Source of the DNA: Fidelibacterota bacterium
GTDB lineage: Bacteria; Fidelibacterota; Marinisomatia; SCGC-AAA003-L08; TS1B11
DNA: 45,017 bases
Reading direction: 5' to 3'
Assembly: GCA_020354025.1 (NCBI GenBank)
Contig: CP070638.1
Coordinates: 3,025,993-3,071,009 of the forward strand
The number at the start of each line of letters is the position of its first letter. Within the stretch, counting starts at the first letter, position 1. The notes beneath the pieces are model-generated. The model had not been told where the DNA came from. It saw nothing but the letters and a program-made list of their open reading frames with translations, and ran no database searches. Made by a program: the position numbers and the translations under genes. This document shows, in pieces, positions 1 to 45,017 of the stretch.

Positions 1-1140
1 GTATTGACCCTGCAGGTAAAGCTGGTAGACTTCGGGATCAACCTGCCGAGTGCTGGCCAGACGCGTTTCTTCCCCCGGCGTCACCGTGGCCTTGATCTCC
101 CGCGCAATGGTTCGGGCTACCTCGCTGTGCAGCGCAAGGATATCGCGCAGGTCGCGGTCGTATTCGTCGGCCCACAAGTGTCGCTCCGGCTGCGCCCCGA
201 TGAGCTGGGCCGTGATCCGCACGCGGCCGTCAGCGTGCAATACTGAACCTTCCACTACCGCGTCCACGTTCAGCTCCCGGGCAATCTCCGGTATCGGCTT
301 CGGCGCCCCCTTATACTGCATCACCGATGTCCTGGAGATCACCGTCAATGCGCTCAGCCGGGCCAGGCTGGTGATCAGCGCCTCATGCATGCCATCGACG
401 AAGTAGTCCTGAGCCGGGTCGTTCATGAGATTTTCCAGTGGCAGGACGGCAATAGCGGTAATCTCACCCGACTCGATGGTAGGTGCACCTCGGCTCGACA
501 ACCACCATGCGACAACCACTACCAGAAGAACCGCCGCGCCAATCCCAATCCAGCGAATAGCACCTAGCTTCCATCGTGCTGAGCGAGCTAGCGGAGAAGG
601 GGCTGCCTCCCCCTCCCAGGGCAAAACGAGGCGATAAACCGTCACCGGTTCCTTGATGTTTTTAAGTCTTTGCTCACCCAGACTTTCCAGCGTTGCGTCA
701 ACCTTATCGCGTATCTGTTGAGCCACCGTATCAGATACACAGATACCCCCAGGCAGGGCTAGCGGCTCAATCCGTGAGGCGATGTTCACTCCATCACCAA
801 GAACATCACCCTCCTCGACAACCACGTCGCCCACGTGCAGACCGATTCGCACCTGGATGCGCCGCTCCGGGGCAACCACCGAGGTATGAGCGGTCAGCGT
901 CTTCTGGATGGTGACAGCACAGCGGGCGGCCTCCACCGCGCTGGCGAATTCCACCAGGAAGGCGTCGCCGATGGTCTTGATCTCGGTGCCGTTGTGCTTT
1001 GTGAAAAGGGGCCGCAGCAGCTCCTGGTGTTCCTTGAGCAGCTCCAAGGCCAGGGTCTCGTTCTTCTGGCTCAAGGCGCTGTAGCCCACCAGGTCGGTGA
1101 ACATGATAGCGGCGAGCTTACGGTGCGGAGTATCAGGCAT
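1..1140 (-). CDS. class III adenylate cyclase with TolB-like/TPR sensor region (3' end outside window)
   Basis: The reading frame is open from an ATG at 1140 to the window edge (380 codons, no stop), so the C-terminus is missing. The N-terminus carries the class III cyclase fold: FTDLVGYSAL with the metal Asp, KTIGDAF, a second metal region VGDVV, and GDGVNIASRIE with the Asn/Arg transition-state pair. A membrane segment of about 20 residues follows (GIGAAVLLVVVVAWWL), then a TolB-N/FlgO-like region (IAVLPLENL, VEGSVL, RITAQLI, LWADEYDR) that usually leads into TPRs. The expected product is cAMP from a cytoplasmic N-terminal catalytic domain tethered to the inner membrane. The ATG lies 6 nt after the stop of the next cyclase gene, with GGAG just upstream, so the two are probably co-transcribed. 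cAMP as product is inferred from the family. Confidence 0.85.
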   Translation of the reverse strand, partial: MPDTPHRKLAAIMFTDLVGYSALSQKNETLALELLKEHQELLRPLFTKHNGTEIKTIGDAFLVEFASAVEAARCAVTIQKTLTAHTSVVAPERRIQVRIGLHVGDVVVEEGDVLGDGVNIASRIEPLALPGGICVSDTVAQQIRDKVDATLESLGEQRLKNIKEPVTVYRLVLPWEGEAAPSPLARSARWKLGAIRWIGIGAAVLLVVVVAWWLSSRGAPTIESGEITAIAVLPLENLMNDPAQDYFVDGMHEALITSLARLSALTVISRTSVMQYKGAPKPIPEIARELNVDAVVEGSVLHADGRVRITAQLIGAQPERHLWADEYDRDLRDILALHSEVARTIAREIKATVTPGEETRLASTRQVDPEVYQLYLQGQY

Positions 1141-1146
1141 AGTTGT

Positions 1147-3060
1147 TCACTCCGGAAAGTTCATGCGGTGCAGCAGGTCTTGGTAGCGTGGATCGTCCTT
1201 CATGCCATCCGCGAAAGGGCTATGTTTGATATGAACCATGTTCGGGGAGCGTTGCTCGATACCTCTCAGAAACCATTCAAAAGCCTGGTCAACCTCTCCA
1301 ATGCCCCAGTGGATTATCCCGACGAATAGAGGATCGATCCAGCTCTGGCCGTAGGTTTCGGTCAACCTAGTCAACAGCTTCCGGGCGTTTTTCTTCATTT
1401 TCATCATGCCGAATCCGTACCCCAGTGTGCCGAGTAGTATCTGACTGTCACCAAGCTTCAGAGCTCTTCGGGCTCTCAGGAAGGATCTGATATATTTACG
1501 CTGCCGGAAGTATGTCCAGCCCAGCTCCAGGTGACCGTAGGCGAATTCGGGATCCAGTTCAATGACCTTCCGGTATACCCTTGCCGCCTGCGGGTATTTC
1601 CGTGCCATGAAGTAGCTCCAGCCGTACATCAAGTGGGTAGTCGCTGCCAGTGGATCAATTTCGGTCGCACGCTCGGCGACTTCAATCCCTTGATCAAACC
1701 TGCCCGTCATGACGAGATATTGGACCTCCCAGAGCAGGGCGTTGATCCCATTGGGAATCAACCTGCGTGATTGGCGGAAATGCTCCGCCAGGCTCACCCA
1801 GTCCCATTCACAGTGCATCTTTATAGCGCCAAGTGCGGCGTGGGCATCGCCCAACGCCGGATCAATCTCCAATGCCTTAACGGCTGCTTGTTTGGCCTTC
1901 GGGAACGCATCCTTAGGTGAGGAATAACCGAACAGGCACAACTTTGAATAACAGTTAGCGAGTTCCGCCCACGCGGGAGCATAAGTAGGATCGATATCAA
2001 GAACACGCTGGTGATAGTCGATGCCAATCCGGAGACCACTCTCCGTCCAGAGATTCATCTTCTGGAGGCCTCGTAAATAAAGCTGGTAGGCCTCGGGATG
2101 AACGGATCTGGTGTTCTTCAGCCCTGCCTCCTCATCAGGAGTCAGGGAGGCATTCACTTCCTTGGCTATGGCCTGGGCTACTTCACTGTGCAGGGCCAGA
2201 ATGTCGGTAAGATCACGATCATATTCATCAGCCCAGATGTGCCGATCTTCCTGAGCTTCGATCAGCTGGGCGGTGATGCGCACCCGGTTATCTGATTTGA
2301 GCACCGATCCTTCAATGACCGTCTGGACCCCCAGCTCTGCGGCAATCTGTGGTAGTGATTTGGTCGATCCCTTGTAAGGCATCACGGAAGTACGTGAGAT
2401 CACTTTCAGTGCGCTGATCCTGGCCAGACTGGTGATCAATGCCTCAGTCATACCATCCGCGAACCAGTCTTCCTCAGGCTTGGCTGTCAGATTCATCAGC
2501 GGCAACACGGCTATAGAACGCAAGGACCGATCGGATTCGATTGTGACTTGTTCGATAGCCGGGACCGGGAGACCTTTGCCTTTTAGAGCATAGACTTTGA
2601 GGGGATGCTTGACATTCTTCAGTTGCTTCTCACCCAGATAAAGCGCTTCCACATCTGGTTTATTGCGGATATCCTCATAAACCCGCCCGGAAAAGCAGAT
2701 ACCCCCGGGTTCAGCCAGAGATTCAATTCGAGAAGCCACATTTACGCCATCCCCGAAGACATCACCTCCCTCAAAGATGACATCGCCAACATGGAGTCCG
2801 ATGCGGAGGGTCAATTCAGGTTCTTCTACCAAGGTATGCTGAATCTCGAGGGCGCAATTGACCGCATCTACTGCACTCCCGAAGGAGGAGAGGGAACCAT
2901 CGCCCATTTCTTTTAGCCACTCGCCATTGAATTGCTCAATGAAAGGCTTGAGGAACTTGCGGTTCTTTTGCAGGACTCCCAGGGCTTTAGATTCATCCTC
3001 ACCCATTAGGGCTGTGTATCCCACGATATCGGTGAACATGATGGCGGCGAGTTTACGCAT
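1147..3060 (-). CDS. class III adenylate cyclase with TolB-like domain and C-terminal TPRs
   Basis: 637 residues. Residues 1-165 form the cyclase domain (FTDIVGYTAL, KEMGDGSL, LRIGLHVGDV, GDGVNVASRIE), with metal and transition-state residues in place. About 180-290 is the TolB-N/FlgO-like module (SIAVLPLMNL, GMTEALITSL, VEGSVL), and about 300-637 is helical TPR sequence (AYQLYLRGLQK, PAWAELANCY, YGHLELGWTY). Unlike its two neighbours, no membrane segment joins the catalytic and sensor parts, so it looks soluble. It is a paralogue of both flanking genes, with spacings of 6 and 9 nt, and the three probably form one transcript. The TPR end most likely binds protein partners; the ligand or signal is unknown. 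Confidence 0.88.
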   Translation of the reverse strand: MRKLAAIMFTDIVGYTALMGEDESKALGVLQKNRKFLKPFIEQFNGEWLKEMGDGSLSSFGSAVDAVNCALEIQHTLVEEPELTLRIGLHVGDVIFEGGDVFGDGVNVASRIESLAEPGGICFSGRVYEDIRNKPDVEALYLGEKQLKNVKHPLKVYALKGKGLPVPAIEQVTIESDRSLRSIAVLPLMNLTAKPEEDWFADGMTEALITSLARISALKVISRTSVMPYKGSTKSLPQIAAELGVQTVIEGSVLKSDNRVRITAQLIEAQEDRHIWADEYDRDLTDILALHSEVAQAIAKEVNASLTPDEEAGLKNTRSVHPEAYQLYLRGLQKMNLWTESGLRIGIDYHQRVLDIDPTYAPAWAELANCYSKLCLFGYSSPKDAFPKAKQAAVKALEIDPALGDAHAALGAIKMHCEWDWVSLAEHFRQSRRLIPNGINALLWEVQYLVMTGRFDQGIEVAERATEIDPLAATTHLMYGWSYFMARKYPQAARVYRKVIELDPEFAYGHLELGWTYFRQRKYIRSFLRARRALKLGDSQILLGTLGYGFGMMKMKKNARKLLTRLTETYGQSWIDPLFVGIIHWGIGEVDQAFEWFLRGIEQRSPNMVHIKHSPFADGMKDDPRYQDLLHRMNFPE

Positions 3061-3069
3061 GCGACTTGC

Positions 3070-5655
3070 CTAGCTGCTTGCCCTCGCCATTAGCTTCGCA
3101 TATCTCTCCTTGGCATCGATCAGATCAAGCAGATCATCGTCGGCGTTCTTCCACATCTCAAGGAACTTTTCATAGTGCACCAAGGCGGAATCGGGCCTCC
3201 CCAGCCCTTCATAGGCTCTACCCAGTGAGTGGTAGCTCTTGGGATAGTACCGCGCTGCTGTCATGCTAAGTGGGTCCTCAGTGATCGATTGCATTTGTTT
3301 CAGCAACCTGATTGCTTGATCATACCGGGAGGCCTGCACCTGACACTCGGCTAACTCGCCCAGGGGATAGATCTTGATAAAATCCTGGGTGGCCTGTAAT
3401 GCTATCTCCAAGTATGTTGCTGCCAGGTCACATTCCTGCCGCTTGCTAGCAAGTACGGAGTAGAAACTTGCCGCAACGGGGCTCTCCTCGGGTCTTCCAA
3501 AAAAGTCCACTAGCAGGCTTTCTGCCAGGGCAAATTCATGATCGGCAATATACAACAGAATCAGATGTCCCCAGAAGTAGGGATACATCATCCCATCCTG
3601 GTACGGTAGGATTGCTTGAACCTCCTTCCTGCTGCTTTCAAAGTCTCGCCAGCCACCCCAGAGCAGGGTAGCTTTATAGAGCTTTTGAGTTGCCGCCCGG
3701 GCTGTATCCTTCGCTTGCCAAGCGGCCTCAATATACTGGTCAGATGCGTGGATGGCTTCCCGGTATCTTCCAATATAAGGATAAAGAGTAGCCAGTTGCT
3801 GATAGCCCCGCTTTTTTACTTCGGGTGACTGGTTTTCCTCAATTAAGCGCAGCAATAGAGTCTCTGCCCGGTCATAGTCTCCTATAAGGGTATTGATTCC
3901 CGCCATGGCGTCCAGGTACGCCCATGGCTGCGAGGATTCTCTACTTAACTTTTCCAGTAGTTCTAAACCTTCATGTGGTTTTCCTGCCAAGACCAGAGCA
4001 TCCGTCAGCAGTGCGCTGGCTTCCTCTGATTGAGTGGCATCGACATAACGCTGAGCAGCGGCCTGCATCCTGGAATAATCGCCTGTGTCGCGATACAGCC
4101 AGCACATATGCTGGAGAGCGCGCGGGAACGTTGGATCGATGGTCAATACTTTTTGAAGGTACTCTTCGGTTGTTTGGTAATCACGTATGTGATAAGACCA
4201 GTCTCCGATATTGTAAATCATCTCCTTGTCATCGGGGTAGGTTCGCTCCATTTCTCTCAGAACCGCGATCCCTGCTGCCATTCCTCCTTCTATCTGGGCT
4301 TTCTCGGCGCGCACCAGATATCTCTCTTTTTCCGGGATGCGATCCATGAGGGCAAATGCCTTCCGGATAGGCTTCAATGCAATTTCTTCGTTACCTATAT
4401 TCCAGCTGATGGCATACGCCAGCCGGTAGTAGGCCAGGCCGAAAGTGGAATCCAGCACAATGGCTTGCCTGAATTCCTGCTGGGCTTCCTCGAACTTGAG
4501 CTTGTTGATATATTCTTCCCCCTGGAAGTAGTGCTGATAGGCTCCCAGGTTGGGCGTAGTCAAGGTGGCGACCTTCCAACTGGTGGCTTCCACCTGCTCC
4601 AGTTTTTCCCTCAGCCCGATCCGTGTCCGCTCCGCGAGCTTATCCAGCATCCCGGGAATATGCTCTTGGCCATCGCCTTCTTCCTGGGCAGTGAAGAGGT
4701 ATTCGTCTCGGTCCGGTTCGAGGGCTTTCAGGTCGATGACATACAGCCCCCCCAGCTTGCGAATTGAAGCAATGATCAGTACATCCAACTGGGCATGGCG
4801 GGCTATGTCCTTCCCCAGCCGTTCGTCGATGTGCTCCACGTCGCCATCGCCCAACTGCTTGAGTATATCGAACATGCGGGACCGTGTCAGAACGGAAAGC
4901 CGATGGGATTGCTCCAGGGCAGTGATTAGCATCCCTGACAGACCATCCAGTTCGAGCTCGCCGGTCTCGTTGACAAAATCCACTACGGCGATGGGAATGG
5001 GCTCGTCAGCCTCCAGGCGCTGTCCCACCAGGAACAGATACCCTAAGATCACGATAGCAATGCCCACCACGATCCCTCCTCCAAAACCGAACTGGCGCCG
5101 GGTTATACCGACCCTGCTGGGCTGAATTGGCTCAGCGACCAGAGTCTTGACTAAGGGTGTGGGGAGCCCTTTCCCCGCAAGTGCATAGACCTTTATTGGG
5201 TGCTTGACATGCTTAAGTGTCTTTTCGCCCAGGAAAACGGTTTCGATATCCGGCTTGTTTCGAATATCGTCGTACACCCGGCCTGATACACAGATACCCC
5301 CAGGCTCCGCTAACGGTTCTATCCTGGATGCCACGTTAACACCATCACCAAAGACGTCGCCGCCCTCAAAGACCACGTCGCCAATATGAATGCCGATGCG
5401 CAGAGTCAGTTCGGGATCATCTCTCAGGTTCTGCTGGACATCGAGGGCACAATTCACCGCATCCACAGCGCTATTGAAGCAAGATAGGGTGCCGTCACCC
5501 ATTTCCTTGAGCCATTCACCATTATACTCTTTGATGAGCGGCTTGAGGAAATCACGGTTCTTCTGGAGTATCTCGAGGGCTCTGGATTCATTTTCACCCA
5601 TCAGGGCTGTGTAGCCCTCGATATCAGTGAACATGATGGCGGCGAGTTTGCGCGT
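3070..5655 (-). CDS. membrane-anchored class III adenylate cyclase/TPR protein; apparent ACG start
   Basis: About 861 residues if translation starts at 5655. The order is cyclase domain (FTDIEGYTAL, KEMGDGTL, RIGIHIGDV, GDGVNVASRIE), one membrane helix near residues 190-210 (GGIVVGIAIVILGYLFLV), a TolB-like region (IPIAVVDFVNE, LLITALEQS-type), then a long TPR array. The first canonical ATG is at 5634, inside the conserved RKLAAIMFTD block and without a Shine-Dalgarno. Upstream, AAGGAGG sits 5 nt before an ACG at 5655 that aligns exactly with the ATG of the downstream paralogue (MRKLAAIM against TRKLAAIM). No ATG, GTG or TTG lies between there and the upstream stop at 5692. Either ACG is used as a start or it is an ATG-to-ACG change or error. 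It appears to be the first gene of the cyclase operon, after a 146-bp gap downstream of recX. Confidence 0.85.
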   Translation of the reverse strand, partial: TRKLAAIMFTDIEGYTALMGENESRALEILQKNRDFLKPLIKEYNGEWLKEMGDGTLSCFNSAVDAVNCALDVQQNLRDDPELTLRIGIHIGDVVFEGGDVFGDGVNVASRIEPLAEPGGICVSGRVYDDIRNKPDIETVFLGEKTLKHVKHPIKVYALAGKGLPTPLVKTLVAEPIQPSRVGITRRQFGFGGGIVVGIAIVILGYLFLVGQRLEADEPIPIAVVDFVNETGELELDGLSGMLITALEQSHRLSVLTRSRMFDILKQLGDGDVEHIDERLGKDIARHAQLDVLIIASIRKLGGLYVIDLKALEPDRDEYLFTAQEEGDGQEHIPGMLDKLAERTRIGLREKLEQVEATSWKVATLTTPNLGAYQHYFQGEEYINKLKFEEAQQEFRQAIVLDSTFGLAYYRLAYAISWNIGNEEIALKPIRKAFALMDRIPEKERYLVRAEKAQIEGGMAAGIAVLREMERTYPDDKEMIYNIGDWSYHIRDYQTTEEYLQKVLTIDPTFPRALQHMCWLYRDTGDYSRMQAAAQRYVDATQSEEASALLTDALVLAGKPHEGLELLEKLSRESSQPWAYLDAMAGINTLIGDYDRAETLLLRLIEENQSPEVKKRGYQQLATLYPYIGRYREAIHASDQYIEAAWQAKDTARAATQKLYKATLLWGGWRDFESSRKEVQAILPYQDGMMYPYFWGHLILLYIADHEFALAESLLVDFFGRPEESPVAASFYSVLASKRQECDLAATYLEIALQATQDFIKIYPLGELAECQVQASRYDQAIRLLKQMQSITEDPLSMTAARYYPKSYHSLGRAYEGLGRPDSALVHYEKFLEMWKNADDDLLDLIDAKERYAKLMARASS

Positions 5656-5801
5656 AGTACCCTCCTTCCGTATAATAAAATGAGGGATAAGTCAGGCGAA
5701 ATATGCGAAGAAATAACAGGAATTACAAGGGATTGGGCTACCAGGACTTCAGCGGAGCTTCGCCTATGGAACCGGGGAGATAGAATAGAATATCGATTCC
5801 T

Positions 5802-6290
5802 TCAGGGACCTTCCCTGACCTGTTCCAGCACTTTATTGACGATGTCCCAATCGTACCCCCGCCTTTGCAGGAACCCGGTCAGCCGGCGACGGCGGGTGTC
5901 GATGGGGAGTCCTTCGGTGGACTGCCAGCGCTTTTGAGCAAGGGACAGAACGGCCTCAGCTAAGTCAGCTTCAGCGTATGTTTCACCTACCACCCGGTCG
6001 ATCAGCTCTGAGGCGATACCCTTGGTTCGCAGCTCCTGCCTCACCCGCGCCGGTCCCCAACCGGAGTTATTCCATTTCTCGCGGGCATACAGCCGGGTAA
6101 AGTCCTCGTCGCTCTGATAGCCTTTGGCCTGGAGATCGGCGATGACATTATCAATCAGCTCCGGCGGGAAGCCTTTTTTTCTCAGTCGCTGCTGCAGTTC
6201 CCGGGCGCTACGGGCCCTAACAGCCAGAAGACGGAAGGCCGCTTCCCTGGCGCGCTGGCCTTCGTCATCAGACACAGGTGACTGTCTCAT
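5802..6290 (-). CDS. recX: regulatory protein RecX
   Basis: 162 residues, a normal length for the family. RecX is a helical three-tandem-repeat modulator that binds the RecA filament and limits its activity. Visible signatures are the N-terminal ARELQQRLRKKGF repeat, LIDNVIADLQAKGYQSDEDF, the YAREKWNNSGWGPARVRQEL block and IASELIDRVV. It lies 36 bp downstream of recA on the same strand, the common recA-recX arrangement, so co-transcription is likely. The ATG at 6290 is the first start in frame. The 146 bp after its stop up to the cyclase cluster hold no gene and no clear terminator. Confidence 0.9.
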   Translation of the reverse strand: MRQSPVSDDEGQRAREAAFRLLAVRARSARELQQRLRKKGFPPELIDNVIADLQAKGYQSDEDFTRLYAREKWNNSGWGPARVRQELRTKGIASELIDRVVGETYAEADLAEAVLSLAQKRWQSTEGLPIDTRRRRLTGFLQRRGYDWDIVNKVLEQVREGP

Positions 6291-6326
6291 CCGTTTGAGT
6301 TGAAATCCTGATATAATAGGCAGGGA

Positions 6327-7376
6327 TTACTGCGTATCGGTAGTCGGCTCCTCAGGGGGTGGTCCCTCGCCGATCCCGACAGCCTCCAATCCCAGAAAGG
6401 CTTTGACCTCCTTAGCTATGACCTCCCGTATCTCGGCATTCTCCTTTAGGAACTGCTTGGCGTTTTCCCGGCCCTGGCCCAGGCGCAGGTCTCCGTGGGA
6501 ATACCACGCCCCGCTCTTCTGGATGATGTCCGCCTGCAGGCCGATATCCAAAAGGTCACCCTCGTAGGATATTCCGGTGCCGTACATGATGTCGAATTCG
6601 GCGCTTTTGAAAGGCGGGGCTACTTTGTTCTTGACAACTTTCACTCGAGTGCGGTTGCCAATTACGGTGTCACCCTCTTTTATGGCGGCAATGCGGCGAA
6701 TATCGAGGCGCAGGGACGTATAGAACTTCAGCGCCCGGCCTCCCGGGGTGACTTCGGGATTGCCATACATGACGCCCACCTTCTCCCGCACCTGGTTGAC
6801 AAACACCACCGCTGTACTGGATTTAGAGACCGTGCCGGTGAGCTTACGAAGCGCCTGCGACATGAGCCGGGCCTGCAGCCCCACGTGACTGTCCCCCATC
6901 TCACCGTCAAGCTCCGCCTTGGGAACCAGGGCCGCCACCGAATCAATAACGACCACGTCAACGGCGCGGCTGCGTACCAGGGCTTCGGTGATCTCCAGGG
7001 CTTGCTCACCCGTATCGGGCTGGGATACCAGCAGATTAGTGGTATCCACCCCCAGTTTCTGGGCGTAGCCCGGGTCCAGGGCGTGCTCTGCATCAATAAA
7101 GGCGGTATAGCCTCCAGCCTTCTGTGCCTCGGCGATGATGTGCAAGGCTAGCGTCGTCTTGCCCGACGCTTCCGGCCCGAATATCTCAATCACCCGGCCC
7201 ATGGGAATACCACCGACACCAACAGCCACATCCAGCGCCAGTGACCCGGTGGGAATGACGCTCACGCGTTCATGGGCCTTGTCTCCCAGACGCATAAGGG
7301 AACCCTTGCCGAACTGCCGGTCAACGTAAGTAATGGTGGACTCGATGGCTTGGACTTTCTGCTTCTGTTCGGTCAT
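6327..7376 (-). CDS. recA: recombinase RecA
   Basis: 349 residues. RecA is the ATP-dependent strand-exchange protein and the SOS co-protease. The Walker A motif GPEASGKTT is at residues 67-75; the Walker B region [19 protein letters not shown] follows near 140-160, then the QALRKLTG and FVNQVREK blocks and the L2 segment ([14 protein letters not shown]). The C-terminus is acidic (EGPPPEEP), as usual. It follows thpR by 11 bp within a long run that starts at dnaX, an unusual placement for a normally SOS-regulated gene. I saw no obvious LexA box in the short upstream spacer, so any SOS control would have to act from an internal promoter in thpR or cinA. Confidence 0.97.
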
Positions 7377-7387
7377 GGCATCTCCTG

Positions 7388-7963
7388 TTAGGTATGCATT
7401 AACGGGAACGTGGCCAGTGGGATGTATGTAACTCCTTTACTCCCAAGCCGGCTCTCGTATAAATGTAATGCCTGTAATGGACAATCAACAGGTTCATACT
7501 CGGCATGCAAGAATTTAGCGACATCAGGCGTGATTTTCTGCGGATAACGTACACGCCCAAGGGTAATGTGGGGAATAAATTCCCGTTTCTCCCTGGGAAA
7601 ACCCATAGGTTGCACAACCTGATGAATACTCTCCTCCAGCTGCTGCAATCGGGCGATGTCCCCGGTAACACCCAACCACAGAACCCGCGGCCGGGTGGGT
7701 GTCGGGAAAACACCCGTTCCCTCAATACGCACCTGCAGTGATGGCGATCCTTCCAGCTTACTCTGGACCGCCACCGCTATTTCTTCCACTGCCGTTCTGG
7801 GTGTGGCCCCCAGGAATCGAACCGTCAGATGGATATTAACACCCTTAACCCACCGCACGGCTCGCTTGGGATCATCAACCAGGGTGCGTAAACCCGCCGC
7901 CCGCCTGGGAACTTCAGTTGGCAGTTCAAAGCCGAAAAAGGTGCGAATGATTTCGTCAGGCAA
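7388..7963 (-). CDS. thpR: RNA 2',3'-cyclic phosphodiesterase (2H superfamily)
   Basis: 191 residues, the usual size for ThpR/LigT. The two HxT/S catalytic motifs of the 2H phosphoesterase fold are both present: HLTV at His45 and HITL at His132. The family hydrolyses 2',3'-cyclic phosphate RNA ends and was first described as a tRNA half ligase; the natural bacterial substrate is unsettled. The gene overlaps the end of cinA by 8 nt and precedes recA by 11 bp. A cinA-thpR-recA order is known from other bacteria, which supports a DNA/RNA maintenance operon. Confidence 0.92.
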
Positions 7964-9185
7964 GGCGCATGATCTCCAGGCGCAGCAGATTCAGCGCCGC
8001 TTGGGCTGTGGCCGCCTTGTGGGGCAGCCGATAGGGAAGCAGTCTTGTTTCCCTGGCTACCGTCCGTTGTGGACCTGCCACCGCCAGAAAAGCCAGCCCA
8101 ACCGGCTTTTCAGGCGTCCCGCCGGTGGGTCCCGATATGCCCGTTGTTGCCACGCCCCAATCGGCTCCGAAAACAGATTTTACCCCCTCGGCCATTTCAC
8201 GGGCAGCAGCTTCACTCACGGCTCCGTGTGCTTTCAGCGTCTCCGGCTTTACACCCAACTGGCGCTCCTTGGCCGCATTATCATAGGCCACCACGGCACC
8301 GAGCATATACGCCGAACTCCCTGGAATATCCGTGATCCTTGAGGCGGTTAGTCCGCCGGAGCACGATTCTGCCAGGGCCAGGGTCTCTTGCCGCCTGGTA
8401 AGCGACCCGCCCACAATCTCTTCAAGGCTGGCATCGTTTCGGCCATAAGTCAAATCGCCAACAAGGGCTTCGAGCTTCCGCGCGGCAGATTCAATCATCT
8501 TGCGGCCCTTATCTCCGGTAGTGGAGCTTCGCAGACGGATATCCACCCCCGTATATGCCGGCAGGTAAGCCACCTGTATATCTTCGAAACTGGAGACCAG
8601 TGGCTCCAATTGGGCGGCCAGGGCGCTCTCAATGATCCCGGTGGTCCGGACAGTGGTCCATGATATGGCTTCGCCATCTCCTAATCCAGGCTGAAAATGC
8701 TCGGTCATAATGGCTTTCATCTCCATTGGTACGCCCGGCAATACTAAAAATGTGGTGGTCCCGGATTGAAACTTGAGCCCCGGCGCTGTGCCCACAGGAT
8801 TTGGCAAAACCTCCGCCTTCACAGGAATTTCGGCCTGGGAGCGGTTGCTGCCCGGGATTTCGAATCCCCGCTTCTGGAAGCGCTCTACGAGAACCTCCCA
8901 GTATTCCTCATCAAACCGCAGTTCACTGTCAAAATAGCGACAGAATGCAGTTTTTGTGATATCATCACGCGTGGGGCCTAGCCCCCCTGTAGTGATCACC
9001 AGCTCCATCTGCCCATCCCATCGGGCCAGCACTTCCTCAATGGCTTCCCGGTCATCGGGTACGGAGGCCTTAACAGCGACAATGATGCCCTTCCTGAGCA
9101 GTTCCTGGGCCAGCCATACAGAGTTGGTGTCAACGCTGAATCCGGCAACGATCTCATCACCTATGGTAAGGATGCCCGCATTCAT
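7956..9185 (-). CDS. cinA: CinA family protein, nicotinamide-nucleotide amidase
   Basis: 409 residues, full length for two-domain CinA. Residues 1-170 are the molybdopterin-binding-like COG1058 domain (GILTIGDEIVAG, TTGGLGPTRDD, LPGVPMEM). About 250-409 is the PncC-type NMN deamidase domain (LALAESCSGGLTASRIT, VVAYDNAAKERQLGV, GISGPTGGTPEKPVG). The enzyme recycles NMN to nicotinic acid mononucleotide in pyridine-nucleotide salvage; the name comes from competence-inducible expression with recA in some Firmicutes. It overlaps pgpA by 4 nt and thpR by 8 nt, indicating translational coupling. Confidence 0.95.
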   Translation of the reverse strand: MNAGILTIGDEIVAGFSVDTNSVWLAQELLRKGIIVAVKASVPDDREAIEEVLARWDGQMELVITTGGLGPTRDDITKTAFCRYFDSELRFDEEYWEVLVERFQKRGFEIPGSNRSQAEIPVKAEVLPNPVGTAPGLKFQSGTTTFLVLPGVPMEMKAIMTEHFQPGLGDGEAISWTTVRTTGIIESALAAQLEPLVSSFEDIQVAYLPAYTGVDIRLRSSTTGDKGRKMIESAARKLEALVGDLTYGRNDASLEEIVGGSLTRRQETLALAESCSGGLTASRITDIPGSSAYMLGAVVAYDNAAKERQLGVKPETLKAHGAVSEAAAREMAEGVKSVFGADWGVATTGISGPTGGTPEKPVGLAFLAVAGPQRTVARETRLLPYRLPHKAATAQAALNLLRLEIMRLA

Positions 9186-9628
9186 ATCAGCATCCTGACA
9201 GCGCTCATCACTACCAGCGTGACTGCACCGGCAGCCAGGTCATCCAGCATTATTCCCCAGCCCCCCGGGATGTTCTGAATTCGGTGGATGGGACCGGGTT
9301 TTAACACATCCAGCAGCCGAAAGATCAGAAATGCCGCCAGAAAATACCACCATACCTGCCGGGCTCCCAACAAGGCACACCACATACCAGCTGCTTCATC
9401 GATAACGACGATAGATGGATCATGCTGTTCACTGCGCTGTTCCATCACGCCCGCTGCCCAGGTACCTGCCACCGCAGCCAGAGCCAAAAATAACAGTTGG
9501 ATTGCCAGATAGCTGGGAATCACAAACCACCAGACCAGGGCTGCGGCCAGGCTGCCCCAGGTACCGGGAGCCGGCTTCAGGTAACCGGTCAGCCCGAAAG
9601 TCCCGATGATAGTAGTCAGAGTATTGAT
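9182..9628 (-). CDS. pgpA: phosphatidylglycerophosphatase A; no AUG/GUG/UUG ahead of the conserved N-terminus
   Basis: PgpA removes the phosphate from phosphatidylglycerophosphate to give phosphatidylglycerol at the inner membrane, the step after PgsA, which is encoded immediately upstream. The frame shows the family N-terminus GLTGYLKPAPGTWGSLAA at 9600-9543, the IDEAAGMW acidic motif and the LDVLKPGPIHRIQN-GGWGIMLDDLAAG core. The first standard start is a GTG at 9523, inside the protein and after the invariant block. Upstream the frame contains no ATG, GTG or TTG before the pgsA stop at 9641-9643, which is in the same frame. The best candidate is ATC at 9628, preceded by GAGAG and matching the family start position (about 148 residues). 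Readthrough from pgsA or a lost start codon are alternatives. It overlaps cinA by 4 nt. Confidence 0.82.
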   Translation of the reverse strand: MNTLTTIIGTFGLTGYLKPAPGTWGSLAAALVWWFVIPSYLAIQLLFLALAAVAGTWAAGVMEQRSEQHDPSIVVIDEAAGMWCALLGARQVWWYFLAAFLIFRLLDVLKPGPIHRIQNIPGGWGIMLDDLAAGAVTLVVMSAVRMLI

Positions 9629-9632
9629 AGCG

Positions 9633-9650
9633 CTCTCAGATCACTGAGAG
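9633..9650 (-). other. perfect hairpin with the pgsA stop codon in its loop
   Basis: Arms CTCTCAG (9633-9639) and CTGAGAG (9644-9650) are perfectly complementary around a 4-base loop. On the minus-strand RNA the loop is UGAU, so the UGA stop of pgsA is wholly inside it. There is no U tract, so it is not a standard terminator. It sits between two genes that are in the same frame and act in consecutive steps of one pathway. Possible roles are slowing of ribosomes, coupling or recoding, all inferred. Confidence 0.5.
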
Positions 9651-10231
9651 TTGGACTTGATCAAAGCCCGGATGGCGGAACGATTCACAAAAAAATAGTC
9701 AAAGCCCGTATACAGCGTAAATAGAACGGTTATCAGCATCAATATTAGGATTAGATACATACCGTCAATCAGGTCAGTGATCAAGTAGACTTGATACGAT
9801 TTAAGACTCAGATAGCATAAAATGACGATCACGCAAGCCACCTGAATCCCCGTCTTGGCCTTGGCAACGCTACTGGTGACCATGGGCATTCCCTGTTTTT
9901 CCAGCAGATAACGTATAGCCGTTATCAGCACGTCCCTCAGGATAATTAGAATCACCATCCATAAAAAGATCAAGTCCATGGTAACAAAACTGACAAACGC
10001 CGACAAGATCAGAATCTTGTCAGCGGCCGGATCCAGCATTTTTCCAAAGCTAGATTCCACCTTCAGCCGCCGCGCCAGGTAGCCATCGATGATATCGGTG
10101 ATCCCGGCAGTGATAAAGATCGTGAGGGCCCAGGGATAGCCATTCGCCCCGCCCCAGAAAAGGATATAGATGAACAGGGGGGTCAGGAGGATGCGAAATA
10201 CGGTCAGGATATTCGGCAGGTAGTAGATCAC
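9641..10231 (-). CDS. pgsA: CDP-diacylglycerol-glycerol-3-phosphate 3-phosphatidyltransferase
   Basis: 196 residues, a polytopic inner-membrane enzyme making phosphatidylglycerophosphate from CDP-diacylglycerol and glycerol-3-phosphate. The CDP-alcohol phosphotransferase signature is exact: D49 G50 x2 A53 R54 x8 G63 x3 D67 x3 D71. Five to six hydrophobic segments are visible. Its ATG overlaps the recR stop by 4 nt, and the frame continues past its TGA straight into pgpA. CdsA, which supplies CDP-diacylglycerol, is also in this window at 38670, so three enzymes of phosphatidylglycerol synthesis are present. Confidence 0.93.
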   Translation of the reverse strand: MIYYLPNILTVFRILLTPLFIYILFWGGANGYPWALTIFITAGITDIIDGYLARRLKVESSFGKMLDPAADKILILSAFVSFVTMDLIFLWMVILIILRDVLITAIRYLLEKQGMPMVTSSVAKAKTGIQVACVIVILCYLSLKSYQVYLITDLIDGMYLILILMLITVLFTLYTGFDYFFVNRSAIRALIKSNSQ

Positions 10232-10821
10232 AGCTCGACCCTGGAAGAATAGGCACTGGCCAGGGTGGCTTCATCGGTGAATTCCAGGTGGGACCCCATT
10301 GGCACTCCCCGGGCGAGTTTGGAGACTTTCAAAGGGAATCGAGCCGCCTGCTGGCCGATGTAGAGGGCGGTAGTGTCCCCCTCGATACTGGGATGAGTGG
10401 CAATGATCAGCTCCCGAACCCCCGGAAGCCGCTTGATAAGGTCCTCAATATGAAGTTCATCCGGAGTTACGCCATCCAAGGGGGAAATCAGGCCTCCCAA
10501 GACGTGATAGAGTCCCCGGTATTCTCCCATTCGTTCGAATATTAGCACATCCAGCACCCGTTCAACCACGCAGATGGTGGTAGCATCACGCTTAGAATCC
10601 CTGCAGAATTCGCACAATTCCCGTTCGGCTATGTAATGACACTGCGGACAATCATGAACCTTCTCCTTCAAGGCCAGGATCGCCCCGGCCAGCTCCTCAA
10701 GTGTTTTTGAAGAACTATCCAGGAGATGAAATCCCAGGCGTTGGGCCGTCTTCTTCCCGATGCCGGGAAACTTGGCCAGCTCCAGGATGACACTCTCCAG
10801 GGAAGGTGGCAGTCCGTCCAA
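10228..10821 (-). CDS. recR: recombination mediator RecR
   Basis: 197 residues, standard length. RecR forms a ring clamp and works with RecO/RecF to load RecA on SSB-coated DNA. The N-terminal helix-hairpin-helix (FPGIGKKTAQRLGFHLL) is followed by a zinc site C58-x2-C61-x8-C70-x2-C73 and a Toprim domain starting at ICVVE near residue 83, ending in a Walker-B-like VPMGSHLEFTDEATL. It follows ebfC with no spacer and overlaps pgsA by 4 nt, giving the conserved dnaX-ebfC-recR order. Confidence 0.96.
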   Translation of the reverse strand: MDGLPPSLESVILELAKFPGIGKKTAQRLGFHLLDSSSKTLEELAGAILALKEKVHDCPQCHYIAERELCEFCRDSKRDATTICVVERVLDVLIFERMGEYRGLYHVLGGLISPLDGVTPDELHIEDLIKRLPGVRELIIATHPSIEGDTTALYIGQQAARFPLKVSKLARGVPMGSHLEFTDEATLASAYSSRVEL

Positions 10822-11151
10822 TTACAGACCCGGCAGGTTGAGGCCACTCATCATTCCGCCAGTTACAGCATTCATTTTCTGCTGAGACTCCTCCCTGGAC
10901 TTTTCCATGGCCTGACGGACGGCAGCTACTACAAGGTCTTCGACCATCTCAACGTCCTCAGTTATCAACTTAGGATCGATCTTGACATTGATCAGTTCCT
11001 GCTGGCCGTTAACAACGGCGGTGACCATACCACCGCCAGCCTGGCCTTCAATCCTGAGGGCGGCTAACTCGTCCTGTATTTCTTCGATCTTCTCTTGGAC
11101 ACGTTTGGCCTGCTGTAGCAGGCCAGTCATCAAATTACCTTTTGGAAACAT
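10822..11151 (-). CDS. ebfC: YbaB/EbfC family nucleoid-associated protein
   Basis: 109 residues. This small dimeric DNA-binding protein is typically found between dnaX and recR. Features are the N-terminal helix LLQQAKRVQEKIEEIQDEL, the central strand block GMVTAVVNGQQELINVKIDP, and a Met/Gly-rich tail (MNAVTGGMMSGLNLPGL). The MFPKGN start suits the family. It lies 8 bp after dnaX and abuts recR. Confidence 0.94.
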   Translation of the reverse strand: MFPKGNLMTGLLQQAKRVQEKIEEIQDELAALRIEGQAGGGMVTAVVNGQQELINVKIDPKLITEDVEMVEDLVVAAVRQAMEKSREESQQKMNAVTGGMMSGLNLPGL

Positions 11152-11159
11152 GGCTATTG

Positions 11160-12860
11160 TCAGTATTCCTCTCCTTTGAAAGTTTCCGTCAATTCTTCAA
11201 TTAAAGCGCTTCCTTTGGAAGGCGCATCCTTTGAATGCGGTTCGTGGGCTTGGGTTTCGGGAATTGTAGGCAGAATCCTCAGTTTCCATCCCATCAGGTT
11301 CTGTATTGCGTTCTCCACCAGATCCCGCTTATCCATGAGAATTTTCAGGTGAATGGACTGGCTGGCCGGGAGGTGGATCGTGAGGTTTTTACCGTCCAGA
11401 TCGGCTGCCTCGGATCCGCTGAGTGTGGTTGCCGCTCCCTGACTCTGCTTCGCCACATCACTGATGATATCTTCCCATCGCTCTCGCAGCTGCTCCATAG
11501 CATCTGACGGAATCAGATGCTGTGGCTTGTCTCCTATAGATGAATCACTGCTATCAGGAATACTGCCCTCATCCTGTACTTCCGGTCTATTCCGGGTGAA
11601 AGTCCGCCGAACCGGCGAGGCAGAACTCGTCTCCTGACGAGTCCCCACTTTGGGAAGATGCTCTGCCCGTGGCGCTGGCGGTCGGCTCTCGGAATCCAGG
11701 CCCCGGTCCGCTTCCGATCCAGAACCTGAGTGTGGCGTATTCCCCACTGCCGTTGCCAGCCCTTGTAGTACTTCCTTGATGGAAACAACCCGATCCAGCT
11801 CGGCCATCTTGAGCAGCTGGTGCTCCATAAGGAGGCGGGGTTGTTGAGCGTAGCGCAGCTGACCTTCCGTTGCGAGCCCAATGTTTAATAGATTGACGAG
11901 GTCCCCCGTTGTCAATCCTTCAGGTATATCCACTAACGCTCCTCTGGAAGTAAGGCTGGGATCACTGGTTTCCAGGGTCAGGATGCCGTCTCGCAGGAAT
12001 TGATTGAAGCCCTGGCACACCTCTTTAATTTCATATCCTCCATCGAAAATGGCCTCCACTTTGGCAAGTACCTGCTTATGATCGTGTCTGCTGATACTGT
12101 CCAGAAGCTGGGCATAGAAGGTATCCTCAACCAGCCCTAATACCGCGAGAACCGAAGCCTCATCTACTTTATCGGAATGATAGGCGATGATCTGGTCCAG
12201 CAGGCTCAGACCGTCCCGGATACTCCCATCGGCTTTGCGGGCCAGAATGGTGAGTGCACCCTTTTCGTAGGAAATCTGCTCCTCATCAAGGATTCTGGCC
12301 AGTAGTGCAGCGATTTCGGTCGTGGGTATACGCTTGAAATCAAACCGTTGAGTCCGACTGAGAATAGTCTGGGGGACCTTTTGAGGATCAGTGGTTGCCA
12401 GGATAAAAACAATACTGCTGGGAGGTTCCTCAAGGGTCTTTAGCAGGGCGTTAAAGGCCTGGAGGGTGAGCATGTGTACTTCGTCAATAATATAGATCCG
12501 GTATTTGCCGGAAGTGGGCGGATATTTTACCGCTTCCCGCAGCTCCCGTATCTCATCTATCCCCCGGTTGGAAGCCCCATCAATCTCCAGAACGTCCAGG
12601 TTATTGCCCCGGGTGATTTCCATACAGATCGGGCAGTCATTGCAGGGATTAATCCCATCGGAATTAGGACAGTTAAGAGTCTTGGATAGAATACGAGCCG
12701 TCGTGGTCTTTCCCACTCCGCGGGGACCGGTCAGCATATAGGCATGGGCCACCCTGCCGCGCTTGAGGGCGTTCTGTAGGGTCTGGACAACATGGGACTG
12801 ACCGATCAGCTCCTCGAATACCTGAGGACGCCATTTGCGGGACAGGACCTGGTAGCTCAT
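11160..12860 (-). CDS. dnaX: DNA polymerase III subunit gamma/tau
   Basis: 566 residues. This AAA+ clamp-loader subunit has Walker A GPRGVGKTT at about residues 45-53, zinc ligands C64, C73, C76 and C79, Walker B IYIIDEVHML near 122, and sensor 1 FILATTDPQKVP. After domain III (about residue 365) comes a low-complexity linker (GSGSEADRGLDSESRPP) and a tau-type C-terminal domain. I saw no poly-A slippery site, so a separate gamma form by frameshifting is not indicated. It is the first protein gene of the dnaX-to-recX run. The upstream 143 bp hold only a tRNA-like segment and then tRNA-Ala. Confidence 0.96.
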   Translation of the reverse strand: MSYQVLSRKWRPQVFEELIGQSHVVQTLQNALKRGRVAHAYMLTGPRGVGKTTTARILSKTLNCPNSDGINPCNDCPICMEITRGNNLDVLEIDGASNRGIDEIRELREAVKYPPTSGKYRIYIIDEVHMLTLQAFNALLKTLEEPPSSIVFILATTDPQKVPQTILSRTQRFDFKRIPTTEIAALLARILDEEQISYEKGALTILARKADGSIRDGLSLLDQIIAYHSDKVDEASVLAVLGLVEDTFYAQLLDSISRHDHKQVLAKVEAIFDGGYEIKEVCQGFNQFLRDGILTLETSDPSLTSRGALVDIPEGLTTGDLVNLLNIGLATEGQLRYAQQPRLLMEHQLLKMAELDRVVSIKEVLQGLATAVGNTPHSGSGSEADRGLDSESRPPAPRAEHLPKVGTRQETSSASPVRRTFTRNRPEVQDEGSIPDSSDSSIGDKPQHLIPSDAMEQLRERWEDIISDVAKQSQGAATTLSGSEAADLDGKNLTIHLPASQSIHLKILMDKRDLVENAIQNLMGWKLRILPTIPETQAHEPHSKDAPSKGSALIEELTETFKGEEY

Positions 12861-12865
12861 GAGAT

Positions 12866-12945
12866 AATGCGATGCCGGGGGAATCGAATGAACCGCCGGT
12901 TGCCGGGCAGAGTACTAGTCACTGGGCTATCAACCCATCTAGGGA
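12866..12945 (-). other. possible decayed tRNA segment
   Basis: Read on the minus strand, the stretch looks like a tRNA in outline: a D-arm-like GATAGCCCAGTGACTAG, then an anticodon-arm-like part, then a T-arm-like GGTTCATTCGATTCC that resembles the consensus GGTTCGATTCC with a 4-base insertion. The acceptor strands do not pair and no clean anticodon stem forms. It sits 59 bp downstream of an intact tRNA-Ala. It may be a dead tRNA copy or a chance resemblance. Confidence 0.2.
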
Positions 12946-13003
12946 TATATTGAAACGGCAGACCCTGCATCATGTAAAAGGGATTTGATGCGACAGGCAG
13001 CCG

Positions 13004-13076
13004 TGGAGTTGAAGGGATTCGAACCCTCGACCTCAGCGTTGCGAACGCTGCGCTCTCCCAGCTGAGCTACAACCCC
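13004..13076 (-). tRNA. tRNA-Ala (anticodon CGC)
   Basis: A full cloverleaf is visible on the minus strand. The acceptor stem GGGGTTG pairs with CAACTCC (one G-U), D-arm GCTC/GAGC, anticodon stem CAGCG/CGCTG with loop TTCGCAA (anticodon CGC, codon GCG), variable AGGTC, and T-arm GAGGG-TTCGAAT-CCCTT. The discriminator is A. The 3' CCA is not encoded. It lies upstream of dnaX on the same strand. Confidence 0.97.
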
Positions 13077-13175
13077 AGTTCGAAAATCAAACCGCCGGAA
13101 TTTAGAAGGGAGTACCAGGCATTGCAAGTTGGTTTGCCTGTCACAGGGAGCATCGATCCCGGTTAAAACCATCTT

Positions 13176-13625
13176 CTATTTCTTCCCTCCCTTAGCTTTT
13201 GACTTCGAGGTATTCTCTTTTTCCATAAGTTCCAACCGCTTCTCAAACTCGCTCATCTCCACATTGTTCTCAGTCTTCTCATCATGTCCCCCTTCATCGC
13301 CTTCATCATCGGTAAGCAGGGATTTCATGCGCTCATGGTCTTCCCGTGATCGGATGACCATCTCGCTGAAAAGAGTATTTACCTCCTCCGTGAATTCCTT
13401 AACGGTAGTTTCCAGCCGATTCATTATTTCATCAAATGCCGGTATCCCATACTTTTCCAGTATAGGTGCGGTCAGCTCTTCCAGCTTTTGACGAATAACC
13501 TCCTGATTATTTTGTGGCTGCAGCTTTTCTTCCGCCTTACTTGCGGATTTACTTGAACGTCCTTTAGCTCGAGAACTCGTGGATTTGGCTTTCGTCCCAC
13601 TGCGTCCGCCGGCTCGGTTAGCCAT
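13176..13625 (-). CDS. basic/acidic coiled-coil protein of unknown function
   Basis: About 149 residues starting MANRAGGRSG. I do not recognise the family. The N-terminal 40 residues are rich in Lys, Ser, Arg and Ala (KAKSTSSRAKGRSSKSASK). A helical middle (residues 45-110) contains EVIRQKLEELTAPILEKYG and TTVKEFTEEVNTLFSEM, probably coiled-coil. An acidic stretch (DDEGDEGGHDEKTE) and a short basic tail (KSKAKGGKK) follow. I chose the ATG at 13625 over 13682 because GGAGGGAG lies just upstream and it overlaps the preceding stop by 8 nt (ATGGCTAA), a typical coupling. It is co-transcribed with the AtpZ-like gene. A histone-like or nucleoid role is possible from the composition alone. Confidence 0.6.
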   Translation of the reverse strand: MANRAGGRSGTKAKSTSSRAKGRSSKSASKAEEKLQPQNNQEVIRQKLEELTAPILEKYGIPAFDEIMNRLETTVKEFTEEVNTLFSEMVIRSREDHERMKSLLTDDEGDEGGHDEKTENNVEMSEFEKRLELMEKENTSKSKAKGGKK

Positions 13626-13833
13626 CTGCTCCCTCCGAATTTTCCCGGTTCTTCTTAGCGTGTAACGTGCCATATGCGGCAACGGCGCTTCCTATTCCCA
13701 TGAGTGGAACCGCCAGATAAGCCCAGGCATAATTGTCGGTGCGGTTATGCAGGTATACGCCCAATACCAGACCGACAGAGAATCCCAGCATTGTCATGCC
13801 GAACATTATAGCAGAAAAGGTGCGAAACTTCAT
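13618..13833 (-). CDS. small two-helix membrane protein, AtpZ/AtpI-like
   Basis: 71 residues with two membrane segments (FSAIMFGMTMLGFSVGLVLGVYL and WAYLAVPLMGIGSAVAAYG) and a short charged tail. Layout and glycine spacing resemble AtpZ/AtpI, the small membrane proteins thought to help F-type ATP synthase assembly or Mg2+ supply. No ATP synthase genes are nearby, so the assignment rests on general resemblance only. Its stop overlaps the next gene by 8 nt; it begins 2 bp after the stop of the 13836 gene. Confidence 0.55.
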   Translation of the reverse strand: MKFRTFSAIMFGMTMLGFSVGLVLGVYLHNRTDNYAWAYLAVPLMGIGSAVAAYGTLHAKKNRENSEGADG

Positions 13834-13835
13834 TT

Positions 13836-14651
13836 TCAGTTAAACGTGATAAAGGTGTACGTACTGATTTTCTCTCTAGCCTCCCGGGGAATTTTCACCA
13901 CGTGCACGGGTGCCCGATAGATCCGGAAGATATTAACCACAAAAGGCGAACCACACAATCCGAGCCACCCACCTATGAAACGGTGATGCCACCGGGTATC
14001 GAAATCGTTTATGCCAAACAAGCGGTTCCAGCCATCAGCCAACAACATCCCAAGCAAGGCCGAGGCGGCATAGATTCGGGAATCCTTCTTCAGGTCGGGT
14101 ACCGGTCGTTCCCGGTACCAGATACGTGCCAGACCTTCGAGAGGCACCTCGTTCACCTTCCTCCGCCTGCCCTTCAGGGTGAAGTGATGCCCCTTAAAGC
14201 CCTGGTAGATGCCACGAGCTAGCTTTCCCGATCCATACAACAGGGTCATCCTGACTTCCAAGGGCAATTCACCGATATCGGCAACGGTTTCCTCAAACGC
14301 GCGCTGTCCGCTCAGCTCTGCCCAGACCCGGGGGTCCATTGGCCCCATAAGATCGATTGCCAGTCCCAGGTCGTAGAACTCCCGCGGGGAATACTTACGG
14401 GTGAGCCACCCTTTTTTCGTCTGAATCCTCGCCTGGATTCCACCCGTTGTTTCCTGGAACTGGGCGGAGCGGAAATCCTTCAAGTTGCCAAATATCCGGT
14501 AGTATTCCTCTTCGGGGATATCAATTGTGGCACCCACGAGCTTGCTGACCACTTGTATCTCCCCCGTGGTAGGCAGCTGCTCCTGTCCCGCCAAGGAACC
14601 GGCCAGCGTAAGAATACTAGCTGCTGTCAATAAGCTTGAGGATTTCTGCAT
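13836..14651 (-). CDS. exported or membrane-associated protein of unknown function
   Basis: About 271 residues from the ATG at 14651, which opens a plausible signal peptide (MQKSSSLLTAASILTLAGSLA, cleavage near GQEQ). A farther start at 14729 would put 26 extra residues ahead of the signal and overlap more of the selenoprotein gene. The mature part has no motif I recognise. It contains a hydrophobic stretch (IYAASALLGMLLADGWNRLFG) and a second one (FIGGWLGLCGSPFVVNIFRIY) close to the C-terminus. The start lies inside the last 35 nt of the selenoprotein gene, in a different frame, so the two are probably coupled. AGAGG lies immediately before the ATG, closer than usual. Confidence 0.6.
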   Translation of the reverse strand: MQKSSSLLTAASILTLAGSLAGQEQLPTTGEIQVVSKLVGATIDIPEEEYYRIFGNLKDFRSAQFQETTGGIQARIQTKKGWLTRKYSPREFYDLGLAIDLMGPMDPRVWAELSGQRAFEETVADIGELPLEVRMTLLYGSGKLARGIYQGFKGHHFTLKGRRRKVNEVPLEGLARIWYRERPVPDLKKDSRIYAASALLGMLLADGWNRLFGINDFDTRWHHRFIGGWLGLCGSPFVVNIFRIYRAPVHVVKIPREAREKISTYTFITFN

Positions 14652-14847
14652 CCTCTGGAAAACGTCCCAAGGATTTCTTGGAAAAACGCAGCCGACCGTC
14701 AATAGAGATCTCAAAGACGCCGTCACCACTGGGAATCAGGGTGAAGGCTGATATCCGATCAGCATGCCGCTCAAGGATTTTCTGCGCCAGACCGGCGGCC
14801 CTGGGAAGGTAGTTTCACTGGGCGCAGTATTCCAGACCGATCTTCAT
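14617..14847 (-). CDS. SelW/Rdx-type selenoprotein with in-frame UGA (CxxU)
   Basis: The frame starts at ATG 14847, with AAGGAGGA 4 nt upstream, and ends at TAG 14617-14619: 76 residues with one in-frame TGA at 14815-14817. Read through, the N-terminus is MKIGLEYCAQ-U-NYLPRAA, the thioredoxin-like Rdx motif CxxC with the second Cys replaced by selenocysteine. The rest (SAFTLIPSGDGVFEISIDG, RLRFSKKSLGRFPE) matches the SelT/SelW/SelH family over its full normal length (70-100 residues). Coding similarity continuing on both sides of the UGA argues against a pseudogene. The expected role is thiol/selenol redox chemistry in the cytoplasm. It lies 43 bp after the FecR-barrel gene. No selA, selB, selC or selD is in the window, so the organism must carry them elsewhere. 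Confidence 0.85.
14787..14804 (-). promoter_or_regulatory. candidate bacterial SECIS hairpin
   Basis: Beginning 11 nt after the UGA, the RNA has CCAG and CUGG arms around a 10-nt loop GGCCGCCGGU ending in GU, 23-24 nt past the UGA. Bacterial SECIS elements are short stem-loops in this distance range with a GU in the apical loop that bind SelB. The stem is only 4-5 bp by eye, so the exact fold is uncertain. Confidence 0.35.
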
Positions 14848-14890
14848 TACTCCTCCTTCATTATGTCATTCTGTACCACAGCCGGACCTG

Positions 14891-17218
14891 CTAGAAGTTG
14901 AAAGCGGTTTCAATGGTCATGAGACGTACAATCTCTTCCTTGCCTTCAATCATCCCGTTGCCGTCGAGGTCCCGGTAGGACTCCTGGAAGTTGTACACTA
15001 GACTGACGCCCGCACCCAGTTCATAGCCAAGGCGATAGCCCCAGGTAGTGTTGGAGCTGGGATTCGCGAAATCGAACGGCTCGGGATCGTTAGTCCGGAT
15101 GTAGAAAGCTGTAGCCTCCGAAATCTTCGGGATCATGTCCGTGTTGACCGACAGGTTGGCGATAAAGCTGTTACTCTCATCAGCCGAGGTATCTGCGGGC
15201 ATTAGCTGCTGATATCCGGCGGTGAAGGTAGCCAGGTTGAACAGGTTGGCTGAAGCACTGGCGAAGTACCCGGACAAAGCGCTGGGATTCTTTATCATGA
15301 CCTGATCCTTTGTCACCACCGAGTCAGGCGCTTGGGTTGCACCCGATGAAATAAACTGCGCCCTTTCAAAGTCATAGGTGGTGTTGAAGAATCCCGGCTG
15401 GAAGAAGGGCGAGCTGCTGCGATATTCAATGCTCAGGTTAAGGAACTTCATTATCTGTGCCCGTAATCCGGGTCCTACTATCCCAGAACCTGAAGAGGCG
15501 CTGTCAGTTCCTGAAACGGAATACAGCTGCCCGCCGTAATTCAACATGCCAACCTCGGCGTAGGCTACCATGCTCAGGGCATTGGAACTGAAGATGGGGT
15601 AGCTTAGATCGGCACTGATGCCGAAAGTTGAGCGGGAGGATGTCTTCTTGTTGAAGGGCTCGGGATCTCTCCGGATATCATCATCAAGATACAGCGTATC
15701 GGGCAGAGTATAGGCCGGGAAGCGTGGGTCGTTGGGATAAACGATATCAGTTATTCCGTCCCCATCAATGTCTATTTCGTCTTCACGATCATCGGGACGG
15801 CCATCCCCATCAGAGTCGATTGCCCACATGACACTGTCAGGAAATGCGTCAAGGAGATCAGGTACACCATCGTCGTCCTTATCCTTCAGGCCGCCGTACT
15901 GGTTCAGGTCGCCCACTACGTTAATCCCCAGGGTGAGAGGGAAGTTCTTGGATACCCGGTAAGTGCCCCGCAGGCCAACCAGACCGCCTAATTCCTTTAC
16001 ATCGGCGGTGAAGCCCTTCAGCCCGAAATTCTCGCCAACGCGGCCGCCCAGCTCGAAGCCTACCCGGCGCACCTGGGGGAACTCGGTCATATTGGAGTAA
16101 TTATTCATAAGGACCCCGAAGCCGTACTGCACCTGGGGCATGGACCCGATCTTGAAAAAGAAGGGGTCCTGGTCTGTACCGTAGCGCAGGTAGAGGATCT
16201 TGTCAAGGTAGTCAGAAGCCTCGTCCCACTCGTCCTTGCGGAAGTTCCCCTCGGCATCCATGTAACCTACCAGATCTAGTCCGATACCGATCTTCCCGAA
16301 GGAAAACTCCGGACGGAGGGCTATCTGGTAGTAGACAGTGCCATCGAGAGTAACCGAGCCCAGCCCCAGACCGAGACCCGGCCCGGCCTTCTTGGGAGCC
16401 GCCGCCTCTTCTTCGGGCGCCTCGGCAGCCGCTACCGGCTCTGCGACAGGCGCCTCCTCCTCAACGAAAAGCTCTTCGAGCTGCGCCGCCTCGACTTCAG
16501 GAACCTCTGCTGCACCTACCTCTTCCGGGACTCCTTCTTCAATTTCCCCTTCCGGCTCCCCCGGCTCGGGCTCTGGCCGTGGTACCTCCTCATCAGGATC
16601 GGTAGGCAGCTCGTCAGGACTGACAGGAACAGGGGGTGTCACTGCGCCGGTCGCCGTAGAGATGATCATGGTACCGGGGGTCAGGTTCTGGGCAATGCCG
16701 CTGATCTTGTTGAGAATTTCTACCGCACCTTCCATACCATAAGCCCGGTCAACACCTGCATCGAAGTCGTGAATCAGCCAGAAATCAGTGCCTTTCACCG
16801 ACGCCACGGACACCGGTGTTTCCACCCGGAAAGACTTGATGGGCTGGGGCATGGTGGAGCGAATAGTGCCGTATTGCAGGTCCAGGGTGCGGGTGTTCGC
16901 GCTTTCGATAAATTGGAATTGGCTGCCGGCCTTGATCTTGAGTAGCGTCTTATCATCTAAGAACATAAACGATGCAAAACCATCTCCCCCGGCACGAATG
17001 GCATCACCATTGAAGGTATTCATGGCCGGCCGCAAGCTGGTGGCAAAGTCAGCCTCCGCCTGCCGCTTCAACAGCACCTCACCTCTGGATTTTAACGCCC
17101 GTGCCAGAGGATCTTGCTGCGCAGATAAAGGCAGAGCTGCAATCAGGATCGTAATAATAATAAAGCACCCAGATAGCAGAGTACCGGAAAACGACAAACG
17201 TGAATCAGCAGGTCTCAT
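14891..17218 (-). CDS. FecR-domain outer-membrane beta-barrel protein with calcium-type repeats
   Basis: 775 residues. A signal peptide is present (ILIAALPLSAQQ, cleavage near residue 35). Residues 45-190 resemble a FecR/DUF-type ligand domain (GDAIRAGGDGFASFMFLDDKTLLKI, VETPVSVASVKGTDFWL). About 195-275 is a Pro/Glu linker (PRPEPEPGEPEGE, APEEEAAAPKK). The rest looks like alternating beta strands of a barrel ending in an aromatic residue (TIETAFNF). Inside the barrel are thrombospondin type 3-like Asp repeats (DKDDDGVPDLLDAFPDS, DSDGDGRPDD, DIDGDGITD), likely an extracellular Ca2+-binding loop. The start has AAGGGGTG upstream. The role is unknown: FecR domains sense or bind at the periplasmic side, and the linker may span the periplasm or peptidoglycan. 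Confidence 0.75.
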   Translation of the reverse strand: MRPADSRLSFSGTLLSGCFIIITILIAALPLSAQQDPLARALKSRGEVLLKRQAEADFATSLRPAMNTFNGDAIRAGGDGFASFMFLDDKTLLKIKAGSQFQFIESANTRTLDLQYGTIRSTMPQPIKSFRVETPVSVASVKGTDFWLIHDFDAGVDRAYGMEGAVEILNKISGIAQNLTPGTMIISTATGAVTPPVPVSPDELPTDPDEEVPRPEPEPGEPEGEIEEGVPEEVGAAEVPEVEAAQLEELFVEEEAPVAEPVAAAEAPEEEAAAPKKAGPGLGLGLGSVTLDGTVYYQIALRPEFSFGKIGIGLDLVGYMDAEGNFRKDEWDEASDYLDKILYLRYGTDQDPFFFKIGSMPQVQYGFGVLMNNYSNMTEFPQVRRVGFELGGRVGENFGLKGFTADVKELGGLVGLRGTYRVSKNFPLTLGINVVGDLNQYGGLKDKDDDGVPDLLDAFPDSVMWAIDSDGDGRPDDREDEIDIDGDGITDIVYPNDPRFPAYTLPDTLYLDDDIRRDPEPFNKKTSSRSTFGISADLSYPIFSSNALSMVAYAEVGMLNYGGQLYSVSGTDSASSGSGIVGPGLRAQIMKFLNLSIEYRSSSPFFQPGFFNTTYDFERAQFISSGATQAPDSVVTKDQVMIKNPSALSGYFASASANLFNLATFTAGYQQLMPADTSADESNSFIANLSVNTDMIPKISEATAFYIRTNDPEPFDFANPSSNTTWGYRLGYELGAGVSLVYNFQESYRDLDGNGMIEGKEEIVRLMTIETAFNF

Positions 17219-17312
17219 AGTACACCCCTTGAGATATTCCCACGAACTGTTGATAATCCAACCTCTGAATATAGCCTTTATCGGCCCAACTTGGAACGGT
17301 GAATTCAGTCTA

Positions 17313-17328
17313 TGTGTTGTAGATCACA
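17313..17328. promoter_or_regulatory. CRP-like palindrome upstream of the FecR-barrel gene
   Basis: TGTGTTGTAGATCACA has the half-sites TGTGt and TCACA with a 6-base spacer, close to the CRP/FNR-family pattern TGTGA-N6-TCACA. It lies about 95 bp upstream of the start at 17218, a distance suited to activation. Three cAMP-forming enzymes are encoded in this window, but no CRP-family gene is seen. The rest of the 17219-17524 spacer holds a weak hairpin (ACTTAC/GTAAGT, 17506-17523) just after the nagB stop and nothing else I can name. Confidence 0.3.
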
Positions 17329-17524
17329 GCCGATGGATCAAGCAATCATTTCCCGGGTAGTCGTCTAGCCCGCCGGAAGCTACCTGTGCGCGATTATCAG
17401 GCTTGAGCGAGCTCATAGTAAGGTTATGGAATAGTGCTCAACTGTGATGCAACATCTTATCTTACAGTATATTACGACACGCCAGAAATCCGGCCAGGTA
17501 ATTTTACTTACCAGATAGTAAGTA

Positions 17525-18310
17525 TTATCGCTCCTCCAGCTTTTCCGCTGAGAATGGATCCAAGAATAACGTGACATCGGAATGCTTTCGTAAAATAGAT
17601 GCCGGGCAGGCCGTACTGATAGGACCATACAATGCATCATAAACAGCTGCCGCTTTCCGTTTATCGGGCACAACACAACTGATCGCTTTACTGTTCATGA
17701 TGGCAGGTATGGTCAACGATAGCGCTACCTGGGGAACATCTTCAAACGTTGGAAACCATCCCTCCCCCAATTGCTGACGTCGACAGGCTTCGTCCAGTTC
17801 TACCTCCTTGACCAACCGGGCATCGTTGAAATCGGCAACAGCTGGATCATTAAAAGCAATGTGACCGTTCTCGCCGATACCGATGCATGCCAGATCAATG
17901 GGATGTGTTTTCAGGAGATTTTCGTACCGGATAATCTCCGCTTCGATATCCTTTGCGTCTCCTGCTAAATAATTTACCTCCGCCGGCTCGATTTCATCCA
18001 ATATCCTTTCTCGTAAAAATTTCCGGAAGCTGGCAGGGTGCTGGTCTGACATATTCTTATATTCATCAAGGTGAAAAACGCGTATTTTCGACCAGTCAAC
18101 CGAGCTTTTTTCCTTGAAAGCATCAATAAACGTAAATTGTGAGGCTCCTGTCGCCAGTACCAAATTGGCCTGGCCCCTCTCCGCGATGGCTTCCTGAACT
18201 TTTCGCTCTGCATATTCAGCCGCCGCCCTACCCAGGGCGACATTAGATTCATAGATTTCAACCGTCATCAGATCAACTTTGAACGATTGAACCAACTTGC
18301 CGTTGCACAT
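17525..18310 (-). CDS. nagB: glucosamine-6-phosphate deaminase
   Basis: About 261 residues. NagB converts glucosamine-6-phosphate to fructose-6-phosphate and ammonia. The catalytic blocks are present: VFHLDEYKNM with the general-base Asp, GIGENGHIAFNDP with the ring-opening residues, and VVPDKRKAAAVYDAL. The segment LATGASQFTFIDAF is the phosphate-binding loop. Three in-frame ATGs exist: 18325, 18310 and 18265. I chose 18310 because AAGGAAG lies 5 nt before it; 18265 (MTVEIYES) matches the usual family N-terminus but lacks a Shine-Dalgarno. It follows nagA by about 90 bp, in the same direction as nagA and the transporter. Confidence 0.92.
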   Translation of the reverse strand: MCNGKLVQSFKVDLMTVEIYESNVALGRAAAEYAERKVQEAIAERGQANLVLATGASQFTFIDAFKEKSSVDWSKIRVFHLDEYKNMSDQHPASFRKFLRERILDEIEPAEVNYLAGDAKDIEAEIIRYENLLKTHPIDLACIGIGENGHIAFNDPAVADFNDARLVKEVELDEACRRQQLGEGWFPTFEDVPQVALSLTIPAIMNSKAISCVVPDKRKAAAVYDALYGPISTACPASILRKHSDVTLFLDPFSAEKLEER

Positions 18311-18341
18311 TATCACTTCCTTCATGATGGTTTTCTAAAAT

Positions 18342-18378
18342 AATGAATGTTCATTGTCCTATAACGCTCATTCGTTAT
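18342..18378. promoter_or_regulatory. two adjacent palindromes upstream of nagB
   Basis: AATGAA-TG-TTCATT (18342-18355) and ATAACG-CTCATT-CGTTAT (18361-18378) are both perfect inverted repeats, 5 bp apart, in the nagA-nagB spacer. They lie 17-53 bp upstream of nagB, where an operator or a small stem-loop would act. No regulator gene is adjacent. Either a repressor site for nagB or RNA hairpins separating the two genes is possible. Confidence 0.35.
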
Positions 18379-18398
18379 CGGTCTGTAGCCAATATGTA

Positions 18399-19646
18399 TC
18401 AATTCTGATCCGCAGTATATACTTCCTTACCGGCTATGATCGTCTTTTTTATGGATAAGGCACCTTCTTTCAAGGTGAAGAGTATCAAATCAGCCCTTTT
18501 GCCAACCTTCAGCTCTCCCCTATCGCTGAAACCGTACAGCCTGGCTGCATTTCTGCTTGCCATATGGATCGCGTTGGCCAGCGTACACCCCGTAAATCGC
18601 ATGACATTTCCAACACCAACACTGATCGGCAATGAGGCTCCCGCCAGGACATTCTGAGCTGGGAATTTGATCATTCCTTCGGGCGTAAGCACAACAACTC
18701 TGTTATCGTAACTATATTCGCCGGGAGGCATGCCAGCTAATTTGGCCATGTCGGAAGTAAGAACGGTTCGTTCCGGTCCCTTCACTTTGTAGAACACCCG
18801 AACTTCTTCCGGGCGGAGGTGGAATCCATCAACTATAATGCTGGCCATCAAGCGGTCATCTGCCAGCTGCGGCCACAGGGGATTGTTATGCCGGTGGATC
18901 AAATTCGCGCATCCGTTTCCAAGATGAGTGGAAATGACCGCGCCCGCGTCGCAGGCCTGCTTCGTTATTTCCGCCGGGGAGTTGTGATGCCCGAGCCCAA
19001 CGATGATCCCCCGATCCACACAGCTATGGATAAAGTCAATTGCACCTTCGATCTCCGGCGCTAGGGTGACCTGCAATATCTTCTGGTCAGCGGCCTCGTA
19101 TACTTCCAGGAACTCCTGCCAATCGGGAGGCCTGACCCACGGCTTATGATGCGCTCCGCGGTAGCCGTCATCCGGTGAGATATAAGGTCCCTCGAGGTGA
19201 AACCCGGGTATCGACAGTCCGATCTCAGGCTCCTGGGCAGCCTGTGCTAATACCGGGAAATTCTCCATTAATCTTTCGTTACTGCTGGTGATAACTGTTG
19301 GCAGGTACGTCGTAACACCAACCTTCCAGAGGGCGTGGGTCGCTTTTCGAATACCTTCGACAGTAAGTCCCGGAGAACTGAAACCGATTGAGATATAGCC
19401 GTTAACCTGATTGTCAATGAGCCCCGGGGCTACATAGACATCTGAAAGCTCGGAGTCATCCAGCTTTTTCTTGGGCGTTATCCTGCTGATATAACCATCG
19501 ACGACCTCTATGGAAACGGGCTTACCATCCAGGTAAGACAATCCTTCTACTTTCATGGCCGTCTGGTCATCAGCATCACATGCCAGGATACCGATGCCGA
19601 TAACAGACAGCATAAGAAAACGACCTGTAGCTCGTAAGATGTTCAT
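18399..19646 (-). CDS. nagA: N-acetylglucosamine-6-phosphate deacetylase family protein with lipoprotein signal
   Basis: 415 residues. The amidohydrolase metal and catalytic motifs of NagA are complete: FHLEGPYISP (Glu), GLGHHNSPAEI (His), STHLGNGCANL (His) and VLTSDM (catalytic Asp), followed by GKRADLILF. Unlike cytoplasmic NagA, it starts with a lipoprotein signal: MNILRATGRFLMLSVIGIG then a lipobox-like ILAC and an Asp-rich linker (DADDQ), so it is predicted to be exported and lipid-anchored. AGGGGAA lies 6 nt before the ATG. It is 40 bp after the NRAMP-like gene and precedes nagB. The substrate could be a periplasmic N-acetyl sugar rather than the phosphorylated form. Confidence 0.85.
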   Translation of the reverse strand: MNILRATGRFLMLSVIGIGILACDADDQTAMKVEGLSYLDGKPVSIEVVDGYISRITPKKKLDDSELSDVYVAPGLIDNQVNGYISIGFSSPGLTVEGIRKATHALWKVGVTTYLPTVITSSNERLMENFPVLAQAAQEPEIGLSIPGFHLEGPYISPDDGYRGAHHKPWVRPPDWQEFLEVYEAADQKILQVTLAPEIEGAIDFIHSCVDRGIIVGLGHHNSPAEITKQACDAGAVISTHLGNGCANLIHRHNNPLWPQLADDRLMASIIVDGFHLRPEEVRVFYKVKGPERTVLTSDMAKLAGMPPGEYSYDNRVVVLTPEGMIKFPAQNVLAGASLPISVGVGNVMRFTGCTLANAIHMASRNAARLYGFSDRGELKVGKRADLILFTLKEGALSIKKTIIAGKEVYTADQN

Positions 19647-19686
19647 TGTGATTCCCCTTGTTTGTAGATCAGCCTGGTTCCGTTGA

Positions 19687-20934
19687 CTATATCAATTCGG
19701 CAATTGCAAAGTAGGCTGTCATTAGTCCGTATAGTAATGTGGCAATCAAACCAATATTCATTCCGGTGTCCGCAACGTGCGATTTCATCACATTCCGCCG
19801 ATTGATGAGTATCAAAACGGGCAGGACAACCGCCGGGAGGATGAGTGCTTGAAAAGCCTGGGAAAAGATCATTACCGCCGGCGGACGCTGGTTTAAGAAC
19901 ACCATTACAAATGAGAACAGGATCCCGATCAGCCCGAGTATTCGAAAGAGTGGGGATTTTACATCTCTGGGCCTGCCGGTATAATCACATATCAACCAGG
20001 GAGCAATCAGGATGATGGGAAAGACTGTCGAGATACCGGCAGCGCTGATCCCGAGAATGAGTATGAAGGCCGCGATCCGGCCGCCAATGGGCTCGAAAAG
20101 GTGGATCAGGTCCACGGTATTGTCAAGCCTTAATCCCATCACGTGCAAAGTCCCCGCGGAAACGGCCATAATAACCGCGCTGAGAAAGAGCATCATACCC
20201 GCGGAAACGAACGCGTCCATCTTTTCCACCCGCAGGTTCTCAATGGTCCAGCCTTTTTCGGCCACGACCGTACTCCGAATGATGAATACAGCTGCCGAGA
20301 CAGTGGTCCCGGTCATAGCCGCGATCAATCTCAACGCACCCGGCTCGTTCGGGATCCGTGGAACAAGTCCGCTGACAATGGCGGGGATGCTGGGTTTAAC
20401 CATGAAGAAGACAACTATAAAGCAAAGGACCATGAAAAATACGAATACGATGAGAATTTTCTCAAATAGCTTGTAATGACCTTCCCAGAGCAGAAAATAC
20501 AGCCCGATAACCAGCACAATGGTTATCCAGAGGACACTGAAGCCGGTTCCGCCAAATATCAGCCTTGAACCTTCCTGTAATAACTCGGAAACAATACCCA
20601 TAATCCCCATCAACGCCAATAATTCGCCAATGATGAGGGCTGTCAGAACATAAAGCGCAAGAATCTTACCTATATTTAAAAACTTGAAGTATTTCAGATA
20701 ATTGGCCAGGGCAGTGTTGCCGGTCACAATGGTTACTTTGCCATACGCCACCATGAGAACGTAGGTAAAGATGCAGGAAAGCGCCAGGGTCCAGAATAAC
20801 GACATGCCGTGTTCGGCCCCCGATTTGGCCATGGTCACTACACTTCCGGTCCCGATATTATAGCCTATCAGGAAAATCCCCGGGCCGACAATACTCAGCG
20901 CTAGCAGGATCTTCTTCGGTAGACTCTTTTTCAT
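19687..20934 (-). CDS. NRAMP-fold membrane transporter lacking canonical metal-binding motifs
   Basis: 415 residues with about 11 hydrophobic helices. The N-terminus (LSIVGPGIFLIGYNIGTGSV) matches NRAMP helix 1, but the metal motif DPGN is replaced by NIGT. In helix 6 the region of the usual MPHN motif reads GTTVSAAVFIIRS, without Met, His or Asn. So the fold is recognisable but transition-metal transport is doubtful. It is the first gene of the NRAMP-like/nagA/nagB operon, with AAGGAAG 8 nt before the ATG, suggesting a substrate linked to amino sugars or their breakdown (ammonium, acetate, Mg2+ or a sugar). Function is inferred from context only. Confidence 0.75.
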   Translation of the reverse strand: MKKSLPKKILLALSIVGPGIFLIGYNIGTGSVVTMAKSGAEHGMSLFWTLALSCIFTYVLMVAYGKVTIVTGNTALANYLKYFKFLNIGKILALYVLTALIIGELLALMGIMGIVSELLQEGSRLIFGGTGFSVLWITIVLVIGLYFLLWEGHYKLFEKILIVFVFFMVLCFIVVFFMVKPSIPAIVSGLVPRIPNEPGALRLIAAMTGTTVSAAVFIIRSTVVAEKGWTIENLRVEKMDAFVSAGMMLFLSAVIMAVSAGTLHVMGLRLDNTVDLIHLFEPIGGRIAAFILILGISAAGISTVFPIILIAPWLICDYTGRPRDVKSPLFRILGLIGILFSFVMVFLNQRPPAVMIFSQAFQALILPAVVLPVLILINRRNVMKSHVADTGMNIGLIATLLYGLMTAYFAIAELI

Positions 20935-21037
20935 TTAATGGACTTCCTTGTTATGGCGAATTGCAGCAGCCTGCACCTCATGCCTGGTATTTATCACCTG
21001 GGAGGATAGGGAAAGTTATTAGTATAAAGGCCTGAGC

Positions 21038-21120
21038 GGCAATGAGCACGTAAATCAAACCTGCAAATCATCGCTAAAATTTGCAGGCTGCATCTCCACG
21101 CCGAATTGCAGCTCATTGCC
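21038..21120 (-). ncRNA. candidate three-way-junction leader RNA of the amino-sugar operon
   Basis: On the minus strand an outer 10-bp stem forms between GGCAATGAGC (21111-21120) and GCTCATTGCC (21038-21047). Inside are a TGCA/TGCA arm with a 14-nt loop and a perfect 9-bp hairpin CCTGCAAAT/ATTTGCAGG (21060-21087). The whole is 83 nt and ends 104 nt upstream of the transporter ATG. The element GCTGCAATTCG of its first arm recurs closer to the start (about 20956-20966), which could allow alternative pairing. It matches no riboswitch class I recognise. It could instead be a mobile inverted-repeat element. Confidence 0.4.
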
Positions 21121-21277
21121 CCTGTGCAGGTCCTATCCCGCAATCACTCGTAATCCGATTCATTTATTCGCATATTTCAGATGGTAAATATCCTCTTACA
21201 GCGGGCAGTAAGGAAGCATTCATGCGCAAGCTGCCGCCATCATGTTCGACATAGCGGGATAAACTCCCCCACGACCT

Positions 21278-21297
21278 TCCCGACGCTTCCGTCGGGA
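21278..21297. repeat. 8-bp perfect hairpin TCCCGACG/CGTCGGGA
   Basis: Arms at 21278-21285 and 21290-21297 around the loop CTTC. It is followed by another imperfect inverted repeat (TATCC/GGATA, about 21303-21325). It is part of the repeat-rich spacer 20935-21585, which holds no gene. No U tract follows, so a terminator role is not clear. Confidence 0.45.
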
Positions 21298-21382
21298 CGC
21301 TCTATCCGGCTTCGCTATCGGGATACACTGGGCTTTTGAATAATGAAAATCCCTGAATCACAATGGAAACAGGGACCTTTTA

Positions 21383-21466
21383 ATGTACCCCGGGCGGGAT
21401 TTCCCGCCGTTGGCGGGACTAACCCCGCCGCAGGCGGGGCGAATCTTATGTACCCCGGGCGGGATT
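21383..21466 (-). repeat. two extra copies of the tRNA-Arg 3' end, with GC-rich hairpins between
   Basis: The 19-bp string ATGTACCCCGGGCGGGATT occurs at 21383-21401, 21448-21466 and 21583-21601. The last copy is the 3' end of the genuine tRNA-Arg plus its flank. Between the first two copies lie hairpins CCCGCC-GTT-GGCGGG (21403-21417) and CCCCGCC-GCA-GGCGGGG (21423-21439). In the second copy the T-arm half ATCCCGCCCGGGGTA is preceded, 46 bp away, by GTTCGA (21514-21519), as if a GC-rich insert had split a T-loop. The first copy is followed downstream by a terminator-like TCCCTG/CAGGGA pairing. These look like leftovers of tRNA copies or integration sites. Confidence 0.6.
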
Positions 21467-21547
21467 GGTGTCGCTACGCTCCACCGGTCTCCGCTCCCCT
21501 CGCTCGCTCCGGCTCGAACAGACGTTCTCACCACTTGACAGAGATAT

Positions 21548-21582
21548 AAAAAGAAGACCCGCCGACGCGGGTTCTTCTTTTT
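21548..21582 (-). terminator. rho-independent terminator after tRNA-Arg
   Basis: AAAAAGAAGACCCGC (21548-21562) and GCGGGTTCTTCTTTTT (21567-21582) form a long hairpin with a 4-base loop and one bulge. On the minus strand it ends in CTTCTTTTT and begins 3 nt after the tRNA-Arg 3' end. It probably ends the tRNA-Val-to-tRNA-Arg transcript. The symmetric T and A tracts would let it work in both directions. Confidence 0.75.
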
Positions 21583-21585
21583 ATG

Positions 21586-21659
21586 TACCCCGGGCGGGAT
21601 TCGAACCCACGACCTCTGGTTCCGGAGACCAGCGCTCTATCCGGCTGAGCTACCGGGGC
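21586..21659 (-). tRNA. tRNA-Arg (anticodon CCG)
   Basis: Minus-strand cloverleaf: acceptor GCCCCGG with CCGGGGT (terminal G-U), D-arm GCTC/GAGC, anticodon stem CTGGT/ACCAG with loop CTCCGGA (anticodon CCG, codon CGG), variable AGGTC, T-arm GTGGG-TTCGAAT-CCCGC, discriminator A. CCA is not encoded. It follows the unknown gene at 21672 and is itself followed by a strong terminator. Its 3' end is repeated twice in the adjacent spacer. Confidence 0.97.
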
Positions 21660-21671
21660 ATTAAGGCAGAC

Positions 21672-22067
21672 TTACGAATCCTCTTCTTCTCCTTCAGCTT
21701 CCTCCGTTGGGACCACGAAACCGATGTGTTTCTCAAAGGGGCTGGGAAAATCAAAGCCTTCCCGATCGGGAAAATGAACGATTGTCGCGATCTGATCCCA
21801 GCGGATCAGGAAATTGGCGTCAACCACGGTGTGGATCTGTTCGTCCGCCGGAAGGGGCTTGCCTTCCTCATCGTTGACCTTGGCTATGGCATAGCCGGGA
21901 TGGGCAACCCAGATGCCTAATTCCTCCACACCCATGACCTTCAGGAAGTACGATGGTTTTTCAAAGCCCAGACTGGCAAACTCCCCAGATTCCCTCAGAA
22001 ACACCTGCACCACGTCACCAACAATATCGGTGGTCTCCATTACCTGATTTTCTGACTCTATAACCAT
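21672..22067 (-). CDS. conserved-looking small acidic protein, function unknown
   Basis: 131 residues; family not recognised. It has a compact soluble pattern of strands (DVVQVFLRESGEF, SYFLKVMGVEELGIWVAHPG, IHTVVDANFLIRWDQIATIVHFPD) and an acidic disordered tail (PTEEAEGEEEDS). The sequence around WVAHPGYAI and FLIRWDQIATIVHF could be a small beta barrel. A second ATG at 22040 (METTDIV) is an equally good start; neither has a strong Shine-Dalgarno. It lies 21 bp after folD and 12 bp before tRNA-Arg. Confidence 0.65.
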   Translation of the reverse strand: MVIESENQVMETTDIVGDVVQVFLRESGEFASLGFEKPSYFLKVMGVEELGIWVAHPGYAIAKVNDEEGKPLPADEQIHTVVDANFLIRWDQIATIVHFPDREGFDFPSPFEKHIGFVVPTEEAEGEEEDS

Positions 22068-22088
22068 GGGTTCAAATATAACCTGATC

Positions 22089-22982
22089 TTAGGAGGCGGC
22101 TCCAGAACTAATTTCCGCCGCCAGGACGGTATTACTGACCAGCATGGCAACCGTCATGGGGCCCACCCCACCGGGGACCGGCGTGATAGCATGAGCCAGC
22201 CCCAGCATGTCATCGGTTGCTACGTCTCCCTCCAGGTGATATCCCTTGGGAGAGTCATCCGGCACCCGATTGACGCCGACATCGACGATGTCCACTCCCT
22301 CACTGACCATTTCACGGGTTACCAGGTGCGGCTGGCCTGACGCGATGATCAGCAGGTCAGCCTGGCGCGTATGGGCGGCAATATCAGGTGTACTCGTGTG
22401 ACAGACGGTAACGGTGGCGTTGCCCCGGCCCCATTTATTGGCCAGCAGGGCCATCATGGGTTTGCCAACAATAGTACTACGCCCCACGACTACCGCGTGA
22501 CGGCGTGCGGTGGGAATTTCATAATGGTTAAGGATTTCCAGGATTCCTTGAGGTGTGCAGGGAATATACCTTGGTTCACCGGCCAGAAGCCGTCCCAGGC
22601 TGTCGGGATGAAAACCGTCAACATCTTTCAGCGGCAAAACGCGCTCCAGCACTGTTTGAGAGTTTATCTGGGACGGCAGGGGCAGCTGTACCAGGATGCC
22701 ATGGAAGTGCTCGTCATCGTTGAGCCGGTCGATGAGCTGTAGGAGCTCTTTCTCGGTAGTCGTTGCCGGCAAGTTGTATGTTTCCGAGACCAGTTCCATA
22801 TTCTGGAAGGCCCTGGTTTTTGAGCGAACGTATACGGCGGAGGCAGGATCATCCCCCACCAGTACCACCGCCAGTCCAGGGATAACATTCCGCCCGCGCA
22901 GGGCTGCAATACGTGGCTTCAGTCGCTCATAGGCCGCTTCAGCAACCGGTTTACCCTTTAAGAGGATCGTGTCTACAGACAT
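22089..22982 (-). CDS. folD: bifunctional methylenetetrahydrofolate dehydrogenase/cyclohydrolase
   Basis: 297 residues. FolD interconverts 5,10-methylene-, methenyl- and 10-formyl-tetrahydrofolate with NADP, supplying one-carbon units for purines and initiator tRNA. The signatures are complete: LVGDDPASAVYVRSKTRA with the catalytic Lys, LVQLPLPSQI, PLKDVDGFHP, the dinucleotide-binding VVGRSTIVGKP, and TPVPGGVGPMTVAML near the end. It lies downstream of zapA across a 150-bp spacer that seems to hold a structured RNA; in proteobacteria the same place downstream of zapA holds 6S RNA followed by another folate gene. Confidence 0.96.
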   Translation of the reverse strand: MSVDTILLKGKPVAEAAYERLKPRIAALRGRNVIPGLAVVLVGDDPASAVYVRSKTRAFQNMELVSETYNLPATTTEKELLQLIDRLNDDEHFHGILVQLPLPSQINSQTVLERVLPLKDVDGFHPDSLGRLLAGEPRYIPCTPQGILEILNHYEIPTARRHAVVVGRSTIVGKPMMALLANKWGRGNATVTVCHTSTPDIAAHTRQADLLIIASGQPHLVTREMVSEGVDIVDVGVNRVPDDSPKGYHLEGDVATDDMLGLAHAITPVPGGVGPMTVAMLVSNTVLAAEISSGAAS

Positions 22983-23012
22983 ACCGACATTACCTGGTTC
23001 AATTATCTTTTT

Positions 23013-23139
23013 GGATTGAATGAAAGATTCCTACCCGCCAGCGCGTCTACCCTTCCCCGTCCTCAAAGGCGGTCCAGCTCATGATCACCTTTGGGAGTAT
23101 CGGAAAAGGATAGCTGACCAGTTGTTTAAAGTTCAATCC
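23013..23139 (-). ncRNA. candidate 6S-like RNA downstream of zapA
   Basis: The minus-strand RNA can fold into one long rod. A closing stem pairs GGATTGAA (23132-23139, overlapping the zapA stop) with TTCAATCC (23013-23020). A large asymmetric bubble follows (about 18 and 26 nt), then a 12-bp stem CTATCCTTTTCC (23102-23113) with GGGGAAGGGTAG (23047-23058) including three G-U pairs. An upper stem CAAAGG/CCTTTG (23088-23093 with 23064-23069), extended by UCC/GGA past one bulged A, carries an 18-nt loop. A rod with a central bubble is the 6S architecture that traps RNA polymerase, and position after zapA is the classic ssrS site. At about 127 nt it is shorter than most 6S RNAs. Confidence 0.45.
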
Positions 23140-23444
23140 TTGAAAGAGGACTCCAGTACCTCATCAACAAGGTTGGACAGGGCCACTGCACGACCTTCGA
23201 TCTGGTCTAATGATGAGCTGCGCTTACGCTTTTCGGTGAAGAGTTCATCGGTGATACTCATGGCCGCCAGGATGGAGATCCTGGTGGATGATTGAGGCCC
23301 ATCGAGGTTTAATTCCGTCTCACGCATGCGTTCATCCACGTAGGCGGCAACCTCGGTGATATAGTCCGGGTCAGCCACCGCCCGCACGGTGTACTCATGG
23401 CCGTAAATAGTAACCCGAACCAGGTTCTGTTCATGATCGTTCAT
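23133..23444 (-). CDS. zapA: cell division protein ZapA
   Basis: 103 residues. ZapA is a small dimeric or tetrameric protein that bundles FtsZ at the division ring. Seen here are the N-terminal strand-rich part (VRVTIYGHEYTVRA, DPDYITEVAAYVDERM) and a C-terminal coiled coil (TDELFTEKRKRSSSLDQIEGRAVAL). GGAGG lies 6 nt before the ATG. It follows pheT by 27 bp; a pheST-zapA order is common. The last codons overlap the closing stem of the candidate structured RNA. Confidence 0.9.
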   Translation of the reverse strand: MNDHEQNLVRVTIYGHEYTVRAVADPDYITEVAAYVDERMRETELNLDGPQSSTRISILAAMSITDELFTEKRKRSSSLDQIEGRAVALSNLVDEVLESSFKD

Positions 23445-23471
23445 GATGATCCTCCTCCCGTGGTACTGGTA

Positions 23472-25865
23472 TCAGGATTGACGCCATCGGGCTTCATATC
23501 GACGACTCAGCTCCTTGGTAACGCGCCGGACATGATCGTCCACTTCACTATCCTTCAGGGTCCGTTCATCGGATTGAAAATACAGCCTGAAAGCCAGGCT
23601 CCGCTTTCCTTCCTCGATACCTTGTCCGGAATATAAGTCAAAAATATGGGTGTCGCAGAGATATTTCCCCCCCTTCAGCCGGATAGTATCAAGGAGATCG
23701 GCGGCGGGGACTGAAGCGGGGACTTCGACAGCAATATCGCGTTCTACCACCGGATAAGGGACGACATCCCGATAGGCGGTACCGGCTCCCCGGCGGCAGC
23801 TCCCGATCTGTGCCAGGTCCAGCTCTGCCACAGCCGCGCGAGTCTCAAGCTTCAGCAGGTCACGCACCTCTTCGCTCACTTCACCCAGTGTACCGAGGAT
23901 AGTGCCATCCGAGCTCACCCGCAGGGCAGAACTCAAACCATCGGCGTCGGTGGGAGTAAAGTCCACGGCGGAAACCCGCAGGGCCTGCAATAATCTGTCA
24001 ATGACACCCTTCAGGAAAAATTGGTCCCTGGGAACCGGCTTTTTCCAATGAACCGCACCACTATGAGCGCCGATGGTAGCAATCAGTCCCAGCATGAAAG
24101 TCTCGCGAGTGCGGTTATACGCCGTCTCATCCCGGTGGTGGACAGCCCCGATCTCGAAAAGCTGGACGACCCGCTGCTGCCGGCGTTCATTAAAGGCCGC
24201 CGCTTGTACCAGGCCCGGGATGAGTGATGTGCGCAGAAAAGCCATCTCAGTGCTCAGGGGATTGCGTAGCTCGATCGCTCCCGTGTCCGAGAACAGCCCC
24301 GTTAATTCCTGTCGAGTCAGCGTATTGGCCATATGCTCATGGAAGCCCCAGGGCACCAGGGAAGACCGGACCTGGGAGAAAAAGGCCTGGGAGTCATCGA
24401 TAAGCGCCTGAAAGCGGACATCCACCCCCTCAACCGCGGGGATACTGTCATAGCCCGCCATACGGGCGATCTCCTCGATCAGGTCCACTGGCTGGGTGAG
24501 CTCCGGGCGATTGAGTGGCACCGTGCACTGCAGAGTATCTTCCCCCTTGCTGACAGCTGCAATCTCCAGCCTGGTGAGGAATTCGTTCATCACCTCGGCA
24601 CTCAGGCTAGTGCCCAGCAGGCGGTTCGTAAAGCTCACTGATAAATCGATTTCCCTGGGCGCGTGTACCGTGGGATAAACGTCAATGCGGCCTTTGGCCA
24701 CCGCTCCGCCAGCCAGCTCGACAATCAGGGCTGTCACCCGATCCAAGGCCAAAATGAGGCCTTCAATGTCAGTGTCTCGCTCGAATCGTTTGGAGGCTTC
24801 AGTGGAGAGTCCCAGTGACTTGGAACCGCGCCGGATCACGGGTGGATCGAAATAGGCGCTCTCGATGAGGACGTTAGTGGTCTCATCAGTTACCTCCGAC
24901 TCCAGGCCGCCCATGACACCGGCCAGGGCTACCGGACCATTTCCGTCGGCAATCACCAGGTGCCGTTCATCAAGCCGTCGTTCCTGACCATCCAGGGTGG
25001 TAAAAGTCTGCCCGGCTTGGGCGAAGTAGACATCAATGCGGTGCTCAGCAAGGCGATCGTAGTCGAAGATATGGAGCGGATGGCCCAGCTCCATCAGCAC
25101 ATAGTTAGAGGCATCCACCACGTTATTTATTGGACGGAGCCCCACCGCTTCCAGCCGCTTGACCATCCAGTCCGGTGAAGGACCAACCTTGATGCCACTG
25201 ATAACCCGGCTGGCATAACGATGGCAACCATCCGGTGCGGAAATATCGATTTTAGCCAGTTTCTCAATGGGAGTAGCACTCTCATCGAAGGAGATCTGGG
25301 GCATCCTGACGGAAGTCCCCATCCCGGCTGCCAGATCCCGGGCAACCCCCACGTGACTGAAGGCGTCGCCGCGGTTCGGTGTTAGATCTAGGTCAATCAC
25401 AGAATCTCCGGATGACATCAAGTATTCCTTGAAATCCTGGCCTAAAGCGGCTTGTATATCAAGAATAATGATGCCGCTATGATCATCGGATAGGCCCAGT
25501 TCATCTTCGGCACAGATCATGCCCTGAGATACCTGTCCACGTATTTTGGTCGGCTTGATCTCAGTCCCGCCTGGCAGAACTGCGCCCACAGCCGCCACCG
25601 GGACCAGAGCTCCCGACTTCACATTTGGAGCACCGCATACGATCGGCACCACCTTATTGCCGATATCTACCTGGCAAAGGGTCAGGTGATCCGAACCGGG
25701 GATGGCGTCAACCTGAAGGATTTTACCTACTACAACACCATTGAAATCGAATTTCCGGGATTCAGCCGTGGCTTCCAGCCCGAGCGCAGTAAGAGTGGCA
25801 GCCAGCTCCTCCGGCGACAGGTCAAAGTCCACGAAATCCTTCAGCCAATTGACGGATATTTTCAT
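23472..25865 (-). CDS. pheT: phenylalanine-tRNA ligase beta subunit
   Basis: 797 residues, full length. It has the N-terminal tRNA-binding OB fold (VVGKILQVDAIPGSDHLTLC), the B3/4 editing region (PDGCHRYASRVISGIKVGPS, VVDASNYVLMELGHPLHIFD), the B5 domain (DRLLGTSLSAEVMNEFLTRL region) and a C-terminal anticodon-binding FDX-ACB domain (YPVVERDIAVEVPASV, RSLAFRLYFQSDERTL). It forms the alpha2-beta2 synthetase with PheS, encoded 2 bp upstream. Confidence 0.97.
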   Translation of the reverse strand: MKISVNWLKDFVDFDLSPEELAATLTALGLEATAESRKFDFNGVVVGKILQVDAIPGSDHLTLCQVDIGNKVVPIVCGAPNVKSGALVPVAAVGAVLPGGTEIKPTKIRGQVSQGMICAEDELGLSDDHSGIIILDIQAALGQDFKEYLMSSGDSVIDLDLTPNRGDAFSHVGVARDLAAGMGTSVRMPQISFDESATPIEKLAKIDISAPDGCHRYASRVISGIKVGPSPDWMVKRLEAVGLRPINNVVDASNYVLMELGHPLHIFDYDRLAEHRIDVYFAQAGQTFTTLDGQERRLDERHLVIADGNGPVALAGVMGGLESEVTDETTNVLIESAYFDPPVIRRGSKSLGLSTEASKRFERDTDIEGLILALDRVTALIVELAGGAVAKGRIDVYPTVHAPREIDLSVSFTNRLLGTSLSAEVMNEFLTRLEIAAVSKGEDTLQCTVPLNRPELTQPVDLIEEIARMAGYDSIPAVEGVDVRFQALIDDSQAFFSQVRSSLVPWGFHEHMANTLTRQELTGLFSDTGAIELRNPLSTEMAFLRTSLIPGLVQAAAFNERRQQRVVQLFEIGAVHHRDETAYNRTRETFMLGLIATIGAHSGAVHWKKPVPRDQFFLKGVIDRLLQALRVSAVDFTPTDADGLSSALRVSSDGTILGTLGEVSEEVRDLLKLETRAAVAELDLAQIGSCRRGAGTAYRDVVPYPVVERDIAVEVPASVPAADLLDTIRLKGGKYLCDTHIFDLYSGQGIEEGKRSLAFRLYFQSDERTLKDSEVDDHVRRVTKELSRRYEARWRQS

Positions 25866-25867
25866 GA

Positions 25868-26908
25868 TCAGAACTGGCGCAGGAAGCGCAGATCACCTTC
25901 ATAGAAGTAGCGGATATCCCCTATGCCCCACATCAGCATGGCGATGCGCTCCAGCCCCATCCCGAAGGCATATCCGGTCCATTCAAGAGGATCGACATCC
26001 ACAGCCCGCAGTACGTTGGGGTGCACCATTCCGCAACCCAGTATTTCCAGCCAGCCAGTGCCCTTGGTCACGCGGTAATCCGTTTCGGTCTCCAGGCCCC
26101 AGTAAATGTCCATCTCGGCACTGGGTTCGGTGAATGGAAAGTAGCTGGGACGGAAGCGCGTCCTGGTATCGGGACCATACAGCTCCCGGGCAAGGTATTG
26201 CAGTGTCCCCTTAAGCTCGGCCATGGAAATATTGCGGTCAACGGCCAGACCCTCGATCTGGTGAAAGGTGCAGTAAGCGCGGGCACTGATGGCCTCATTT
26301 CGATATACCCGCCCCGGCATGATGATACGCAACGGCGGCTGCATGTGCTGCATGGCGTGGATCTGGTTATTGGAGGTGTGGGTGCGCAGTAGCAGGTCCT
26401 CGCTGATGTAGAAGGTATCCTGCATATCCCTGGCAGGATGATCCTGCTTGAAGTTCAGCGCTTCAAAGTTATAGAACTCGGTCTCCACCTCAGGGCCGTA
26501 AAGGACCGAAAATCCCAGCCTTAGGAAGATATCCTTGATCTGTTTTTCAATCCGGGTTACGGGGTGGATGGTCCCCAACGGTATGGGATCACCCGGCAAG
26601 GTTAGATCAAGGAGGGATTCCTCCTCAGGCTTCTCAGGGCGAACCTCTCCTTCGGCCGCCTTGATGGCGGTTTGGATGTACTCCTTTACCTGGTTAAGCT
26701 GCCGGCCTGCCTCCGGACGTTCTTCCGTCGGTATCGCGCCCAGCTGGGCAAAAAGAGCTGCTAATCTACCCTTCCTGCCCAAAAACGCAATACTGAGCTG
26801 CTCGACGGTCTCGACATCGGCATTTTGGTCTGCGGTGCGGACCTTAACTGCCTCAAGACGTCGGTCGAACTCCGCACGGACCTGTTCAATGTCCGCGAGC
26901 AGATCCAC
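25868..26908 (-). CDS. pheS: phenylalanine-tRNA ligase alpha subunit
   Basis: 346 residues. The N-terminal coiled coil (residues 1-100) binds tRNA. The class II catalytic core shows motif 2 (CTFHQIEGLAVD) and motif 3 (GYAFGMGLERIAMLMWGI), plus FRPSYFPFTEPSAEMD for phenylalanine. It starts 6 bp after rplT and is 2 bp before pheT. An rplT-pheST junction is widespread. Confidence 0.97.
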   Translation of the reverse strand: MDLLADIEQVRAEFDRRLEAVKVRTADQNADVETVEQLSIAFLGRKGRLAALFAQLGAIPTEERPEAGRQLNQVKEYIQTAIKAAEGEVRPEKPEEESLLDLTLPGDPIPLGTIHPVTRIEKQIKDIFLRLGFSVLYGPEVETEFYNFEALNFKQDHPARDMQDTFYISEDLLLRTHTSNNQIHAMQHMQPPLRIIMPGRVYRNEAISARAYCTFHQIEGLAVDRNISMAELKGTLQYLARELYGPDTRTRFRPSYFPFTEPSAEMDIYWGLETETDYRVTKGTGWLEILGCGMVHPNVLRAVDVDPLEWTGYAFGMGLERIAMLMWGIGDIRYFYEGDLRFLRQF

Positions 26909-26914
26909 GTGTAA

Positions 26915-27259
26915 CTAGGAAAGGGATTTGACCAGGGCTGCGAAGCCCTCAGGATCGTTGACAGCCATTTCGGCCAGGATCTTGCGGTTCAGTTCCACTT
27001 CACGGTCACGCAATGCATGCATGAACTGAGAGTAACTCATACCATGCTGCCTGGTTGCGGCATTGATACGGGCGATCCAGAGACGACGGAACTGGCGTTT
27101 GCGTTGGCGTCGATCGCGATAAGAGTACCTCATGGCCTTCATGACGGCATCCTTGGCGGTTCGGAAATTCCGCGAGCGAGCCCCATAATAGCCTCTGGCC
27201 TGTTTGACAATCTTTCGATGCCGTCGGTGTCGGGGTATACTACTGTTGGCTCTTGGCAT
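26915..27259 (-). CDS. rplT: 50S ribosomal protein L20
   Basis: 114 residues, very basic, with the canonical [20 protein letters not shown] extension that threads into 23S rRNA and the globular domain ([20 protein letters not shown]). L20 is needed for early 50S assembly and in many bacteria represses its own infC-rpmI-rplT operon. Gene order infC-rpmI-rplT is conserved here. Confidence 0.98.
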
Positions 27260-27269
27260 TATCTGATTC

Positions 27270-27464
27270 CTAAGTGATGATCATTTTTTTAACGCGCTTG
27301 ACCTCTACGTTGGTCAGGATCGTGCCCTTACGGAGCCGCCGCTTCCGTTTCGGTGACTTCTTGGTCAGAATGTGGCTCTTGTTGGCCCTATTCCGCCTGA
27401 TTTTACCAGAGCCCGTTACCTTGAAGCGTTTGGCGGCGCCTCGCCGCGTCTTCATTTTCGGCAT
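27270..27464 (-). CDS. rpmI: 50S ribosomal protein L35
   Basis: 64 residues with the L35 signature [20 protein letters not shown] followed by [17 protein letters not shown]. It lies 10 bp before rplT and 19 bp after infC. No separate promoter is evident, so it is expected to be expressed from the thrS/infC transcript. Confidence 0.98.
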
Positions 27465-27483
27465 ATTTCTTGTTCCTTCTTCG

Positions 27484-27999
27484 TTACTTCGGTACCAGGT
27501 AGAGGATCATGCTGCGACCTTCTACCATCGGCGACTTGTCAATTTCTGCATAATCGGCTAACATTTCTATTACTCGGTCCAGGAGTGTCGTGCCCAGGTC
27601 CTGGCGGCTTAATTCACGACCCCTGAATCGAACCGTAATTTTCAACCGGCTGCCCTCCTGCAAGAACTTGATGGCATGGTTCATCTTTGTTTCCAGGTCA
27701 TGATCTCCAATGCCGGGGCGCATCCGCACTTCCTTGTTGGCGATCACGTGCTGTTTCTTCTTGCTCTCCCGCAGCCGCTTCTGCTGATCATACCTAAATT
27801 TGCCATAGTCCAGAATCTTGCAAACAGGCGGATTTGCATTAGGGGCCACTTCGACTAAATCCAAGCCCTGATCATCAGCCTCCTTCAGAGCATCCTCAAT
27901 AGGGACAATGCCCAGCTGATCTCCATCCCGGCCCACCAGCCGAACTCGAGGGGCTGTAATCTGTTCATTGACGCTGGGTGACGAATTATCCTTGGTTAT
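27484..27999 (-). CDS. infC: translation initiation factor IF-3, apparent AUA start
   Basis: IF-3 binds 30S subunits and checks start-codon and initiator-tRNA choice. The conserved N-terminus [20 protein letters not shown] is coded up to about 27969. The nearest standard start is a GTG at 27936 within that block, giving only 150 residues. Upstream no ATG, GTG or TTG is in frame before the stop at 28024. An ATA at 27999 has AGAGGAG 8 nt before it and gives 171 residues, the normal size. infC uses rare AUU, AUC or AUA starts in many bacteria so that IF-3 can repress its own translation. The start overlaps the end of thrS by 14 nt. GTA at 28008 is a weaker alternative. Confidence 0.9.
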
Positions 28000-29932
28000 G
28001 GGCGGTACTCCTCTCTTTGTTTTTCACTTCCCGGTCAAGCCGGACGATCACCTCATCCAGGGGCTGGCTTCCCAGGTCACCCAGATGTCTCCGGCGGAGA
28101 GAAACCGTGTTCGATTCCGCCTCACGCTCGCCGACGATCAACATGACCGGTATCTTTTGTAGTTCAGCCTGCCTGATCTTGGCTCCAATCTTTTCATCAC
28201 GCGCATCCACTGCTCCCCTCAATCCCGAACTCTTAAGGGTATCCTCAACTTTCTGGGCGTAATCCCGGGCCTTTTCCGATACTGGCAATACGATGGCCTG
28301 AATCGGTGAGAGCCATAGAGGCAGATCACCGCCCGTATGCTCCAGGTATACTCCAATAAAGCGCTCAACCGAGCCCAGAATCGCCCGGTGTATTATCACC
28401 GGACGCTGCTCAGTAGAATGGGCATCAATGTACTTCAGTTCAAACCGATCTGGAAGGGAAAAATCAAGCTGGATTGTGGTGAGCTGCCACTTGCGTTTTA
28501 GAGCGTCCCGAAAATTAAAGTCGATTTTCGGACCGTAAAAGGCACCTTCGCCTGGATCAACCTGATAAGCGATCCCCGCCCCTTTCAGGCTCTCGGCCAG
28601 GATAGCCTCAGCCTTATCCCAGAGATCGGGATCACCCATGAACTTCTCAGGCCGGGTTGAAAGCAGGACTTCGACATCCTCGAACCCGAAGGTGTCATAG
28701 ACTTCCTGAACAAAAGTGAACAGGTTGCGGATTTCTGGGCCGATCTGGTCGGGTGTGCAAAAGATATGAGCATCATCAATCGCAAAGCTTCGAACCCGGT
28801 TTAGGCCGGAGACTACACCGGCCTTTTCGTACCGATGCAAGCGGCCGAAATCGGCCAAGCGCACGGGGAGTTCCCGATATGACCGCAGCTGGGAGGCATA
28901 GATAAGGGCGTGGCCGGGACAATTCATCGGCTTAACACCCATCCACTCATCTTCACCTTCACCATGAGGAATCAGGAACAGGTTCTCCCGATAATGTTCC
29001 CAATGGCCGCTTTTCTTCCAGAGCTCCACGTTGAAAATCTGGGGAGTGATGACCTCCTGGAAGTTGTATTTGCGATTCAGCGACCGGATGAAGTCAACCA
29101 ATTCCACGTAAATAATGGCTCCCTTTTGGTGGAAGAAAGGGCTGGCTGGCGCAACCGGGTGGAAGGAGAACAGGTCTAATTCCTGGCCCAGTTTTCGGTG
29201 ATCACGCCGCCGGGCTTCCTCCTGACGGTGAAGATAATCTTCCAGGCCTTGCTTGTCGGCCCAGGAAGTGCCGTAGATACGCTGGAGCATTTTATTACGT
29301 TCATCCCCGCGCCAATAGGCCCCCGAAGCTGTAAGGAGCTTGTAATGCTTGATACTCCCCGTAGATGGCACATGGGGACCCCGGCAGAGATCGATGAAAC
29401 TGTTCTGCTGGTAAGCCGAGATGATCTCTTCTTTATCAACCTGATCTAATATTTCCAGCTTATAGTCCTCACCCCGCTCCTTGAACAGCTCCATCGCCTC
29501 TTGTTTGCTTAACTCCAGGCGTTTGACGGAATAATTACTGGCGGCTATGCGCCCCATTTCCTCTTCGATCTCCGCCAGCATATCCTCGGTGACGGGGCGA
29601 TCCAGGTCAATGTCGTAATAAAACCGCTCCTCAATAGCCGGACCGATGGCGATTTTTACTTCGGGGTACAGGTTCTTGATAGCGTGAGCCATCAGGTGGG
29701 CGGTACTGTGTAACAAGACCTCGTGACTACGGGTGTCCTGCCTGGTGACGATTTCAACACTGGCATCATTTTCGAGTGGATACTGGAGATCGACGAGTTC
29801 GTGGTTAACGAGGGCGGCGATGGCGTCGTCATGCAGGCGCTGGCCGATGGACAGAGCGATTTCAGCGGGCGTGGTGCCCGGATTGACCGTTTGGACGGAC
29901 CCGTCGGGGAGTGTGATATGTATCTCTGACAT
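27986..29932 (-). CDS. thrS: threonine-tRNA ligase
   Basis: 648 residues from the ATG at 29932 (MSEIHITLPDGS), which fits the family's N-terminal TGS domain. A longer frame to 30022 would run into tRNA-Val and is rejected. The order is TGS, editing domain with HSTAHLMAHAIKNLYP, the class II core (motif 2 GRLHRYEKAGVVSGLNRVRSF; motif 3 HRAILGSVERFIGVYLEH), and a C-terminal anticodon-binding domain (RDEKIGAKIRQAELQKIPV). It is the head protein gene of the translation operon and overlaps infC. Confidence 0.97.
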   Translation of the reverse strand: MSEIHITLPDGSVQTVNPGTTPAEIALSIGQRLHDDAIAALVNHELVDLQYPLENDASVEIVTRQDTRSHEVLLHSTAHLMAHAIKNLYPEVKIAIGPAIEERFYYDIDLDRPVTEDMLAEIEEEMGRIAASNYSVKRLELSKQEAMELFKERGEDYKLEILDQVDKEEIISAYQQNSFIDLCRGPHVPSTGSIKHYKLLTASGAYWRGDERNKMLQRIYGTSWADKQGLEDYLHRQEEARRRDHRKLGQELDLFSFHPVAPASPFFHQKGAIIYVELVDFIRSLNRKYNFQEVITPQIFNVELWKKSGHWEHYRENLFLIPHGEGEDEWMGVKPMNCPGHALIYASQLRSYRELPVRLADFGRLHRYEKAGVVSGLNRVRSFAIDDAHIFCTPDQIGPEIRNLFTFVQEVYDTFGFEDVEVLLSTRPEKFMGDPDLWDKAEAILAESLKGAGIAYQVDPGEGAFYGPKIDFNFRDALKRKWQLTTIQLDFSLPDRFELKYIDAHSTEQRPVIIHRAILGSVERFIGVYLEHTGGDLPLWLSPIQAIVLPVSEKARDYAQKVEDTLKSSGLRGAVDARDEKIGAKIRQAELQKIPVMLIVGEREAESNTVSLRRRHLGDLGSQPLDEVIVRLDREVKNKERSTAHNQG

Positions 29933-29980
29933 CAATGGTTCGTTTAATATTGATGGCACGCATGGCTTTGGCCTTACCTG

Positions 29981-30055
<75 letters not shown>

Positions 30056-30128
30056 ATTCTAGCGACGGGGGCCAATTTACATGGTCAGGCGGGAATATGT
30101 CAACGACCAGGAGCGCCGTTCAGTCAGC

Positions 30129-31775
30129 CTATTTGTTGTGGGCGGTCTGTCCATCAGGTTGGAGAATACGCTGATAGGCCAGTGGGCTTTGAAGAACCTC
30201 CACCGCACGCTGGTAACCGGGATCGTCCTCCAGGCCGGAATGGATGCGCTCTCCCAGCCCTCCTAGGATACCGGCGAATTCCACACGTAGACGGCGGCTG
30301 ATCTGCTCGTATTCATCATCGAAAGCGGTCGCCTTTTTCGCCTGGTAGTAGGACTTCAATTCGCTCAGATCCACTTTTCCGTTGAACGATTCCAGCTTCT
30401 CAAGATTGGCTTCAAAGGATTCCAGATCCCTTTCGCCGGGGAAAATTACCTCCACAGTCTCGGCTTCCATGAACCGGCGGAAATCTTCCATGATCCCATC
30501 AGAAATAACAACCGGCAACGATAGGTCATACTTGTTCTGGTGCCTGGTTGCGAAAGCAAAGAAGAGGCTCTTTGACCAGAGACGGGTAGCCAGGGGCGTC
30601 AATGATGGCGAGTCCAACTCGGTATCAGGAATAATACCTCCACCCCCATGTACTATTCGGCCGCTACGCGTCACAAACAGTGAGTCCCGTTTGTCGAGAC
30701 CGTCAGTAAGCACACCATTGTCCAGGTAGTCCTCTTTCTGGATCAGGCGACCGGACGGGATGTAATACTTGGCCGTGGTCAACTTGAGGGATGTGTTCTT
30801 CCCTACCTGAAAAATACTCTGTACCAGACCTTTCCCGAAAGTCCGGTCGCCTACGATAATGCCGCGGTCGAGGTCCTGGACGGCGCCGGCTACGATCTCA
30901 CTGGCGGAAGCGGAACCCTGGTTGACCAGGATAACCAGAGGCGTCGCGGAGTCAAGTACCGGTTCGTTTTCGGAGTAGTATTCACGGGTCATTTTCTTTG
31001 TGCGGCCCCGGGTTTCCACAATTAATAATCCGGGTTCTACCAGGGCATCCACCATCACAACCGCGTCTTGCAGCAAGCCACCGGGATTGTCCCGCAGATC
31101 AACTACCAGACCGTTAATGCCTTGCCCCTGCAGCTCCTTGACTGCTTTCCTGAATCCCTGAGCTGTATCACGGGAAAAGCGGGTGATGCGAATGTATCCG
31201 ATACCATCATCCACACCGTAATAAGGCATGTCGTTTACTTCGATCTCCTCACGGACCATGGTAATATCCAGTGGATCCTTTTCGCCATAACGCCTGAAGG
31301 TGAGCGTTACCTTCGTGCCGGGCTTGCCGCGAATCTTGCGCGCCGCCTCATCCGTTCGAAAGTCAAGCGAACTCACATTGTCAATTTTGATTATCTTATC
31401 CCCGGCACGAACGCCGGCCCGGTAGGCGGGAGTTCCCTCAATGGGCGCGATCACGGTAAGCGTATCGCCGCGAACAGCCAAACGAATTCCGACTCCCCCG
31501 TACTTGCCACGGGTTAACATGCCTACGGCTGATTGGTCTTCCTCCCGGATGAAAACCGTATAGGGATCGAGGTCGTCAAGCATCCCCCTGATACTGGACG
31601 ATATCAACTCATCACTATCGATCTCATCCACGTATTCGGAGAGGAGATGTTTGACCACGTTGTTATAGGCACGGAGATTAGTGGAAATGGACCTGAACAG
31701 GTCGGTTGCCGCAACCACGCCTATACCTAGTACGACAATGATAACGGCAACGATTAATAATTGATAACGTCTCAT
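30129..31775 (-). CDS. S41 family C-terminal processing protease
   Basis: 548 residues. An N-terminal membrane anchor (LLIVAVIIVVLGIGVVAA) leads to a periplasmic region: the DLDPYTVFI segment, a PDZ domain at about 95-175 (GGVGIRLAVRG, AYRAGVRAGDKIIKIDN), and the tail-specific protease core with the nucleophile in NQGSASASEIVAGA and the Lys in GDRTFGKGLVQSI. VVDLRDNPGGLL is also typical. CtpA/Prc-type enzymes trim or degrade periplasmic proteins from their C-termini. A C-terminal region (residues 400-548) beyond the core has no motif I recognise. It is 4 bp after tmk. Confidence 0.93.
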   Translation of the reverse strand: MRRYQLLIVAVIIVVLGIGVVAATDLFRSISTNLRAYNNVVKHLLSEYVDEIDSDELISSSIRGMLDDLDPYTVFIREEDQSAVGMLTRGKYGGVGIRLAVRGDTLTVIAPIEGTPAYRAGVRAGDKIIKIDNVSSLDFRTDEAARKIRGKPGTKVTLTFRRYGEKDPLDITMVREEIEVNDMPYYGVDDGIGYIRITRFSRDTAQGFRKAVKELQGQGINGLVVDLRDNPGGLLQDAVVMVDALVEPGLLIVETRGRTKKMTREYYSENEPVLDSATPLVILVNQGSASASEIVAGAVQDLDRGIIVGDRTFGKGLVQSIFQVGKNTSLKLTTAKYYIPSGRLIQKEDYLDNGVLTDGLDKRDSLFVTRSGRIVHGGGGIIPDTELDSPSLTPLATRLWSKSLFFAFATRHQNKYDLSLPVVISDGIMEDFRRFMEAETVEVIFPGERDLESFEANLEKLESFNGKVDLSELKSYYQAKKATAFDDEYEQISRRLRVEFAGILGGLGERIHSGLEDDPGYQRAVEVLQSPLAYQRILQPDGQTAHNK

Positions 31776-31779
31776 ATTC

Positions 31780-32406
31780 TCATGAATCCTTTATGATTTC
31801 TTGTTCCACATATGACGCAATTTTGCTGGCGATTATCTCCTTCGACTGGTCACCATCCAGGACCAGCCAGTCGTCCGGAGCCTCCCGGGCCAGTTCTAAA
31901 TACCCCTGACGGACACGCATCTGGAAAGCCCTCCCGGCGCTCTCCATGCGATCGGCATAGGAACCCAATAAGCGAGTGGCGGCAACGTCAACACTCAGAT
32001 CAAGTAATACCTTGAGGTCAGGTTGGATGTTCCTGGTCGCAAATTCCTGGATAGTAATGATTTCGTTCAGCGGAAGTTCCCGCCCATAGCCCTGATATGC
32101 AATCGTGCTGTCAGCATAGCGATCACATATAACTATCTCACCCCGTTCCAATGCCGGGATGATTACCTCATGGACCGTCTGGGCCCTTGCCGTGGAGAAT
32201 AGAAGGGCTTCGGCGCGTTTACTTAAACCCCGGCTGTGATGATCGAGTAACAAGCCCCGTATCTGTTCTGAGAGTACGGTACCTCCCGGTTCCCGGACTA
32301 CGGTTATTGCCCTGTCAAGGGCTTCCAATCGCTCATTAAGCAGAGCGACCTGCGTGGATTTGCCGGAACCGTCGATGCCTTCGAAGGAAATGAATATACC
32401 AGTCAT
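31780..32406 (-). CDS. tmk: thymidylate kinase
   Basis: 208 residues from the ATG at 32406, which overlaps the rsmI stop (ATGA); an upstream in-frame start at 32439 would lengthen the overlap and add residues not typical of the family. The P-loop is FEGIDGSGKST near the N-terminus, the DR(Y/H) motif is CDRYADSTIAYQGYGR, and VREPGGT carries the Arg of the TMP site. It phosphorylates dTMP to dTDP. tmk with rsmI is a common small cluster. Confidence 0.96.
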   Translation of the reverse strand: MTGIFISFEGIDGSGKSTQVALLNERLEALDRAITVVREPGGTVLSEQIRGLLLDHHSRGLSKRAEALLFSTARAQTVHEVIIPALERGEIVICDRYADSTIAYQGYGRELPLNEIITIQEFATRNIQPDLKVLLDLSVDVAATRLLGSYADRMESAGRAFQMRVRQGYLELAREAPDDWLVLDGDQSKEIIASKIASYVEQEIIKDS

Positions 32407-33083
32407 GACAATCCCTCTTTCCCAATGACCAGAACACATTCCCCTTTAGGGGGCGTCTGGTTCACACCTGCAAGTACCTCTCCCACCGTTCCCCTCATCA
32501 CGCTTTCAAATTTCTTGGTCAGCTCCCGGCAGAAGGCCATACGGCGTTCGCCGAAGTGGATGAGAATATCTGAGAGTGTATCTGCCACTCGCATGGGAGA
32601 CTCGTAGATAATCACAGTTCCTTTAAAGGCTGCCAGAGACTGCAGCCTACCAGCACGCCCCTTTCGTCTGGGAAGAAATCCTTCAAAAAGGAACCGATCG
32701 GTAGGCAGCCCACTCATCACCAGAGCCGCCAGGAACGCACTGGCACCAGGTACGGGAACTATCGGAATTCCCCGCTCGGCCGCCTGTTTGATAACATGGT
32801 ATCCCGGATCGCTGAGGTTGGGGGTGCCGGCATTACAGACCAGCGCAATGCTGTCGCCCGCTTCCAGAAACGATAACAGCTCCTTCGCCCGGCGCTCTTC
32901 GTTATGCTCGTGATACCTGATCATACGCTTGGAGATCTCGTGATGCTTCAGGAGAATATTCGTATGGTGGACGTCTTCAGCAGCAATGAGATCAACCTGT
33001 TGCAGTATTTCCAGAGCCCGGATGGTAATGTCCTTCAGGTTGCCAATAGGGGTGGATACCACGTAGAGGGTTCCGGCAAGCAC
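32403..33083 (-). CDS. rsmI: 16S rRNA (cytidine-1402 2'-O) methyltransferase
   Basis: 226 residues. Tetrapyrrole-methylase fold: LYVVSTPIGNLKDITIRAL, DLIAAEDVHHTNILL, LVCNAGTPNLSDPGYHV, PVPGASAFLAALVMSGL and FEGFLPRRKGRAGRLQSL. RsmI uses SAM to methylate C1402 of 16S rRNA in the decoding centre. It lacks the C-terminal extension of about 50 residues found in E. coli RsmI (286 residues), as in many other phyla. The neighbouring LAT gene ends 1 bp upstream. Confidence 0.95.
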   Translation of the reverse strand: MLAGTLYVVSTPIGNLKDITIRALEILQQVDLIAAEDVHHTNILLKHHEISKRMIRYHEHNEERRAKELLSFLEAGDSIALVCNAGTPNLSDPGYHVIKQAAERGIPIVPVPGASAFLAALVMSGLPTDRFLFEGFLPRRKGRAGRLQSLAAFKGTVIIYESPMRVADTLSDILIHFGERRMAFCRELTKKFESVMRGTVGEVLAGVNQTPPKGECVLVIGKEGLS

Positions 33084-34412
33084 CTAAGCTAAGCAGCTCC
33101 TCAACGATTTAGCCAGCAGGTCGTATGTCAGATCAATCTCTTCCCGTGAAATGGTAAGGTGCGGGCGGAACCGGACGGTACGATCACCGCATCCGATGAC
33201 GATGGCGCCATTATCATATATGGCCGACAGCACCGCATCCCGCTCGGTCCCGGATGGCAGATCGAATGCGGCGAACAGACCTTTGCCTCGTGCATTTGAC
33301 ACATAGCCGGGAAACTCATCAGCCAGGGCCTCCAGCTTTTCAAGTAGGTACTGGCCTTGAGTCCTGGCTCTATCCACCAGGTCTTCATCCCGAATCACCC
33401 GAAGGATCAGGTTGAAACGCACCATATCCACTAGGTTGCCACCGAAAGTGGAATTAATCCGATTGGATTCGTTGAAGACATTGCTCTCAATTTCATCCAA
33501 ACGTTGTCCAGCCAGAATACCACATACTTGACTCTTCTTGCCGAAAGCAATGATATCCGGGTGGGCATTTTCACCAAAATGCTCATGACACCAGAAAGCA
33601 CCGGTAATCCCTACGCCCGTCTGCACCTCGTCGTATACCAGAATGATCTCTTCTTCGTCGCAGATCTGGCGCAGGCTGACGGCGAACTCGGGACGGATAT
33701 GATTGTCGCCTCCTTCACCCTGAATAGGCTCGATGATCAGCGCCGCGATGTCGTGGGGATTATCTCTAATTGACTGCTTGATCTCACCCAGCGCCTTCTT
33801 CTCCAAGACCTCCACCTCCTGTTGAACCGCTTCGGTAATAGGGAATCGCAACCGGGGATGACTGATCCTGGGCCAGTTGAATTTGGGGAAGTACATTGTT
33901 TTCCGGGGGTCGGGGCTGTCCATCATGCTCAGCGTATATCCGGTACGGCCGTGGAAGCAGCGCTGGAAGTGTATGACCTGGCTGCCCTTTTCTCCATGAC
34001 CAGCGGCCAGGTTTTTCCTCACCTTCCAGTCAAAAGCCGCTTTTAGAGCGTTCTCTACTGCCAGGGCGCCCCCTTCGATGAAAAATGCATACGGCAGGTA
34101 GTCCGGGATGCCTACTTCCTCCAGGGTGGCAACAAACTCGGCATACTCACGGGCGTAGATGTCCGATAGGGTAGGTTTATTGATCGCAGCAGCCACCAGG
34201 CGGTCTTTGTTGCCAACCAGCACCGGGTGATTGAATCCCACGGTCATGGAGGCAAACATGGCGAAAAGGTCCAGATACTCCTTCCCCGTAACCGCGTCAA
34301 CGATCCAGGAACCGTGGCTTTTCTCCAGGTCGATCACGGCCTGCAAGCCGTCGGTCAGAGCGTGGCGGCCAATTACCTGACGTACGTCCTGGGGTTCAAT
34401 TGATGATGTCAT
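33084..34412 (-). CDS. lat: L-lysine 6-aminotransferase (PLP, class III)
   Basis: About 442 residues. Class III aminotransferase: FFIEGGALAVENALKAAF, FHGRTGYTLSMMDS, IIEPIQGEGGDNH, VYDEVQTGVGITGAFW, and the PLP lysine in IAFGKKSQVCGI. The KKSQVCG block and the FNESNRINSTFGGN segment are characteristic of lysine 6-transaminases, which move the epsilon-amino group of lysine to 2-oxoglutarate. The ATG at 34412 is preferred; a TTG at 34421 would add three residues and has GAGGA at short spacing. It is next to an aldehyde dehydrogenase, consistent with oxidation of 2-aminoadipate 6-semialdehyde. Confidence 0.9.
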   Translation of the reverse strand: MTSSIEPQDVRQVIGRHALTDGLQAVIDLEKSHGSWIVDAVTGKEYLDLFAMFASMTVGFNHPVLVGNKDRLVAAAINKPTLSDIYAREYAEFVATLEEVGIPDYLPYAFFIEGGALAVENALKAAFDWKVRKNLAAGHGEKGSQVIHFQRCFHGRTGYTLSMMDSPDPRKTMYFPKFNWPRISHPRLRFPITEAVQQEVEVLEKKALGEIKQSIRDNPHDIAALIIEPIQGEGGDNHIRPEFAVSLRQICDEEEIILVYDEVQTGVGITGAFWCHEHFGENAHPDIIAFGKKSQVCGILAGQRLDEIESNVFNESNRINSTFGGNLVDMVRFNLILRVIRDEDLVDRARTQGQYLLEKLEALADEFPGYVSNARGKGLFAAFDLPSGTERDAVLSAIYDNGAIVIGCGDRTVRFRPHLTISREEIDLTYDLLAKSLRSCLA

Positions 34413-34431
34413 AGCGCTCAAATATCCTCGT

Positions 34432-35919
34432 TTACCGGTTATCGATTTGCGCCCGCTGCAGCCTGCCGCTATAGTCTACATAGATGGTCTTGGGCTCACT
34501 GAAGAAGTCATATACGGCCTCGCCACCTTCGCGATGACCGTTGCCGGTATTCTTCACCCCCCCGAAAGGCATATGACATTCGGCTCCGATCGTGGGACCG
34601 TTGATGTAGGTGATACCAGCCTGGATATCCCGCATTGCCGTGAAAGCGGCGTTCACGTCCCGGGTGTAAATCGAGGAGGATAGTCCGTAGTCGGTGGCGT
34701 TAAGCAGCTCGATCGCTTCCGCCAAATCCCCTGCCTTCATGACCGATAGCACTGGTCCGAAGATTTCCTCATCGTGGATCCTCATGCCTGGAACAACGTC
34801 GGCAAAAATGGTGGGCTGGAAAAAGGTGCCCGTGTCCAGAACGCCGCCGGTGGCGAATTCGCCCCCGAGTACCAGCTTGGCACCTTCTTTCTTCCCGATC
34901 CGGACATAGTTATGAATCGTCTTACGCGCGCTTTCGTTGATGACCGGTCCCACATCCACCGTTTCATCCAGACCATTACCCAGCTTGAGGTTCCTGGTGG
35001 CATTTACGAGCATCTCCAGGAATTCATCATGAATGGTGTCATGAATGATTAGGCGGCTGGTGGCGGTGCAACGTTGACCAGTGGTGCCGAAAGCGCCCCA
35101 CAGCACACCTTCCAGGGCAAGGTCCTGGTCAGCATCGTCCATAACTATCTGAGCGTTCTTTCCGCCTAACTCCAGTGAAATCCGCTTCAGCTGCTCTCCC
35201 GCGGCGGCGTTAATGGTCCGCCCTACAGAGGAACTGCCGGTGAAGGAGATGGCATTGATATCGGGATGGTTCACAATGAGGGTTCCTACTTCGCTTCCGG
35301 TACCGTGGACCAGGTTGATAACCTTTGGAGGCACGCCGGCCTCTATCAGGATTTCCACCAGCATAGTGCCCGTGGCGGGAGTATCCGATGCCGGTTTGAA
35401 TACGACGGTATTGCCGCTGGTAAGGGCGGGGAAGAGTTTCCAGGCCGGGATAGCCATGGGAAAGTTCCACGGCGTGATCACACCCACTATTCCCAGGGGC
35501 AGGTGAGTGGTGAGATTGAATTTGTTGGGCAGTTCCGATGGGACGGTCTGGCCAAACATCCGCCGGGCCTCGCCGAAAGCATAATAGGCGGTATCAATGC
35601 CTTCCTGCACGTCACCTCGGGTCTCGGCCAGGACCTTACCCATCTCACGCGTCTGTATCCGGGCGATCTCCTCTTTTCGGGCCACCATCAGATCCCCGGC
35701 CTTTTTCATGATTTCGCCCCGTTCAGGAGCCGGCATCAGGCTCCAAGCCCGAAGAGCTTCCCCGGCCGCCTCCACCGCCCGGTCAATATCACTGGCATTG
35801 CTCCTGGGAAAACTTCCGACTATGTCACTATGGACAGCGGGATTGATGTTGTCAAATCGCTGACCGCTTTCGGATTCGCACCATTCACCCGCGATGAAAT
35901 TATTATAGGACTTACTCAT
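34432..35919 (-). CDS. NAD(P)-dependent aldehyde dehydrogenase, probable 2-aminoadipate semialdehyde dehydrogenase
   Basis: 495 residues. ALDH superfamily: ITPWNFPMAIPAWKLFPAL cofactor entry, FTGSSSVGRTI, catalytic Glu in ISLELGGKNAQIV, catalytic Cys in GTTGQRCTATSR, and EEIFGPVLSVM. The C-terminal GAECHMPFGGVKNTGNGHREGG fits piperideine-6-carboxylate or semialdehyde dehydrogenases. It precedes lat by 10-19 bp in one transcript, so the pair should convert lysine to 2-aminoadipate. Substrate assignment comes from context; the fold alone would allow other semialdehydes. Confidence 0.88.
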   Translation of the reverse strand: MSKSYNNFIAGEWCESESGQRFDNINPAVHSDIVGSFPRSNASDIDRAVEAAGEALRAWSLMPAPERGEIMKKAGDLMVARKEEIARIQTREMGKVLAETRGDVQEGIDTAYYAFGEARRMFGQTVPSELPNKFNLTTHLPLGIVGVITPWNFPMAIPAWKLFPALTSGNTVVFKPASDTPATGTMLVEILIEAGVPPKVINLVHGTGSEVGTLIVNHPDINAISFTGSSSVGRTINAAAGEQLKRISLELGGKNAQIVMDDADQDLALEGVLWGAFGTTGQRCTATSRLIIHDTIHDEFLEMLVNATRNLKLGNGLDETVDVGPVINESARKTIHNYVRIGKKEGAKLVLGGEFATGGVLDTGTFFQPTIFADVVPGMRIHDEEIFGPVLSVMKAGDLAEAIELLNATDYGLSSSIYTRDVNAAFTAMRDIQAGITYINGPTIGAECHMPFGGVKNTGNGHREGGEAVYDFFSEPKTIYVDYSGRLQRAQIDNR

Positions 35920-35971
35920 CGTGCATCCTCTGTTGGTTAGCCATAGTTTGAATCCCGTAGTCTACCCGTAA

Positions 35972-35999
35972 CTGAGTTGTGAGTCCGTACGAGACTCAG
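35972..35999 (-). promoter_or_regulatory. alternative hairpins in the leader of the lysine operon
   Basis: TGAGTC (35980-35985) and GACTCA (35993-35998) form a 6-bp hairpin, and CTGAG (35972-35976) could instead pair with CTCAG (35995-35999). The element lies about 55 bp upstream of the aldehyde dehydrogenase start. I looked for the lysine riboswitch core and did not find it. The rest of the 35920-36340 spacer is AT-rich in part (36165-36210) and contains no gene I can support. Confidence 0.3.
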
Positions 36000-36340
36000 C
36001 TATTCCTGATCTCTCTTCTGTCTAAAGAGTGGCAATCCACTTTGCATAACGAAATAAGTTACGAAGGAAAGGTTGTGCTTTCAGGGGCTTTTAGCGCCGG
36101 GCAACAGTCTCCGGGGCTCTTTCGGTCTGCTCACTCATCAATATCAGGTATCTCTTTCTTCAATTCAGGTATACTAAAATAATAAAATATGGAAATATGA
36201 TCGGCCACCCGAAATCTGGCGCGTGGATTTTACTCTATATTATTGATCTTGAATCTTGCGGCAGATATGATGCCAACTCCTATGGATAGCTTCAACCGCC
36301 GCATTAAATCCGTTCAGCCAGCAAGACTCAACAATTGGGT

Positions 36341-37828
36341 CTAGGACGCTGTTTCAGGATTATGATCGGAAAAAGTTAGCTTACCAGTAAACTGATCGAT
36401 CCCGATACGCCCCTTTCTGAACGGCTCCTTCAGTGTAATCGTATCGACAGGTCCCTCGATCAGTGTGCCGGTGTCCATCGTGCCGAAAACCAGGATATGG
36501 GGATCATCAAAGCTCTTCAGCCGCAGTTGGTAATAGTCCAGAGCCACCTGTCCCCGGGCGATCTTCTCCATGATGGGTACGTATTCATCTAAGTCTTCTC
36601 TGCACGCTTCCAATGACTCATTCATGGAGTTGATGAGTCGAATAAGCATCTGTTTCGCTTTTTGTTTCTGTGACGATGCAACCTTTGGATCACGCAGCTT
36701 TTCAATCTGCCGGACCAGGCTATCGCGCGTTTTGTTATACTCCGAGCGGCGCTGAAGCATGCTCTTCTCAAGATCACTAAGGTGTATTTTATACTGGCTG
36801 TGGTCCACTTCCCAGGAAGCCAGATCAGGATCGGATAAGAACTTGGTCCCCAGCTTAATTCGAGTATTTCCCTTTACGTCCTGAACAATCAACCGGTTGC
36901 CGATAGTAATTGTCGATCCGGATATGGTCGGAGTGACCACTGTATCCACGCACTGGACATTACAGCGGATAATGCCCTGCACAGACACAACATTGGAACC
37001 GGCCTGTACAGGAATGTTTTCCAGGGACCGGCAGCGGACTGATTGTCCTGCCAGAAGGATTGCATCCCGGTGGTGGGTGGGATTGTTAGCCGGAAAAACT
37101 ATCTGGATATTACCAGCAGCCTTGAGATGCGCTCCGTGGGCGGTTCCCCGGACCACGAGGTTGGACACTGTCTCTACATGTGATCCCTCATTAATATCTT
37201 GCTCCACAATGAGAGCTGATCCCTTCAATAGTATTCCGTGGGTATTGTTTACGCTGGAAGCATTCTCGGAACCATAGACTGCCACCGAACCAAATATGGT
37301 TCGATGCGCCAGCCCATCGATCGCGGCAATGACAGCGTCGCCTTCATCGTTTACGGAAGTATTCTCCCCCGAGAAGAGTCCGGGATCGATGGACGTATGC
37401 TCTCGCAATAAGCGTTCCTGGCCGTCAGGGTAACGAACGATAGTCTTGGGTGGTGTCCCCATAGTGAGTAGAATTTCCCCGGCCTTTACAGGATAGGTAA
37501 CGTCGGTCTTGTCCAGCAGTTCAAAGCTTCCTGATTCGGCCACCTCCTCCACTACCGGCAGATCAAGCCCAACATCAGTAATCTGGGCTGGTAGATCCAT
37601 TACCTCGGCCCGGGCCAGGGGCACCTGGCCTTCCTGGCCATTGCAGAGCAGATCAACATTGCTGTTAATAAGGCCGTGACGGATGCCGGCCTGACCGACC
37701 GCGGCCAGGATTTCATCTTTATTTGCCGAGCCATTGGTCAGCTCAGCCAGAATCAGGCGGTTCTTATCGAACGATGTGAGCAGCAGGACACCGCTCGGCA
37801 GGTCCAGTTTTTTTCGTGTTGCCGGCAT
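36341..37828 (-). CDS. FapA/DUF342 family protein
   Basis: 495 residues. The middle (about 110-340) is the DUF342 repeat-rich beta-helix: GEILLTMGTPPKT, IFGSVAVYGSEN, GILLKGSALIVEQDINEGSHVE, LVVRGTAHGAHLKAAGNIQ, STITIGNRLIVQD. Then a long coiled coil (about 340-425: KSMLQRRSEYNKTRDSLVRQIEKL) and a short beta tail. FapA proteins act at poles and in flagellar or cell-envelope localisation in some bacteria. No flagellar genes are here. It follows the degenerate receiver gene by 5 bp, so the two proteins probably work together. Confidence 0.8.
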   Translation of the reverse strand: MPATRKKLDLPSGVLLLTSFDKNRLILAELTNGSANKDEILAAVGQAGIRHGLINSNVDLLCNGQEGQVPLARAEVMDLPAQITDVGLDLPVVEEVAESGSFELLDKTDVTYPVKAGEILLTMGTPPKTIVRYPDGQERLLREHTSIDPGLFSGENTSVNDEGDAVIAAIDGLAHRTIFGSVAVYGSENASSVNNTHGILLKGSALIVEQDINEGSHVETVSNLVVRGTAHGAHLKAAGNIQIVFPANNPTHHRDAILLAGQSVRCRSLENIPVQAGSNVVSVQGIIRCNVQCVDTVVTPTISGSTITIGNRLIVQDVKGNTRIKLGTKFLSDPDLASWEVDHSQYKIHLSDLEKSMLQRRSEYNKTRDSLVRQIEKLRDPKVASSQKQKAKQMLIRLINSMNESLEACREDLDEYVPIMEKIARGQVALDYYQLRLKSFDDPHILVFGTMDTGTLIEGPVDTITLKEPFRKGRIGIDQFTGKLTFSDHNPETAS

Positions 37829-37833
37829 AGCAC

Positions 37834-38325
37834 CTATGACTTCAGCAGATAACCCTTCAGCTTTTCCATCCAGTCCTCAGATTGCTCAATGAAGTCTTCA
37901 AATCGGGTAATCTTGTCCTTCACCTGTTGGTTACCTGCCGTTATCTTCAGCTTGGTCAGTCCCATACCATCAAGCAGCTCATAGATCTGTTCCATGGTCA
38001 CGGGCTTCCTGACAATCTGACATCCAGGCTGGATATTCAGGTTGAAGCGTCGAACCAGTCCATCATCGGTGTATAAAAAAACGATGGGGGGCCGCGACCG
38101 CTTCAGCCTCGCTGTAGCGCCATCCATTTCATCAATGAGTGCCTTTGGATCTACCAGGGGAATCTCAGGGTTCATGAATATAACATCTACCTGTTCGTTC
38201 TTATAGATACGCATCACATTTGCGTGCGTATTGACCACGTTATATGGCTGCCTGAGGGCCTGAAGCAGCATCTCCAGTACCTCAATCGTCCTAATATCCT
38301 TTTCGATGATGAGGACTTTGCCCAT
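37834..38325 (-). CDS. receiver-domain protein lacking the phosphoacceptor aspartate
   Basis: 163 residues. Residues 1-120 have the CheY fold order: VLIIEKD (acidic pair, though E-K-D), VDVIFMNPEIP where the usual phosphoacceptor Asp is Asn, FLYTDDG for the switch Thr, and IVRKPV with the conserved Lys. The remaining part (ITAGNQQVKDKITRFEDFIEQSEDWMEKL) is helical. The Asn suggests a pseudo-receiver working by protein contact, not phosphorylation. It precedes the FapA gene by 5 bp. The ATG at 38325 has only a weak Shine-Dalgarno. Confidence 0.8.
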   Translation of the reverse strand: MGKVLIIEKDIRTIEVLEMLLQALRQPYNVVNTHANVMRIYKNEQVDVIFMNPEIPLVDPKALIDEMDGATARLKRSRPPIVFLYTDDGLVRRFNLNIQPGCQIVRKPVTMEQIYELLDGMGLTKLKITAGNQQVKDKITRFEDFIEQSEDWMEKLKGYLLKS

Positions 38326-38419
38326 CTTGATTACCGCAATATTAGCTCGTGATCTTTCCGGCGAAATAGACTGATGTTAAGTTACCCGCCCGCTAGCCAA
38401 ATGGTCAATAAGGAATATA

Positions 38420-38692
38420 TCAGTGAAAATAATCAGGGATACCTGTGTAAGGCTTGTCGCTTCTGGTCAGCACCCGAATATTGCACATATCACCTCTGAC
38501 AATAGCCCGGCTGATCAATCGATAATCGCCCACTGAGACGCGGGCAGTCTGCCCCAGCCGTGTTGGTGGATCGTCACCGCCTACCGATTCCCGTAATAGA
38601 TCAGCACCTTGTTTATTTGATATGTTCAGGAGTGGATCGGTATCCGCCAGCTGGAGAAACGGGTCTGCCTCAGGGCAGCACCACCAGGACAA
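38420..38692 (-). CDS. possible small protein overlapping the cdsA end
   Basis: A 90-residue frame with a TTG start that overlaps the last 23 nt of cdsA. The product (LLNISNKQGADLLRES, LGQTARVSVGDYRLISRAIVRG) has no motif I recognise and no Shine-Dalgarno. Without it, 38326-38669 is a 344-bp stretch without a gene. Kept only as a candidate; its middle part is compatible with coding but this is weak. Confidence 0.25.
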   Translation of the reverse strand: MSWWCCPEADPFLQLADTDPLLNISNKQGADLLRESVGGDDPPTRLGQTARVSVGDYRLISRAIVRGDMCNIRVLTRSDKPYTGIPDYFH

Positions 38693-39614
38693 GATACAGG
38701 TAGGTCAAGGGCATCACAAACAAAAGGGAGTCGAACCGGTCGAGCACTCCCCCATGCCCCGGCAGCAGGGCACCGGTGTCCTTCACTTCGAAGTCCCGCT
38801 TCAGGCGGGACTCCACAAAATCACCCATTTGCCCGGCTCCGCCCACGATCACTCCCAGGACAAGCAGATGCGCTAAGGAAAAGATATCCGTGGGCAGGAA
38901 ACCCGCGGCACCCAGCAGGAACATTGTCAACAGGGCGCCGATCAAGCCGGACACGGTGCCAACCACCGTTTTCTTGGGACTGACCAGCGGCAGGATCTTT
39001 TTCTTCCCGAAACGCTTGCCAAGGAAGTAGGCCAGGGAGTCGCAGATCCAGACCGAGACATACAACGATGCGGTCAGCCTGAAGGCTGCATCCACGGTTC
39101 CGCCGAAGGCAGAGAAGTCGGCCGAACGGACCAGGATGAAACTGGCCCCGAAACCGGCTATCCACAGTACGCCCAGGACATTTACCGACAGGTTCGTCCA
39201 GGCGGTTCCGGATGGGAACAGTACCTCACCGGTCTGCAGCACTATAATCAGCAGGAATACGATGGTGAAGAACAGCAATCCCAGGGCTTCCAGCGATAGG
39301 CTCTGGCCGAACAGGCCAACGCGGCCGGCGCAGGCTGCCAGGAAGGCCAAAGCCGCCAGGTACGATATAATAGGTCGTGGGACCAGCCCGCCCCGCCGCA
39401 GGAGCCTGAAGTATTCCCACAGCCCAAGGATCACCACGCCGGTGATCAGCAGGGCATATACCATCCCCCCCAGCCATATAGTCAAGAGCAGGGCCGGAAT
39501 CCCCAGGAAACCGACCAGTAGCCTCGGTTTCAGTCGATCTTCTTTGCTGGCCTGGTCTGGCACGGTCGGAAAAGTTACAGGCCTGACCCTGTTAAGGCCA
39601 GGATCATCCCCCAC
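38670..39614 (-). CDS. cdsA: phosphatidate cytidylyltransferase
   Basis: 314 residues with seven to nine membrane helices. It makes CDP-diacylglycerol from phosphatidic acid and CTP. The C-terminal signature is clear: SRLKRDFEVKDTGALLPGHGGVLDRFDSLL, with SLAYFLGKRFGKKKILPLVSPKKTVVG before it. The GTG at 39614 is the first start; the first 25 residues are not typical and the true start may lie nearer the first helix (LLVGFLGIPALLL). The product feeds PgsA, which is encoded at 9641. Confidence 0.9.
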   Translation of the reverse strand: MGDDPGLNRVRPVTFPTVPDQASKEDRLKPRLLVGFLGIPALLLTIWLGGMVYALLITGVVILGLWEYFRLLRRGGLVPRPIISYLAALAFLAACAGRVGLFGQSLSLEALGLLFFTIVFLLIIVLQTGEVLFPSGTAWTNLSVNVLGVLWIAGFGASFILVRSADFSAFGGTVDAAFRLTASLYVSVWICDSLAYFLGKRFGKKKILPLVSPKKTVVGTVSGLIGALLTMFLLGAAGFLPTDIFSLAHLLVLGVIVGGAGQMGDFVESRLKRDFEVKDTGALLPGHGGVLDRFDSLLFVMPLTYLYLVLVVLP

Positions 39615-39756
39615 CAGCCTTTGTTGATGCGTTCGATCTGCATGAATTAATCCTTGAAAACAGCGCGGTGAAGGTAGGAAGGAAGAATGGTGGCGGGCAA
39701 GGCGGGAGTATGCAGGAGCTCCCCCGAAATATCAGGTGAACTTACAGGGCGCTAGT

Positions 39757-39771
39757 CCCGCCGAAGGCGGG
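39757..39771. repeat. short hairpin repeat CCCGCC-N3-GGCGGG (copy 3)
   Basis: CCCGCC-GAA-GGCGGG, a perfect 6-bp stem with a 3-base loop. Four copies lie in intergenic DNA of this window: 21403-21417, 21423-21439 (7-bp arms), 39757-39771 and 40516-40530. Loops differ (GTT, GCA, GAA, TTT) while arms are identical, so arms seem to be what is kept. The rest of the 39615-39990 spacer holds no gene I can support. Confidence 0.6.
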
Positions 39772-39990
39772 GCGCACCAGACAGCGGGAGTACTGCTTTC
39801 TGGGACAGGGTTAAAAAATAATCCCTGAAATTTTACCCGTCTTGACCACCAGGCGGAGCTGTTTCTATGTCCATGATGATAGAATATATGAGCTGATTTA
39901 GTTGGGATAGACTTAATACTATTACAGAAGCCCTGGAAATGGTAAACTTGACAATAATTGACAGATAACCTCAAACGAGGGAGCGAAGCC

Positions 39991-40341
39991 ATGTCTGGAA
40001 GGAAGTTGGGATTAGGCAGTGTATCCCTGCTTGTAACATTTTTGGTATTAGGGTGTGTAACTGTGAACTATATTGGAAATTCATTCGATCCAACAACGAG
40101 CATTGACATGTTTTTTTCTGAAGATGAGATAATGCAGGAATACACCGTAATTGGACATGCAATTGGTAGTGGTGTATGGGCTTCCAATGATGAGATTCAA
40201 GTAAAATTGATCGAGAAAGCTAAGCTTAAAGGGGCAGATGCTATTCTGATAACTGGGTTGGGTAGGTCGAACGTTCCCACAGGTCCCAGCTCCAGCGCGC
40301 CCGAAAACCAGATAAATGCATCCTTCTTAAAATATAAATAG
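39991..40341 (+). CDS. small lipoprotein, function unknown (plus strand)
   Basis: 116 residues. Signal MSGRKLGLGSVSLLVTFLVLGC with the lipid-anchor Cys at residue 22 and a Thr/Val-rich beginning of the mature part (CVTVNYIGNSF). The pattern TTSIDMFFSEDEIMQEYTVIG followed by LIEKAKLKGADAILITGLG resembles small bacterial lipoproteins with one alpha/beta domain, though I cannot name the family. GAGGGAG lies 7 nt before the ATG. An upstream in-frame start at 39958 would only add residues ahead of the signal. It is the only convincing plus-strand gene here, facing the gene at 40543 across a shared terminator. Confidence 0.7.
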   Translation: MSGRKLGLGSVSLLVTFLVLGCVTVNYIGNSFDPTTSIDMFFSEDEIMQEYTVIGHAIGSGVWASNDEIQVKLIEKAKLKGADAILITGLGRSNVPTGPSSSAPENQINASFLKYK

Positions 40342-40453
40342 CTTAACGGATTATCTGCACGTAACAATTGATTGTAGGCTGCCTGGCGAGCCTTACGGAT
40401 TCGAGTTCTTGAAGCTCCTCTTTGTATCGGTTCAATCGCGCCCGTGGCACGAA

Positions 40454-40478
40454 AAAGCCCCAGCATTACTGGGGCTTT
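40454..40478. terminator. bidirectional rho-independent terminator
   Basis: AAAGCCCCAG (40454-40463) and CTGGGGCTTT (40469-40478) around CATTA, a perfect 10-bp stem. A run of five A/T follows each arm on the minus side (CTTTTTC). It separates the plus-strand lipoprotein from the convergent minus-strand gene that ends at 40543 and would serve both. Confidence 0.8.
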
Positions 40479-40515
40479 CATACTTACTGGAATCCTTCCC
40501 TCATTAAGCAGCACC

Positions 40516-40530
40516 CCCGCCTTTGGCGGG
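40516..40530. repeat. short hairpin repeat CCCGCC-N3-GGCGGG (copy 4)
   Basis: CCCGCC-TTT-GGCGGG, 13 bp downstream of the stop of the secreted glycosidase-like gene. Same stem as the copies at 21403, 21423 and 39757. With the terminator at 40454 it may add mRNA 3'-end protection, which is inference. Confidence 0.6.
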
Positions 40531-40542
40531 ACGATCCAGACT

Positions 40543-42249
40543 CTATCTCAATAACAGCATCTTGATGGACTTGGAATACTCCGGAGCAACCATCCGCGCG
40601 ATGTAGATGCCGGAGGGGACTTGCCGGCCACCTACATTTCTACCATCCCATAGGAGCTGATGATACCCCGGCTCCACGTAACCATCCACCAGCCGCGCCA
40701 CCTCCCTTCCAAGGATGTCATATACTACTAGGTTCATATGGGCGGCCTGCGGTAGATCGAACCGGATTGCCGCTGTTGGATTAAATGGGTTTGGGAAGTT
40801 CTGGTAGAGACTGTATTTAGTTGGTATCTCAACGACATCTGACTGAACACTTGTTTCTATCTCGCTGGAGAATCGCACGATTATCGCGTAATCCTTGACG
40901 AGTAGACCGTTAATCACAAGATTGCTATCCTCATCACTCGTGATCAATTGTTGTTCGAAGCCATTTAACACATCTATCCCTACCACTTTCTGAGCAGACA
41001 GACCAGTGAACGTGAGGGTGGTACTCACACCGGGGTCGTCATCAACTGCCTCGCCGTTAGTCCACAGCGCGAACAACCGGTCGCCATTGGGCAGCGTAAA
41101 ACCATAGCTCATGATATTCGTGGCTTCACTCTCGATGTTCACAGTCAAACTGGCGGGTATGGTTCCCACCATAAGGGTAAACAGATTCTGTATTGTTGAG
41201 TAGGTCCAGGGTTTATTTGGCAGCTCGAAAGGTTTGGTTCCTACACCCACATCCATACCGAGCTGCATGGGGATTGCGCGTGAATAGTACTTGGCTGCTT
41301 GTTTGTCTGTCTTCGGTTGCCCCCAGGGTTGATCAGGGGGGTGACAATCCAAATACCCTTCCGGACACCACGTCAATTCGGTGCCCCAATATTCTCCATG
41401 GAATCCATGGTCAGAGGCAATTTGTATGATCTCTTCAATGAGCGCCGGGTATTCGTAGTAATAGTTCCCATAAAACTCGCTGTTTGGAAGCACGTCATAT
41501 ATACCATGCCATTGAATCACGTCGAACATTGTTATGACGTCGGATCTGAGGACGGTAAAAAGGTATTCACGGTCAAAGTAGATAACATTCGGAGCTAAGG
41601 CTACCTTCGCCAGGGAGTCCACTTCGCGGATAACAGGAATTGTCTCCCTGGCAAGATTGATGTAGTCGTTCGGCTCAATACATTTGATTTGATCGCCGAG
41701 GCAGTTGTCCGGTTCACTCCATATCGTGTAGTATTCGGCACGGCCTTTATAATGACTTACGATCAGACGTACATAGTCTAAAAAATCTTCGACCTGGTCC
41801 GCCGTCTTAAAGCGCGGCGTAGACAGTTCCTCGCCTCTGGCGTGGCCGGCTTTGTCCCAGAAGTGGATCAGATAGTTAACCGCCACGCCATTATCAATCA
41901 GTCCATCGATGAACAGGTCGTAATTCTGGGTGAATTCATCTTCGGGCCTGTCCCATATAATTGGGGGTTCATTTGCGGGCAATGATGTCGTGACACGTTT
42001 CACGCCCAGATTGGTGAGGTCACCCAGAATGTCTTCCCAATCTGGGATATTCCACATCCCGTAGGGGCAATAGGCACCGGTCCCTATCCTGGTATCGGCA
42101 GCAAGTTGGCTCGATTGCTTGGTCAACAGCTGCAATCTCGGCAGGGAGTTTCCTTCTTGAAGGATCACATCAGGTGCAGGCTGGGCGTTAAGGGGATGTA
42201 ATAAACCTGTGATGGCAACTATCACGGCAAGCTGGGAATAGTACTTCAT
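40543..42249 (-). CDS. secreted clan-A-like glycoside hydrolase with C-terminal sorting domain
   Basis: 568 residues from the ATG at 42249 (GGAGG upstream), which opens the signal peptide MKYYSQLAVIVAITGLLHPL ending at NAQ. The body resembles a TIM-barrel hydrolase of the GH39/GH5 type: YYTIWSEPDN with the likely acid/base Glu, and YWGTELTWCPEG with the likely nucleophile Glu. A beta-sandwich region (TLTFTGLSAQKVVGIDVLNGF) follows. The last 85 residues are a Por/type-IX-like sorting domain: YQNFPNPFNPTAAIRFDLP, VYDILGREVARLVDG, GIYIARMVAPEYSKSIKMLL. The product should be exported across the outer membrane. The substrate is unknown. Confidence 0.8.
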   Translation of the reverse strand: MKYYSQLAVIVAITGLLHPLNAQPAPDVILQEGNSLPRLQLLTKQSSQLAADTRIGTGAYCPYGMWNIPDWEDILGDLTNLGVKRVTTSLPANEPPIIWDRPEDEFTQNYDLFIDGLIDNGVAVNYLIHFWDKAGHARGEELSTPRFKTADQVEDFLDYVRLIVSHYKGRAEYYTIWSEPDNCLGDQIKCIEPNDYINLARETIPVIREVDSLAKVALAPNVIYFDREYLFTVLRSDVITMFDVIQWHGIYDVLPNSEFYGNYYYEYPALIEEIIQIASDHGFHGEYWGTELTWCPEGYLDCHPPDQPWGQPKTDKQAAKYYSRAIPMQLGMDVGVGTKPFELPNKPWTYSTIQNLFTLMVGTIPASLTVNIESEATNIMSYGFTLPNGDRLFALWTNGEAVDDDPGVSTTLTFTGLSAQKVVGIDVLNGFEQQLITSDEDSNLVINGLLVKDYAIIVRFSSEIETSVQSDVVEIPTKYSLYQNFPNPFNPTAAIRFDLPQAAHMNLVVYDILGREVARLVDGYVEPGYHQLLWDGRNVGGRQVPSGIYIARMVAPEYSKSIKMLLLR

Positions 42250-42482
42250 GGTCCTATCCTCCCCGGTACGATAAGCTTTCTCGTCGGAGCACGGATACTC
42301 CTGCGGCACTCCTCAGGTCGAGATGATCACATATGCGAAGCTTGATCAGTCGGGCGGGATGATGACCAGTGCCTTGGCGGTACCGTTGGGCAAATTACTG
42401 CCCCACCAGCACGTTTCAAGACACCTTTTTAAGACTTGGAAAAGTGAGTGTCAGAATAGATGTTTTTTAGGACAGATTTCCC

Positions 42483-43877
42483 CTACTTCAGCAGCACCAT
42501 CTTGATGGACTTGGTGTACTCCGATGCCGTCATCCGCGCGATGTAGATGCCGGAGGGGATACTTCGGCCAGACTGATCCTTGCCATCCCACTGGGCTTGA
42601 TGATACCCCGGCTCAATGTAGCCCTCCAACAATCTTGTGATTTCTCTACCTAAAATGTCATAGACGATAAGTGAGACATTGCTTGTCTGCGGCAGGTCAT
42701 ACCTGATGGTAGACATCGGATTGAAGGGATTGGGGTAAGCCGGGTGCAACGAAAATGTAGAAGGAGTGAGGCCCGAATGATCTTCAATTGCTATTAAGCT
42801 GGTATCAGAGGTAGCATATCCGATTCTCATTCTTTTACCCTCCGAGTTTAAGCTCATGTACCACAAGTGATAGAAACCACCGAGCTTGAGCGCTGTCCCA
42901 GTAATATAATAATGACCCCACTCAGGATAACTTCTTATAACCGGATTATCCAGCCATTTGGTCCATGAGATCCCATCTGCGGACGTGGCGTAGCCCACCA
43001 CCTGGATCGAACCAGCGTCAGAGGGGTACCAAGCCCCGGCGTACCACATTTCATAACCGGTATCCGTTGGCAGCACAGCAGGCCCGAAAACTCTTTGATA
43101 ATCCCAGGCCCCGGAACCGCCGACTTTCAGCACGGGATCGCTCTCGGCATAGAGCGTTCCGGTTGTGGTGGCATTGTCATATTTGGCCCAGTGAATGCCA
43201 TCGATAGAGGTGGCTAATCCGATTTGAATGAGCGAGGGGTAACCTGCCCTGCCAGAGTACCACATCTTATACCCACTACCCGCATCTTTTATGATATTCA
43301 TGAATCCAATTTCGCTATCCCAGGCCTGGCTCGGTCCGGCCTGAAACACAGGGTCAGGGCGTCGGTTCCAATTGATGCCATCAACCGATGTAGCATAGCC
43401 AATCGCAACTGGCCAACTTGTGGAGATGCTTCCTGCATACCACATCTTGAGGATATCACCGTCTTTTATCACGGCGGTCGGATAGACATGTCCCCCTTCC
43501 CAGACCAGTTCGGCTGACATGACCGGATTACCGGGGTAGCGATTCCACGAAATGCCATCCAGCGAGAAGGCGTAGCCGATGTTGGCTGTTCCACCGGCAT
43601 CTATATCAACATCGCTCCCGCCATACCACATGCGCAGTGTATCGCCGTCTTTTATAACTACTGGAAAGCCAGCCGAATAGTTATCCCATTGGCCGTCGCT
43701 GCCGTAACCCAGCACTGGCTGGTTGGTGTGTGTCCACTCGAACTGGGCGCATACGCTGGCGGGAGCCAGGACAAAGATAATTCCAAGCATGGCGAACCGG
43801 GAAATGCTCTTGGTTGTATAAGTATAGTGACGCTGATTGGGATTGGAATGAACGCGGCGGATAGTAGGGTCCTCCAT
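42483..43877 (-). CDS. secreted five-bladed beta-propeller protein with C-terminal sorting domain
   Basis: 464 residues. A hydrophobic signal (MLGIIFVLAPASVCAQ) follows about 29 residues; the ATG at 43877 lacks a Shine-Dalgarno before it and the true start is uncertain, with GGAGG just inside the frame. The body has repeated units of GYKMWYSG or LKMWYAG followed by IGYATSVDGINWNR-PxPV, about five copies, typical of GH43/GH32/DUF-type arabinanase or fructosidase propellers. The C-terminal 85 residues are the same sorting domain as in the neighbouring 40543 gene (YPNPFNPMSTIRYDLP, GIYIARMTASEYTKSIKMVL). Likely a glycan-binding or -cleaving exoprotein; catalytic acids were not pinned down. Confidence 0.75.
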   Translation of the reverse strand: MEDPTIRRVHSNPNQRHYTYTTKSISRFAMLGIIFVLAPASVCAQFEWTHTNQPVLGYGSDGQWDNYSAGFPVVIKDGDTLRMWYGGSDVDIDAGGTANIGYAFSLDGISWNRYPGNPVMSAELVWEGGHVYPTAVIKDGDILKMWYAGSISTSWPVAIGYATSVDGINWNRRPDPVFQAGPSQAWDSEIGFMNIIKDAGSGYKMWYSGRAGYPSLIQIGLATSIDGIHWAKYDNATTTGTLYAESDPVLKVGGSGAWDYQRVFGPAVLPTDTGYEMWYAGAWYPSDAGSIQVVGYATSADGISWTKWLDNPVIRSYPEWGHYYITGTALKLGGFYHLWYMSLNSEGKRMRIGYATSDTSLIAIEDHSGLTPSTFSLHPAYPNPFNPMSTIRYDLPQTSNVSLIVYDILGREITRLLEGYIEPGYHQAQWDGKDQSGRSIPSGIYIARMTASEYTKSIKMVLLK

Positions 43878-43897
43878 TATGGTATTTGGTGGGTGGC

Positions 43898-43924
43898 CTA
43901 CCTAAGCAACACCATCTTTATGGA
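43898..43924 (-). pseudogene. tail fragment of a third sorting-domain protein
   Basis: The minus strand reads SIKMVLLR followed by TAG, matching the last residues of the two sorted proteins (SIKMLLLR, SIKMVLLK). An in-frame TGA lies directly before it, and no upstream NPFNP or GIYIARM block is present. At nucleotide level it resembles the end of the 42483 gene. It looks like the stub of a gene lost by deletion or recombination between these tails. Confidence 0.5.
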
Positions 43925-43937
43925 TCAAATCCAAACG

Positions 43938-43970
43938 TAAGACTTGGACCAGTTTTTAGTGGCAAGGTCA
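43938..43970. repeat. 33-bp direct repeat, copy A
   Basis: TAAGACTTGG then ACCAGTTTTTAGTGG and CAAGGTCA. Copy B is at 44232-44264 with four base differences in 33. The repeats are 294 bp apart and bracket the microprotein gene at 43981-44109. A partial third match (TAAGACTTGG) is at 42430-42439. They may be element ends or recombination products. Confidence 0.65.
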
Positions 43971-43980
43971 ACTTGCGATA

Positions 43981-44109
43981 CTACTCCTTCTTTTTTTTCT
44001 TTTCTTTCTTTTCTTCCTCATGAATTGACATCCAGTAAAGCGCTCCAAGTCCCATAAAGAATATTCCTAAACCACCCACTAATATTCCAATATCTCGTAA
44101 TAAGTCCAT
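43981..44109 (-). CDS. 42-residue single-helix membrane microprotein
   Basis: ATG at 44109 with GGAGG 6 nt upstream, stop TAG at 43981. The protein begins MDLLRDIGILVGGLGIFF, continues through MGLGALYWMSI as a glycine-rich membrane helix, then ends in a charged tail of alternating Glu and Lys (HEEEKKEKKKKKE). The strong ribosome site, a clear membrane helix and positive tail favour a real gene despite its size. N-out, C-in topology is expected. Function is unknown. It lies inside a 33-bp direct-repeat bracket, near an integrase remnant. Confidence 0.6.
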   Translation of the reverse strand: MDLLRDIGILVGGLGIFFMGLGALYWMSIHEEEKKEKKKKKE

Positions 44110-44231
44110 GTCATCCTCCGCTTCGATGTGAGTTTGCGGACCGTGCGATCTGATCGCTGCAAGGCTGGCCGCAATCTAAATGTTATGCAGCCGTTGCTAA
44201 ATTAGCACGTGCAGCTGTCTCAATCCTAACT

Positions 44232-44264
44232 TAAGACTTGGGCCGGTTTTTGGGGGCAAGGTCA
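44232..44264. repeat. 33-bp direct repeat, copy B
   Basis: TAAGACTTGG then GCCGGTTTTTGGGGG and CAAGGTCA, 29 of 33 bases identical to copy A at 43938-43970. It lies about 115 bp before the terminator of the integrase fragment. The rest of 44110-44426 holds no gene I can support. Confidence 0.65.
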
Positions 44265-44379
44265 TATAAAGAAATTTATCTGAAGAGTTCCAAGGTTTAT
44301 ACTACCCAATTACTGCACACTTTTTTACTGCATCGAGAGGATGCCTGTGTTTAGCAGCTCTTGGGGATTTGGGATTAAA

Positions 44380-44405
44380 AAAGGTGTACACCATGGCACA
44401 CCTTT
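44380..44405 (-). terminator. rho-independent terminator after the integrase fragment
   Basis: AAAGGTGT (44380-44387) and ACACCTTT (44398-44405) pair around a 10-base loop. On the minus strand the stem is followed by TTTTTTAAT. It lies 22 bp after the integrase stop at 44427. Confidence 0.75.
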
Positions 44406-44426
44406 CAGGTAGATCTGACCTTAGTG

Positions 44427-44693
44427 CTAGCCTTTGATTATCATATCCAGCCCCTTAACCGCGTTCCTGTAGTTTTCATCAAGCAAGTCTACATAGTATT
44501 TCTCAGTTGTTTTCAGGCTTGAATGCCCTAGCAACTTGGAGACTGTGTACAGATCCGCATAACCGTTCTGAAGCATCAAACTGCCAGATGTCTTTCGAAG
44601 GCTATGAGTGTTCGCGCCAACAATCCCAGCCATTTTCAAGTAGTGTGCTGTCTTATGTGTTACCGTGTCGGGATGATATGTTAATGGCGTATC
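44427..44693 (-). pseudogene. tyrosine recombinase/integrase, C-terminal fragment
   Basis: The frame shows the C-terminal catalytic half only. PLTYHPDTVTHKTAHYLKMAG leads into NTHSLRKTSGSLML (the H-x-x-R box), then VSKLLGHSSLKTTEKYY with the LGH box and the nucleophile Tyr region. An in-frame TGA at 44694-44696 cuts it off; upstream frames do not carry the N-terminal half. An intact phage or element integrase is 300-400 residues, so this is a remnant of a departed mobile element. The TTG at 44639 is unlikely to be a real start. Confidence 0.75.
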
Positions 44694-44793
44694 TCAACCT
44701 CATTTCTAGTACACGTTTGAGGGCGGAGGAATATAACATTTTAAAAGCAATGAACTTTTGACTAAATGCGTACTTCTCTCGTACATTAGTGAC

Positions 44794-44973
44794 ATGCCTT
44801 GGTGGCTTTACTTAATCCTCACTTTTATTGCTACCGCTGGTGGTACAATCTATGCTATTTCGAGAAAGCGCAGGCCACGTATTATCGATTGGCGGATAAT
44901 ACACCATGGGGCTCGAGAAATCAATATCACCGTAGGGGCTTCGATCACACCCACAGGTGATCGCAGGGATTGA
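44794..44973 (+). CDS. possible small membrane protein
   Basis: A 59-residue frame from MPWWLYLILTFIATAGGTIY, a predicted membrane helix, followed by a basic stretch (SRKRRPRIIDWRIIHHG) and ITVGASITPTG. There is no good ribosome site. The helix plus basic border is compatible with a real small protein, but chance cannot be excluded this close to a decayed element. Confidence 0.3.
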   Translation: MPWWLYLILTFIATAGGTIYAISRKRRPRIIDWRIIHHGAREINITVGASITPTGDRRD

Positions 44974-45017
44974 GAGCTGACTGACTTCGGCTGTAATTCA
45001 TTAGCTGGTAAATCTCT

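Follow-up and report, generated by a model that had tools for sequence, protein, structure and literature searches.

The locus and its reading frame

The window analysed here, a stretch of 45,017 nucleotides, belongs to a single-contig genome of 3.4 Mb, which was searched for the selenocysteine (Sec) machinery. On its minus strand it carries a short gene of the Rdx/SelW type, here called Rdx-U, with a UGA codon inside the frame. The features that matter for its interpretation are the following.

14617..14847, minus strand: predicted selenoprotein gene of the Rdx/SelW type with 76 codons and a TAG stop; its CxxU motif is C8-A-Q-U11 (from sequence, family match and conserved UGA frame)
14815..14817, minus strand: in-frame UGA, predicted to be read as selenocysteine (opposite the second CxxC cysteine of 2fa8 and further PDB homologues; Sec machinery in the genome)
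14785..14797, minus strand: putative upper stem-loop of a bacterial SECIS, CGCC-GGUCU-GGCG, whose loop lies 21 nt past the UGA; covariation in 41 sequences
14851..14858, minus strand: Shine-Dalgarno sequence AAGGAGGA upstream of the ATG; similar purine-rich sites precede many homologues
14891..17218, minus strand: upstream gene for an outer-membrane-like protein of 775 aa with a FecR domain and a beta-barrel (Pfam FecR, E=2.4e-7)
13836..14630, minus strand: downstream gene, a conserved neighbour of unassigned function, about 264 aa if TTG 14630 is the start
23133-23444: zapA, ends in TGA
32403-33083: rsmI, ends in TGA
9641-10231: pgsA, ends in TGA

The frame runs on the minus strand from the ATG at 14847-14845 to a TAG stop at 14619-14617 and meets TGA at 14817-14815, codon 11, as the last position of CAQU. 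An earlier note on this DNA had proposed that a full-length Rdx protein is encoded only if this TGA is read through, that CAQU stands where the family has CxxC, that a Shine-Dalgarno sequence precedes the ATG and that neither half of the gene is a good ORF. All of this was borne out: the read-through product has 76 residues and matches Pfam Rdx (PF10262) with 73.7 bits and E=1.4e-20 (cut-off 22.6), codon 11 aligns with the second Cys of solved homologues, AAGGAGGA lies at 14858-14851, and the list of window ORFs under table 11 holds no same-frame ORF of at least 20 aa at the gene. The gene itself is real, and it escapes annotation easily. In Epsilonproteobacteria, annotation completely missed SelW genes (PMC4607533).

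Both marks of the Rdx family are present, namely an N-terminal CxxU and a domain above the curated cut-offs of PF10262 and of TIGR02174 (61.4 bits, cut-off 34.2). The best NCBIfam match is the SelT/SelW/SelH family (seleno)protein NF041051 (SelTWH_Campy), with 87.5 bits over residues 5-73; the curated cut-off is 88, which this score misses by half a bit, so the protein is not filed under that equivalog. The family alignment suggested in the earlier note places the Sec codon opposite Cys in 2fa8, 2oka and others, and C8-A-Q-U11 falls on CTQC of 2fa8 (E=2.2e-14). The Cys-form Rdx structures (2fa8 Atu0228, 2oka, 2p0g and others) are alike by sequence in fold family and in the aligned C-x-x-[C/U], and differ in carrying Cys where Rdx-U would carry Sec.

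Proteins of this kind are already well known: papers of 2005-2008 described SelW-like selenoproteins with a CxxU motif (PMC1088965, PMC2398784), and these rank with the most common selenoproteins known from bacteria. SelW-like CxxU proteins form the most abundant known family of the Sargasso Sea set, with 48 genes (PMC1088965), and in GOS they are among the most widespread and the largest in the table, with 427 genes (PMC2398784). What they have in common with Rdx-U is clear from the same sources: the Rdx/SelW domain, CxxU and an in-gene SECIS right past the UGA.

The UGA codon and the hairpin among relatives

Of the 100 nearest genomes, 73 hold relatives of Rdx-U, and so do 144 of the 245 genomes covered by the phylum search. 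In both sets, each listed match long enough to span the site contains a single in-frame TGA, at identities of about 30-74% over the phylum, and the matches without TGA are partial ones whose coverage leaves the site outside. The TGA occupies the identical codon in the 41 Sec homologues retrieved, a number that includes the window's own gene, while an alphaproteobacterial homologue (L014) has TGC there; the UGA position is thus a conserved Sec/Cys pair among homologues, a criterion for bacterial selenoproteins. Conservation of the UGA frame over the phylum at this range of identity excludes chance. The earlier note had named a frame closed after the UGA in close relatives as grounds for abandoning its claim; the frame stays open past the UGA in close and distant relatives alike. 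Two matches hold an additional TAG somewhere along their length. Relatives from the same order (L077-L082) carry divergent copies (about 30-38% identity) that keep the UGA and form three or four hairpin pairs.

Does the RNA past the UGA carry the signal that selenocysteine insertion would need? The bacterial SECIS model has a loop of 3-9 nt, an upper stem of 4-16 bp, a distance of 16-37 nt from the UGA, a G in the first two loop positions and a free energy of -7.5 kcal/mol or lower (PMC13188914). The hairpin pointed out in the earlier note agrees with this geometry: counted from the first UGA base, the stem joins positions 21-24 to 30-33 (14797-14794 to 14788-14785) and encloses a loop of 5 nt, giving 4 bp, a UGA-to-loop distance of 21 nt and the loop GGUCU at 14793-14789 with GU at 14792-14791. 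In most other homologues the loop is AGUUU, CGUGC or AGUAU. The energies lie near the quoted criterion of -7.5 kcal/mol (PMC13188914), with -7.8 kcal/mol for the unconstrained 45-mer, which adopts a competing fold, and -7.4, just outside it, when the 45-mer is constrained to the hairpin; the hairpin alone is weak, at -5.6 kcal/mol. While distance and loop stood as the earlier note had described them, the fold of the single sequence is not significant (MFE z=+0.93), and lone-sequence folding was rejected as proof of a SECIS.

It is the comparative data only that prove the SECIS hairpin predicted here, and the SECIS is decisive for the finding. Over 41 homologues, which share descent so that covariation counts are not independent events, 96.3% of the stem cells are paired, all four pairs show double changes, and covariation scores 0.583, compared with 0.161 after shuffling and no more than 0.145 when the stem is slid. 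When 3,240 column pairs from the site and its surroundings are ranked, three of the four stem pairs come first, second and third. The top-ranked pair joins columns 21 and 33, both third codon positions. Where codons +6 and +10 both encode Ala, their third bases pair in 30 of 30 homologues, as against a mean of 13.2 and a maximum of 23 in 20,000 permutations; these changes are synonymous and are therefore explained by RNA structure, not by selection on the protein. Evidence for a SECIS is seldom as direct as this covariation between two synonymous codon positions. Thirteen Sec homologues outside the stem definition form four pairs (11 sequences) or three (2 sequences). The Rdx-U gene differs in this from the Cys-form genes, four of five of which lack the hairpin: L014 fits it only at +9.0 kcal/mol, and three others form two pairs. 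In the Cys form of Microvirga lotononidis (L095) all four hairpin pairs fit, whether by chance or as a relic of a Sec form.

Selenocysteine machinery of the genome

The earlier note had made its reading depend on selA, selB, selC and selD elsewhere in the genome, and all four are there, which leaves the Sec reading unrefuted: selA (529.8 bits) is directly followed by selB (328.3 bits), the tRNA-Sec gene selC scores 75.4 bits and has the anticodon UCA, and selD scores 401.9 bits (L029, C1:1667777-1668703). The selD gene itself contains one in-frame TGA, in HGAG-U-ACKL, and past it lies a strong hairpin, with -25.6 kcal/mol across 43 nt. This position is the usual Sec/Cys site, and SelD is probably a selenoprotein as well. 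A gene of the peroxiredoxin family (AhpC-TSA; L073, C1:2343893-2344201, minus strand) likewise has an in-frame TGA, in FYRGGW-U-PPC, with a 7-bp hairpin of -11.3 kcal/mol past it, and is likely to encode a third selenoprotein of this genome. A search for further UGA genes among the AhpD-like (CMD) and molybdopterin (FdhA-type) families found no internal stops, and a covariance-model scan of the genome with the SECIS gave the Rdx-U gene as the only convincing hit, the next best having E=0.95.

Across 100 relatives, selA and the Rdx-U gene occur together in 66 and are both missing in 14, with 13 having selA only and 7 the gene only (Fisher p=1.8e-5); this co-occurrence is not independent evidence, because 12 of the 14 double absences come from one small-genome family. 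The 7 relatives with Rdx-U but no selA over the cut-off are mostly incomplete or fragmented assemblies.

Readings of the UGA and the conserved neighbours

What else could place a stop codon inside an Rdx frame? In one genome, a lone in-frame stop could give the appearance of a decayed Rdx pseudogene, or of a CxxC gene interrupted by a stop through faulty sequencing. The TGA, the intact frame and the covarying hairpin are, however, kept in independent genomes across the phylum, and the phylum search of 245 genomes found no full-length Cys form, so that decay or error appears extremely improbable. That the Rdx frame does run through the UGA would also suit a general reassignment of the codon, such as one to Trp or Gly, or a non-programmed read-through in place of Sec insertion. 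Yet UGA is an ordinary stop here, since TGA terminates 15 of the 35 ORFs listed for the window: zapA, rsmI and pgsA, which the earlier note had correctly named and cited as TGA-ended, and 12 more. The genome possesses a tRNA-Sec with the anticodon UCA and the full Sec machinery, and the UGA site aligns with Cys; we consider this reading scarcely credible.

With a probability of about 0.97, the product of the Rdx-U gene would be a genuine bacterial selenoprotein of the SelW-like type (Rdx family), a reading based on the frame conserved through the UGA, on the covariation in the SECIS and on the presence of all of selA, selB, selC and selD. Judging from the sequence evidence, the cell almost certainly reads the mid-gene UGA as selenocysteine. 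The stem-loop just past the UGA would recruit SelB carrying Sec-tRNA(Sec), which would insert selenocysteine at codon 11, so that the first loop of a thioredoxin-like fold would carry a CxxU redox motif. Family and motif suggest a redox role, in which Cys8 and Sec11 probably alternate between the thiol/selenol and the selenylsulfide state, reducing a presumed partner. The locus offers a clean, well-controlled example of a gene lost by standard calling, in a genome where SelD and the peroxiredoxin-like protein look like further selenoproteins.

The least expected part of the finding is the conserved order of FecR-barrel gene, Rdx-U and uncharacterised protein (13836-17218 in the window), which is kept in 29 of 30 loci. 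The FecR-barrel gene is the adjacent upstream gene, in the same orientation, in 29/30, and a homologue of the downstream protein is likewise found at 29/30; in the window the downstream gene, if it starts at TTG 14630, overlaps the end of the Rdx-U gene. A Pfam/NCBIfam search with the downstream protein gave no match. For the SelW-like proteins of the Sargasso Sea and GOS, the cited passages make no mention of such neighbours (PMC1088965, PMC2398784).

The gene order, together with the overlap, raises the possibility that the Sec-containing protein partners these neighbours, for instance in envelope-linked redox or stress signalling, and does not serve as a general thiol reductase. Such a proposal bears on the role only and is compatible with selenocysteine insertion and with the explanation preferred here. 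Gene order alone, however, does not demonstrate function, the Rdx protein starts directly with its domain and leaves no room for a signal peptide, and distant phylum members and order-mates (L077-L086) carry Rdx-U without the FecR-barrel or downstream neighbours within about 3 kb. A partnership of this kind is unlikely, and we are equally doubtful that this lineage-specific cluster with the FecR-barrel and an undescribed downstream protein would give Rdx-U an envelope-linked redox or signalling role new for SelW-like proteins. The conserved neighbours nevertheless provide a testable lead on the role of SelW-like proteins in bacteria.

At one further locus (L087), nothing but a partial match to the FecR protein lies near Rdx-U. 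The gene also occurs on plasmids: in Cytobacillus spongiae (L093) it adjoins selD and has no listed gene, in Thermomicrobium roseum (L094) the annotation begins only past the UGA, and in both the four-pair hairpin forms.
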